Source: an uncultured Ruminococcus sp. (GTDB lineage Bacteria > Bacillota > Clostridia > Oscillospirales > Ruminococcaceae). From it: a stretch of DNA of 46,963 nt. Made by a program: the position numbers and the translations under genes. This document shows, piece after piece, positions 1-46,963 of this stretch. The notes under the pieces are model-generated. The model ran no database searches and had not been told where the DNA came from. It saw nothing but the letters and a program-made list of their open reading frames with translations. Position 1 is the first letter of the stretch. Each line of letters begins with the position of its first letter. The DNA is taken from positions 1 through 46,963 of the forward strand of contig CAMKMD010000029.1 in the NCBI GenBank assembly GCA_946413815.1, written 5' to 3'.

Positions 1-10
1 TTTTGAATTC

Positions 11-161
11 ACCCCTTGCGGAGCGCCTGAAGGCTATATGCGGGGCTTTGCCCCACACCCCACCAGAGGCTCTGCCTCTGGACTCCGCTAAAGGGCCGAA
101 GGCCCTTTAGAATCCCAAACGTTTGGTTTTAACGCTGAAACTTACTTTTTTGACAAGCTGA
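11..161. repeat. Dispersed palindromic repeat, copy A
   Basis: This non-coding stretch holds small GC-rich inverted repeats (GGGGCTTTGCCCC; CAGAGGCTCTGCCTCTG; AAAGGGCCGAAGGCCCTTT). It ends in a segment (103-158) that recurs nearly unchanged at 13735-13791, reading CCCTTTAGAATCCCAA, then CGTTTGGTTTTAACG, then TTTTTTGACAAGCTGA. Part of the same family recurs around 20060-20240. It contains no plausible gene. It is probably a genome-wide intergenic repeat family; its mobility is unknown. Confidence 0.6.
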
Positions 162-189
162 GGCTGTGTAACACTTAGTTACACAGCCT
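161..189. terminator. Bidirectional terminator-like hairpin
   Basis: A perfect 12-bp stem (AGGCTGTGTAAC / GTTACACAGCCT) with a 5-nt loop lies just downstream of the minus-strand gene that ends at 220. U-tracts are weak on the minus side. It resembles the terminator at 971-1001, which shares the AGGCTGTG core. Confidence 0.55.
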
Positions 190-219
190 TATCTTTTACC
201 ACCAGCTATTAATATCTAT

Positions 220-891
220 TTACTGTGCTTCAACAGTACTGTAGTTTTTGATCTCAACGTCTCTTTTTGTGAGTTCATTCTTTATGTATACAGGTATATC
301 TGAGCCGACTATCTCTACAAGTGTCAGTGACGGAAGGCCAAGAAGAGGAGTAAAATCATCACAATCAACATTTATCAGACACAGTTTTTCTAATTTAGGC
401 TTATTTCTGAGACCTGACAGATCTTTGATCTTCGTGTCTTTCGTCTGTATATACAGTAACTTCAAAGCCGCATTATCTGCAATAAAATCCAGATCCTCTG
501 CTTCAGCCGAAAGCATGACAAGCCAGAGTTCAGGAGAATTGCCGAGCGACGGAACTGTTCTCAGATAATGATCTGTTTCAGACGCACTGTTAAGCATAGT
601 CAGTACCCTCAGGTCAGTGAAATCTGTCAGGAATCCGACATTTGTAATACTTGAATCATTCACTATGAATCTTTCAACGCTGTTCAGATACTTCACATCT
701 GAAATATTCTTGTCGTTTATATTGTACCCATTAGCAGCGATCTCTGTGCAGGATCGTGTCACATATTTATATCCTATTCTGAGTATCACATGAGTTGCCC
801 TCAGGACTGCGAACAATATCACAAATGCAATGACAAGTATTACAGTGGATTTCAGAACTATGTTCTTTTTCTTTGCTGCTGTGTTTTCCAT
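220..891 (-). CDS. Membrane-anchored LRR-like protein, hypothetical
   Basis: The protein has 223 aa. A short basic N-terminus (KKK at 7-9) precedes one hydrophobic helix at about 12-36, so the rest is probably exposed on one side of the membrane. Residues 60-205 carry irregular leucine/isoleucine-spaced segments such as IKDLSGLRNKPKLEKLCL, which resemble degenerate bacterial leucine-rich repeats. No catalytic motif is visible. The ATG start at 891 has only a distant, weak ribosome-binding site (AAGGGG, 13 nt upstream), and a -10-like TATAAT lies at 944-949. It follows the pseudokinase gene after a terminator, so it is probably a separate unit. Its function is unknown; a protein-interaction role is a guess from the LRR-like pattern. 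Confidence 0.7.
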   Translation of the reverse strand: MENTAAKKKNIVLKSTVILVIAFVILFAVLRATHVILRIGYKYVTRSCTEIAANGYNINDKNISDVKYLNSVERFIVNDSSITNVGFLTDFTDLRVLTMLNSASETDHYLRTVPSLGNSPELWLVMLSAEAEDLDFIADNAALKLLYIQTKDTKIKDLSGLRNKPKLEKLCLINVDCDDFTPLLGLPSLTLVEIVGSDIPVYIKNELTKRDVEIKNYSTVEAQ

Positions 892-970
892 TTTACAGTT
901 TTCCCCTTTTATATCAGCTAAGGTGCCGGTTTCTGTTACATATATTATACCATATTGCCAGGATATAATA

Positions 971-1001
971 AAGGCTGTGCAGCTTTGTACTACACAGCCT
1001 T
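971..1001 (-). terminator. Rho-independent terminator of the PASTA pseudokinase gene
   Basis: A 9-bp stem AAGGCTGTG / CACAGCCTT, read on the minus strand, is followed by TATTATAT. It lies 8 nt beyond the stop codon of the gene ending at 1009. Confidence 0.65.
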
Positions 1002-1008
1002 CTTGTTA

Positions 1009-3267
1009 TTACCAGTAAGCGACCTCGCCGCCGTCTCCTGTGCCGCCGTTGTCGCCGCCCTCGCTCCAGTTGCCGGGATCGGGATTAACGGGTTCAGGCA
1101 TCACGGGATCGGGAACAACAGGATCAGGTGTGACAGGCGTATCGCCGCCTCCCTGCCAGTTGCCGCCGCCGGGATTAGCTCCGGCGCCGCCCTGACTGCC
1201 GCCGCCTCCGGGATTGCTTCCGCCGCCGGGGCTGATAACGCCGCCCTGACCGTTTCCGCCGCCGGAATAACCGGTAGCAGCCTGTGTTCCGGTGCTTATC
1301 GGAGGATCAGTTATCGCACTTGCGGTGACCGCCTCAGTCGCATAGTTGTTGTTATAGCTTTCTGTCTCAGAGGGACAGTAGTAAACTATCAGCTTGCTGT
1401 TGCTCTTGTTGCTGAAGTAATCGCCGGGGAATACCTCGTCATTGTCTATCATCAGCTTTGTTACTGTATTCGGTATGGACCACTCGTTTGCAGATGCGAT
1501 GAGTGAATAGCTGGAGATACCGGCTTCCTTCAGACGGTTCTCGTACTGCATTACAGTAAAGCCTTCGTATGCCGGGATTATTGCGGATTCCTTGCCCTTG
1601 CTGACCCATACTCTTACGGTGCAGCCCTGGGCTACCATCTCGCCGGGTTCGATATCCTGCTTGTAGATGACATCAGCCTCTTCATCATCGTTATATTCGT
1701 ATATAGCCTCGATGGTGAAGAAATCCTTGTATTTCTCAAGCGTGAGGTCATAGAACTTGCCCACCAGCTGCGGCATCTCGGTGTCAAGCTTGACTGTTGC
1801 CGCCTCTGTCGTCGATTCCTGATCCTCTATCATATCATCTGCCACCGATGAACCGTTGCCGGCAAGCTGAGCCCTGCCGGGATCAACGAGCTTAAGGAAG
1901 ATCAGTGCGATTATCATAAGTATCAGGAAGAGGAGTATCGCTACTATTACAGGCACCTTGAGTCTGTCAACGGTGTTGACCCTCTCGTACCTGTAATCAT
2001 CGTCATAGTCATCCTCCTGCTCATAACCGTAGCCGTAGGGTGCCTGCGGATCGTACTGCGGCGGATACGGCTGCTGATAAGGCACCTGCTCGTACTGCAC
2101 GGGCTGCTGCATATTCGGCTGGATCGGTGCAGCGGGCTGAACAGGCTGCGGATATACAGGCTGCTGCTGAGGCGGCGGAAGGATCTGCATATTCGGATCA
2201 GTCAGCTGGGCCGGTGCCGCACTGACGCCCTGGCCGGGTATTGAGGTATTCCTGGTGGCCTCGTTCTCAGCGCCTGCGTCATGCTTTATGGGCTTGACGG
2301 GACCGGGTGCTTCAAAAAGCCTTGTTACCAGCTCGGTGATAGTGTTTATCCTCTGCCTGCTCTTCAGGCGCATACCCTCCATGATGACATTGGAAACGTG
2401 CTGAGGGATTGTGCTGTTGAGGCTCTTAGGCTCGATAAGGTCGTCCTTTGTGAGCCTGTCCTTTGAGTCAGTGGGCATACAGCCCGTGAGGACACGGTAG
2501 AGCAGAGCACAGATGCCGTAAACATCTGTCCATGTGCCCTGATGGCTGCTGCTGCTCGGAGAATACTGCTCCGGTGCCGCATAGCCGCGGAAAAGCTCAT
2601 ACTCCATGCCGGCGTTGACTGTCCTTACGGAGGAAACGCTGAATCCGGCGAGCTTGAGCTCATTCTTCGGGGTTATAAACACCGTATCCGGACTTATGGC
2701 ACGGTGGATTATAGCATTGTTATGAAGAAGACTGATAGCTGTCAGGAGGGGCGGGAACAGCTTTGATGCCTTTTCCCAGCTCAGCTCGCCCGCATTGTCC
2801 TTCAGGTAATCCATCAGCTTCACGCCGTCGAAATGGGCAAAGATAGTGTAAGTGGTATTGTTCTCTGAGAACATATCGAGAACGGTAGGAAGGCTCGGGT
2901 TGTTGCGGAGCTTTACAAGAGACTTGTTGAGTTCTGTATATTCAGCCATGAAGGCCTTGTATTTCGCAAGGTTGTTGTAGTTGACGCTTATCGTGGCCTT
3001 GTTCCTTACACGCGTGCAAAGATTCACGGGCATATATTCCCGTATAATGACTTTGCCGCCGGTGGAGATATCATAACCGGTATAGGTCACGCCCTCACCG
3101 TTGCTGTCCATAAGGATGCCAACGAGATACCTGTCACGGAGTATGGTACCCGGGGTTATATACATGGGGTTGTTCGGCGTGGTATCATCATATCCGCATG
3201 AAGGGCAGATGTGCTTGTCCATATCGAATTTTTCCATGCACTTGTAACAGAATTTGCGCTCTCCCAA
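1009..3267 (-). CDS. Zinc-ribbon, pseudokinase, PASTA transmembrane protein
   Basis: The protein has 752 aa. In order: a zinc ribbon (C7, C10, C21, C24), a Ser/Thr-kinase fold (about 45-315), a Pro/Gln-rich cytoplasmic linker (330-425), one membrane helix (437-461), a PASTA domain (about 497-557), a degenerate second PASTA (563-632) and a Gly/Pro-rich tail. The fold keeps a glycine loop (GEGVTYTG) and an APE motif (AAPEQY, 230). The catalytic positions are changed: the beta-3 lysine is R76, HRD reads HRA (188-190), the catalytic Asn is T195, and DFG reads GFS (208-210). This predicts an inactive pseudokinase that senses cell wall through PASTA. The start is TTG at 3267, chosen because AAGGAGG lies 9 nt upstream and it precedes the zinc ribbon. 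A good promoter (3337-3365) drives it, divergent from pcrA. Confidence 0.88.
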   Translation of the reverse strand: MGERKFCYKCMEKFDMDKHICPSCGYDDTTPNNPMYITPGTILRDRYLVGILMDSNGEGVTYTGYDISTGGKVIIREYMPVNLCTRVRNKATISVNYNNLAKYKAFMAEYTELNKSLVKLRNNPSLPTVLDMFSENNTTYTIFAHFDGVKLMDYLKDNAGELSWEKASKLFPPLLTAISLLHNNAIIHRAISPDTVFITPKNELKLAGFSVSSVRTVNAGMEYELFRGYAAPEQYSPSSSSHQGTWTDVYGICALLYRVLTGCMPTDSKDRLTKDDLIEPKSLNSTIPQHVSNVIMEGMRLKSRQRINTITELVTRLFEAPGPVKPIKHDAGAENEATRNTSIPGQGVSAAPAQLTDPNMQILPPPQQQPVYPQPVQPAAPIQPNMQQPVQYEQVPYQQPYPPQYDPQAPYGYGYEQEDDYDDDYRYERVNTVDRLKVPVIVAILLFLILMIIALIFLKLVDPGRAQLAGNGSSVADDMIEDQESTTEAATVKLDTEMPQLVGKFYDLTLEKYKDFFTIEAIYEYNDDEEADVIYKQDIEPGEMVAQGCTVRVWVSKGKESAIIPAYEGFTVMQYENRLKEAGISSYSLIASANEWSIPNTVTKLMIDNDEVFPGDYFSNKSNSKLIVYYCPSETESYNNNYATEAVTASAITDPPISTGTQAATGYSGGGNGQGGVISPGGGSNPGGGGSQGGAGANPGGGNWQGGGDTPVTPDPVVPDPVMPEPVNPDPGNWSEGGDNGGTGDGGEVAYW

Positions 3268-3336
3268 AGCAGCTCCTCCTTTCTCTCTCTTTCGTCATGA
3301 AGACGCAGTTACAAATAATAGTACTGTATCATATCT

Positions 3337-3365
3337 ATTTTATCAGCATTCTATTGAAATGTCAA
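3337..3365 (-). promoter_or_regulatory. Promoter of the PASTA pseudokinase gene
   Basis: On the minus strand, TTGACA (3360-3365), 17 nt and TAAAAT (3337-3342) form a near-consensus SigA promoter 70 nt upstream of the TTG start. Confidence 0.75.
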
Positions 3366-3663
3366 CTACTTCTCATGTGATATTTCACTTTCGTCGGAAT
3401 TTGTATTTTTTTTGTAATTTTTAATTCTGTATTTGGTACACTTTTGTAATAATTCTATACAATCAATGTTTTCGCATAATTTACACTGCCGAAGCAATTA
3501 ATTATAAAATAAAACAATAAATAAGTCTTTTCAAACCAATGCAGATATGGTATAATAAAAACAAGGTCACAATAACGGCGGGGTGTTCCCGGGTATTCCA
3601 GTGCCTGCGGCCGCCGTGAGTATATACATTACCACAGCTACACTTTATCAATGGAGAGATATT
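3366..3663. other. AT-rich divergent intergenic region
   Basis: About 300 bp lie between the pseudokinase promoter and pcrA. The first 180 bp are very AT-rich with no visible gene or hairpin. A candidate plus-strand promoter for pcrA is TTTTCA (3528-3533), N17, TATAAT (3551-3556). The mRNA leader runs from about 3563 to the Shine-Dalgarno GGAGAG at 3653-3658. Confidence 0.55.
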
Positions 3664-6027
3664 ATGGACTCAATTACCTTCAAAGCCGCCAGACAGGCAG
3701 CGCTGAAAAAATATTTCAGCCGGATGAATGATATGCAGCAGGAGGCTGTATTCAGCATAAACGGTCCTGTGCTCGTGCTTGCGGGTGCAGGAAGCGGAAA
3801 GACTACCGTGATCGTAAACAGGATCGCAAATATGATAAATTTCGGAAACGCATACTACGATGACCGTGAGGGAAGTCAGGACGATATCAGGTTCCTTACG
3901 GACTATGCGGAAGGCAGGGAGGACGATATCGCCACCCTCCGTGACATCATCGCCTGCGATCCGATAAAGCCCTGGAATATCCTTGCCATCACCTTCACCA
4001 ACAAGGCGGCTGCCGAGCTCAAGGAGCGTCTGTCTGCCATGCTCGGTGAGGATGCGGGAAATGTTAACGCTTCGACCTTCCATTCAGCCTGTATGCGCAT
4101 ACTCCGCAGCGAGATAGGCGCTATCGGCTTCAGGAGCGATTTCACAATATACGATTCAGATGACAGCCAGCGTATGATAAAGAACTGCATGGCTGAGCTC
4201 GATATCTCCGAGAAGCAGTTCGCCCCCCGTGCAGCACTCAGCGAGATCAGCTTTGCAAAGGACAGGATGATCTCCCCCGAGGAGCTTCTTGATGAAGCCG
4301 GACAGGACTACAGGAAGAAGGCCATCGCAAAGCTCTACGCCCACTATATGAACCGTATGCGCGTAGCGAATGCCCTGGACTTCGATGATATCCTCTGCTT
4401 CACCGTGCAGATCTTCGAGCAGTTCCCCGAGGTGCTCGAGAAATACCGCAAGCGCTTTAAGTACATACTTGTGGATGAGTATCAGGATACCAACCATGTG
4501 CAGTTCCGCCTCGTTTCACTCCTCTCTCAGGAGCATAAGAACATCTGCGTAGTCGGAGACGATGACCAGAGCATATACAAGTTCAGAGGTGCAAATATTG
4601 AAAACATACTCGGCTTCGAGGATCAGTTCGAGGGTGCAAAGGTGATCCGCCTTGAGCAGAACTACCGCTCGACACAGACCGTCCTCGATGCTGCAAACGC
4701 TGTTATCGCCCACAACAGTGGCCGCAAGGAGAAGAAGCTCTGGACAGCCGGAGAAAAGGGCGAGAAGGTGCTCTGGTACAAGGCCTTTGACGAAAACGAC
4801 GAGGCTCAGTTCATAGCCGATACCATAAAGAAGAACTACAGTGAGACAGGCTGCTACGCCGACAACGCCGTGCTCTACCGCATGAACGCACAGTCCAACA
4901 CCATCGAGCGTGCGCTCACAAGAGCACAGATACCGTACAGGATCTACGGCGGTCTCCGATTCTTCGACCGCAAGGAGATAAAGGACGTAACCTCCTACCT
5001 TGCCTTTATCAACAATCACAGCGATATGCTCAGGTTCAGACGTATAATCAACGAGCCCAAGAGAGGCATCGGCGATTCAACTCTCGCCCTTATCGAGGAT
5101 ATCAGCCGTGATCTCGGAATATCCCCCTTCGAGGTCATCAGCACCTGCGATGACTTCGCCCCCCTCGCAAAGAAGACAACCGCCCTCAAGAGCGCCGCAG
5201 CCATGTTCGCCATGCTGACAGAGAAATCCGAGGAGCTCCCGCTTGATGAGTTCCTTGACCTCCTGCTCGACAAGACAGGATATCTCGACTACCTGGGCAC
5301 CCTTGAGAACGCAGAGACCAAGATAGAGAACGTACAGGAGCTCCGCAGCTCCATCGTACAGTATATGGAAACGGCAGAGGAACCCAGTCTCAGCGGATTC
5401 CTTGAGGAGGTAGCCCTCTACACAGAGGCTGACCGCGACAATACCACAGATGACAGAGTCACCCTGCTCACCATACACTCCGCAAAGGGCCTTGAATTCA
5501 CTAACGTATTTGTTACTGGAATGGAGGAGGGCATCTTCCCCGGCACTCGCTCACTCGACAGTGAGGACGATATGGAGGAGGAGCGCCGTCTTGCATACGT
5601 TGCCCTTACCCGTGCCAAGAAGCGCATATTCGTCACCAGTGCGAGCCAGCGAATGATATTCGGCCAGACACAGCGCAACGTGACCTCACGTTTCATAAAG
5701 GAGATAGGCAAGGAGCTTTACGACAAGCATGACAATGCCGCAGCCGTGCGCAGCAGGATAGAGGCAGATGCCGACAAGGCCGTGACAGAAGTCCATTCCT
5801 CCTCTCTCCAGCAGCAGCTCGCGCGCAACAAGATGCACGCAGGCGCAGCACCTAAGGATACCAATACCTATGCTCCCGGCGAGAGAGTCGCCCACAACAT
5901 CTTCGGCGAGGGCACCATCATCTCCGTGAAGCCTATGGGCGGCGATTCCATGCTGGAGATCGCATTTGACGGAGGCGCCGGCACCAAGAAGGTAATGGCA
6001 AATTTTGCAAGACTTAAAAAGCTCTGA
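3664..6027 (+). CDS. pcrA: ATP-dependent DNA helicase PcrA/UvrD
   Basis: This superfamily 1A 3'-5' helicase acts in DNA repair and replication-fork maintenance. The protein has 787 aa from the ATG at 3664, which has GGAGAG 5 nt upstream; an in-frame upstream extension to 3583 lacks a ribosome site. Visible motifs are Walker A AGAGSGKTT (40-48), TFTNKAA (motif Ia), DEYQDTN (Walker B), GDDDQSIYKFRGA (motif III), QNYRST (IV), TIHSAKGLEF (V) and YVALTRAKKR (VI). The C-terminus (about 730-787) has the PcrA Tudor-like module starting PGERVAHNIFGEG. Residues about 61-100 form an acidic insertion between motifs I and Ia that Bacillus PcrA lacks. It is first in a plus-strand run, 18 bp before pyk. Confidence 0.95.
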   Translation: MDSITFKAARQAALKKYFSRMNDMQQEAVFSINGPVLVLAGAGSGKTTVIVNRIANMINFGNAYYDDREGSQDDIRFLTDYAEGREDDIATLRDIIACDPIKPWNILAITFTNKAAAELKERLSAMLGEDAGNVNASTFHSACMRILRSEIGAIGFRSDFTIYDSDDSQRMIKNCMAELDISEKQFAPRAALSEISFAKDRMISPEELLDEAGQDYRKKAIAKLYAHYMNRMRVANALDFDDILCFTVQIFEQFPEVLEKYRKRFKYILVDEYQDTNHVQFRLVSLLSQEHKNICVVGDDDQSIYKFRGANIENILGFEDQFEGAKVIRLEQNYRSTQTVLDAANAVIAHNSGRKEKKLWTAGEKGEKVLWYKAFDENDEAQFIADTIKKNYSETGCYADNAVLYRMNAQSNTIERALTRAQIPYRIYGGLRFFDRKEIKDVTSYLAFINNHSDMLRFRRIINEPKRGIGDSTLALIEDISRDLGISPFEVISTCDDFAPLAKKTTALKSAAAMFAMLTEKSEELPLDEFLDLLLDKTGYLDYLGTLENAETKIENVQELRSSIVQYMETAEEPSLSGFLEEVALYTEADRDNTTDDRVTLLTIHSAKGLEFTNVFVTGMEEGIFPGTRSLDSEDDMEEERRLAYVALTRAKKRIFVTSASQRMIFGQTQRNVTSRFIKEIGKELYDKHDNAAAVRSRIEADADKAVTEVHSSSLQQQLARNKMHAGAAPKDTNTYAPGERVAHNIFGEGTIISVKPMGGDSMLEIAFDGGAGTKKVMANFARLKKL

Positions 6028-6045
6028 TCCGGAAGGAGATATACT

Positions 6046-7470
6046 ATGAGAAAGACCAAGATCGTCTGCACTATCGGACCCGCTACAGATGACGAAAACA
6101 TCATGCGTGAGCTGATGCTCGCCGGAATGAACGTTGCCCGCTTCAATTTTTCACACGGAGACTATGAGACCCATGAGAAGAGGTTCCGTGCCGTGGAGAG
6201 GCTGAGACAGGAGCTTGACCTCCCTATAGCCACCCTCCTCGATACAAAGGGGCCTGAGATACGTCTCGGAAAGTTCGTTGACGACAAGCCCGTTGAGATA
6301 CATGACGGCGATACCTACACCCTCACCACTGAGGATATCCCCTGCACAGCAGAGAAGGGCAGCGTCAGCTTCAAGAAGCTGCCCCGGGACGTTAGCATAG
6401 GAACACGCATACTCATCAATGACGGCGTCATCGAGCTTATCGCCGAGAAGGTCACTACAACTGAGATAGTCTGTAAGGTGGTACACGGCGGAAAGCTCTC
6501 AAACAACAAGGGCATCAATGTTCCCGGAGTTAAGCTCTCCATGCCTTACCTCAGCGAGAACGACATGAACGATCTTGAATTCGGTGCAAAGATGGGCTTC
6601 GACTTCATAGCCGCAAGCTTCGTCCGCACCGCCGCAGATATCAACTACCTCAGGAAATTCACACAGAGCCTCGGCTGGTTCGATGTGCGCATCATTGCAA
6701 AGATAGAGAACACCGACGGCGTTGAGAACATAGACGAGATACTCGAAGCCGCTGACGGCATCATGGTCGCCCGCGGAGATATGGGTGTCGAGATACCCTT
6801 CGAGCAGATACCGGCTATCCAGAAATCCCTTATCAAGAAGGGCTACAATGCCGGCAAGCAGGTAATAACCGCAACACAGATGCTCGAATCAATGATAACC
6901 AATCCCCGCCCCACACGTGCGGAGATAACTGATGTTGCCAATGCTCTCTATGACGGCACCAGCGCTATCATGCTCTCCGGCGAGACCGCCGCAGGCGCTT
7001 ACCCCGTGGAGACAGTGAAGACCATGGCTCTCATCGCAGAGACCACCGAGAACAATATAAACTACAAGGCTCGCTTCTCGTCAAGAAGAGCCGAGCAGAA
7101 CGGCAGTGTTGCGGAGGCTATCGCTCATGCGACGGTTACTACCGCACACGACCTCAACGCAAAGGCGATCATCACGGTATCACTCGGCGGACAGACTGCA
7201 CGCCTGATATCCAAGTACCGTCCGGACTGTCCTATCATCGGCTGTACCATGAGTGAAGTGGTATGCAGACAGATGAATATGAGCTGGGGCGTTGTCCCCT
7301 TCATAATAGACGAGAAGACGAGCACAGATGACCTCTTTGCCGCAGCCGTGGAAGCCGCAGAGAATCACAGACTCGTTGAGGACGGCGACCTTGTGGCTAT
7401 AACCGCAGGAGTTCCTCTCGGCGTATCGGGTACCACGAATCTTATGAAGGTTGAGAGGATAGGAAAATGA
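6046..7470 (+). CDS. pyk: Pyruvate kinase
   Basis: Pyruvate kinase converts phosphoenolpyruvate and ADP to pyruvate and ATP, the last step of glycolysis in the cytoplasm. The protein has 474 aa, the short form without the extra C-terminal PEP-utiliser-like domain of Bacillus Pyk. Signatures are RKTKIVCTIGPA at the N-terminus, NFSHG, LDTKGPEIRLG, the KIEN catalytic-lysine segment, VARGDMGVEIP and TATQMLESM. The start ATG has GGAAGGAGATAT just upstream, 18 bp after the pcrA stop. Its stop overlaps the next gene by 4 bp (ATGA), so the two are probably translationally coupled. Confidence 0.97.
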   Translation: MRKTKIVCTIGPATDDENIMRELMLAGMNVARFNFSHGDYETHEKRFRAVERLRQELDLPIATLLDTKGPEIRLGKFVDDKPVEIHDGDTYTLTTEDIPCTAEKGSVSFKKLPRDVSIGTRILINDGVIELIAEKVTTTEIVCKVVHGGKLSNNKGINVPGVKLSMPYLSENDMNDLEFGAKMGFDFIAASFVRTAADINYLRKFTQSLGWFDVRIIAKIENTDGVENIDEILEAADGIMVARGDMGVEIPFEQIPAIQKSLIKKGYNAGKQVITATQMLESMITNPRPTRAEITDVANALYDGTSAIMLSGETAAGAYPVETVKTMALIAETTENNINYKARFSSRRAEQNGSVAEAIAHATVTTAHDLNAKAIITVSLGGQTARLISKYRPDCPIIGCTMSEVVCRQMNMSWGVVPFIIDEKTSTDDLFAAAVEAAENHRLVEDGDLVAITAGVPLGVSGTTNLMKVERIGK

Positions 7471-8270
7471 AGCTGTCTGTTACGTTACGCAACAGGATAA
7501 CAGAGATAGCAGCCGGAATACTGCTTATTATCCTGACGCTTCAAGGTGCTTATTCTACCCTGCGGGTCTATGCTCCCGGTAATTCTGTCATTAATTCGTT
7601 TTCCGAAGCAGACGGACAGACACTGAGAATCATGGTGTTATTCCTGATCGCTTCACTGTTTTTCGCCGTGCTCGGAGTCATGCTCATATTCAGGGCCTAC
7701 CGTTTTCTGCCGCTGAAGATACTCTACTGCATCACTGCTATCGCCGTACTTGCAAACACCGGCGGCGGTATGCTGATAAGAGGCCTTTGCGGTGAGGAGC
7801 TCCTGAGTGATGCAAAGGAGATGCCCGCCTCATACATGATAAGGTACATGGCAGAGTCTCTGGTGATATGTGCAGTTATCGTTATCGGTCTTCTGTCGGT
7901 CAGCAGAAAGATCACCTGGAGAAGCCGCGGGGCGCTGCTTGCATACGCTTTCATAGCTCTGGTTTTACTGGCGCTCTTCAAGACGCTCGACCGTACTTAC
8001 CTCCTCATAGTGCTTCTCCCCTTCTTCATACAGGACAGCACCAATGAAAAGGATACAAAGGGCATTATCGGAAATGCTGCTCTTCTGATATCATTTATCC
8101 TGCCGTATATCATGTCTCTGATCTTCAGATTTACCGGCTACTCAGATACTGTTATAAAGGTACTGAACGTGATACTCATGATCCTTTGCTTCGTGGCTCC
8201 TTTTATGATATTTGAAAGGGATCCGAGAGAGGTCATCACCAACGTCAAGGAAAAGGCAGTAAAAAAATAA
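7467..8270 (+). CDS. Multi-pass membrane protein, hypothetical
   Basis: The 267-aa protein has about seven predicted hydrophobic segments (roughly 13-30, 50-72, 80-100, 130-150, 160-195, 200-220, 230-250) and a lysine-rich C-terminus (KEKAVKK). No known family motif is recognised. The start ATG overlaps the pyk stop by 4 bp, which implies translation coupled to pyk. The context gives no clear functional clue beyond co-expression. Confidence 0.75.
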   Translation: MKLSVTLRNRITEIAAGILLIILTLQGAYSTLRVYAPGNSVINSFSEADGQTLRIMVLFLIASLFFAVLGVMLIFRAYRFLPLKILYCITAIAVLANTGGGMLIRGLCGEELLSDAKEMPASYMIRYMAESLVICAVIVIGLLSVSRKITWRSRGALLAYAFIALVLLALFKTLDRTYLLIVLLPFFIQDSTNEKDTKGIIGNAALLISFILPYIMSLIFRFTGYSDTVIKVLNVILMILCFVAPFMIFERDPREVITNVKEKAVKK

Positions 8271-8296
8271 TCCCCGTCACCGGAAAGAGGTATTAT

Positions 8297-8818
8297 ATGT
8301 CAGCTACCATAACAACAGACCGTCTTATCCTCCGGCCGCTGACACTCGATGATGCTGATGCGGCATTCGAGTGGACAAGCGATGAGAGAGTGACTAAATA
8401 CATGATATACTGCACCCACGAAAACACAGATGTCACAAGGGAATGGCTCCGGACCATAAGTCCGCTTGATACTCATCTTGATTTCGGCTTTGTCCGCAAA
8501 AGCGACAACAAGCTCATAGGCTCCGGCGGCATTTACTACAAGCCGGACGGCTTCTGGGACTTCGGCTACAACCTCCGGTATGACTGCTGGAACATGGGCT
8601 ACGCTACGGAGGCAACACTTGCCATGATGGACTATGTACGCAGCGTCTTCAATGCAAAGTGGTTCCGCTCCGAGTGTGCAGTGGAGAATATCGGCTCGGC
8701 AAGAGTAATGGAAAAGTGCGGGCTGCATTTCGTCAGGAACGGTGAATACACCAAGGCTGACGGCGTGACGACCTATCCCACAAAGATATATGAACTGAAA
8801 GAAGGAAATGAATCATGA
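8297..8818 (+). CDS. GNAT family N-acetyltransferase (RimJ/RimL type)
   Basis: The protein has 173 aa. It starts with ITTDRLILRPLTLDDA, typical of RimJ/RimL-like acetyltransferases, and continues with the acetyl-CoA region (GYNLRYDCWNMGYATEA) and the C-terminal VENIGSARVMEKCGL segment. It transfers an acetyl group from acetyl-CoA to an amine; the substrate, which may be a protein N-terminus or a small molecule, cannot be read from the sequence. AAAGAGG precedes the ATG. Its stop overlaps the start of the next gene (ATGA). Confidence 0.88.
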   Translation: MSATITTDRLILRPLTLDDADAAFEWTSDERVTKYMIYCTHENTDVTREWLRTISPLDTHLDFGFVRKSDNKLIGSGGIYYKPDGFWDFGYNLRYDCWNMGYATEATLAMMDYVRSVFNAKWFRSECAVENIGSARVMEKCGLHFVRNGEYTKADGVTTYPTKIYELKEGNES

Positions 8819-9117
8819 TAAAACATATCGTTATGTTCAAACTGAAAGAGGCTGACGGAAGGAGCGAATATGAAAACGCCCTCGAGGCACAGAAGCGCTT
8901 CGATAACGTCATCGCAAACGTGAAGGAGCTGAAAAAGGGAGAGGTAGTGATCAACTCCAAGGACGCTCCCGAGAGCAACTACACCATCTCACTGCTCTGC
9001 GATTTCGACAGCATAGATGACCTCAACGCCTATCAGGTACACCCGGCTCACCTTGAGTTCGGCAAGTTCATCGGCAGCGTAAAGACCGACCGCGCCTGCA
9101 TAGACTACGAATACTGA
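8815..9117 (+). CDS. Dabb (stress-responsive A/B barrel) protein
   Basis: This 100-aa single-domain protein begins MIKHIVMFKLKE and contains a central DFDSIDDLNAYQVHPAH segment, the pattern of the Dabb dimeric alpha/beta-barrel family (PF07876). Members fold as ferredoxin-like dimers; biochemical roles vary and most bacterial ones are unassigned. It overlaps the upstream acetyltransferase by 4 bp. A modest hairpin (9125-9146) lies between it and folC. Confidence 0.85.
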   Translation: MIKHIVMFKLKEADGRSEYENALEAQKRFDNVIANVKELKKGEVVINSKDAPESNYTISLLCDFDSIDDLNAYQVHPAHLEFGKFIGSVKTDRACIDYEY

Positions 9118-9124
9118 TATCACA

Positions 9125-9146
9125 AGCCCTCGCTGAGACGGGGGCT
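9125..9146 (+). terminator. Weak hairpin between the Dabb gene and folC
   Basis: An 8-bp stem (AGCCCTCG / CGGGGGCT, with one G-T pair) is followed by a broken U-tract (GTTCCTTT). It may be an attenuating terminator, since folC begins only 20 nt later. Confidence 0.35.
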
Positions 9147-9166
9147 GTTCCTTTAAGGAGATAATC

Positions 9167-10441
9167 ATGGATATTAGAGAATGCATGGAGTTCATAAACT
9201 CCTACAGCAAATCCGGCGGAAAGATAACCGACCTCTCACGGGCACAGGAGCTCATGGAGCGTATCGGCAGCCCGGAGAAAAAGCTGCGGTTCGTGCATAT
9301 CGCCGGCACTAACGGAAAGGGATCGACTGTCGAATACATCTCCGGCATACTCATAAACGCCGGATACCGCACAGGACAGTTCACCTCCCCCTTCATACGC
9401 CGCTACAATGACCGCATACGCATAAACGGCAGCGATATAGGAGACAGCGACCTCTGCCGCATAGCCTCCTGCGTAAAGGAAAGAGTCTCCGACCGCCCCT
9501 ACTCGCAGTTTGAGATAACCATGGCCATAGCAATGCTGTGGTACGTACAGGAGAAATGTGATGTGGTGGTACTGGAAACCGGCATCGGAGGACTGCTCGA
9601 TTCCACCAACGTTATCCCCCCTCCCCTGCTCTCCGTAATAACCTCGGTCTCACTCGACCATACCGCCATACTCGGTGATACAGTTGAAAAGATATCCGCC
9701 CAGAAGGCAGGCATCATAAAGAAGGGCTCGGCGGTGCTGCTCTCCGCTGACAATCCGGAGAGCGTATACAAAGTGGTAAGGGATACGGCGGAAAGAATCG
9801 GAGCCGACTTCCTCTCCCCCTCCGGAAAGCCTGTGATCGCGGCAAATGAACCGGACGGAGTACGCTTTACCTACAAGGGCGAGGTCTTCCGCACCTCCAT
9901 GCCGGGAGTGCATCAGGCATACAACGCAGTCAGCGCCATAGAGGCCTGCCGGTATCTGCGGACAAAGGGCTTCACCATATCAGAAGAGGCCATAGCCACC
10001 GGTATCTCCGGCGCCCGCATCGCCGCAAGGCAGCAATTCATCCCCGGCGAGCCGCCTGTACTCGTTGACGGCGGACACAACCCCGGCGGAGTGGAGTCCC
10101 TTGCTGTCACTCTCAGAGACATACGTCAGAAGTACAGCATCTATGCAGTGCTCGGCATGGTGGATTCAAAGGACTACCGCAGCTGTGCCGCAGTGATAGC
10201 GGAGCTTGCGGACAAGGTATACACCGTGGACGGCTTTGCTTACAACTCCGTCCCCGCCACGGAGCTTGCATCCGGGCTCGGAGACAGAGCGGAGGCCTGT
10301 ACCTCCCTTGAGGAGGCGGTGAAGAAAGCATCTTCGGCAGCCCTGAAGGACGGCGGCATCGTCCTCGTCTGCGGCTCACTCTATCTTGCAAGCGAATACC
10401 TCAATACCGCCGCAAAGAAGAACACACAAATCTCTGAATGA
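9167..10441 (+). CDS. folC: Folylpolyglutamate / dihydrofolate synthase
   Basis: FolC adds glutamate to dihydropteroate or folates using ATP, which retains folate in the cell and supports one-carbon metabolism. The protein has 424 aa. Visible features are the P-loop HIAGTNGKGST (about 44-54), TSPFIRRYNDRIRING, the Mg-binding VVLETGIGG segment, SVSLDHTAILGDT, and the C-terminal-domain motif VDGGHNPGG. The ATG has AAGGAG 7 nt upstream. The C-terminus reads LVCGSLYLASEYLN; a second, decayed copy of this end lies at 10941-10991, downstream of the next gene. Confidence 0.95.
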   Translation: MDIRECMEFINSYSKSGGKITDLSRAQELMERIGSPEKKLRFVHIAGTNGKGSTVEYISGILINAGYRTGQFTSPFIRRYNDRIRINGSDIGDSDLCRIASCVKERVSDRPYSQFEITMAIAMLWYVQEKCDVVVLETGIGGLLDSTNVIPPPLLSVITSVSLDHTAILGDTVEKISAQKAGIIKKGSAVLLSADNPESVYKVVRDTAERIGADFLSPSGKPVIAANEPDGVRFTYKGEVFRTSMPGVHQAYNAVSAIEACRYLRTKGFTISEEAIATGISGARIAARQQFIPGEPPVLVDGGHNPGGVESLAVTLRDIRQKYSIYAVLGMVDSKDYRSCAAVIAELADKVYTVDGFAYNSVPATELASGLGDRAEACTSLEEAVKKASSAALKDGGIVLVCGSLYLASEYLNTAAKKNTQISE

Positions 10442-10456
10442 TACAGGAGGATAATC

Positions 10457-10894
10457 ATGGCAACAACAAGAAGAAGTAAATCAAGCCCGATAGCAACCGT
10501 TCTCATTGCAATACTGGTATTAGCGATCGGCTGCTGGCAGGCAGTGGGCAATGCACGCCTGAAGAAGGAATGCACCGAGACCGTCACAGGAAGAGTAATA
10601 GAGATCACGAAGCAGCACGGAGGCCGCTCAGGCATCAAGTACCGCGCGACTGTCAGTTACTCCACACCGAACGGCACCTATACCGTCCGCACTCCCTCCG
10701 GTAAAACACATTACTCCCAGGGTGAGAACATCACCGTGAAATACTCACCATCAGATCATTCAAAGGCCTACACGCCGGATCATACCTCACATCCTGTATT
10801 ATTTATCGTATTCGGAGCTATCCTACTCGTCGTGGGAGGTTTCGGTATTTTCAGGAAATACATACTGAGGACCGGCTCCTATTCGGAATACTGA
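10457..10894 (+). CDS. DUF3592-like membrane protein, paralog 1
   Basis: The protein has 145 aa with one membrane helix near 12-30, an extracytoplasmic-looking beta-rich middle and a second helix at 113-135. The middle contains CTETVTGRVIEI, ATVSYSTPNGTYTVRTPSG and ITVKYSPSDHSKAYTPD, a pattern of the DUF3592 family. It is closely related to the proteins at 11451 and, more distantly, 11002. It starts 15 bp after folC with AGGAGG upstream. Its function is unknown. Confidence 0.75.
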   Translation: MATTRRSKSSPIATVLIAILVLAIGCWQAVGNARLKKECTETVTGRVIEITKQHGGRSGIKYRATVSYSTPNGTYTVRTPSGKTHYSQGENITVKYSPSDHSKAYTPDHTSHPVLFIVFGAILLVVGGFGIFRKYILRTGSYSEY

Positions 10895-10940
10895 CACAGC
10901 CGGCCTGCCTGCAGAATGTTCCGGCAGTCATACGGAGAGC

Positions 10941-10991
10941 TGCGGCTCGCTGTACCCTGCGGACGAATACCTGAACAACATACGAAAGTGA
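10941..10991 (+). pseudogene. Relic of a second folC 3' end
   Basis: Codons 10941-10991 read CGSLYPADEYLNNIRK and stop. This matches the real FolC C-terminus CGSLYLASEYLN in register, and the DNA agrees closely (CTGCGGCTC...GAATACCTGAA). Upstream of it the similarity fades. It lies between the first and second DUF3592 genes, which suggests that a folC-DUF3592 segment was duplicated and most of the extra folC lost. Confidence 0.7.
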
Positions 10992-11001
10992 GAAAAAAAT
11001 C

Positions 11002-11412
11002 ATGGCAAGTAGGAAAAGAGTAGACCCTATGTCAGCCATACTCGTCGGGATAGTACTGCTGATATTAGGCTGCATACAGTTCGCAGATACAGCCCATAAC
11101 ATGGAGTCATGCGTGTCATCCACCACAGGCACCGTCACCTACGTCTCTACATCACATCGAATGCGCGGCGGAACAGATGACAGAGCGACCGTCTCATATA
11201 ATGTTGATAATATTGAATACTCCATCAGCATTTCCACAACCAATCATCGATTCAGCAAAGGGGATATGATAAAAATAAAATACAATCCGGATTCCCCTTC
11301 AGATTCCTATTGCCCGGACTATACCTCTAACGCTTCCCCGTTCGTTTTCTTTATCCTCTCCATTATCATGCTTGTTATCGGAATCAGTTCAGCAGTAAAA
11401 CTGCACTTATAA
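11002..11412 (+). CDS. DUF3592-like membrane protein, paralog 2
   Basis: The protein has 136 aa with the same plan as its neighbours: N-terminal helix (about 12-28), a beta-rich segment with CVSSTTGTVTYVS, ATVSYNVDNIEYSISI and IKIKYNPDSPSDSYCPDYTS, and a C-terminal helix (112-132). It has diverged most of the three. It follows the folC relic; the ribosome site is weak (GTGAGAAAAAA). Its function is unknown. Confidence 0.7.
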   Translation: MASRKRVDPMSAILVGIVLLILGCIQFADTAHNMESCVSSTTGTVTYVSTSHRMRGGTDDRATVSYNVDNIEYSISISTTNHRFSKGDMIKIKYNPDSPSDSYCPDYTSNASPFVFFILSIIMLVIGISSAVKLHL

Positions 11413-11450
11413 AATGCATAACACCAAAAACTGTAAAGGAGATAAATGAT

Positions 11451-11876
11451 ATGTCAGCAAGAAGCACAAGAAAAACAAGCCCCTGGGCATTAGTAGCCCT
11501 GGCGGTGCTTATCTTCGTTATTGTGGGCTGGCAGACTGCCGTCAATGTACGCAACAAGAAGACCTGCACCATGTCGACCACGGGAGTAGTCATCAGCGTT
11601 TCCAGCCACCACGAAAGACGCTCCGGCTGGAGGTACACGGCAACAGTAAGCTACAATACGGAAAGCGGCACCTACACCGTGCGCACCCCCTCCTCCGGCA
11701 CCCATTTCACCGAGGGTCAGCACATCACCGTAAATTACTCTCCCTCTGACCCGTCAAAGGCCTATACCCCTGACTATACCTCACATCCCATAATGATGTT
11801 CCTGGCAGGACTCTTCTGTCTCGCCATCGGAGGCGTCGGGCTGTATAAAAAGTACATACTGCGGACAGGTTATTAA
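11451..11876 (+). CDS. DUF3592-like membrane protein, paralog 3
   Basis: The protein has 141 aa and is nearly collinear with paralog 1: a helix at about 12-29, CTMSTTGVVISVS, ATVSYNTESGTYTVRTPSS, ITVNYSPSDPSKAYTPDYTSHP and a C-terminal helix ending KKYILRTG. Its start has AAAGGAG upstream. Paralogs 1 and 3 are closer to each other than to 2, so the array arose by more than one duplication. Its function is unknown. Confidence 0.75.
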   Translation: MSARSTRKTSPWALVALAVLIFVIVGWQTAVNVRNKKTCTMSTTGVVISVSSHHERRSGWRYTATVSYNTESGTYTVRTPSSGTHFTEGQHITVNYSPSDPSKAYTPDYTSHPIMMFLAGLFCLAIGGVGLYKKYILRTGY

Positions 11877-12147
11877 ACGCCTGCTCCGCCTGTTTAAAGA
11901 AGAAAGAACAGTAAAGAATTATAGCAGCACCTGCAGCGATGACGATCATTATCCTTCGCAGTGTGCACACTGTTATTCGCCGTTCTTTCTTCTTTATTTA
12001 TTTATTCTTTTATCCGCGGTGAAAAAACCGGCACTGCTGATACCCGGTCACGCCCTGATGTCACTGACATTATCTATATAACAGAGCGTATCGGAGACGA
12101 GAAAACTGTACCGAATGACGAAAGTACAGGTTTAACGCAATAAAGTA
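11877..12147. other. Intergenic region with a long inverted repeat
   Basis: This 270-bp stretch between the DUF3592 array and the gdhA promoter has a perfect 14-bp inverted repeat, AAAGAAGAAAGAAC (11896-11909) with GTTCTTTCTTCTTT (11982-11995). A palindrome CAGTGTGCACACTG (about 11960-11973) lies between the arms. A 60-codon GTG-started frame (11961-12143) with a hydrophobic N-terminus is open but has no clear ribosome site. I do not call it a gene. Confidence 0.4.
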
Positions 12148-12176
12148 TTGCAAATTCATTTTCGTGGTGATATAAT
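12148..12176 (+). promoter_or_regulatory. gdhA promoter
   Basis: TTGCAA (12148-12153), 17 nt and TATAAT (12171-12176) form a strong SigA-type promoter. The leader is about 45 nt and ends in AAAGGAGG upstream of the gdhA ATG. Confidence 0.78.
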
Positions 12177-12201
12177 TTTAAATGAGCTGCGAAAGCAGTA
12201 A

Positions 12202-13593
<1,392 letters not shown>

Positions 13594-13626
13594 TCTTAAA
13601 CGCCGTATATAACCTATAATAAACAG

Positions 13627-13653
13627 AGCTCCTTCCGGTAAACGGAAGGAGCT
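13627..13653 (+). terminator. gdhA terminator
   Basis: An 11-bp perfect stem AGCTCCTTCCG / CGGAAGGAGCT with a 5-nt loop lies 33 bp after the gdhA stop. It is followed by TTCAGTTTGTC. Confidence 0.75.
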
Positions 13654-13659
13654 TTCAGT

Positions 13660-13793
13660 TTGTCAAAAAACCTATATCTACTCAGGGGACGCACTCCCTT
13701 GCGGGGCGCTTTACGGTTATATGCGGGACAGAGTCCCTTTAGAATCCCAACCGTTTGGTTTTAACGATGAAACTGCCTTTTTTGACAAGCTGA
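13660..13793. repeat. Dispersed palindromic repeat, copy B
   Basis: The segment 13735-13791 nearly repeats 103-158 (AGAATCCCAA, CGTTTGGTTTTAACG, TTTTTTGACAAGCTGA). The preceding part shares CCCTTGCGG and GGTTATATGCGGG with copy A. The copy is bounded by an 11-bp perfect inverted repeat, TTGTCAAAAAA (13660-13670) and TTTTTTGACAA (13778-13788). This resembles a small non-autonomous element, though no target-site duplication was recognised. Confidence 0.6.
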
Positions 13794-13797
13794 AACG

Positions 13798-13825
13798 CCT
13801 TCCATATGAGCGGAAGGCGTTTTTT
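13798..13825 (+). terminator. Terminator hairpin downstream of the ECF operon
   Basis: The stem ACGCCTTCC / GGAAGGCGT is followed by TTTTTT on the plus strand. It lies just past the 3' end of the minus-strand S-component gene, where its minus-strand U-tract is weak. It may serve both directions. Confidence 0.55.
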
Positions 13826-14510
13826 ATATCCCGTATTTAACATGGAGCCTCTCAAGCTTTTCTCCGAGGGGCCGTGAAAGCAATCCGAGGAATACCAGAT
13901 TGGAGACCACATAGGAAACGGTATAGGGTATGGCTGATATGAGTGCTGCCTTGTAGAGCGCAAGGCTGAAGCCCTGATCGTACCACAGTACAGTCCATAT
14001 ATCCATGATGAAGGAGTAGGCGAGACCTGATACCACACCGTATACCAGCAGGGGTACCATCCCCTTTTTCAGATGTTCCGAGAGCACTCCCGCAAAGAAG
14101 CCTATCATGCCCCAGGCGAGTATCTGGAATACGGTCCAGGGGCCCTGTCCGAAGTAGAAGTTGCTCAGCACCGCTGCCATAGCGCCTGTGAGGAAACCCG
14201 CCTCTGCCCCGAGGTAGAGCCCTGTCATTATGGCAAGGGCTGACACCGGCTTCAGCACCGGTATGAAGCGTCCGGCGAAGCAGAGCGCTGTCATGACGGA
14301 TACTATAACGAGCCTGCGGGTGCCTGTTGACTTTCTCTCGAAGCCCGTCACAAAGAGCAGCAGCGCAAGTGCCGCCGCCGACATGGATACGATAAGATGC
14401 TTCTGACGGTCGAACACAAGAGTGCCGAGGACTGCAAGAGCCGGTATCAGTACAAAGGGCACAGCAGCACGTATCAGACTGCGGAGGGGCCTGCTGCGTA
14501 TAACTATCAT
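13824..14510 (-). CDS. cbrT: ECF transporter S component (probable cobalamin, CbrT-like)
   Basis: The integral-membrane substrate-binding subunit of an ECF vitamin importer has 228 aa and about six hydrophobic helices. The central part GRFIPVLKPVSALAIMTG and FLTGAMAAVLSNFYFGQGPW is typical of the S-component family that pairs with a dedicated ATPase. Its start overlaps the ATPase stop by 4 bp. It is the last gene of an operon led by a cobalamin riboswitch, so a corrinoid is the best-supported substrate. The gene name is assigned from this context and from the known CbrT group, not from a search. Another cobalamin precursor, such as cobinamide or a lower-ligand base, remains possible. Confidence 0.8.
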   Translation of the reverse strand: MIVIRSRPLRSLIRAAVPFVLIPALAVLGTLVFDRQKHLIVSMSAAALALLLFVTGFERKSTGTRRLVIVSVMTALCFAGRFIPVLKPVSALAIMTGLYLGAEAGFLTGAMAAVLSNFYFGQGPWTVFQILAWGMIGFFAGVLSEHLKKGMVPLLVYGVVSGLAYSFIMDIWTVLWYDQGFSLALYKAALISAIPYTVSYVVSNLVFLGLLSRPLGEKLERLHVKYGI

Positions 14511-16135
14511 AGTCCCTCCCCTGCCATCCGGCAGACTTCAGCGGCATCGCTTACAGTAACCACTCCCGAGGCCATGCCCCTTGTCATGCGTACAGCAGCC
14601 GTAGTATAGAAGCTGTTTTCCGGGAAGAACTCCGCCGGAGTGCCGACTGATACCGCACGGCCGTTGAAAAACATGGCACAGCGGTCGGCACAGCCGGCTG
14701 CAAACTCCACATCGTGCGTTACAGTTACTATGGTGACTCCGCTTTCCCTGAGAGAGCGGAGTACTTTTATCATATTCTCCTTTGCTGCCGCATCAAGCCC
14801 CTTTGTAGGCTCGTCCAGCAGAAGGAGCTTCGGCTTCTGTGCAAGCACCTTCGCCAGCGCTGCAAGCTGCTGCTCGCCGCCGGAAAGATCGTAGGGGTGC
14901 ATATCGAGGAGATGAGTTATATCAAACGGCAGCTCCTCCGGAGTAATACCGGCGTCCTTCAGCTCCTCCCGCACAGTGCTCCTGAGGAAGACAGTCTGCA
15001 CGTCCTGGGGCAGGAGCGCAAGGCATTCCCGGTAAAGGCTCTGATTGTGGTACTCCTTAAGCTTCTTCCCGAATACCCTTATTGTACCGCTGCAGGGCTT
15101 CACAAGGGCGCAGGCCGCCGAGAGAGCTGTGGTCTTGCCGGAGCCGTTGCCGCCGAGTATGCAGAAAAGCTCCCCCCTGCCGATGCGAAGGTCAAGGCCT
15201 TTGAGCACGTCCGGCGAGGTGCGGCTGTAGCGGAAGAACACATCATCAAATTCGAGGGCAGGCTCCTCCGGGGGTGAGTACTCACTCAACGGCAGAGAGG
15301 GCCTTTTATCGCCGGTGCAGCGTGCAACGAGTTCACGCCCCTCACGCACCGTCAGAGGACACTCCCCCTCCGCACCGAGAAGAGTATGCAGCCTTGCCGC
15401 CGCCGGCATACCGCACAGAAGCTCCGGACGTTCACGCAAACCGGTTATCACCTTTCCCGGCTCTCCGTTAGCTATGAGCCTGCCGGACTCCATGACAAGA
15501 AGTCTGTCACAGCCGGGAACAGCCTCTTCAAGGCGGTGCTCCGCCATGAGTATGGTGATGCCCAGTTCCTGATTGAGCCGCTTTACCGCAGTTATGAACT
15601 CAGATGCGGCTATGGGGTCAAGCTGTGCAGTCGGCTCGTCAAGTATTACTATCTCCGGCTGCATGACGAGGACTGATGCAAGATTGAGCAGCTGCTTCTG
15701 ACCGCCGGAGAGCTTTGCCGTATCACGTTCATACCACTCCCCTATGCCGAACCAGCTTGCCGTCTCCGCAATGCGCCTTGCCGCTTTCTCCCGGGGTATA
15801 CCGAGGTTCTCCGCGCCGAATGCCAGCTCGTGCCAGACCTTGTCTGTTACTATCTGCTGCTCCGGTTTCTGCATGACATATCCTATAGCAGCAGCGGATT
15901 CACGGTCAGTGAGTTCTCCGAGGGGACGCCCGGAATACAGTATCTCACCCTTCATTTCTCCGAGGGGTGTAAGTTCTCTTTTGAGCATACGGAGAAGTGT
16001 GGATTTGCCGCTGCCGGATGCTCCGCAGAGTACGGCGAATTCGCCCTTTTCAAGGCTGAGCGTGATATCACTCAGAGCATCTCTGTCAGCCTTCGGGTAG
16101 CGGAAGCTCAGTCCGCTGACCTGTATAAGCGCCAT
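14507..16135 (-). CDS. ECF transporter fused ATPase (EcfA-EcfA'; CbrU-like)
   Basis: The protein has 542 aa with two tandem ABC ATPase domains in one chain. Domain 1 (about 1-240) has Walker A GASGSGKST (38-46), the Q-loop MQKPEQQ, signature LSGGQKQ, and Walker B VILDEPTAQLD. Domain 2 (about 290-530) has Walker A GGNGSGKTT, QDVQTVF, signature LSGGEQQ, Walker B LLLLDEPTKGLD and switch His in VTHD. It energises vitamin uptake through EcfT. Such fusions occur in dedicated ECF systems. Its 5' end overlaps the EcfT gene by 28 bp and its 3' end overlaps the S-component gene by 4 bp. Confidence 0.93.
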   Translation of the reverse strand: MALIQVSGLSFRYPKADRDALSDITLSLEKGEFAVLCGASGSGKSTLLRMLKRELTPLGEMKGEILYSGRPLGELTDRESAAAIGYVMQKPEQQIVTDKVWHELAFGAENLGIPREKAARRIAETASWFGIGEWYERDTAKLSGGQKQLLNLASVLVMQPEIVILDEPTAQLDPIAASEFITAVKRLNQELGITILMAEHRLEEAVPGCDRLLVMESGRLIANGEPGKVITGLRERPELLCGMPAAARLHTLLGAEGECPLTVREGRELVARCTGDKRPSLPLSEYSPPEEPALEFDDVFFRYSRTSPDVLKGLDLRIGRGELFCILGGNGSGKTTALSAACALVKPCSGTIRVFGKKLKEYHNQSLYRECLALLPQDVQTVFLRSTVREELKDAGITPEELPFDITHLLDMHPYDLSGGEQQLAALAKVLAQKPKLLLLDEPTKGLDAAAKENMIKVLRSLRESGVTIVTVTHDVEFAAGCADRCAMFFNGRAVSVGTPAEFFPENSFYTTAAVRMTRGMASGVVTVSDAAEVCRMAGEGL

Positions 16136-16986
16136 CTTATATCCACCTCCGTGTCAATGATAACGGGCAGCAGCACGAGTATACCGTAGGCTGCGAGCCC
16201 TGCCGCCGTGAGCGGCGTCATCCCCGGTGATACTATACGGGGATAGAAGTTAATGTCAAGCCCGTCTGCCGCCATTGCAGCTATGCACAGAGCCAGCAGT
16301 ACCAGGTCTGCTGCAAGGAAGAGCCAGTCCCAGCGGCGGAAACGGTAGTCGGTATAAGGCACTCGCTTTCCGCTGCCGTAGCCCCTTGCCTCCATGCTGT
16401 CGGCGGTGATTATACCGTTCTCCAGCGCCCATGTGATGAGTATGTCGAACACCCTGAGACTGCCCTTCACCCCGTCTATAACGTTGTCCTCCCGGTAGAG
16501 GCCGAGAGTCTTCTGGGTATCGTTTATCTTCCTTGCCTGCGCCCCGAACATGGGTACGAAGCGCACCGACATGGAGAGAGCGAGGGCGAGTTTCGGAGAG
16601 AGCGCCCCGGTTATCCGCATCAGCTTCTCGCTGGTCATTATCTCCGTGAAGCTCCTGAGCCAGTAGAGGACAGCGGCTATCATGGCAGCTGAGTTGAGTC
16701 CGTAGAGCAGGGCTTCAAGAGTGACGGGGGAATCGTTTATGACAAAGAGGACTGTCTCACCGTTATGGGATATGAGCGGATTCACGAGAGCAAGGACTGC
16801 AAAGAGGCCGAGCAGGAAGAGATGAAAGCGTGCATTCGCCCTGCCGTTGCGTTTCAGGTAGAAGAGCAGTCCCCCGGCAAGGGCGATGACAGTAACTGCC
16901 GGATGGCGGCAGAACATGGCTATGCCGGTGACTGACAGGAAGTACAGCGCTATGACTATGGGATCGTATTCCGAAAAGCTCCTCAC
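16108..16986 (-). CDS. ECF transporter transmembrane component (EcfT; CbrV-like)
   Basis: The coupling subunit between the ATPase and the S component has 292 aa. Hydrophobic helices cluster at about 10-65 and 85-110, and two more lie near the C-terminus (225-240 and 265-280). Between them is the coupling region, including SMSVRFVPMFGAQARKINDTQ and MEARGYGSGKR, which contains the Ala-Arg-Gly signature used to dock on ATPases. Its start overlaps the stop of the transcobalamin-like gene by 4 bp, so expression is coupled to it. Confidence 0.9.
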   Translation of the reverse strand: MRSFSEYDPIVIALYFLSVTGIAMFCRHPAVTVIALAGGLLFYLKRNGRANARFHLFLLGLFAVLALVNPLISHNGETVLFVINDSPVTLEALLYGLNSAAMIAAVLYWLRSFTEIMTSEKLMRITGALSPKLALALSMSVRFVPMFGAQARKINDTQKTLGLYREDNVIDGVKGSLRVFDILITWALENGIITADSMEARGYGSGKRVPYTDYRFRRWDWLFLAADLVLLALCIAAMAADGLDINFYPRIVSPGMTPLTAAGLAAYGILVLLPVIIDTEVDIRWRLYRSAD

Positions 16987-18839
16987 TTTGTTCCCTCCTG
17001 CACAAGATCGTTGCCGACCTCAAGAGTGTAGAGCCACTCTATCCTGTCGCCGTCCTGTACGATGTATTCACCGCAGCCGACAGACGGGGCAACTCCGTTG
17101 ACATGGTATATCCAGCCGGAAAGATCGCCGAACTGGAACTCATAGAGATAATCGATGCCGGCGACGTATACCATACCCGTAAAGCCTCCCCTTGAATCGG
17201 TCTGTATGCCGAAGGTACGGGCGGCGTCTGTGAGTATGGTGTATACCGAATCGCCCTCGGCGAATTCAAAGTCAGTCGTTTCAAGTATCACTCCGTCCTC
17301 AGGTATGTGCTCGGCATACTCCGAATCCTGCTGATCGGCTATGGTATCGCAGCGTATGGTCATTGATACCTTTCCGACGGCGTTCTCCTTGGTGACAGTG
17401 CCGGTGTAGTAATCCTCCGGTGAGCGTATATCCGTAAGGAGTATGACTGCTGCGGCGATCGCTGCGGCGAGCCATACTGCAAGGAAGTTCTTCCAGCTGC
17501 GCTTTCCGCAGGCAAGAAGTATCAGCGAGAGTATGACGGCGAAGGCAGCGGCTATTATAATAGCAAACGGCTTGTAGCTGCCGGATTTTTTCTGTCCTTC
17601 AATGGCCTGTGCGACTGCTGCTGTCTGTGCCGCTGTTGTGAACGTTTCCGGTACCGCAGTGCTTTCAGCGGCAGTATAGGAGGACGTCATAAAGCTGACA
17701 GATACCTCTGTCTCCGTGGGTGTCTCTGCCGTGCCTGAGACAGCTGTAACTGCCGACGATGATGCCGCAGCAGATGAAGCGGCTGTACCTGCCGGGGAAG
17801 TTACCGCTGCCGGAGCAGTGCTCTCAGCTGTGCCGGAAGGTTTTGCTGCCTGAGTTGCAGGCGGCTCTGTTGCCGGCTCAGTCACCGGGTCGGGCTGCTT
17901 GTCAAGTATCAGAAGCGGACTCCTTCCCTGCGTCATGCGCATATAGGCGACAAGGGAATAGTAGGCCTGCACCGTGGCGCTGTCGTTGAAGGAGCCGCCT
18001 TCGTTATGTGTGAAGGAACCGTCGCCGAGCCGGAATTTCAGCATACCGTCAATCGGGTTGTTGCCCTCCTTGATGAAGCGGTCGTCCTGCTGACAGTCGA
18101 TACCCAGCGCAGAGAGCGCCGTTATCACCTGTGCGGAGCTCTCCGGGTTCTCTGCCCCCATAGTCGCAAAACCGCCGGACTCGAGCTGACGCTGTGAGAG
18201 AAGCTCAAGACCTGCATTGACAGCCTGCTGTACTGCTCCGTTGTAGGGATAGTGGGGTGCAAGAGCTGTGATAGTCATGGCTGTGACATCAACATCGCCG
18301 TTCTCGCCTATTACCGCCCAGCCGCCGTCCGGCAGCTGCATGGAGAGTATACCGTTCACTACCTCTTTAGGGCTGTGGGAGCCGGAAACGCCGTTGTTGA
18401 GCAGATGCAGGCCGTAATCCCAGCTCATGATACCGAGCTGACCTATGGAGTCTGAGGCAGTGCGGGAGATGTAATCCGAGCTGCTTCCCGCCGCCTTCAG
18501 TGCGAGGGCGTACTTCTGCCTTGCCGTGGCGGAGTATACCGTCGCTGTCTCAAGGTAGGTCTCGAGCGCATTGCGGTAGGCTGAAAAATCATAGCTGCCG
18601 GACTGACTCAGACCGACGATATACCATTCCGAAGCAACGCCCGCACCCTGAGCAAGAGGGCCGTCTATCCAGTCCTGTACTCCTGCCGCACCGGAGGATG
18701 ATACCTTATATGCAACGATACCGTCGGCGAGAGACTGTATCTCACCGACGGTATGAGAAGCCGCACCGGCTGTCAGAGGAGTGCTCAGACAGAGTGCGGC
18801 TGCTGCTGTAAGGCATAGGGTAAATGCCTTAATCCTCAT
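16983..18839 (-). CDS. Transcobalamin/intrinsic-factor-like membrane-anchored protein
   Basis: Starting at the ATG at 18839 (MRIKAF..., signal peptide about 1-27), the protein has 618 aa. Residues 30-305 form an alpha/alpha-barrel-like region with prenyltransferase/squalene-cyclase-type repeats: MQLPDGGWAV (167-176), LESGGFATMG (219-228), LGDGSFTH (271-278). A Ser/Thr/Ala/Pro linker (315-415), a membrane hairpin (424-444 and 452-469, joined by CGKRSWK) and a DUF4430 domain (about 480-615; transcobalamin-like C-terminal, with SGWIYHVNGVAPSVGCGEY) follow. Barrel plus beta domain is the plan of animal intrinsic factor and transcobalamin. Both would face outside. It overlaps the upstream gene by 11 bp and the EcfT gene by 4 bp. 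Corrinoid binding is inferred from fold and riboswitch. Confidence 0.85.
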   Translation of the reverse strand: MRIKAFTLCLTAAAALCLSTPLTAGAASHTVGEIQSLADGIVAYKVSSSGAAGVQDWIDGPLAQGAGVASEWYIVGLSQSGSYDFSAYRNALETYLETATVYSATARQKYALALKAAGSSSDYISRTASDSIGQLGIMSWDYGLHLLNNGVSGSHSPKEVVNGILSMQLPDGGWAVIGENGDVDVTAMTITALAPHYPYNGAVQQAVNAGLELLSQRQLESGGFATMGAENPESSAQVITALSALGIDCQQDDRFIKEGNNPIDGMLKFRLGDGSFTHNEGGSFNDSATVQAYYSLVAYMRMTQGRSPLLILDKQPDPVTEPATEPPATQAAKPSGTAESTAPAAVTSPAGTAASSAAASSSAVTAVSGTAETPTETEVSVSFMTSSYTAAESTAVPETFTTAAQTAAVAQAIEGQKKSGSYKPFAIIIAAAFAVILSLILLACGKRSWKNFLAVWLAAAIAAAVILLTDIRSPEDYYTGTVTKENAVGKVSMTIRCDTIADQQDSEYAEHIPEDGVILETTDFEFAEGDSVYTILTDAARTFGIQTDSRGGFTGMVYVAGIDYLYEFQFGDLSGWIYHVNGVAPSVGCGEYIVQDGDRIEWLYTLEVGNDLVQEGTK

Positions 18840-19800
18840 GCTTTCTGAATGTGAATGCAGCGGCAACGGCAGCTGCACCAAGGAATGCGAATACTATTCC
18901 GGAGCTGTCACCTGTCTTGGGTGAATTGGTGTTTGCAGCTGCGGTAGTTGCAGCGGCTGTTGTGGCTGCCTTAGTTGTAGTAGGAGCTGCTGTGGAAACT
19001 GTTGTTGCAGCTGTTGTGGCAACAGTAGTTGCAACAGTTGTTGCAGCCTCGGTAGCTGCCTCTGTTGCGGGCTCTGTAGGAGCGGCAGTAGGTGCCTCAG
19101 CAGCGGGCGCAGCATTGAGTATGGCAACGGGATGTACCACTACAGCGGTATCAGATGTTGCTGATACCACATTCTTTCCGGCAGCTGCCTCGATCTCGAT
19201 ATTTCCCTCAGCATCGGTCTTGCCGACTGCTGTGCCGTTTACAGTGACTGTAGCATCTGCAAAGGGTACTGCGGAAGCTGCGCCGTCTGCGCCAAACTGT
19301 ACCTTTGAGAGCCTGAGGGTCACCTTGTCCCCCTGATTAACGTCCTTATCCCTTACATCGAAGTAGCAGTAGATATCAGACCATGCAGTCATATCGCTGT
19401 AAACATAGGCATCAAGAAAAGAGCCGTCAGCGAGCTCGTCAACAGGGCTCCATGCCATATTGCCGTTTACATAGTAGCCGTAGGAGCCGCCGTTCTCAAT
19501 GCCCCAGAGCTTTGATACCATAGGGCCGTATGTGCTCTCAGTTGTAGCAAAACCGGCAGCAGCGCCGCCCTCAAAGAACTTGTCATGTGCTATAGTGAGC
19601 GCATCTGTGACTGTGAGCTTGCCGTCATTATCCACATCTGTTACCTCTATCTTCTCCTGTGTGACAACGGGAGCATCCTTGCAGGCATTGATAGTAATGT
19701 AGGCATTTACGCTGTCTGCTGCGTTTGCAGACGGTACTGCCGCACATGAAAGTGCTGCGGCTGCGATGAGAGTGGCTGTTAATGTACTGAACTTCTTCAT
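18829..19800 (-). CDS. Sortase-anchored DUF4430 surface protein
   Basis: The protein has 323 aa. A signal peptide (about 1-27, ending SANA) is followed by a DUF4430/transcobalamin-C-like domain (about 30-150, with YGPMVSKLWGIENGGSYGYY and VNGNMAWSPV). A beta-rich segment with an Ig-like VTVNGTAVGKTDAEGNIEI, a long Ala/Thr-rich wall-spanning stalk (about 230-290) and a sortase signal follow: NSPKTGD, a hydrophobic helix, then RKHED. The SPKTG form is known for clostridial class B/D sortase substrates. It is first in the B12-riboswitch operon; AAGGAGG lies upstream of the ATG. It probably presents a corrinoid-binding domain at the wall surface; this is inference. Confidence 0.82.
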   Translation of the reverse strand: MKKFSTLTATLIAAAALSCAAVPSANAADSVNAYITINACKDAPVVTQEKIEVTDVDNDGKLTVTDALTIAHDKFFEGGAAAGFATTESTYGPMVSKLWGIENGGSYGYYVNGNMAWSPVDELADGSFLDAYVYSDMTAWSDIYCYFDVRDKDVNQGDKVTLRLSKVQFGADGAASAVPFADATVTVNGTAVGKTDAEGNIEIEAAAGKNVVSATSDTAVVVHPVAILNAAPAAEAPTAAPTEPATEAATEAATTVATTVATTAATTVSTAAPTTTKAATTAAATTAAANTNSPKTGDSSGIVFAFLGAAAVAAAFTFRKHED

Positions 19801-19811
19801 GATATCCTCCT

Positions 19812-19998
19812 TGACAATACAAAAGCCCCCTTGCGGGAGCGCAGTTATCCTTCAGCTGAGAACTGGCTGCGTTTTCCACTGTCCGAAAACCTTTGCCGGC
19901 ATACCTGACGAGCGATCCGACTCCCGGGATGACCGGACACGGCAGTGACTGCTGCGGCGGATTCTCACCGCCTTCCCTCAGCTTCAGGTTGCATTTTT
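19812..19998 (-). promoter_or_regulatory. Cobalamin (B12) riboswitch
   Basis: Read on the minus strand, the leader has the cobalamin core: GGGAAGGCGGTGAGAATCC, then GCCGCAGCAGTCACTGCCGTG, then an AGTC...GTCAGGTATGCC box. The 3' part has two possible structures: CGCAG..AGTT paired with AACTGCG, and a terminator-like CTCCC-GCAA-GGGGG hairpin followed by CTTTTGT just before the Shine-Dalgarno. Cobalamin binding should switch off the five downstream genes. Boundaries are approximate. Confidence 0.88.
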
Positions 19999-20009
19999 TG
20001 ATACACATT

Positions 20010-20038
20010 ATTATAGCACGTTGCACTATGTTTGTCAA
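20010..20038 (-). promoter_or_regulatory. Promoter of the B12 operon
   Basis: Consensus TTGACA (20033-20038), 17 nt and TATAAT (20010-20015) on the minus strand lie about 10 nt before the riboswitch. Confidence 0.85.
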
Positions 20039-20059
20039 GAAATAACGCAACATAACCGG

Positions 20060-20240
20060 CCTTTTTTGCGGGGGCGCTGCCCCCACACCCCTGCCAAAGA
20101 GGCTTCGCCTCTCTGGACTCTCATTTCAAAACCCTCCCTCCCCATAAATGGGGAGGGAGGGTTTTGCATTGGGATTCCCAAGGGACGAGTCCCTTGGGCG
20201 GGAGTTTGAGGGCAGAGCCCTCAATAAACGTCCGCTGATG
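20060..20240. repeat. Dispersed palindromic repeat, copy C, with a 16-bp hairpin
   Basis: Nested palindromes (GGGGGCGCTGCCCCC; AGAGGCTTCGCCTCT; CCCAAGGGACGAGTCCCTTGGG; GAGGGCAGAGCCCTC) and the strings CACACCCCTGCC and TGGACTC match copy A. It also holds a perfect 16-bp stem, AAAACCCTCCCTCCCC (20128-20143) with GGGGAGGGAGGGTTTT (20150-20165), loop ATAAAT. This can act as the GH26 gene's terminator on the minus strand. Confidence 0.6.
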
Positions 20241-20244
20241 ATGC

Positions 20245-22557
20245 TTAATTCTTGAGAGGCAGGTCTGTCTGCTTGACAAGGCTTGCGTCCACCTTCTGGA
20301 TAACTATGGCGTCGCTTCCGGTTATACCGGCAACTCCGTCAACATCCGCGTTGAGCTGACCTCTGTCGCCGAGATCATACTTTTCCTTGTTTGCCACGAA
20401 CTGGAGTACTGCTACAGCATCTGCAACAGTTATCTTTCCGTCGCAGTTTGCGTCGCCGTAGAAGGCGTCGGCTGCTACAGTTGTATCTGTGGGAGCAGCT
20501 GTAGTTGTAGTGCCGCTGTCCTTCTTTGTGAACACGCCTGTGATCTCGATGCCGTCCTTTGAGGCCTCTTCACCGTCGCTGTCGGAAGCCCACCAGATCT
20601 GTCCCTCGAAGGATGTGATATCTGCGAGAGCAGCCTTTGCTGCCTCGATGATGGCCTCGTCCTCTACCTCAGTGGTGCCGTCTGAGCAGTTGAGGAAGTT
20701 CTTCTCAGGCACCACCTTAACGTCACCTGACTTTGTAGCCTCCCACATGATATTTGCCCAGTAGTCCTTGCCGTCCACCTTTACGTTAGTACCGAGTCCG
20801 CCGTTTGCGTAGGTCACGCCCTCCGGAAGCTCTACCTCGAGATAGAATTCCTTTGCAGCCTCAGGGAGAGTTACCTGATAGGAGCTCTTGACTTTTCTTA
20901 CCTTGCCCTCGTTCTTTGTAGGATCGGGAGCCTTTGTGGTAGTTGTGACATTCGGGTCAGCTGTGGTAACAGCGGGCTTTGTCACTGTTACAGCGGGATC
21001 AGCGCTGCCGGGATCTGTTGAATACAGGTCTGCCGGGAGCTCGTCAAGGGTTATGCAGTAATCGCTCTGATACATTGCGATAGTATCTTCCTTGGTATTG
21101 AAGACTTCTCCGGAAAGGAAGTTGGTGTCCTGTGAGCCGCCGTCATACCATGTGCAGAAGTAGAGCCAGCCCGCCTTGTCGTTCTGGAGCTTTTCCGGAG
21201 TTGAGAAGCAGTCGTTCTCAGCCATGGATATCATTTTCGCATTGTCGTACTTCTCTGCGATACCGTAGAAGGTGGAGGCTATGGGGCTGTCGTTGTGCTT
21301 TAATACTGCGCTTCCTGTTGACCAGTCGGTGCAGCTGTACTTATCGTAGCCGATGATATCAACATAGGCATCGCCGGGGTACCAGTCAGCTGATGTGGAG
21401 AAGTTATAGCTGTTCCACTCCCAAATAAGGTTGTGGCAGCCGAAGGTCTCTGTCAGGGTATTGTAGGTGTATATCCAGAGCTTCTTGTATACATCAGAAC
21501 CCTCTCTGCCCCACCAGAACCAGGAGCCGTTCTCTCCGCCGCCGCCCTCGGCTTCGTGGAGAGGTCTCCAGATAACGGGCACACCCTCAGCCTCAAGCTT
21601 CTTGAACTCCTTGGCCAGAGTTTCAAGAGCCTGCATATAGTATTCATTCTCCTTGGTTCCGGGAGTTGCAGCATTCTCCGGTGAGAAGTCTGTATCCTTT
21701 GCGCCGTAGGTGGTGTTGGACCAGTCGATGCGGTCGCCTATGCTGTAGGATGCGAAGTTCTTGGGTACGTTGAGGTGGAAGGAGGAGGTAGCGATACCGT
21801 TCTTCTCCTTTACCCAGTCTATGACTCTCCTGGTCGAGCCGTCATCGCTGCCGAAAGCAGGGCAGCAGAAGTTGCCGTAATCGAAGCCTCTGATAGCCGG
21901 ATAGTGGCCGGTGAGGTCCTTGAGGTACTCAAACTCTGTCTCCAGGCCATGAGGGCCGCCGCTGTATATCTCCTGCTGACCGGAGATGATGTTCTTTCCG
22001 TATACACTTGCAAGGTATGCCATCAGAGCCCTTGTCTCCTTGGTAGCCTTGCTGTCGGAAGGATAGATCTGCTTTGCGGAGATCTTTGCATCAGCCATGG
22101 AGATAAGCTCAACATAGTCGAAGTTGCTCCAGCCCCATGACTTGGTGATGGTGATGGTGTTCTCGCCTTCTTTGAGGGTAACAGCCGGAACTGATATCTT
22201 CTCGAAGCCGTTGCTCTCAGGGATTCCTATGGCGCCCTGATCCGTGCCGTTTACTGCAAGGTTGTTCTGCTTGTCGGAGCCTATTCCGCCTGCATAGAAC
22301 ACGAGCTGATAGGAGCCCGCCGCCGGAGCTGTTACAGTAAGATCGATAGTGCCCGACTCCGTCATCTTCAGGCACTTCTCACCGCTTGCAGAAGCATTTT
22401 CCTCAACGGTAACATCTCCGCTGATCTTAGCGTCCTCGAACTCGAACCTGAGTTCTCCGGCTGCTACAGTAACACCCATCACGCTTGCTGCCGCATTGAC
22501 CGACATTGCAGCTGCCATAAGAGCCGCACTTGTTCTTCTTAATAATCCTGATCTCAT
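20245..22557 (-). CDS. Cellulosomal GH26 beta-mannanase with CBM35 and dockerin
   Basis: This secreted enzyme should cut beta-mannan in plant cell walls. The protein has 770 aa from the ATG at 22557, which has GGAGG 8 nt upstream; the in-frame ATG at 22572 lies within that site. Signal peptide (about 1-33); CBM35-like module (about 36-155, LRFEFEDAKISG...WGWSNFDYVELIS); GH26 domain (about 155-500) with acid/base Glu about 334 in WRPLHEAEGG and probable nucleophile Glu about 447 in MAENDC; Thr/Pro linker; an unassigned beta-sandwich, possibly a carbohydrate-binding module (about 560-680); type I dockerin (about 698-765, DANCDGKITVADAV and LNADVDGVAGITGSDAI). The second dockerin loop is less canonical. 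A single-gene unit with its own promoter. Confidence 0.93.
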   Translation of the reverse strand: MRSGLLRRTSAALMAAAMSVNAAASVMGVTVAAGELRFEFEDAKISGDVTVEENASASGEKCLKMTESGTIDLTVTAPAAGSYQLVFYAGGIGSDKQNNLAVNGTDQGAIGIPESNGFEKISVPAVTLKEGENTITITKSWGWSNFDYVELISMADAKISAKQIYPSDSKATKETRALMAYLASVYGKNIISGQQEIYSGGPHGLETEFEYLKDLTGHYPAIRGFDYGNFCCPAFGSDDGSTRRVIDWVKEKNGIATSSFHLNVPKNFASYSIGDRIDWSNTTYGAKDTDFSPENAATPGTKENEYYMQALETLAKEFKKLEAEGVPVIWRPLHEAEGGGGENGSWFWWGREGSDVYKKLWIYTYNTLTETFGCHNLIWEWNSYNFSTSADWYPGDAYVDIIGYDKYSCTDWSTGSAVLKHNDSPIASTFYGIAEKYDNAKMISMAENDCFSTPEKLQNDKAGWLYFCTWYDGGSQDTNFLSGEVFNTKEDTIAMYQSDYCITLDELPADLYSTDPGSADPAVTVTKPAVTTADPNVTTTTKAPDPTKNEGKVRKVKSSYQVTLPEAAKEFYLEVELPEGVTYANGGLGTNVKVDGKDYWANIMWEATKSGDVKVVPEKNFLNCSDGTTEVEDEAIIEAAKAALADITSFEGQIWWASDSDGEEASKDGIEITGVFTKKDSGTTTTAAPTDTTVAADAFYGDANCDGKITVADAVAVLQFVANKEKYDLGDRGQLNADVDGVAGITGSDAIVIQKVDASLVKQTDLPLKN

Positions 22558-22592
22558 TAAGACCGCCTCCATCGAGATTAATTTATACTTTA

Positions 22593-22621
22593 ATTATACA
22601 ACAGAATTTAATATAAATCAA
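22593..22621 (-). promoter_or_regulatory. GH26 mannanase promoter
   Basis: TTGATT (22616-22621), 17 nt and TATAAT (22593-22598) on the minus strand, about 36 nt before the start codon. Confidence 0.75.
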
Positions 22622-22762
22622 GTACATTTTGTAAATTTATGGGATAAAAATGCTATTTCTTCTATTTTAGCGCTTCATATTCACAGTGAACGATATTACC
22701 AACTGTTTAACGCACAGATTAAATTACTGTGAGCAACTTAAATTATCGCAGAATAAAAAATA

Positions 22763-22786
22763 CAGGGAAGTCCGGTCGCTTCCCTG
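22763..22786. terminator. Bidirectional terminator after the nicotinamidase-like gene
   Basis: The stem CAGGGAAG / CTTCCCTG has A/T tracts on both sides. On the minus strand it is followed by TATTTTTTATT, 10 nt past the gene ending at 22796. Confidence 0.75.
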
Positions 22787-22795
22787 CGTTTTTTG

Positions 22796-23308
22796 TTATT
22801 CGATATCGATATGGCACATCTTCATTGCCTCAAGGGCATTCTGGTGTGACTGCGGTGTAACTCCTGCACAGCAGGCAGAATCAACGGTTATCTTTATCTC
22901 CGGCACCCTTGCCTTGATCAGGAGCGCATTGGAGATAACGCATATATCAGTACAGAGACCGATAACGACCACCTCATCAACACGCGGATCACCGGCCACA
23001 AACTCAGCAAGCTCGTATGAGCCGAAGGTGGGCTTGTTTATCACCGTGCATCCGGTCGTATCGAGCTCCGGGGATATCTCCCATCCCTCCGTACCTCTTA
23101 CGCAGTGTACCACGGGCAGCTTCTTTCCCTCCATGGTACTGAGGTAATCCTCCTCGTGGGTATCCCTTGTGAATACTATATCGTAGCCCTTCGACCTGAA
23201 TTCCTCTATCTTGCGTTTTACAGCAGGCACTATTGCCTGAGCCTCAGCTGTGCCGAGAGCGCCGTCGATGAAATCCTTCTGCATATCTATGACTGCAAGT
23301 ATCTTCAT
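22796..23308 (-). CDS. Nicotinamidase/isochorismatase-family cysteine hydrolase
   Basis: The protein has 170 aa. It carries the catalytic triad of the family: D8 (VIDMQKDF), K92 (INKPTFG) and C123 (GLCTDICV). It also has the nicotinamidase-type metal ligands D49 and H51 (TRDTH) and H68 (VVHC). Nicotinamidase turns nicotinamide into nicotinate for NAD salvage. It lies 10 bp downstream of a sirtuin, an enzyme that releases nicotinamide, which strengthens the nicotinamidase reading. Other cysteine hydrolases share the fold, so the symbol is left open. AAGGAGG precedes the start. Confidence 0.88.
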   Translation of the reverse strand: MKILAVIDMQKDFIDGALGTAEAQAIVPAVKRKIEEFRSKGYDIVFTRDTHEEDYLSTMEGKKLPVVHCVRGTEGWEISPELDTTGCTVINKPTFGSYELAEFVAGDPRVDEVVVIGLCTDICVISNALLIKARVPEIKITVDSACCAGVTPQSHQNALEAMKMCHIDIE

Positions 23309-23318
23309 AAGAACCTCC

Positions 23319-24041
23319 TTATATAGCCGAGAATACCTTTCCTATGCTTTCATTTATCAGCAGGTCGGCCGATGAATCCTTGGGCGTAGGAGATTTATTG
23401 ATTATGACGAGATGCTTTCCGCCGAAATAGCGCAGAAGTCCCGCAGCCGGATATACATTCAGGGAGGTGCCGCCGATTATCATCATATCAGCCGACATTA
23501 TGGCCCTGATAGCGCCGTCGACTACATTATCGTCAAGTCCCTCCTCATAGAGAACAACATCGGGCTTGACTACTCCGCCGCACTCACATCTCGGTATACC
23601 CTCAGAGTTCAGTATATCCTCCGCAGTGAAGAACTTACGGCACTTGGTACAGTAGTTACGCAGCACGCTTCCGTGGAGCTCGAACACCTTCTTGCTGCCG
23701 GCAGCCTGATGCAGGCCATCGATATTCTGTGTTACTACTCCGGTGAGCTTGCCCTCCGCTTCGAGCTCGGCAAGCTTGAGATGCGCCGGGTTTGGCTTTG
23801 CATCAAGGCAGAGCATCTTCTCACGGTAGAAGCGGTAGAATTCCTCCGTCTTTGCCCAGAAGAAGGTATGGCTGAGGATAGTCTCGGGCGGATAAGCCCA
23901 TTTCTGGTTGTACAGGCCGTCAACGCTGCGGAAATCCGGTATGCCGCTCTCCGTGGATACTCCCGCACCTCCGAAGAATACTATGGCTTCCGATTCCTTT
24001 ACGTACTGAGCGAGCTGTGCGATCTTTTCAGTATTGTCCAT
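23319..24041 (-). CDS. Sir2-family NAD-dependent protein deacylase
   Basis: The enzyme removes acyl groups from lysine using NAD, producing nicotinamide and O-acetyl-ADP-ribose. The protein has 240 aa. NAD-binding GGAGVSTESGIPDFRS (24-39), QNIDGLH (105-111), catalytic H123 in ELHGS, and the zinc cysteines C131, C134, C152 and C154 are all present. The fourth-pair spacing CEC (152-154) is tighter than the usual CxxC. GTSLNVYPAA is the late NAD motif. It starts 3 bp after yjbQ, deep in the nth operon. Confidence 0.95.
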   Translation of the reverse strand: MDNTEKIAQLAQYVKESEAIVFFGGAGVSTESGIPDFRSVDGLYNQKWAYPPETILSHTFFWAKTEEFYRFYREKMLCLDAKPNPAHLKLAELEAEGKLTGVVTQNIDGLHQAAGSKKVFELHGSVLRNYCTKCRKFFTAEDILNSEGIPRCECGGVVKPDVVLYEEGLDDNVVDGAIRAIMSADMMIIGGTSLNVYPAAGLLRYFGGKHLVIINKSPTPKDSSADLLINESIGKVFSAI

Positions 24042-24044
24042 AGA

Positions 24045-24440
24045 TCAGTCCCCCATTACTTTAACGTAGAACTTGCGCTTTCTCGGTCCGTCGAACTCGC
24101 AGAAATAGATACCCTGCCAGGTGCCGAGAAGCGGTTTGCCTCCTGTTATGATAACGGTCTCGCTTGCTCCGACTGCCGAGGATTTCAGATGGGCGTCGGA
24201 ATTGCCCTCCGCATGGCGGAAGATCTCGAAATCAGGGAAGATCCTGTCAAGTCCGGCTATGAAATCTGTCTTTACATCGGGATCGGCGTTCTCGTTTATC
24301 GTTATTGCCGCAGTGGTGTGAGGACAGTAAACGATACATATACCCTCGTTCACGCCGCTTTCGGTGATGGCCTCAGTGACTTCCGCTGTGATGTCAACAA
24401 GTCCCTGAGCCTGTGTGCTGAGCTGAAAATTGAATAACAT
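24045..24440 (-). CDS. yjbQ: YjbQ / UPF0047 family protein
   Basis: The protein has 131 aa from the ATG at 24440, which has GGGAGGAGAACC directly upstream; an in-frame extension to 24545 runs back into nth and is rejected. Family motifs are HTTAAITINENADPDVKTDF and the C-terminal GTWQGIYFCEFDGPRKRKF. The fold is a small beta barrel; E. coli YjbQ shows weak thiamin phosphate synthase activity, but the real role of the family is unclear. It starts 19 bp after nth ends. Confidence 0.92.
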   Translation of the reverse strand: MLFNFQLSTQAQGLVDITAEVTEAITESGVNEGICIVYCPHTTAAITINENADPDVKTDFIAGLDRIFPDFEIFRHAEGNSDAHLKSSAVGASETVIITGGKPLLGTWQGIYFCEFDGPRKRKFYVKVMGD

Positions 24441-24459
24441 GGTTCTCCTCCCTGTTCTT

Positions 24460-25098
24460 TTATTTATGGTTTTCCGAGTAGTATTTACAGAAATAGCTGA
24501 GCGGGCATTCGCCGCATTTCGGAGCTCTTGCCCGACAGATATCACGTCCGAACTGGACGGTCTGGTGACAGAAATGATTTGATATCTCCGGCGGCAGCAG
24601 CTTCACAAGGTCCTTCTCCACCTTTGCCGGCTCCGTGTTCTTTGTAAGGCCGATGCGGCCTGTGATGCGTATGCAGTGGGTGTCGGTGACTACAGCAGGC
24701 TTCCCGAAAACGTCACCGAGCATAAGGTTTGCAGTCTTCCTGCCTATGCCCGGGAGAGAAAGGAGCTCCTCCATAGTGCCGGGGACCTCGCCGCCGAAAT
24801 CATCAAGCAGCTTCTGAGCCATCTCCTTCAGGCTCTTTGCCTTGGTATGAAAGAATCCGCAGGGCTTGACGTCCTGCTCAAGCTCCTTCAGATCGGCTTC
24901 TGCAAAGGCTCTCAGGTCGGGATACTTCACGAACAGGGTCTTCGTGACGATATTCACTCTCGCATCGGTGCACTGTGCAGCAAGCCTTGCAGCAAACATG
25001 AGCTCATAGGGCTTGTCATAATCGAGGGTGCAGCCGATATCGGGATAGAGCTTTTCCAGCTCCGCAACAGCGAGCTCCGTCCGTTCCTTCTTCGTCAT
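24460..25098 (-). CDS. nth: Endonuclease III
   Basis: Base-excision repair glycosylase/AP lyase for oxidised pyrimidines. The protein has 212 aa. It has the helix-hairpin-helix LPGIGRKTANLML (115-127) with catalytic K121, D139 in VTDTHCIRI, and a 4Fe-4S cluster loop with C188, C195, C198 and C204 (C-x6-C-x2-C-x5-C). It overlaps the upstream membrane-protein gene by 4 bp and is followed by yjbQ. Confidence 0.96.
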   Translation of the reverse strand: MTKKERTELAVAELEKLYPDIGCTLDYDKPYELMFAARLAAQCTDARVNIVTKTLFVKYPDLRAFAEADLKELEQDVKPCGFFHTKAKSLKEMAQKLLDDFGGEVPGTMEELLSLPGIGRKTANLMLGDVFGKPAVVTDTHCIRITGRIGLTKNTEPAKVEKDLVKLLPPEISNHFCHQTVQFGRDICRARAPKCGECPLSYFCKYYSENHK

Positions 25099-25460
25099 TC
25101 CCTGACCTCCCCCTTTCTGAATACGCGGCGCTTTTCAAGCATGGAGTCATACACGCGGTACATCTCCTGCACCGTGTTCTCAAGGAAGTAGTAATGCTTG
25201 ATATAGAATATGAGCAGCACCATGATGATGGTAATAAGTATCAGCAGTGTGAGCTCCTGCGTCATAATGAGTCCCACTACGAATATGGCCATTACAAGCG
25301 CAAACATCATGGTCACGAGAAAATGGACAATGCGTTCATGCTGCATGAAGGCTATCTTGTCGAGGTGCTCGGAGAATATCTCCTCAAGCTCTTCTGCGTC
25401 TTTGCAGACCGCAAGTCTCTCCGCCGTACGCTTCATGTAGTTTTTCAGATACTCGGTCAT
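25095..25460 (-). CDS. Small two-helix membrane protein, hypothetical
   Basis: The protein has 121 aa from the ATG at 25460, with AGGGGG 7 nt upstream; the GTG at 25463 is a less likely start. A charged N-terminal helix (about 1-40) precedes two adjacent membrane helices (about 46-68 and 71-90) and a charged C-terminal tail. There is no recognised motif. It is the first gene of the nth-yjbQ-sirtuin-nicotinamidase operon and overlaps nth by 4 bp. Confidence 0.75.
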   Translation of the reverse strand: MTEYLKNYMKRTAERLAVCKDAEELEEIFSEHLDKIAFMQHERIVHFLVTMMFALVMAIFVVGLIMTQELTLLILITIIMVLLIFYIKHYYFLENTVQEMYRVYDSMLEKRRVFRKGEVRE

Positions 25461-25488
25461 CACGCCGCCCCCTTTCTTACTTAATTAT

Positions 25489-25517
25489 ATTATACAACCT
25501 GAGGGAGTGAAAGTCAA
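25489..25517 (-). promoter_or_regulatory. Promoter of the nth/sirtuin operon
   Basis: TTGACT (25512-25517), 17 nt and TATAAT (25489-25494) on the minus strand, 29 nt before the first start codon. Confidence 0.78.
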
Positions 25518-25540
25518 TGAAAAACCGGAGGGGAAGAAAA

Positions 25541-25565
25541 ATGCCTGAGCAGGTGACTCAGGCAT
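25541..25565 (-). terminator. Terminator of the paralogous membrane-protein cluster
   Basis: A 9-bp stem ATGCCTGAG / CTCAGGCAT is followed on the minus strand by TTTTTC, 6 nt past the gene ending at 25571. Confidence 0.78.
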
Positions 25566-25570
25566 CGTTA

Positions 25571-26335
25571 TCACATCATACTCAACTCTATCTTTCCGGT
25601 AACAGGGTCAACTATCACTGCTGATGCACTCGGGTGGTTCCAGTTACAATACGCATTTAAAACGTAGGCTGTAGCAAGCGGTGAAGCACCAATCCAGAAT
25701 CCATCGTCTTTTTGTATCTCCAAATAATCATCATAGGTCTCCGGCGTTTCATTCTCCACGAGAAAGCTTCCGTCACTATAAGCCGCGCCAAGTCTGACTG
25801 TGTAAACCGCTGTTTCAGCAAACTTTGCCGCATATTTTTCGGCAGTCTCACGGTCAGTGACAAAGCGTACAGAATAGTGGCCATCACCCTGAAGAATAGA
25901 CGGCATATATTCGAACCGGTAATCCTCCCTGACATCACCCATGAAATCCGGGAACCAGTCAGGCTCCTGAATATTCTGATAAAGTCCGATGTAGGATTTT
26001 TGAAAGGGGTATTTCCACTTTAAATGTGACGAGATATAAATAGGCGGGAATAAAAAGAACCCGGTAAACAGCGCAGCCGTGAAGTTAAATAATATAAATG
26101 TTCCAATACCGGCTGTGCCGGGAGAACCCTCCTTTCTGCCTTCATGAATATTATTCTCCCTTTCAGACTTTATCAAGCTTCCGCATAGAAAGTTCACTAC
26201 TGTCATTATCAGGAATCGCAAGCCGCCTACCAGAAAGAATCCGGCAGCGAATATGATTGTCAGGATAAGCGGCAGTCTCGGGAATTTGACCTTTACGGCC
26301 GTTTCTTCTGTTATTGTTTCATGGTTGGTGTTCAT
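25571..26335 (-). CDS. Membrane protein, tandem paralog A1
   Basis: The protein has 254 aa with two membrane helices (about 22-45 and 78-100) and an extracytoplasmic C-terminal domain. It shares a clear plan with the next gene upstream: a [KR]YP[FI]QK motif after helix 2, EPDWF, SVRFVTDRETAEKYAAKFAE and a C-terminal VDPVTGKIELS. The last element resembles short uncharacterised Clostridia lipoprotein-like domains; the function is unknown. Its start lies 15 bp after the upstream paralog's stop. Confidence 0.72.
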   Translation of the reverse strand: MNTNHETITEETAVKVKFPRLPLILTIIFAAGFFLVGGLRFLIMTVVNFLCGSLIKSERENNIHEGRKEGSPGTAGIGTFILFNFTAALFTGFFLFPPIYISSHLKWKYPFQKSYIGLYQNIQEPDWFPDFMGDVREDYRFEYMPSILQGDGHYSVRFVTDRETAEKYAAKFAETAVYTVRLGAAYSDGSFLVENETPETYDDYLEIQKDDGFWIGASPLATAYVLNAYCNWNHPSASAVIVDPVTGKIELSMM

Positions 26336-26350
26336 AGTGTTTCCTCCGTT

Positions 26351-27127
26351 TCATCCTTTCTGACAAAACTCTATCTTACCGGATACTGTATCGACCATCA
26401 CGAAATACTTCCACGATGAGCCAGATCCTTCATTGTTTTGTCCGCAATAATACACCTTTGCCGACGATGTGTCGCTCCAGAAACTGTAATCCATATCCGA
26501 TACAAAATCTTCTTCCTCACCGTCTGCATTGTAACAAGCAAAAACCTTAGTATCCTTCATCGGCTTGACCGAATACGAATATGATGCTATTTCAGCATAT
26601 TTTTCAGCATATCTCTGAGCAGTCTGAGGCTCAGCAATGAATCTGACATCAAAGCGGCTGTCACCTCCGTGCCCACCATAAAAATGCGGACTATAGTAAA
26701 AATAGTACCCACCCTTGATATCTTCTTTTTTTATCTCATTGAACCAATCGGGTTCCGTAAAAGAATTCACTCTCTTTTCTAAATATGCCTTCTGTATCGG
26801 ATACCTCCACGCCTGATTCGAGTCAATATATAAAAACATTATAGAAGATGAAAAAAAGAATAATAGCAAAATGCCAACTATAAGGCCTGTCCAGAACGGA
26901 GCATATGAGCATTCCTGCTTATTTCTTCTTTTGTTATAATTGATGATAATCTGAATTCCCGAACCTATCAGTATCGGTGACGAAACAATCATAAAATTAT
27001 AATGATTTGTCAGAACAAAAGCACGCAACAAGAGCAGTCCTACCGGCAGCAGAAGAAAGCCGCAGATAATTGATCTCTTTGCTTTCTTTTCCATGATCTC
27101 ATAATCAATCGTACAATCGTTAGTCAT
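26351..27127 (-). CDS. Membrane protein, tandem paralog A2
   Basis: The protein has 258 aa with helices at about 17-35, 43-60 and 80-102 and a C-terminal domain matching paralog A1 (RYPIQKAY, EPDWF, DVRFIAEPQTAQRYAEKYAE, VDTVSGKIEF). The DNA is AT-richer than most of the window, as in its three neighbours, which may indicate a more recently acquired block. Its function is unknown. Confidence 0.72.
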   Translation of the reverse strand: MTNDCTIDYEIMEKKAKRSIICGFLLLPVGLLLLRAFVLTNHYNFMIVSSPILIGSGIQIIINYNKRRNKQECSYAPFWTGLIVGILLLFFFSSSIMFLYIDSNQAWRYPIQKAYLEKRVNSFTEPDWFNEIKKEDIKGGYYFYYSPHFYGGHGGDSRFDVRFIAEPQTAQRYAEKYAEIASYSYSVKPMKDTKVFACYNADGEEEDFVSDMDYSFWSDTSSAKVYYCGQNNEGSGSSWKYFVMVDTVSGKIEFCQKG

Positions 27128-27148
27128 TGTTTTATCCTCCGTTTCATC

Positions 27149-27649
27149 CTATCTGTGCCTTACTCTCAGGACACCTGTGTATGTTCCGTCATTCTGCTCC
27201 GAAGGCCGGAATATTGCCTCGAAGTGTTCTCCGCCAGCCGTACTGCCGGAGAAGGAAGCTCCTTCGTTTTCCTTCACCTCTGCACCCTTGTACTCTCCGC
27301 TGCCGGAAAAGCTGTCCATCAGTTTTTTCCAGTCACGAACAGTAAGGTCAAGCTCCTCCGTATGTCTGAATCTGTAATGGGTGTATTCAACAGGCTCAGC
27401 ATCCTCAAGGCTGACACCGAATATCTCCTCCATCCGCTCAATACGTGAAGGAGTGAATACTTTGCAGTACTCAGAAATGAGGAACATTCTATAGCAATAG
27501 AAGAGGCTGCACGGTATCAGCAGCAGTATCAGAAACGCCTTTATACAGCGCATCATCCTTTGTATCTCCGCTTCGTCTATCTCCCTTTTCTCCTCCTCGG
27601 AAAACTCCGCATCGGAGATAATGCCCTTGTATGTATAGAATCCGGTCAT
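27149..27649 (-). CDS. Membrane protein, tandem paralog B1
   Basis: The protein has 166 aa: an acidic N-terminus with SEEEKREIDEAE, one helix (about 36-58) and a C-terminal domain. It shares [FL]TP[SE]RI[ET]RMEE, [SG]VSL..A.P, and the spacing around a Tyr/His-rich strand with the upstream gene. It starts 22 bp before paralog A2, so the four genes probably form one transcript. Its function is unknown. Confidence 0.7.
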   Translation of the reverse strand: MTGFYTYKGIISDAEFSEEEKREIDEAEIQRMMRCIKAFLILLLIPCSLFYCYRMFLISEYCKVFTPSRIERMEEIFGVSLEDAEPVEYTHYRFRHTEELDLTVRDWKKLMDSFSGSGEYKGAEVKENEGASFSGSTAGGEHFEAIFRPSEQNDGTYTGVLRVRHR

Positions 27650-27713
27650 GGTATCACTTCCTGTCTGATTTGCCGCTGTTAATTATCAGGTATATCAACA
27701 TTGTTAATAGTCA

Positions 27714-28241
27714 TTATCTCAAACTCTTCTGCAGGTCAAATTTTCCCTTATATTTCCAGACTTTTGAATCACATTCTTCAAATTTCACATTTACATATGA
27801 TTTATCGTCAATAGTATAATGGTATACAGCATAGCTGCCGTCTTCATTTTCTGACGAATCAAGTTCACTCTCTCCATAATAGCTTTTCATCAGTTCTCTG
27901 TAATCATTCGTATACAGTTCAAGAGTTTCAGTGCTTCCGTCCTGAAAATGTGTATAATAAAACTTCAAAGGCTTCGCATATGAAAGACTGATATTATAAG
28001 TTTCCTCCATTCTTGTTATACGTTCAGGAGTAAACTTGCTGAATTCCTCACGCACTAAAAACCTGTGAAAACCATAAACCGCGCCAAACATAATCAGGAA
28101 TAAGCCACCAATCACCCAAAAAGCTATTATAATCGAATTATCATCTGCTTTTCTGCGCTTTTCATGGATTTGAATTGAAGAATAATCATTCATCATTTTT
28201 CTCTCGTTTTCCATATTATCATTGCAAATCATATCCATCAT
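27714..28241 (-). CDS. Membrane protein, tandem paralog B2
   Basis: The protein has up to 175 aa with one helix at about 43-65 and a C-terminal domain paralogous to B1 (KFTPERITRMEETYNISL). The start is uncertain: ATGs at 28241, 28238, 28232, 28214 and 28199 are in frame. AAAGG lies 8 nt before 28232, and GAGAG lies near 28199. It is first of the four-gene block; a TATAAT-like box lies about 40 bp upstream without a clear -35. Its function is unknown. Confidence 0.68.
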   Translation of the reverse strand: MMDMICNDNMENERKMMNDYSSIQIHEKRRKADDNSIIIAFWVIGGLFLIMFGAVYGFHRFLVREEFSKFTPERITRMEETYNISLSYAKPLKFYYTHFQDGSTETLELYTNDYRELMKSYYGESELDSSENEDGSYAVYHYTIDDKSYVNVKFEECDSKVWKYKGKFDLQKSLR

Positions 28242-28352
28242 CCTTTATATTTTATATTCCGGCAGGCTCTCCGCCCTTCGCTAAATTAATTATATCATCC
28301 AGGAGTTTAAAAAGTACTTAAAAAATAATAATTTCTTTCAGGAACAAAAAAA

Positions 28353-28378
28353 TACCCCCACAGTCTCCTGTGGGGGTA
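28353..28378 (-). terminator. Strong terminator after the DUF6465 gene
   Basis: An 11-bp perfect stem TACCCCCACAG / CTGTGGGGGTA with a 4-nt loop is followed by TTTTTTTG on the minus strand. Confidence 0.88.
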
Positions 28379-28438
28379 CGCTTTTTGATATTATTGATTC
28401 TGTCCGGATAAGTGATACTGTTTTTTCAGGGATCCTTA

Positions 28439-28894
28439 TTACTCAAACAGAGCGAAATCGCCGAATGTATCGCCGTTGATAACATAGTATACTCTGTTTA
28501 CCTCAGGCTTTACATATACATCAACCTGCTTAGCGCTCTTAACGCCGGCAACCTTCTTAGCCTTCTCTACGAGAGCAGCTGTATCAGCCTCTCCGCCGCC
28601 GAACTGGATAACTACCTTGCTTGCAGTCTCTGCAGCCTTGGGAGCAGCAGCCTTCTTAGCAGCCGGCTTCTTTGCAGCAGCAGGCTTCTTCTCAGCAGTC
28701 TTCTTTGCAGCAGGCTTCTTCTCAGCTGTCTTCTTAGCAGCAGGCTTCTTGGCAGCAGCGGGCTTCTTTGCAGCCGGCTTCTTTGCAGCAGCCTTCTTCT
28801 CAGCAGCGGGAGCAGCCTTCTCTGCGACAGCCTTCTCCTCAGCTACAGCCTTTACCTCTGTCTCAACAGCAGTAGTCTCTGTCTTCTTTGCCAT
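28439..28894 (-). CDS. Lys/Ala-rich histone H1-like protein with DUF6465 domain
   Basis: The protein has 151 aa. Residues about 25-85 are a run of AAKKP/AEKK repeats, strongly basic and like eukaryotic H1 tails or bacterial histone-like tails. The last 65 residues (VVIQFGGGEADTAALVEKA...NRVYYVINGDTFGDFALFE) match the DUF6465 family of Clostridia. It lies 19 bp after the HU gene and shares its promoter and terminator. A nucleoid-associated role is inferred from the tail and the HU partner; DNA binding is not shown by the sequence alone. Repeat copy number probably varies among strains. Confidence 0.85.
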   Translation of the reverse strand: MAKKTETTAVETEVKAVAEEKAVAEKAAPAAEKKAAAKKPAAKKPAAAKKPAAKKTAEKKPAAKKTAEKKPAAAKKPAAKKAAAPKAAETASKVVIQFGGGEADTAALVEKAKKVAGVKSAKQVDVYVKPEVNRVYYVINGDTFGDFALFE

Positions 28895-28913
28895 AATGAA
28901 TACCTCCGTTAGA

Positions 28914-29189
28914 TCACTTGTTAACAGCGTTCTTGAGTGCCTGACCAGCCTTGAAAGCGGGTGCCTTTGAAGCCGGTGCGATCATCTTCTTCTTTGTCTG
29001 GGGATTGATAACCTGCTTTTCCTTTCTGTCACGAACCTCGAAAGTACCGAAGCCCACGATAGAAACCTTGTCGCCGCTTGCGAGAGCATCTGTGATCGTA
29101 GCGATAACTTCGTTTACTGCGATCTCAGCGTTCTTCTTTGTGAAGCCTGTCTTCTCAGCAACAGCGCTTATTAACTCAGTCTTTGTCAT
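28914..29189 (-). CDS. hup: HU-family DNA-binding protein
   Basis: A dimeric nucleoid protein that bends DNA. It has 91 aa from the ATG at 29189 (MTKTELISAVAEKTG), which has GGAGG 8 nt upstream; an in-frame extension to 29255 is inconsistent with the promoter. The family signature GFGTFEVRDRKEKQVINP is present, followed by SKAPAFKAGQALKNAVN. It is transcribed from a perfect consensus promoter with the DUF6465 gene downstream. Confidence 0.96.
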   Translation of the reverse strand: MTKTELISAVAEKTGFTKKNAEIAVNEVIATITDALASGDKVSIVGFGTFEVRDRKEKQVINPQTKKKMIAPASKAPAFKAGQALKNAVNK

Positions 29190-29226
29190 ATGATTATCCT
29201 CCATTTTTTTGGAATTTATATTATGA

Positions 29227-29255
29227 ATTATATACCCTGCTACAGGATTTGTCAA
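29227..29255 (-). promoter_or_regulatory. HU promoter
   Basis: Perfect TTGACA (29250-29255), 17 nt, TATAAT (29227-29232) on the minus strand. Confidence 0.88.
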
Positions 29256-29600
29256 GCCATTTGTGAAAAAATGACATTTCGCCCGATTCTAAGGGGATGG
29301 CGGGTCGTTTTTTATGAAAAACACCAATAGAATTTGGCTATTTTCCGTCGGGAGCAGAGCCGGCAGGGCGGTCTGACCGTCAAATTGCACATAAAGGCGA
29401 AGCTGGCGCAGGGGCGCGGTATGAGGGCTGTACTGCTATTGTATGATATCCGGCCGGAACTGATGCAACTATCTGCTGATACATATTATGTGCACGTTCT
29501 GTACATCCTATTACGCGGATCAGTGCTGTATTCTTTTATTTCATCACCGCAAGGCGATACCGCAATTCTGCATTCCTGATTCATAATCCTGCATTAAAAA
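29256..29600. other. Intergenic region without a supported gene
   Basis: About 345 bp lie between the HU promoter and the clpB terminator. The middle is GC-richer than usual for spacers here and has an 81-codon frame (29334-29579) that lacks a ribosome site and reads unlike a protein. The end has degenerate CTGCATT/ATTCATAATCCTGCATTA units. It may be decayed coding or repeat DNA. Confidence 0.45.
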
Positions 29601-29602
29601 AG

Positions 29603-29635
29603 TACCGGCTGCGGAAAATCTCTCCGCAGCCGGTA
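29603..29635 (-). terminator. clpB terminator
   Basis: A 13-bp perfect stem TACCGGCTGCGGA / TCCGCAGCCGGTA is followed on the minus strand by CTTTTTTAA, 8 nt after the clpB stop. Confidence 0.88.
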
Positions 29636-29642
29636 TGTTATA

Positions 29643-32237
29643 TCAGAATGCTTTCAGTTCGCCGTCCTCGACGTCTATCTCTATAGTATCACCTGCCGCA
29701 ACTCCGCCTCCTATGATGCGGCGTGCGATCAGTGTCTCAACGTTGCGCTGGATGTATCTTCTCAGTGGTCTTGCACCGAAGTTGGGATCATATCCGCATT
29801 CTACGATATGCTCCTTGGCAGCTTCCGATACGTTTATACGTATATGCTTGTCGTCAACACGCTTCTGGAGGTCTGCAAGCATAAGGTCAACGATGCTCAC
29901 TATCTCGGTCTTGGTGAGGGGCTTGTAGAATACTATCTCGTCAAGACGGTTGAGGAACTCAGGGCGGAACTGCTGCTTCAGCAGACCCTCCACGCGCTCT
30001 CTTGCCTCGTCGGTTATCTGTCCGTCACTACCTATGCCCTCGAGTATGAAGGGAGAGCCCAGGTTGGAGGTCAGTATTATGATAGTATTCTTGAAATCAA
30101 CAGTGCGTCCCTGTGAATCGGTGATACGTCCGTCATCAAGCACCTGAAGGAGGATATTGAATACGTCCGGATGAGCCTTCTCTATCTCGTCGAAGAGGAC
30201 TACAGAGTAGGGCTTGCGGCGTACAGCCTCTGTGAGCTGTCCGCCCTCGTCATATCCCACATATCCGGGAGGCGCTCCGATGAGCCTGCTGACGCTGAAT
30301 TTCTCCATATACTCGCTCATGTCGATACGTATGATATTTCTCTCGTCATCAAAGAGTATCTCAGAGAGTGCCTTTGCAAGCTCTGTCTTTCCTACGCCGG
30401 TAGGTCCGAGGAAGAGGAAGGAACCGATAGGTCTGTCGGGGTTCTGTATACCCGCTCTTGAACGGAGTATAGCCTCGCTTACTTTGGTGACAGCCTCGTC
30501 CTGTCCGATGACACGCTTGTGGAGGAGTCCCTCAAGGCCGAGTATCTTCTCCTTTTCGCCCTCCATGAGCTTGGATACGGGGATGCCCGTCCAGCGGCAT
30601 ACTATCTTGGCTATCTCGTCCTCTGTCACCTTGTCACGCAGGAGACGGCCGTTCTCAACATCGTGCTCCGCCTGCTTCTCCAGCTCCTCCAGCTGCTTTT
30701 TCAGCTGCGGCAGTCTGCCGTACTCCAGCTCGGCGGCCTTGTTGAAGTCATACTCACGCTTTGCCTTCTCAATCTGACCGCCCACCTGCTCTATCTCCTC
30801 GCGTATCTTCTGTACGGAGGATATATCGTTCTTCTCGTTCTCCCACTTTGCCTTCATGGCATCGAACTTCTCCCGAAGTCCGGCAAGCTCAGTCTGAATC
30901 TCGCTGAGATGCTCCTGTGAGATGCTGTCGCTTTCCTTTTTAAGGGCAGTCTCCTCTATCTGGAGCTGTATCATCTTACGGTTTATCTCATCAAGTTCTG
31001 TGGGCATGGAGTCCATTTCCGTGCGTATGGTAGCGCAGGCCTCGTCTATAAGGTCTATGGCCTTGTCGGGGAGGAATCTGTCAGTGATGTAACGGTTGGA
31101 AAGAACTGCGGCTGATATAAGCGCGTTGTCCTGTATCTTTACGCCGTGGAAGACCTCATAGCGCTCCTTGAGTCCGCGGAGTATGGAGATAGTATCCTCA
31201 ACGGACGGCTCATCTACCATTACCGGCTGGAAACGTCTTTCAAGTGCGGGATCCTTCTCGATGTACTGACGGTACTCATTGAGGGTAGTGGCACCGATAC
31301 AGTGCAGCTCGCCCCTTGCAAGCATAGGCTTGAGCAGATTGCCGGCATCCATAGCACCGTCGGACTTGCCTGCACCTACTATAGTATGCAGCTCATCGAT
31401 GAAGAGAAGTATCTGTCCGTTACTGTTCTTTATCTCATTGAGGACTGCCTTCAGTCTCTCCTCAAATTCACCTCTGTACTTGGCACCCGCCACAAGTGCG
31501 CCCATATCCAGCGAGAAAACCTTTCTGTCCTTCAGGCTGTCCGGCACATCGCCTGCAACGATACGCAGGGCAAGCCCTTCAGCTATAGCAGTCTTGCCGA
31601 CACCGGGCTCGCCGATGAGTACAGGGTTGTTCTTGGTCTTACGTGAGAGTATGCGGATAACGTTTCTTATCTCGCTGTCTCTTCCGATGACAGGGTCCAG
31701 CTTGTTGCGCTTTGCAAGACCTACAAGCTCCTGTCCGTACTTGGTGAGGACATCATAGGTATCCTCAGGGTTCTCGGTAGTTACGCGGGTATTGCCCCTT
31801 ACCGCCATCAGTGCGCTCAGGAAGCTGTCGCGGGTAACTGCGAAGCTGTTCATGATGCGGGATACCTCGCTGTCCTTGGAGTCGATAAGGGCAAGCATGA
31901 TGTGCTCGACCGATACGAACTCGTCCTTCATGTTCCCGGCTGTCTGCTCCGCAGCTGTCAGAACTCTGTCAGCCTCAGCAGACAGGCCGATATTTGAGCT
32001 CCTTCCGCTTCCTGTCACCTTTGTAAGGCAGTTTATCCTCTTGTCGGTCTCGGACTCAAACATATCCGTATCGATGTTCATCTTTCTCAGGAGCTGCGGG
32101 ATAAGGCCGTTCTCCTGCTTCAGAAGGCCTGCAAGGAGATGCACAGGCTCGATGACGGGATTCGACATCATCACCGCTATGCTCTGCGCCTTCCTTACAG
32201 CATCCATTGATCTCTGTGTAAGTTTCTCAGCATTCAT
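29643..32237 (-). CDS. clpB: ATP-dependent disaggregase ClpB
   Basis: A hexameric AAA+ chaperone that pulls proteins out of aggregates with DnaK. The protein has 864 aa from the ATG at 32237, which has AGGAGG 8 nt upstream; the ATG at 32243 is too close to that site. It has an N-terminal double Clp-N domain (about 1-145), NBD1 with Walker [10 protein letters not shown] (about 205) and Walker B LLFIDELH, a long coiled-coil M domain (about 400-520), NBD2 with Walker [10 protein letters not shown] (about 605) and Walker [13 protein letters not shown], and a D2-small C-terminus. The M domain separates it from ClpC/ClpA. It is second in an operon behind an RHH-like gene; no CIRCE element is seen. 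Confidence 0.95.
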
Positions 32238-32288
32238 ATTCATTTCCTCCTTTATAATGTATCATCATTCATCCTTTGTATCTTTGAC

Positions 32289-32933
32289 CTAAAGCACGTA
32301 TCTGTCAAGCAGCTTGCGGTATTCGCTCTCGAGAGCTCCCGCCTTCCCCGCAAATCCATCAGGGTCTGCCAGGTACTGCTTCAGGGAACGGTCGAGGTCG
32401 GCTATGTAAGCGCATATCGCTTCACCCGTTTCCTCGTCGGAGAGCTTCCCGCTGTTGAACAGGCGGCGGGTGAAGGTATTGGAGCCTATCACTGCGGAGT
32501 AGTCCGCAAGGCCGAGTCTTTCAAGGTACCTGGCCTCCATTGCGCAGCGGTATACGAAGAAGTGGGAGAACAGCTCCATCAGCGGCTTGCTCTGGGTACG
32601 TATGCTGACCGTCACCCGCCCCAGGTATTCCTGCGGTTCACGGTCGAGCTCCACCTTGTAGCTGATGGTAGGACGATACTTGTACGCAAGGGCAGTGCGC
32701 AGTGTCATCAGCGAATCGGAACGCCTTTCCTGCACCTGAAAGCTGCCGCCTGCCATTGCTGTCAGAGTGTCAAATATCTCCCGCATACGCATCTCCGGCG
32801 TGACGCAGGAAAGATGCTGCGCAAGTATCTGGTTTATAAGGTTCGAGCGGCTCGTCCCGAGACGATAGGCCTGCTCGTCAACAGCCCGCACCACATCGTC
32901 CATGAGCACAAGACTGTAAATGCTTTTTTTCAT
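32289..32933 (-). CDS. Ribbon-helix-helix-like putative regulator
   Basis: The protein has 214 aa. The N-terminus (about 1-45: MKKSIYSLVLMDDVVRAVDEQA then GTSRSNLINQILAQHL) has the beta-strand plus two-helix pattern of RHH DNA-binding proteins. The remaining ~165 residues are a unique domain. It directly precedes clpB (51 bp gap) and shares its promoter, over which an inverted repeat lies (32956-32975). Control of its own operon is a reasonable but unproven guess. Strong homologs were not recalled. Confidence 0.7.
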   Translation of the reverse strand: MKKSIYSLVLMDDVVRAVDEQAYRLGTSRSNLINQILAQHLSCVTPEMRMREIFDTLTAMAGGSFQVQERRSDSLMTLRTALAYKYRPTISYKVELDREPQEYLGRVTVSIRTQSKPLMELFSHFFVYRCAMEARYLERLGLADYSAVIGSNTFTRRLFNSGKLSDEETGEAICAYIADLDRSLKQYLADPDGFAGKAGALESEYRKLLDRYVL

Positions 32934-32955
32934 AGTCTCACCCCGTTTCAGTGAA

Positions 32956-32975
32956 TATATCCTCTTTCTGATATA
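32956..32975 (-). promoter_or_regulatory. Candidate operator at the RHH-clpB start site
   Basis: TATATC, 8 nt, GATATA forms an inverted repeat abutting the -10 box and covering the predicted start point. It is the size an RHH dimer pair could bind. Confidence 0.4.
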
Positions 32976-33004
32976 ATCATACCACCTGATTCATAATTTG
33001 TCAA
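32976..33004 (-). promoter_or_regulatory. Promoter of the RHH-clpB operon
   Basis: TTGACA (32999-33004), 17 nt, TATGAT (32976-32981) on the minus strand. Confidence 0.82.
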
Positions 33005-33432
33005 GCGGATTATTAATTTTTCACACAAGTTTCACATTGAATCGGTCCGGTTTAATGATAAATATTTTATCTTGGTGTTATCTGTACTCCGGCACCTTCT
33101 GTTCCTTCTCTCTGTTAATGAAACCGGCTGAGCATTTTTTAATGAATAGTACTTTTTTACTGCTCAGGCAAAGAAAAAAATCATCCTGTAAATGGCTTAA
33201 CTATAAGAAAGTCACGGCATCTGTACAGCTTTGGTACTGGCTTGGTACGGTATTCTGATTCATGCCTTGACATATGCGGCGGTATCTGATTTAACACGTT
33301 TGAATCAACGTTTTTTGTTAATCAATCATAAATTGAACATATTATAAAACTTATTCAAAATAAAGTTACAAGCCAAAATTTAAAAAAATCCTAAAAAGTA
33401 CACTTTTTTATAGCAGAGTACACAATTGTGTA
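33005..33432. other. AT-rich intergenic stretch
   Basis: A 430-bp AT-rich spacer. An 86-codon frame (32998-33258) is open but has no ribosome site or recognisable protein pattern. I see no hairpin of note before the promoter at 33433. Confidence 0.45.
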
Positions 33433-33461
33433 TTGTAAACTTTCTGTGTCTGAGTTATAAT
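33433..33461 (+). promoter_or_regulatory. Promoter of the candidate small RNA
   Basis: TTGTAA (33433-33438), 17 nt, TATAAT (33456-33461). The predicted start falls at about 33468-33469, exactly where the long hairpin begins. Confidence 0.72.
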
Positions 33462-33468
33462 GAATACA

Positions 33469-33728
33469 GCAATTGAAGAGAATTGGTATTCAGTATCAAG
33501 TACCCTCCCCTCTCATGTGCTTGATACTGGGTATTAATTTCAGTTGCACGCCATAGAAATAGAATTAGTTTTTTCATCAAACTAATCCCTTTCATTTGTA
33601 ATTTTTTCATGTTTTCTATTCTCAATAACTTATTTTAACTTATCATCTATGGCTCGCTCCTCAGTGCTAAACGGTTTGACCGTATGGAGCGGATATGATT
33701 TGGCATCCCGTGAGGGATGCTTTTTTTT
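33469..33728 (+). ncRNA. Candidate structured small RNA with C-rich loop
   Basis: This interval has no ORF of substance but has a promoter, structure and terminator in the right order. Part 1 (33469-33547) is a hairpin of 79 nt: outer arms GCAATTGAA / TTCAGTTGC, a 4-nt bulge, then a 19-bp arm ending CAGTATCAAG / CTTGATACTG. It displays a 19-nt loop (33501-33519) with CCCTCCCCTCTC, complementary in kind to Shine-Dalgarno sites. Part 2 is AT-rich with a minor hairpin (ATTAGTTT / AAACTAAT). Part 3 (33642-33698) is a branched stem, CGCTCC / GGAGCG around ACGGT / ACCGT. It ends in a rho-independent terminator (33703-33728). No known family was recognised; the predicted length is about 260 nt. Confidence 0.65.
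33703..33728 (+). terminator. Terminator of the candidate small RNA
   Basis: A 7-bp stem GCATCCC / GGGATGC with loop GTGA is followed by eight T. A second hairpin (33742-33770, AAGTGCCG / CGGCACTT then TTTCTTTT) backs it up. Confidence 0.85.
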
Positions 33729-33741
33729 GCCGTACCGGAAG

Positions 33742-33770
33742 TGCCGTACCAAATGCGGCACTTTTTCTTT
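33742..33770 (+). terminator. Second plus-strand terminator
   Basis: AAGTGCCG / CGGCACTT with a 9-nt loop is followed by TTTCTTTTAT. It lies in tandem behind the first terminator. Confidence 0.7.
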
Positions 33771-33837
33771 TATACAGGGGTATCATCCGCGCTTTCCGTC
33801 AAAGTGCGAAGGACGGCAGATGCCTGATAATACGCAG

Positions 33838-33863
33838 ATCGGGCGCACTGTTGTGCGCCCGAT
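33838..33863. terminator. Hairpin downstream of the Cthe_2159-like gene
   Basis: An 11-bp perfect stem ATCGGGCGCAC / GTGCGCCCGAT with loop TGTT, 28 bp past the minus-strand stop. It has no U-tract, so it may be an RNA 3'-end stabiliser or an incomplete terminator. Confidence 0.5.
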
Positions 33864-33891
33864 GCAGTATAGTATAGATGAAGAATATCTC

Positions 33892-35241
33892 TTACTCAAT
33901 AGTGAAAACGTTCTGCGTTTCTGTGAGGGCATAGCCCGCATAGTAATTGTCGTTGTATGCGAAGCCTGCCTCAGCTCCTATGCCGAAGTTGGGTGAGAGC
34001 ACCATGATGCAGCGGTAGTCATTATGAGGTGTGAAGCCTATCTGCTGCACTCCGTTGATGAAGATGCCCAGTTCTCTGCCGCCTGCTCCGGGATTTGTGA
34101 GTGAAGCAACAGCATAGGGATAACTGGTATTCGTCGGAGCTGTTACCTTATTTCCTGCTGCATATACATAGCCTCCGGTATAGTTGAATACTCCGGAAGC
34201 GTAGATAGAGCTCTTCTCCTCCTTGTTTCCGCCTGATACGCAGAGAGTACCGCCGTTTATATTGATGGAACCTCTGGACTTGAGTCCGTTGGAGCCGCCT
34301 CTTATTGTGAGGAAACCATCATTGATGGTTATATCATCGTGGGCATAGACGCCTGACTTTACAGAATTGATGGTGATATTTCCGCCCTCAAAGATAACGT
34401 CATCGTCGCTGGCGATACCGTGTCTGTTGCCTGCTGTGATCTCAAGAGTTCCGCTGCCCTTCATGCGCAGGGTATCATTTGAGAAGATAACGCCGTCATA
34501 TACCTTGTCCTTGGCAGAGTCATAGAGGTAGTTCGCCGTTCCTTCAAGCACCTCCACATTGCATCTCTTAGCTTCATTGATGAATACAGCAGGTCCGTTC
34601 TGGCAGGTGATATTCACGCCCGCAAGGACTACCTTTACCTTTTCCTCTGTCGCAGTGCTGACGCAGATCTGTCCGTCACCTGTAGAGCCTGTGAAATAGT
34701 ACTTTCCGCCGGCGGTGATTATAGCCCTGTTTCCTTCGATGGTTACATTGGAGCCTTTTACTACTGAAGGTGCGCCGTTGAAGTTTACCTCAGCCGCAAA
34801 CTCTGAATCCTCCTCCGCGGGAGTCTCAGCAGGTGCCTCTGTAGGAGCGGCAGGAGCTTCTGTCGCCTGTCCAGCGGATGAACCCGATGAAGAGCCGTCT
34901 GATGCTGTAGTACCGGCAGAGTTTCCTGAAGCCGCGTTTGTGCTCTTCTGGTCTGTTGAAGCTGTTGTCTTGTCCGCAGACGATGCAGCCTCGGTGGCAG
35001 CTTCAGTCTTCTCCTCCTTCGGAGCCTTGGTGGTCTTCTCCTTGGTCTCCTTTTCGGTTTCCTCTTCGTCCTCTTCCGGGGCTTCAGTGGTCTCCTCTGT
35101 ATCCTGCTCAGTCTCAGAGACAGATGTGCTGTCCTCTGTTCCGGTTGCAGGCTCTGTGTTCGTGTCTTTTCCGCAGCTGCTCAGCGAGCAGGCCATCAGT
35201 GCAACCGCCGCTGCGGCCGCCATAATTCTTCTGTAGTCCAT
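33892..35241 (-). CDS. Cthe_2159-like carbohydrate-binding lipoprotein
   Basis: The protein has 449 aa from the ATG at 35241 (AAGGAG 7 nt upstream; an extension to 35334 is rejected because it would precede the signal peptide). A lipobox LSSC (20-23) follows a hydrophobic stretch. Next is a Thr/Glu/Ser-rich linker (30-150), then a repetitive beta-helix-type domain (about 155-449) with motifs like GVIFSNDTLRMKGSGTLEI, GIASDDDVIFEGG and GVYAHDDITINDGFLTIRGG, the pattern of the Cthe_2159 family of acidic-polysaccharide binders. It is the third gene after the VTC and DUF4956 genes. A function in cell-surface polymer binding is inferred. Confidence 0.88.
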   Translation of the reverse strand: MDYRRIMAAAAAVALMACSLSSCGKDTNTEPATGTEDSTSVSETEQDTEETTEAPEEDEEETEKETKEKTTKAPKEEKTEAATEAASSADKTTASTDQKSTNAASGNSAGTTASDGSSSGSSAGQATEAPAAPTEAPAETPAEEDSEFAAEVNFNGAPSVVKGSNVTIEGNRAIITAGGKYYFTGSTGDGQICVSTATEEKVKVVLAGVNITCQNGPAVFINEAKRCNVEVLEGTANYLYDSAKDKVYDGVIFSNDTLRMKGSGTLEITAGNRHGIASDDDVIFEGGNITINSVKSGVYAHDDITINDGFLTIRGGSNGLKSRGSININGGTLCVSGGNKEEKSSIYASGVFNYTGGYVYAAGNKVTAPTNTSYPYAVASLTNPGAGGRELGIFINGVQQIGFTPHNDYRCIMVLSPNFGIGAEAGFAYNDNYYAGYALTETQNVFTIE

Positions 35242-35347
35242 ACCAATTCTCCTTACCGTATATACGGATATATGGAAATAGTCAGACTCACTGAGACAGA
35301 GCCTGACATTTCCTGTATAGGGTGGGTTATGCAATTAAGCGAGGATC

Positions 35348-36097
35348 TTAGCTTTCGTAGATCTTGTCGTCGTATCTGAAGAATACGAGATTGATAGTCA
35401 TATTGCCGTTGAGTGCTCTGAGCTCATCGATGAACTTCTTCTGATCAACGTTGTCGTTGATATCAACGCTGTAGATAAGCTCGAACAGTGTTCCGAAGTT
35501 TGTGGTCTTAACTCTTCTGAGCTTGTGCATCTCTGTGTACTTGTTGAGCACAGGCTCGAATACTCCCTGATAATCAAGGTTCTCGGGGATAGCGATCTTC
35601 AGTGTCATGTGACGCTTGCTTGATGCACCGAAGTCGATAACTGACAGTGCATAAAGTGCTATACCGAGTACGATGAAGAATACTATGCCGAAGCCTACAT
35701 AGCCGATACCGCAGGCAACACCTGCTGCCATAGCGTAGAATACATAGGCTATATCCCTCGGATCACCGGCGACGCTCCTGAAGCGGACGAGGGTGAATGC
35801 TCCTGCGAGGCTGAGTGCTCCTGCCGTTGTATTGATAAGGAGTAGGATAAGTGCCACAATAGTGGGGAGCATTATCATAGTGAGAACATAGCTCTGTGAG
35901 TAGCCCTCCTTGCGGTGTGTAGCCATATAAAGAAGGCTGATGAGGAATCCCATGAGAAGCGCCACTCCGACGCAGAGGAAGAATTCCCCGGGCTTTATAT
36001 TGTCGAGCAGAGATGAGGATGAGCTTCCGGAGAAGATATCTCCTTCATCTGCATAATACTTCGATAATACATTTCCAAAAAAACCGTGCTTAAACAT
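35348..36097 (-). CDS. DUF4956 family membrane protein
   Basis: The protein has 249 aa with about four membrane helices (about 40-60, 73-90, 95-110 and 120-155) and a cytosolic ferredoxin-like C-terminal domain (about 165-249, LKIAIPENLDYQGVFEPVLNKY). The motif AFTLVRFRSVAGDPRDIAYVF is characteristic of DUF4956. The start lies 1 nt past the VTC gene stop, so translation is coupled. The family usually sits beside VTC-type polyphosphate polymerases, suggesting a membrane partner or channel; no activity has been assigned. Confidence 0.92.
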   Translation of the reverse strand: MFKHGFFGNVLSKYYADEGDIFSGSSSSSLLDNIKPGEFFLCVGVALLMGFLISLLYMATHRKEGYSQSYVLTMIMLPTIVALILLLINTTAGALSLAGAFTLVRFRSVAGDPRDIAYVFYAMAAGVACGIGYVGFGIVFFIVLGIALYALSVIDFGASSKRHMTLKIAIPENLDYQGVFEPVLNKYTEMHKLRRVKTTNFGTLFELIYSVDINDNVDQKKFIDELRALNGNMTINLVFFRYDDKIYES

Positions 36098-36098
36098 T

Positions 36099-36890
36099 TC
36101 ATACGCTCCTGTTCATTAATATTCTATCATTGACTCTCGAGATGCCCGAGATGTAGATATGGTTCCTTGTCGCAGCCTTCTCGCGGACAAAGTTGGTATA
36201 AGCTTTTCCGTACTTTGAGAAGCTGGTCTTATATATCTTCAGCTCCGACAGCTTTTCCACCAGCCAGTCGGGCATTGCATCGGATACCTTTACCTCCATC
36301 AGTCTCTGATCCTCGTCGATTATGTAGTTGCCGTAGCTCTCATAATCAAGGCGGAGATCAAAACGTCTCTCTGTGATCTTGCGGTCGAACGTAAGGCGGA
36401 AATCATGATTGTCCTTTCCGAAAAAGGCCTCACGCTGATAGCTGATATACTGCTTCGGAGCGACCGGGTAATGATCGAGGAAAACATCGAGCTCCCGGAA
36501 AACCTGCTCTGTGATATACTTCTTTGCCTCGGGCTTCTGACGGGTAGCAAAGTACTCATCAGACTCTGCAAGAGTCATGGAGACTCTTCTCTTTGTTACG
36601 ATTCCGCCTATCTTCTTCTTGACCTCAAGAAAAACGAGATCATCAGGAGCAGCGGGTGAGTAGTAGCTGCGAAGCCTGAGCTTTTCCTTGTAGTAAGGCT
36701 TCGAGAGTGATTCTCTTATAAGAAAATCATCCGGGGTGTCATAGTAGATGTTGTAGATGCCGTATTCCCTGCCGCCGATACAGTACTGGTCGGGATTCAT
36801 ATACTCATGGATCACTTCCATGAGGCCCTCATACTGGTACATATCAAGGAGGAATTTAACTTCTTTTCGAGCAAACGTATTAATTGCCAT
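36099..36890 (-). CDS. VTC-domain (polyphosphate polymerase-like) protein
   Basis: The protein has 263 aa and is a single VTC-type triphosphate-tunnel domain. Basic and acidic tunnel residues are visible: YNIYYDTPDDFLIRES, KEKLRLRSY, FLEVKKKIGGIVTKRR, YISYQREAF, LRLDYESYGNYI, MEVKVSDAMPDWL and KTSFSKYGKAY. In yeast Vtc4 this fold makes polyphosphate from ATP; whether the bacterial protein does so is not shown by the sequence. It is first in a three-gene operon. The ATG at 36890 has GGGAGCTT upstream. Confidence 0.9.
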   Translation of the reverse strand: MAINTFARKEVKFLLDMYQYEGLMEVIHEYMNPDQYCIGGREYGIYNIYYDTPDDFLIRESLSKPYYKEKLRLRSYYSPAAPDDLVFLEVKKKIGGIVTKRRVSMTLAESDEYFATRQKPEAKKYITEQVFRELDVFLDHYPVAPKQYISYQREAFFGKDNHDFRLTFDRKITERRFDLRLDYESYGNYIIDEDQRLMEVKVSDAMPDWLVEKLSELKIYKTSFSKYGKAYTNFVREKAATRNHIYISGISRVNDRILMNRSV

Positions 36891-37087
36891 AAGCTCCCGG
36901 TCACGTCAGTACATTAAGGGCCTTCTGCACTTCCGCTCCGGATTCAACTCCCTTCGTGTTATTTTCTTTCTTAATTATAATGCTGCTATCTTAAAATAAC
37001 CTTAAAGTTACGCTTAATTTCTGACCGTTGTCAGAAGATTTTGTGTCCGTAAGATGAAAAAGGAGCTGTCTTCAATAAGCGATCATG
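36891..37087. other. Intergenic leader of the VTC operon
   Basis: A minus-strand TATAAT lies near 36975-36980 with no good -35, followed by a leader of about 80 nt. No structured RNA is apparent. Confidence 0.35.
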
Positions 37088-37093
37088 AAAAAA

Positions 37094-37123
37094 CAGTCTC
37101 AGAGGGAAAAGCCTCTGAGACTG
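37094..37123 (-). terminator. Terminator of the dockerin esterase gene
   Basis: A 12-bp stem CAGTCTCAGAGG / CCTCTGAGACTG followed by TTTTTTC on the minus strand, 33 nt past the stop. Confidence 0.88.
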
Positions 37124-37156
37124 CGGTAGATGCTTGATATCCAGAGACTTCAGGGA

Positions 37157-38644
37157 TCAGGATATTATGTTATCCTCCGTGTCCTCCGGGAAGTGTGTCG
37201 CAGGATCAAAACCATGCTGCTCAAGCCACTCCCTGGCCTCTTCTTCTGATTCAAATTCAATGATCTCTGTATTAACAGCAGCCTGCTGGTTATGACTACC
37301 GGCAGTGGCAGGCTTTATCTGCACAGGTTCTGCATTGGGATCAATGATGACTATATCCACACCATTCTCAAACAGAGTAAAATCTTTTCCAAGCTTTTCC
37401 GAAAGTCTTGCAGCCGTTTCCCTGCAGGTCTCAAGAAGTGTCCGGCGCATAAGCACAAGATCGAATGTATCTATGGAGCCGCTTCCGTCAAGGTCATAAC
37501 GGGGAACATTCTCCGCACTGATCTCTGCATTGGGATATCCGAGCAGCCAGCGGCTGACTCTTACCATATCCGATATCTTCAGACTGCCGTCTGCAGCAGG
37601 CACGGTCGCGGTCTCCGTTGCCGGCTCTGTTGCGGGTATACCGGTAATGAATATATCCTCTTCCGTCACCGCTTCTGTCGGAGCTACCGTATGCCACTGT
37701 GATGCAGGATCTTCATAAGGCGGATATGTCGGCTCCTGAGATATGCTGCCGACCATTTCATCAATGAAGTCTGCCCAGTAGAGACCAAGCGCCTTATATC
37801 CGTCATTGTTCGGATGAACGCCGTCCATAAGCTGTGTCCTGACATCGGTTATGGCTGAATCCGCTTCAGCAAGGTATAACGGCGCAACAGGACGGTAAAG
37901 CATTCCCTTGCTCAGGAATTCGCTCCTGTCGCTTACATACCTGCGTATCGCTTCATTATATGCTTCGACCGCCGCTCTGATGCTTGCCTCTGCCTCCTCG
38001 TCGCTGTACTCCGTCTGCCAGTCGGCGGAGTGACGGTAGTTGGAGAACCAGTCCCGCACCTCCGTACGGTTAGGATCAACCTGAGGTATGGTAGTGACTA
38101 TCACCCTCGCAGAAGGCTGGACATTATCAGTAACGTATGTGAGCAGTTCTTTGATCCTGTCATAAGCTTTGTCAAGGTCATAACCGTCGATAATGTCATT
38201 TGTGCCTATCTGTATCGTTACGATATCCGGATTCTCCTCAAAGAGACAGTTCGTCTCCTTCAGTACCTCAAGGATACCGCTGCGGTTATAACTCGTTCCG
38301 TTTTCTGTGAGATGGTATTCTTTAATGGCGTATCCGCTGTATCCGGTATTACCGTCGTCGTAGGAGAAGGTCTCGCCGCTCTCCTCGTCTGTATACTCGG
38401 CCATAACGCTGCCGGACTTTGTACCGACCATGTCGATATCATAGCCCTTTTTGGTAAGTTCATGATATATGAATTTACGATAGGATCCTGCAATTCCATA
38501 GCCGTCGGTGATCGAATCGCCTATGCACATTATCTTCACAGTACGATTCGGGCCCTCTGCACCGACAGACACAGAAGCTGCAACAGATGCCATAGTTACG
38601 GCAGACATGGCTGCTGCGGATATAATTGATACAATCTTCTTCAT
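37157..38644 (-). CDS. Dockerin-bearing SGNH esterase (CE3-like)
   Basis: Probably removes acetyl groups from plant xylan or related polysaccharides at the cellulosome. The protein has 495 aa from the ATG at 38644, which has AAGGAGG 9 nt upstream. Signal peptide (about 1-29); SGNH/GDSL hydrolase (about 35-300) with GDSITDG (catalytic Ser about 44), the oxyanion block IGTNDI and the His/Asp motif DGVHPNNDGY (about 272-281); a Pro/Thr linker; a type I dockerin (about 350-412: GSLKISDMVRVSRWLLGY and DLDGSGSIDTFDLVLMRRTL); and a C-terminal tail of about 75 aa with no known fold. The CE3 assignment is from motif resemblance to clostridial CE3 esterases. Confidence 0.9.
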   Translation of the reverse strand: MKKIVSIISAAAMSAVTMASVAASVSVGAEGPNRTVKIMCIGDSITDGYGIAGSYRKFIYHELTKKGYDIDMVGTKSGSVMAEYTDEESGETFSYDDGNTGYSGYAIKEYHLTENGTSYNRSGILEVLKETNCLFEENPDIVTIQIGTNDIIDGYDLDKAYDRIKELLTYVTDNVQPSARVIVTTIPQVDPNRTEVRDWFSNYRHSADWQTEYSDEEAEASIRAAVEAYNEAIRRYVSDRSEFLSKGMLYRPVAPLYLAEADSAITDVRTQLMDGVHPNNDGYKALGLYWADFIDEMVGSISQEPTYPPYEDPASQWHTVAPTEAVTEEDIFITGIPATEPATETATVPAADGSLKISDMVRVSRWLLGYPNAEISAENVPRYDLDGSGSIDTFDLVLMRRTLLETCRETAARLSEKLGKDFTLFENGVDIVIIDPNAEPVQIKPATAGSHNQQAAVNTEIIEFESEEEAREWLEQHGFDPATHFPEDTEDNIIS

Positions 38645-38697
38645 AATAACCGTCCTCCTTGTACACAAAGCTACAAGAACCGACTATTACCATTTTC

Positions 38698-38726
38698 ATG
38701 ATAACACGGCTTTTCAATTATGTCAA
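38698..38726 (-). promoter_or_regulatory. Proximal promoter of the dockerin esterase
   Basis: TTGACA (38721-38726), 17 nt, TATCAT (38698-38703) on the minus strand, 54 nt before the start. Confidence 0.78.
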
Positions 38727-38732
38727 TATCTT

Positions 38733-38789
38733 TCAAGGGGATTCAGCAATATTCGGCAAGTCTGAAACAAAAACAGCAATATTAGACAT
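38733..38789 (-). CDS. Possible 18-codon leader peptide
   Basis: ATG at 38789, with GGAGG 4 nt upstream, opens MSNIAVFVSDLPNIAESP and stops at 38733, between the distal and proximal promoters of the esterase gene. An in-frame ATG at 38810 would give 25 codons but lies within an AAGGAG. No known leader motif is seen; it may be chance. Confidence 0.3.
   Translation of the reverse strand: MSNIAVFVSDLPNIAESP
38744..38783. repeat. Direct repeat CAGCAATATT between the two promoters
   Basis: Exact 10-bp copies at 38744-38753 and 38774-38783, 30 bp (about three helical turns) apart, lie between the proximal and distal minus-strand promoters. This placement fits a regulator binding site. Confidence 0.4.
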
Positions 38790-38824
38790 CGACCCTCCAT
38801 AATATGGCATCTCCTTCTTATATT

Positions 38825-38853
38825 ATTATAGCATGATTTAAGTATTTTGTCAA
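38825..38853 (-). promoter_or_regulatory. Distal promoter upstream of the dockerin esterase
   Basis: Consensus TTGACA (38848-38853), 17 nt, TATAAT (38825-38830) on the minus strand. It is stronger than the proximal promoter. Confidence 0.82.
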
Positions 38854-38995
38854 TCCGTTAAACCTTCCCGGTGCGTCCTCATAAGTGCATACCTCCCTCT
38901 GAGCACGTCCTTTACGGCACTTCTTCCGCCACTGTTACATATAATAGTATGTACCGCAAAAGCTGTACTGCACCTCCCCTAAAGAGGTGATGAAC

Positions 38996-39223
38996 ATGGA
39001 TAATTGTATTCTTTCCTGCCCTTCCTACACATACGCCGTAAAGGCCGCAAGGCTCCTGCGCTCACGCGGGATATCCTGTGAGATGAGGCGGAGCGAGACA
39101 GTATCGCACGGCGGCTGCAGTTGGGAACTGCTGGTACGTCATGACTGCCGCAGGGCAGCAGTCCTTCTTGACCGGAGCGGCATCCCCTGTACCCTGCCGT
39201 TCCGGGAGGAAGGTGCGTCATGA
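38996..39223 (+). CDS. DUF3343 putative Se/S carrier-like protein
   Basis: The protein has 75 aa from the ATG at 38996, with AGAGG 8 nt upstream (GTG 38987 and ATG 38990 are alternatives). It matches the DUF3343 family: a short alpha/beta protein with CILSCPSYTYAVKAARLLRSRGI and cysteines at 4, 8, 17-42 region and GIPC. Such proteins commonly sit next to cysteine desulfurases and selenium genes and are thought to carry sulfur or selenium. The stop overlaps the start of the desulfurase gene (ATGA). Confidence 0.82.
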   Translation: MDNCILSCPSYTYAVKAARLLRSRGISCEMRRSETVSHGGCSWELLVRHDCRRAAVLLDRSGIPCTLPFREEGAS

Positions 39224-40350
39224 CCGTCAATTTCGACAACGCCGCCACCACCTTCCCGAAGCCGCCCGCAGTAAGGCGGGCAGTCCTTCAGGCGATGGAG
39301 AGATTCGGCGGCAATGCCGGAAGAGGCGGCCACACCCTTGCCGCAGCGACCTCGGAGGCTCTTTATTCCGCCCGGGAGGAGGCAGGCAGCTTCTTTGGCG
39401 CAGAGCCGGAAAACACCGTCTTCACCCTCAACTGCACTCATTCACTGAACCTCGCCATACAAGGAGTAATGGCGGACGGCGGACACATGATAATCAGCAG
39501 CATGGAGCACAACTCCGCTGCCCGTCCCGCCTTTGCCCTTGCCTCCGCCGGAAGGACAGACCTCTCAGTCGCTGAGGTATTTCCAGATGCAGAACGCACT
39601 CTCGGCAGTTTCCGTTCACTCATAAGGAACGATACAAAGGCTGTCGTCTGTACTCTCGCATCCAATGTCACCGGTCAGATAATGCCCTGGCAGGAGATAG
39701 GAGCGCTCTGCCGCAGCAGGGGGATATGCTTCATCGCTGACGGCGCACAGGCCTGCGGGATACTCGATGTGGATATCAGGGATGGCATAAACATCCTCTG
39801 CACCTCCGGCCACAAGGGGCTCTACGGCATAACCGGCACAGGCCTGCTCCTCTCAGACGGACGCTTCAGTATACGCCCGCTCATGCAGGGCGGCACAGGA
39901 AGCGCCTCGGGCAGTCTTGAACAGCCGGAGCTTCTTCCGGAATCCCTTGAGAGCGGCACGGTGGGAATAATAGGAGCGATGTCGGTAAAGGCAGGAGTAC
40001 AGTTCGTCCGCAGTATCGGCACGGAGAAGATACGCGCCCATGAGGGAGCGGTCTGCCGGCGGTTTCTTGAAGGCCTCTCCGGAGACAGCCGCATCAGGGT
40101 ATACCGCTCGCCTGAGAGCAGGTACCTGCCTGTTGTCTCCTTCGGCATAGAAGGTATGGCGCCTGAAAGAGCGGCCGCGCTTCTCTCGGAGGAGGGCTAC
40201 TGCCTGCGGGCGGGGCTGCACTGTGCGGCTCTCGCTCACAGGACTCTCGGCACTCCGGAGGGCACCGTACGCTTCTCTCCCTCGGTCTTCAGCCGGCAGG
40301 AGGATGCCGAAAAGCTTGCAAGGACAGTCCGCAGAATTGCCGCTGTGTAA
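39220..40350 (+). CDS. Class V cysteine desulfurase family protein
   Basis: A PLP enzyme that takes sulfur (or selenium) from cysteine (or selenocysteine). The protein has 376 aa. Motifs are the N-terminal VNFDNAATTFPKPPAV, the PLP lysine in CTSGHKGLYGITGTGLL, and the C-terminal catalytic-Cys loop LRAGLHCAALAHRTLGT. The length and HCA loop fit the family called cysteine desulfurase (am_tr_V_EGC) rather than IscS. Partner DUF3343 overlaps by 4 bp, so they form one unit. The exact sulfur acceptor is unknown. Confidence 0.9.
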   Translation: MTVNFDNAATTFPKPPAVRRAVLQAMERFGGNAGRGGHTLAAATSEALYSAREEAGSFFGAEPENTVFTLNCTHSLNLAIQGVMADGGHMIISSMEHNSAARPAFALASAGRTDLSVAEVFPDAERTLGSFRSLIRNDTKAVVCTLASNVTGQIMPWQEIGALCRSRGICFIADGAQACGILDVDIRDGINILCTSGHKGLYGITGTGLLLSDGRFSIRPLMQGGTGSASGSLEQPELLPESLESGTVGIIGAMSVKAGVQFVRSIGTEKIRAHEGAVCRRFLEGLSGDSRIRVYRSPESRYLPVVSFGIEGMAPERAAALLSEEGYCLRAGLHCAALAHRTLGTPEGTVRFSPSVFSRQEDAEKLARTVRRIAAV

Positions 40351-40389
40351 AAAAAACTATGATAATTTCGGGAAATTGCCAAAAAACTA

Positions 40390-40417
40390 TTGAAATTATT
40401 TCAATTTGTGGTACAAT
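40390..40417 (+). promoter_or_regulatory. cdaA promoter
   Basis: TTGAAA (40390-40395), 16 nt, TACAAT (40412-40417). Transcription would start near 40424, leaving a leader of about 190 nt. Confidence 0.6.
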
Positions 40418-40454
40418 AATATATGTGTGGACTTATTTACTGTAATGACTTACG

Positions 40455-40588
40455 GCACACATCAGAACTGTAAGTGATGCGTGCAGTATGGCACGTGATA
40501 TTCAATAGAACAAAAGGATCCCGGCATCGGGCGGCATCAGCGCTGCCCGGTGCAAATTCCGTCCTCAGGGCATAAAGAAAGAGCCCTG
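40455..40588 (+). promoter_or_regulatory. Structured 5' leader of cdaA, unknown class
   Basis: Three consecutive stems occur: GCACACATCA (40455) with TGATGCGTGC (40475), 9 of 10 pairs; GCATCGGGC (40524) with GCCCGGTGC (40545); and CAGGGC (40566) with GCCCTG (40583). The word TGGCACG appears twice (at 40488 and 40587). It does not match the c-di-AMP ydaO riboswitch as I recall it. It may be an RNA regulator of cdaA. Confidence 0.5.
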
Positions 40589-40614
40589 GCACGAAACGAA
40601 GGGTTGGTGAACAA

Positions 40615-41499
40615 ATGCCGTCATTCAACGATATAAAATATGCGCTGTCAAGTATACTGAGCACGATGAGTCTCAGGGATATCGTTGACATACTCATACT
40701 TGCATACATAATCTACCTGCTCATCAAGCTCATAAGAGAGACAAGAGCAGGTCAGCTCGTCAAGGGCATACTTCTCCTGGTGGGAGGCTATTTTCTCAGC
40801 ACCTTCCTTGAGCTGAAGATAATGAGCTACATCCTCGAGAGAGTGCTCTCAATCGGTCTCATCGCCATGCTTATACTCTTCCAGCCGGAGCTCAGGCGTG
40901 CGCTGGAGAAGTTCGGAAGAACAAAGCTCGGCGTCAAGTTCCTCGGTATCGGACAGACCTCCGACGAACTCAAGGCACGCTGGGACAAGGCCATCGATGC
41001 TATATGTGATTCCTGCGTAGAGCTCTCCGCAAGCTGCACCGGCGCTCTCATCGTCGTGGAGCGGCAGGTAAAGCTTGGCGAGCAGATAGAAACAGGCACC
41101 ATTCTCAACGCCACTCCGAGCAAGGAGGTCTTCGGCAATATCTTCTACCCCAAGACTCCCCTCCATGACGGCGCTGTCATCATGCGTGACGGCATAATAC
41201 TTGCCGCCGCCTGCTTCCTGCCCAAGCCCCAGAACGATGCCATCATCAACAAGAAGCTCGGTTCAAGACACCGTGCCGCCATCGGCATGAGTGAGAACTC
41301 CGACTCTGTGATCATCGTAGTATCGGAGGAGACCGGACAGATATCTGTCGCCATGAACGGTGTCCTCACCCGTGACTACACTCACGACAAGCTCAGGACT
41401 CTCCTTTACAAGGAGATATTCGACGAGGATAACGAGCCGCTCCCGGTTGCCGGAAAGAACTTCATCTCCTCACTGCTTGAAAGGAGGAAGAAGAAATGA
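40615..41499 (+). CDS. cdaA: Diadenylate cyclase CdaA
   Basis: Makes the second messenger cyclic di-AMP from two ATP at the membrane. The protein has 294 aa: three N-terminal membrane helices (about 24-42, 48-66 and 70-88), then a DisA-N diadenylate cyclase domain (about 110-270). The catalytic motif DGA is in PLHDGAVIM (about 184-190) and RHRAAIGMSE is the ATP-binding motif. The ribosome site is modest (AAGGG, 12 nt upstream). It overlaps cdaR by 4 bp and is preceded by a long structured leader. Confidence 0.95.
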   Translation: MPSFNDIKYALSSILSTMSLRDIVDILILAYIIYLLIKLIRETRAGQLVKGILLLVGGYFLSTFLELKIMSYILERVLSIGLIAMLILFQPELRRALEKFGRTKLGVKFLGIGQTSDELKARWDKAIDAICDSCVELSASCTGALIVVERQVKLGEQIETGTILNATPSKEVFGNIFYPKTPLHDGAVIMRDGIILAAACFLPKPQNDAIINKKLGSRHRAAIGMSENSDSVIIVVSEETGQISVAMNGVLTRDYTHDKLRTLLYKEIFDEDNEPLPVAGKNFISSLLERRKKK

Positions 41500-42806
41500 A
41501 ATACAGCAACAGCCTTAAAAACAATCTCTCGCTTGCCATAATCTCGCTCCTGCTCGCAATAGTGGTATGGTTCATGATATCAATCACGCAGTACCCCACT
41601 GCGGCAAGGACGATCACGCATATCCCCGTCAGGACGGATATCACCGGCACCCCCGCCTTTGAACAGGGCATCAGTGTCATATCCTGCGATGTGCAGGAGG
41701 TAACAGTAGACATACTCGGCAGCCGCACCAAGGTTGGCAACTTCAACAACGAGAACCTTGAAGCATATATCGATGCTTCCAATATCTACTCCACCGGCAC
41801 GAAGTCACTTGCCATAAAGATACGCAGCACCAACGGAGCAGAACCCGAGGTGCAGAAGGTATATCCCCCGCAGGCGACCGTGATCATGGACAAGACAGTT
41901 ACCAGGGATTTCCCTGTGACCCCCGTCACTCCGAAGATAAACACTCCGGACGGCATGGCAGTCAATCAGGACGAGATAACCTGCAGTCCCGAAAGCGTCA
42001 GCATCACCGGTCCGCAGTCGGAGCTAGATCAGATCTCCTCTGTATGCGCAGTAATAGACAAGGAGATGTCACTTGAAGCATCTTCCAATGTCCAGAGCGA
42101 CAAGATACAGTACCTCACCAGCAACGGCACCCCCATCACACTGAGTGAGAACGTAAAGGCAGACAAGACCAGCTTCAGCATCAATATCCCCGTAAGGGCA
42201 CAGAAGACTGTAGGCCTCCATGTGGTACCACTCGGAGCCCCCAGCGACTTCGATCTTAACACCCTCCACTTCAAGTACAGCTCAGATCAGATCACACTTG
42301 CCTCCGAGAACGCTCAGACCGAGATACCCGATCCCCTTGATATAGGTACGATAGACCTCAGCGAGCTGACTCTCGATTTCTCAAAGACCTTCTCCATCAG
42401 CAAGGTGCTCGAGCCCACGTCTTCCATCATCAACGTATCCGGACTCGAATCCGTGACAGTCACTCTCGACGGCACGGGTCTCGCCTCCAAGGATCTTATC
42501 CTCGATCAGAGCCGTATCTCCATCAGCAACAAGCCGCAGAACTACAACTACTCGCTGCTGACGCAGAAGCTTCCCATAACAGTATTCGGACCTGAGGATA
42601 TGATAAACGATGTCACCGCAGAGGATATCACCGCAGACGCGAACCTTATCGATTCCAACAAGCAGCAGCAGGATCTTTTCAGTGCTCCTGTCACCTTCTC
42701 GACCAAATACTCAAACGTATGGGCCGTGACCAAGACCAATGTATCGATACAGCGTACAGCGATAACGCCTGCTTCAGGCGAACGCAGCAGCAATGCAGAC
42801 AACTGA
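41496..42806 (+). CDS. cdaR: YbbR-domain regulator CdaR
   Basis: The protein has 436 aa: one membrane helix (about 12-30), then four YbbR-type beta domains outside the cytoplasm. The YbbR pattern recurs as IPVRTDITGTPAF, DFPVTPVTPKINTPDGMAV, FSINIPVRAQKTV and LPITVFGPEDMINDV. It binds CdaA and tunes its cyclase activity in other Firmicutes. Its start overlaps the cdaA stop, and AGGAGG lies upstream. glmM, usually third in this cluster, is absent here. Confidence 0.94.
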   Translation: MKYSNSLKNNLSLAIISLLLAIVVWFMISITQYPTAARTITHIPVRTDITGTPAFEQGISVISCDVQEVTVDILGSRTKVGNFNNENLEAYIDASNIYSTGTKSLAIKIRSTNGAEPEVQKVYPPQATVIMDKTVTRDFPVTPVTPKINTPDGMAVNQDEITCSPESVSITGPQSELDQISSVCAVIDKEMSLEASSNVQSDKIQYLTSNGTPITLSENVKADKTSFSINIPVRAQKTVGLHVVPLGAPSDFDLNTLHFKYSSDQITLASENAQTEIPDPLDIGTIDLSELTLDFSKTFSISKVLEPTSSIINVSGLESVTVTLDGTGLASKDLILDQSRISISNKPQNYNYSLLTQKLPITVFGPEDMINDVTAEDITADANLIDSNKQQQDLFSAPVTFSTKYSNVWAVTKTNVSIQRTAITPASGERSSNADN

Positions 42807-42860
42807 TCCCTGCTTTATATCATGATTATGCTATATCAGAATCATGAAAAAGTCATAAAA

Positions 42861-42887
42861 AACTGCCGGTCTATGAGGCCGGCAGTT
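42861..42887 (+). terminator. cdaA-cdaR terminator
   Basis: A 9-bp perfect stem AACTGCCGG / CCGGCAGTT with a 9-nt loop, followed by TGCATTTTG. Confidence 0.7.
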
Positions 42888-42938
42888 TGCATTTTGCTAC
42901 ATCTTGCTATTAAATCACTAAAAAATGTCATCGAACCA

Positions 42939-42967
42939 TTGATTTTTATTTTAAAATAATGTATAAT
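42939..42967 (+). promoter_or_regulatory. Promoter of the VanY-type peptidase gene
   Basis: TTGATT (42939-42944), 17 nt, TATAAT (42962-42967). The leader is about 120 nt. Confidence 0.78.
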
Positions 42968-42973
42968 AGAAGT

Positions 42974-43090
42974 GTTATTTACAGAGAGAAAAGAACGGAG
43001 ACAGCTCTTTTTTAAGGATGTAGTTCTTCCCGCTGTTCAGAGCGGAGAAGAACAGGGAAAGGTCCACTTATTGAAAGTGGGTAGAAGGAG
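42974..43090 (+). promoter_or_regulatory. Structured leader of the VanY-type peptidase gene
   Basis: The leader contains a 12-bp hairpin with one bulge, GTTCTTC-CCGCT (43023-43034) with AGCGG-A-GAAGAAC (43041-43053), and a second hairpin CCACTT / AAGTGG (43064-43080) just before the Shine-Dalgarno. An AAGAAC near 42990 could compete for GTTCTT, which would give two exclusive folds. A known class is not recognised. Confidence 0.4.
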
Positions 43091-43095
43091 AATAT

Positions 43096-45927
43096 ATGAG
43101 TATCACAAAGAAAATGGCGGTCACACTTGCCGCTGTGCTCTCTGTCGGTTCTGCCTGGTCAGCAGCTCTTAATGCCGACGCAGCACTCGGTACACCTGTT
43201 ATCGCTCCGTTCACAGAAGACTCAATCACCTGCAAGGAGGGAGACGTCAATAATGACGGTGTAATCGATTCCTCCGACGCTTCGACTATCGCAAAGGCCT
43301 ATTCAAGCCTTGCCACAGGAGACTATTCAGCACTTGACAGCCGGATGATGAAGGCTGCAGATGTCAATCATGACGGATTTGTCGATTCAAACGATGCTTC
43401 AATAATACTTGACTATTACGCTTATACATCAACGGGCGGACTGCTCTCTCTTGCAGAGAAGTACTTGGCGGAGACATTGCAGGAGACAACAACAGCTCCT
43501 GTACCTCCGGCGACTGCACCTCCTCCCGTTACAACAGCAGCAGTAAAGACAACAACAGTAACTTCCAGAGCCACTACAGCAACTGCAAAGCCAAAAACCA
43601 CAGCCGCTCCGGAAACAGTAACGGCAGTACAGACAGAAACAACTGCCGACATACCTACTACCGCAGCTGACGATGAAAAGGTCACAGCTATCAAGCTCAC
43701 AAACTACGAAATGACACTGAATGTCAGGGAGAGCGGACGATGCAATTACGCCACCCTGCCGCCGTCTGCGCCGAATACCGCAGTACGCTACACCATCTCG
43801 GACAAGAGCATTGCTACTGTCGATTATGACGGCTGGATACTTGCAATGAAGGCAGGCACCTGCACGGTCACCGTCACGAGCCTTGATAATCCGGCCATTT
43901 CAGAGACCATGAAGCTTACGGTCGTTGATCCCGACCGAATAACGGATATACGTGTATCCAAGCCCACTATACGGATAAGACCCGGCGAGGGAGATACCAC
44001 TCCGGTTACTCTCTATCCGACTGACGCTGAGGACAGATCCCTGATCTGGATGAGCGACAACGTGGAGATAGCTCAGGTCGATGAGCTGGGCTGGATAACC
44101 GGCATCAACCCCGGCCACTGCCATGTAGTCGTGGCAAGCCACAAAAACGTTGACGTCAAGTACTACATAGATGTTGTGGTATACGACGATACTCCGGTGA
44201 CAACGACACCGCCTGTTACCACGCCGGCACCTCCGGCGGAGACAGAGCCTGTAAAGACTGCTATCCCCGTACTCGGACCTGATGTATTCACCTCACCGGC
44301 AACGACAGCTGCCCCTGTTACGACGACTACAGAGGCTCCGGCAACTGAAGCACCTGTTACCACAACAACAGCGGCACCGGTAACTGAGGCTCCTGTTACT
44401 ACAACAGAAATACCCACAACTGCGGCTCCTCTGCCCACAACGACAGAAGCTCCGGTTACTACAGCAGAACCTGTGACCACTACAACAGTGAGCACTTCCA
44501 CTGCTCCGGTAACTACTACTGTTCCGGTATCCACAGCTGATCCCTACAAGATAAACGGCATCACCCTTTCAAAGTATGAGCTTGATCTGAACGTCCATGA
44601 AGGCGATATCTCAATGGTCACAATGTACCCGTCAACTGCATGGGACAGACGTGAGATATGGAAGAGCTCAGACCCCTCCGTTGCAACTGTTGATGACGAG
44701 GGCTGGGTATACGGCCTTAAAGAGGGCACCTGCACCGTTACGGTAACAAGTGTGAACAACCCCGAGATAAAGGCTGAGATAAAGGTAATTGTCAGAAGAA
44801 TCAAGGTCGAGAAGATAGAGCTTACCAAGTACGAAATGGTGCTTGATCCGGGCTGCGGCGATATCTCCATAGTGACTATGACGCCATACAATGCACCGGA
44901 CAAGGGCGAGATATGGAAGAGCTCCGATCCTTCCGTTGCTTCAGTCGATGACGAGGGCTGGGTAAGCGCCAGGAAGGCAGGCACCTGCATCGTCACCGTA
45001 ACCAGCAAGGATAATCCCGCTGTTAAGGCAGAGATAAAGGTGACTGTAAGATCTGATACAGTCGAAGAGATAAAGCTCACTGACTACAAGCTGGATATCC
45101 CCGTAGGTACGGGCGGCATCTCCTATGTTACGATGTACCCGGCCAATGCACGAAACAAGGAGGAGATATGGACGAGTTCCGATCCCTCCATCGCAACTGT
45201 TGACTGCGAGGGCTGGATAATCGGCAAGAAGCCCGGCAAGTGCGTAGTCACTGTAACGAGCAAGGATAACCCGAGTGTAAAGGCCGACATAATCGTTACC
45301 GTAACCGGAAGCGATACTCCGGCACAGCCGCCGGTCCAGACCACTCCCCCCGCAGAGACCACGGAGCCTAAGGCACATGTTAACACCGGCAGTCACGAGA
45401 TAAAGGTCATCAACGGAGTGACCTACATAGACGATATCCTTATCGTAAACAAGAGCTTCGGCCTGCCGGAGACTTTCTCACCGGCTATCGACCCGACAGC
45501 GGCTTCCATGTTCACCAAGCTCGCAGCTGATGCACGCAAAGCAGGGCTTAGCATCACCTTCGCCTCCGGTGTTCGTTCCTATGCTTATCAGGATATGATA
45601 TACAAGGATTATGCGAACCAGTACGGACAGGCTGCGGCAGACAAGGCTGTTGAGCGTGCCGGACATTCAGAGCATCAGACCGGACTTGCTATCGATGTTG
45701 ATACAGCCGGACAGAGCTTTGCGGGAACTCCCGAAGCACTCTGGCTCGAACAGCATGCACATGAGTACGGCTTCATCGTAAGATACCCCGCAGGCAAAGA
45801 GGCTGTTACAGGCTTCAGCGCAGAGCCCTGGCACCTCAGGTTCCTCGGCATCGAAACTGCCACAAAGGTACACAACAGCGGTCTAACCCTTGAGGAGTAC
45901 CTCGGTATAGATTCATACTATCACTGA
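43096..45927 (+). CDS. Dockerin, five Big_2 repeats and VanY-type D,D-carboxypeptidase
   Basis: A secreted 943-aa protein. Signal peptide (about 1-29); type I dockerin-like pair (about 48-110: DVNNDGVIDSSDASTIAKAY and DVNHDGFVDSNDASIILDYY); Thr/Pro linker (130-192); two Big_2 Ig-like domains (about 195-277 and 280-362); a second Thr-rich linker (365-483); three more Big_2 repeats (about 484-565, 567-650 and 654-733), each with D-GW-G-K-GTCTVTV; and a C-terminal VanY/LAS-type D-Ala-D-Ala carboxypeptidase (about 785-930) with zinc motif SEHQTGLAIDV (about 857-867) and EPWHLRF (about 910). It would trim peptidoglycan peptides. GAAGGAG precedes the ATG. Confidence 0.93.
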   Translation: MSITKKMAVTLAAVLSVGSAWSAALNADAALGTPVIAPFTEDSITCKEGDVNNDGVIDSSDASTIAKAYSSLATGDYSALDSRMMKAADVNHDGFVDSNDASIILDYYAYTSTGGLLSLAEKYLAETLQETTTAPVPPATAPPPVTTAAVKTTTVTSRATTATAKPKTTAAPETVTAVQTETTADIPTTAADDEKVTAIKLTNYEMTLNVRESGRCNYATLPPSAPNTAVRYTISDKSIATVDYDGWILAMKAGTCTVTVTSLDNPAISETMKLTVVDPDRITDIRVSKPTIRIRPGEGDTTPVTLYPTDAEDRSLIWMSDNVEIAQVDELGWITGINPGHCHVVVASHKNVDVKYYIDVVVYDDTPVTTTPPVTTPAPPAETEPVKTAIPVLGPDVFTSPATTAAPVTTTTEAPATEAPVTTTTAAPVTEAPVTTTEIPTTAAPLPTTTEAPVTTAEPVTTTTVSTSTAPVTTTVPVSTADPYKINGITLSKYELDLNVHEGDISMVTMYPSTAWDRREIWKSSDPSVATVDDEGWVYGLKEGTCTVTVTSVNNPEIKAEIKVIVRRIKVEKIELTKYEMVLDPGCGDISIVTMTPYNAPDKGEIWKSSDPSVASVDDEGWVSARKAGTCIVTVTSKDNPAVKAEIKVTVRSDTVEEIKLTDYKLDIPVGTGGISYVTMYPANARNKEEIWTSSDPSIATVDCEGWIIGKKPGKCVVTVTSKDNPSVKADIIVTVTGSDTPAQPPVQTTPPAETTEPKAHVNTGSHEIKVINGVTYIDDILIVNKSFGLPETFSPAIDPTAASMFTKLAADARKAGLSITFASGVRSYAYQDMIYKDYANQYGQAAADKAVERAGHSEHQTGLAIDVDTAGQSFAGTPEALWLEQHAHEYGFIVRYPAGKEAVTGFSAEPWHLRFLGIETATKVHNSGLTLEEYLGIDSYYH

Positions 45928-45932
45928 TAAAG

Positions 45933-45970
45933 AACTCCGTTATCTTAATTGATAGCGGGGTTTAATTTTT
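45933..45970 (+). terminator. Terminator of the VanY-type peptidase gene
   Basis: A 12-bp stem with three G-T pairs (AACTCCGTTATC / GATAGCGGGGTT), loop TTAATT, then TTAATTTTTG. Confidence 0.78.
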
Positions 45971-46018
45971 GTTTATAACAGTGATTCTTCGCTGTAGACA
46001 CAATTGTCAAATTTCCGC

Positions 46019-46093
46019 TTCGATGACGAGGCAGAGGAGCATAAAAAGGCGCCTGATATGATACCCGAGGGATATACAGTGCGTGAAGACTAA
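46019..46093 (+). pseudogene. Possible C-terminal remnant of an ORF
   Basis: A frame reads FDDEAEEHKKAPDMIPEGY then TVRED and stops at 46093. It looks protein-like but has no start codon or ribosome site; an in-frame stop lies at 45995. The source gene is unknown, and it may be chance. Confidence 0.25.
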
Positions 46094-46098
46094 TATAA

Positions 46099-46122
46099 AA
46101 GTCCGGAACTCTTCCCGGACTT
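46099..46122 (-). terminator. Terminator of the last GNAT gene
   Basis: AAGTCCGG / CCGGACTT with an 8-nt loop, followed on the minus strand by TTATAT, just past the stop at 46126. Confidence 0.65.
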
Positions 46123-46125
46123 TCT

Positions 46126-46881
46126 TTATATCTTTTTGAAGGTAAAGGCCTCTGACTCCCTGATGAAACCAAGCCTGTATGCAAGATTCTCAGAAGCTGG
46201 GTTCTTGTAATGGCAGCCCCAGACAGGCTTTCTGCCCTCTGAAAGGATGCGGCGGATAAGATGCTGACAGACACCGAGGGCGAGACCTTTTCCGCGGTAC
46301 TCTGGGAGTGTCTCGATTCCTATATCTACCATAGTCCCGCAGAGAGATGCGGAGAACGCCCATGAAACGACTTTTCCGTTATAGGTGACAACGCTGCACA
46401 GACCTCTGTGAAGGAAGGCCTCTGCATCTCCCCAGTAGAAGAGAGGAACCACCTGACCTGTCAGCTGCGGCATATCAGCAGACTGCATAGCCCTGACCTC
46501 AAAGCCTTGTGGCAGTGAAGAAGGAGGAGCACTGTTACCGGCATAGGAGAAGAGGTACCGCTTTTCTGTCTGGATATCCGGGTATTTTCCAAACCGTTCA
46601 GATACAGCCTTATCGGACGATATAAGCAGGAAACGGCGGGCATTAGTTCCCGACTTGTCTGTAAGCATATCATAGACGGAATCAAGGACACTATCGTCAT
46701 AGTTGCCGAACAGGAAAGCAAAACCGCCCTTATGCCAGATCAGTACCTGCCTGCCGTCAGCCGTGAAAATGTCTCCGCTCTGAATGCCCTCTGTAACCGA
46801 AAGAGGATAGCAGCTGACCGGTAGATCAGGAGGGACAAGATTACTTAAACTGCTGTATTCCTTTATATCAGCCTTATACAT
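46126..46881 (-). CDS. GNAT family N-acetyltransferase
   Basis: The protein has 251 aa from the ATG at 46881, with GGAGG 6 nt upstream; an extension to 46944 runs through a terminator and is rejected. The C-terminal half carries the GNAT acetyl-CoA motif (about 160-235): VVSWAFSASLCGTMVDIGIET, LPEYRGKGLALGVCQHLI with its R/Q-x-x-G-x-G/A loop (RGKGLA), and ASENLAYRLGF. The N-terminal half (about 1-140) has no known fold, in keeping with two-domain GNATs. The substrate is unknown. Confidence 0.88.
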   Translation of the reverse strand: MYKADIKEYSSLSNLVPPDLPVSCYPLSVTEGIQSGDIFTADGRQVLIWHKGGFAFLFGNYDDSVLDSVYDMLTDKSGTNARRFLLISSDKAVSERFGKYPDIQTEKRYLFSYAGNSAPPSSLPQGFEVRAMQSADMPQLTGQVVPLFYWGDAEAFLHRGLCSVVTYNGKVVSWAFSASLCGTMVDIGIETLPEYRGKGLALGVCQHLIRRILSEGRKPVWGCHYKNPASENLAYRLGFIRESEAFTFKKI

Positions 46882-46916
46882 ATCACACCTCCAAAAATAT
46901 CTGTAAACAGCAAAAA

Positions 46917-46941
46917 AGCCTGTTCTAAATAAGAACAGGCT
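46917..46941 (-). terminator. Terminator of a gene beyond the window edge
   Basis: A 10-bp perfect stem AGCCTGTTCT / AGAACAGGCT is followed on the minus strand by TTTTTTGC. It should end a minus-strand gene that enters from the right. Confidence 0.8.
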
Positions 46942-46963
46942 CAAATTGTGCCGGCATTGAAAT

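What the first reader, a model, noticed from the sequence alone, without database searches (positions are those of the whole stretch)
16983..20038. Bacterial intrinsic-factor-like B12 capture operon feeding an ECF transporter
A consensus promoter and cobalamin riboswitch lead five minus-strand genes. The first encodes a sortase-anchored (SPKTGD) DUF4430 protein. The second encodes a signal peptide, an alpha/alpha barrel of prenyltransferase-type repeats, a membrane hairpin and a DUF4430 domain. Barrel plus DUF4430 (transcobalamin-like C-terminal domain) is the two-domain plan of mammalian intrinsic factor and transcobalamin. EcfT, a fused EcfA-EcfA' and an S component follow, all overlapping. 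Seen: domain motifs, riboswitch core, overlaps. Known: DUF4430 is the transcobalamin-like C-terminal family, and ECF-CbrT imports B12. Inferred: the two surface proteins bind corrinoid and hand it to the transporter. A wall-anchored catcher plus a membrane-anchored two-domain receptor would be a Gram-positive parallel to BtuG/BtuB of Bacteroides.
Basis: partly seen in the sequence, partly recalled or inferred. Interest (0 to 1): 0.9.

Follow-up and report, generated by a model that had tools for sequence, protein, structure and literature searches.

The report
Intrinsic-factor-like B12 receptor beside ECF importer
A relative of rumen Ruminococcus carries a five-gene operon whose second protein is predicted to fold like human intrinsic factor and would likely catch vitamin B12 outside the cell and hand it to the importer encoded beside it, which matters because importers of this class are thought to need no such outside helper.

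Summary
Five overlapping minus-strand genes follow a 12-of-12 promoter, a cobalamin-type leader and a terminator-like hairpin. B's model has both intrinsic-factor domains: its 15 best Foldseek matches in PDB are all transcobalamin, intrinsic factor or haptocorrin, though the arrangement of the two domains is not reproduced. Gene A carries only the second domain, seen by fold, not by Pfam. The S component's closest solved relative is CbrT. The leader is below Rfam's cut-off, but its own covarying model matches leaders that Rfam calls cobalamin or AdoCbl-II. Of 80 named loci, 65 keep the order A-B-EcfT-EcfAA'-S. Of 80 DUF4430 places in the bacterial family, 65 have a CbrT-like S gene within 6 kb on the same strand. 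The core idea is published: Burroughs et al. 2007 proposed toroid plus transcobalamin-like surface proteins, in operons with CbiO/CbiQ-like genes, as B12 scavengers. New against the text I saw: the membrane hairpin between the domains, the riboswitch and CbrT links, and two-gene B+S and DUF4430+S cassettes. Corrinoid binding and hand-over are inferred. Verdict: a well-supported new variant of a predicted kind.

The parts
20010..20038 (-). sigma-70 consensus promoter TTGACA-17-TATAAT
   Evidence: 12 of 12 matches; shuffles give 0.4 promoter-like sites on average
19899..19991 (-). divergent cobalamin-type riboswitch aptamer
   Evidence: RF00174 14.6 bits, below gathering 31.5; own model R1 100.9 bits, but the window is one of its 27 training rows; 45 cells with a change on both sides against 13.7 in shuffles
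19825..19840 (-). intrinsic-terminator-like hairpin followed by T-rich tail, between aptamer and gene A
   Evidence: 2 sites found on both strands, 0.5 in shuffles; a like element after the aptamer in 35 of 41 leaders against 1.8 expected from mononucleotide shuffles
18829..19800 (-). gene A, 323 aa wall-anchored surface protein
19378..19716 (-). A residues 29-141: beta-grasp domain like the transcobalamin C-terminal domain
19603..19638 (-). A residues 55-66: DxDxDG calcium-type loop at the start of the beta-grasp helix
   Evidence: D55 in 43, D57 in 41, D59 in 43, D66 in 43 of the 44 sequences of alignment A2; weak Dockerin_1 match 0.073; calcium binding is inferred
18907..18924 (-). sorting signal SPKTGD of A, followed by hydrophobic stretch and charged tail
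   Evidence: NCBIfam LPXTG_anchor
16983..18839 (-). gene B, 618 aa intrinsic-factor-like membrane-tethered receptor
17907..18761 (-). B residues 27-311: alpha/alpha toroid
17436..17573 (-). B residues 423-468: two-helix membrane hairpin with conserved KRxxKN loop (446-451)
   Evidence: both helices hydrophobic in 60 of 60 sequences of A1; K446 in 57, R447 in 56, K450 in 59, N451 in 59 of 60
17025..17375 (-). B residues 489-605: DUF4430 / transcobalamin C-terminal-like domain
   Evidence: PF14478 1.6e-13; matches to the isolated transcobalamin beta domain 5no0 and 5np4
16108..16986 (-). EcfT
   Evidence: PF02361 CbiQ 2.8e-11
14507..16135 (-). EcfA-EcfA' fusion, two ABC ATPase domains
   Evidence: PF00005 two stretches; TIGR04520 ECF_ATPase_1 1.8e-99
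13824..14510 (-). CbrT-like S component
   Evidence: 6fnp_A (ECF-CbrT) 8.1e-9 alone and 1e-11 as family profile; best Pfam name is ECF-ribofla_trS 2.7e-8

Best explanation
The operon encodes a surface capture-and-import machine that is likely for vitamin B12 or other corrinoids: B, a membrane-tethered protein predicted to fold like intrinsic factor, would clamp the ligand outside the membrane and pass it to the CbrT-like S component of an ECF transporter encoded beside it. Shown: gene order, overlaps, domain content, predicted folds, the conserved cobalamin-type leader with a terminator-like hairpin, and the conserved neighbourhood. Inferred: with enough B12 inside, the leader folds so that transcription stops before gene A; when B12 is short, A and B are made. 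A sits in the wall as a first, single-domain catcher. B's toroid and DUF4430 domains, both outside and joined through a two-helix membrane hairpin, close on the corrinoid. The hairpin, with its conserved KRxxKN cytoplasmic loop, may hold B next to the S component or EcfT. The S component takes over the ligand and the EcfT-EcfAA' module drives import.
Confidence: 0.76

Rival explanations
1. The machine takes up a corrinoid precursor or another cobamide, such as cobinamide, rather than B12 itself; architecture and mechanism are otherwise the same.
For: The genome has CobC-, CbiB-, CobD- and CobQ-like genes, CbiC, a CbiK-like chelatase and CobS, so it could finish or remodel precursors. [quoted passage not shown]
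Against: Nothing in the data speaks for a precursor over B12. The cobalamin leader fits either.
Confidence: 0.13
2. The ligand is not a corrinoid: the system imports cobalt or a different vitamin or cofactor, and the transcobalamin-like fold is only a shared scaffold.
For: EcfT is named cobalt transport protein CbiQ and S is named riboflavin S component in Pfam. SLBB domains are proposed to bind varied ligands (PMC1796856, abstract and section 7). 3u7z, a solved domain of this kind, is labelled putative metal binding protein. The domains superpose only one by one.
Against: Those Pfam names are general for ECF parts (recalled). The only S proteins of solved structure that match at E 10 or better are CbrT and, weakly, 4hzu. 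Cobalamin-type leaders recur. A two-domain B12-clamp plan is hard to explain for free cobalt.
Confidence: 0.06
3. A and B only hoard or bind corrinoid, or act as adhesins, and do not hand ligand to the transporter.
For: One database names a relative of B surface/cell-adhesion protein (P0007). A is wall-anchored. CbrT can work alone (recalled).
Against: B stays with S in loci that lack A, EcfT and EcfAA' nearby (L146, L154, L155 = L041, L156, L049), and 37 of 80 DUF4430 places have an S gene within 150 bases. Such pairing favours direct cooperation.
Confidence: 0.07

Closest known systems
Bacterial transcobalamin-like SLBB proteins (Burroughs et al. 2007, PMC1796856)
   Same: Secreted or anchored SLBB proteins, toroid fused N-terminal to SLBB, a second paralogous SLBB gene, operons with CbiO-like and CbiQ-like genes, proposed role in B12 scavenging (section 7 part 1 read)
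   Different: The passages seen name no membrane hairpin between the domains (three of 15 word places were not shown and figures are not held); the words riboswitch and ECF do not occur in its text; it says hosts usually lack key B12 synthesis enzymes, whereas this genome has CbiC and CobS
Mammalian intrinsic factor, transcobalamin, haptocorrin
   Same: Two-domain plan, toroid then beta-grasp, each domain matched
   Different: B has a membrane hairpin between the domains and sits beside an importer; the domain arrangement is not reproduced in the model; no sequence-level match; the animal proteins are soluble and taken up through receptors such as CD320 and cubilin (recalled; both named in PDB titles)
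ECF-CbrT of Lactobacillus delbrueckii (6FNP)
   Same: S component is homologous, 1e-11 as profile; EcfT and two ATPase halves present
   Different: Dedicated EcfT and fused EcfA-EcfA' in one operon with S, plus two surface proteins; in L. delbrueckii CbrT and FolT2 share one ECF module (PMC5997447, passage)
BtuG/BtuB and BtuH of Bacteroides
   Same: Surface B12-binding protein near a B12 importer; [quoted passage not shown]
   Different: BtuG is a beta-propeller (PMC6977713, passage); BtuH was not compared with A or B here; Bacteroides systems work at an outer membrane

Membership tests
Transcobalamin / intrinsic factor fold family (for B) | alpha/alpha toroid followed by beta-grasp domain | tested here: met
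Transcobalamin / intrinsic factor fold family (for B) | same arrangement of the two domains around the ligand | tested here: inconclusive
   TM-scores by query 0.24-0.35 and rmsd 11.6-19.6 A in the 15 rows; linker and hairpin of low confidence between the domains
Transcobalamin / intrinsic factor fold family (for B) | detectable sequence homology to animal members | tested here: inconclusive
   hhalign 0.8% against three transcobalamins (shallow template); A1 profile finds none in PDB
Transcobalamin / intrinsic factor fold family (for B) | binds cobalamin between the two domains | not testable with these tools
   no ligand modelling or assay
PF14478 DUF4430 (for B) | score over curated cut-off | tested here: met
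   51.3 against 23.8 bits
PF14478 DUF4430 (for A) | score over curated cut-off | tested here: not met
   no match at E 1; fold match only
RF00174 cobalamin riboswitch (leader) | score over gathering score | tested here: not met
   14.6 against 31.5 bits; none at gathering
Cobalamin riboswitch clan (leader), as relative | homology to members called by Rfam | tested here: met
   R1 overlaps RF00174 in L051 and RF01689 in L034, both outside its training set; it does not reach E 1e-3 on the seven named RF00174-type leaders
Cobalamin riboswitch clan (leader), as relative | conserved structure with compensatory changes | tested here: met
   8 pairs changed on both sides (2 of 500 shuffles reach it), 45 such cells (0 of 500), but further pair types are not exceptional (162 of 500)
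ECF transporter with own operon | EcfT, two ATPase domains and an S component together | tested here: met
CbrT | closest solved S component is CbrT | tested here: met
   8.1e-9 and 1e-11
CbrT | transports cobalamin | not testable with these tools
   needs assay
Sortase-anchored surface proteins (for A) | LPXTG-type motif, hydrophobic stretch, charged tail | tested here: met
   TIGR01167 20.4 over 15.9 bits; Pfam PF00746 below its cut-off
BtuG | beta-propeller fold | tested here: not met
   the B model is mostly helical with a small C-terminal sheet; the folded part of A is accounted for by a beta-grasp and an Ig- or Fn3-like domain

The most novel reading that the evidence does not exclude
A receptor-assisted ECF transporter: B is a membrane-embedded intrinsic factor whose two outside domains close on the corrinoid and whose hairpin, with its conserved KRxxKN cytoplasmic loop, docks on the CbrT-like S component, breaking the rule that ECF importers work without an extracellular binding protein. 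The B+S and DUF4430+S two-gene cassettes would be its minimal forms.
Probability: 0.45. Interest if true: 0.82.

Novelty: new variant of a known kind. Interest (0 to 1): 0.58.

Why it matters
How Gram-positive gut bacteria catch B12 is poorly known; [quoted passage not shown] If the reading is right, many rumen and gut bacteria use the same two-domain plan as animals do, and ECF importers can have dedicated outside receptors. It makes the 2007 proposal, including a Gram-positive origin of animal B12 carriers, testable with one gene pair.

Tried and rejected
Rfam at gathering score on the window: nothing. Micro-RNA and other matches near 20110-20185: taken as chance hits on a long hairpin. hhalign of B against A and of B's toroid against transcobalamin: no usable alignment. 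I recalled transcobalamin B12-contact residues (Asp176, Asn224, Gln273) and saw look-alike residues in B, but the profile alignment did not support them, and DxDTA-like motifs are common in toroids (recalled); not used. A paper search for them found nothing. PDB sequence search with A's profile: no match. Foldseek alone for A: no match at E 0.001, Ig-like domains and antibodies first. One S gene picked in L078 was the wrong reading frame and is not used; five further S-like proteins of small loci had no Pfam match at E 0.01, only the one of L070 was tested against PDB. RF00174 hits of 86.6 bits in the genome of L123 and 100.4 bits in that of L117 fall in range by coordinates but probably lie on other contigs; not counted. 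Novelty searches: (DUF4430, transcobalamin-like, CbrT, surface and ECF terms). I opened eight papers, by passages or one section each; only PMC1796856 describes this kind in what I saw. That is not proof of absence: subscription papers and preprints are not held.

Rows dropped before counts: one search used 80 of the 90 DUF4430 places (left out: the window's own, eight second places in the same operons, one place not fetched). One search used the 150 listed RF00174 rows (38.9 bits and more); weaker ones were not listed. One search covered 70 of 80 named loci (those with gene A); the other ten were searched. One search used the window and 40 of the 47 named R1 hits. One search covered 40 of 80 named genomes. 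A3 holds 27 of the 35 leaders found by motif. Named loci are the best 80 of 483. Three loci were fetched twice under two names: L041 = L155, L047 = L111, L052 = L142.
Full report
WHAT IS THERE. Behind a 12-of-12 sigma-70 promoter at 20038-20010 lie five minus-strand genes: A (18829-19800, 323 aa), B (16983-18839 from its ATG, 618 aa), EcfT (16108-16986), a fused EcfA-EcfA' (14507-16135) and an S component (13824-14510). Each overlaps the next, by 11, 4, 28 and 4 bases. Pfam gives CbiQ for EcfT (2.8e-11), two ABC stretches for EcfAA', DUF4430 at the C-terminus of B (1.6e-13) and ECF-ribofla_trS for the last gene (2.7e-8). A bears an SPKTGD sorting signal. Upstream on the same strand is a GH26/CBM35 protein with a dockerin-like end (20245-22572), downstream and on the other strand a glutamate dehydrogenase type protein (12226-13593).

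S COMPONENT. The only solved S protein that matches the window's S is CbrT, 6fnp, 8.1e-9. A profile of 15 sequences gives 6fnp 1e-11; the next S protein, 4hzu_S, scores 0.021. This tells kinship, not substrate.

LEADER. Rfam finds no riboswitch at gathering score; relaxed, it gives RF00174 14.6 bits at 19871-19976. The whole leader folds no better than many of its shuffles (z -1.45). I aligned 27 such leaders (A3). With an 18-pair structure that I drew from this alignment, 94.7% of cells pair; 45 cells change on both sides against 13.7 in shuffles, none of 500 reaching it; further pair types are not exceptional (162 of 500); sliding the partners destroys the pairing. The structure was derived from these sequences, so the slid control leans its way. 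Model R1 then finds the AdoCbl-II site of L034 (57.3 bits; Rfam 36.8 over 36.5) and the RF00174 site of L051 (46.9 bits; Rfam 52.2), neither used in training. Of 70 named loci with gene A, 47 have an R1 match at E<=1e-3 upstream of A (26 are training rows; positions checked, where L144 needs its second domain match to be read right), and 7 more have RF00174 over cut-off before the operon (in L151 before EcfT): 54 of 70. R1 itself reaches only E 0.015-0.93 on five of those seven and misses two, so there are two leader types. In the other 16 none was found; five of these were also scanned by Rfam at E 1 without a cobalamin hit. A terminator-like hairpin follows the aptamer in 35 of 41 leaders examined against 1.8 in mononucleotide shuffles, in the window at 19840-19825. 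This points to transcription control; the direction (B12 turns it off) is inferred from known cobalamin riboswitches.

NEIGHBOURHOOD. In the best 80 of 483 named genome loci the plus-strand order is A-B-T-E-S in 65, B-T-E-S in 6, B-S in 4, cut or other forms in 5. Order is not always tight adjacency: in L186 A lies 3.8 kb before B, and in L165, L177 and L181 S lies 0.7-2.5 kb after EcfAA'. Nearest is a rumen Ruminococcus at 93%. In the bacterial family, DUF4430 occurs in 73 of 148 genomes. Of 82 clusters 32 have a listed RF00174 hit upstream on the same strand within 8 kb, and no listed hit lies within 8 kb downstream or on the other strand. Of 80 places examined 65 have a CbrT-like S gene within 6 kb on the same strand: 29 with a listed riboswitch, 36 without; 3 have the riboswitch only and 12 neither. 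Those are all 65 S hits in the 1.06 Mb of fetched family stretches; random stretches of these genomes were not searched. The S profile was built from the window's S and a second S type, so it covers two subgroups; the two types are about 16-24% identical. In 37 of 80 places the S gene lies within 150 bases; the one small-locus S tested against PDB matches 6fnp at 5.4e-12. Five distinct loci carry B and S without A, EcfT or EcfAA' found nearby and without a cobalamin leader (L146, L154, L155 = L041, L156, L049).

GENOME. G000 has one RF00174 match over cut-off. It lies between a CbiC and a CbiK-like gene, in a cluster with CobC-, CbiB-, CobD- and CobQ-like genes before it and a periplasmic-binding-protein gene and BtuC- and BtuD-like genes after it; CobS is nearby. 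Several of these pass below NCBIfam's curated cut-offs (CobC, CobD, CbiK, BtuC, BtuD), so the names are by likeness. B12-binding domains are present in all 8 genomes tested; CbiC in 4 of 8. So the operon is a second corrinoid route, not a sole one, and differs from the 2007 remark that hosts usually lack key synthesis enzymes.

PRIOR ART. Burroughs et al. 2007 (PMC1796856; abstract, passages and the first of two parts of section 7 read) described bacterial toroid-SLBB fusions, Gram-positive anchors, paralogous second SLBB genes and operons with CbiO- and CbiQ-like genes, and proposed B12 scavenging. A UniRef name of this kind (Transcobalamin-like C-terminal) is already given to a relative of B (P0078). 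The BtuH paper mentions a btuH homologue near an ECF-like cobamide transporter in Eubacterium siraeum (passage). The idea is therefore known as a prediction; I saw no experiment on it in the eight papers opened or the listings. What this case adds: the hairpin architecture, the leader class with its terminator, the frequent S neighbour, the two-gene cassettes and a PDB-wide fold test.

VERDICT. A real, conserved corrinoid capture-and-import operon by strong inference; new variant of a predicted kind. Binding and hand-over remain to be measured.

Noticed in passing
window 20110-20185: Long G-rich inverted repeat between the GH26 gene and the operon promoter, giving chance micro-RNA matches in Rfam; possibly the terminator of the upstream gene.
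   Followed up: no
window 20245-22572: GH26 plus CBM35 protein with a dockerin-like C-terminus (Dockerin_1 below cut-off): a cellulosome-type enzyme just upstream on the same strand.
   Followed up: no
L070 6802-7722; similar in L071, L073, L074, L083: Two-gene cassettes of a small DUF4430 protein and an S component like CbrT; those of L070, L071, L073 and L074 lie behind cobalamin riboswitches over cut-off.
   Followed up: partly
L146, L154, L155 (= L041), L156, L049: B next to S without A, EcfT or EcfAA' found nearby and without detectable cobalamin leader; presumably they use a shared ECF module.
   Followed up: partly
L031, L035, L036, L039, L050, L053: Very long open frames (stop to stop about 1,070 to 2,000 aa) that match B lie in related operons behind cobalamin riboswitches.
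   Followed up: no
L034 11366-11443, L042 7674-7749: Rfam's best leader match is AdoCbl-II, over cut-off in L034 (36.8 bits) and below it in L042 (27.3 of 36.5), so leaders of one orthologous operon span two Rfam families.
   Followed up: partly
alignment A3, columns 50 and 85: G/A in one and A/G in the other of two leader positions seem to change together without forming a standard pair (read by eye).
   Followed up: no
L190 5303-10642 (genome contig C4): CbiK-like, periplasmic-binding-protein and BtuCD-like genes right after the genome's one strong cobalamin riboswitch.
   Followed up: partly
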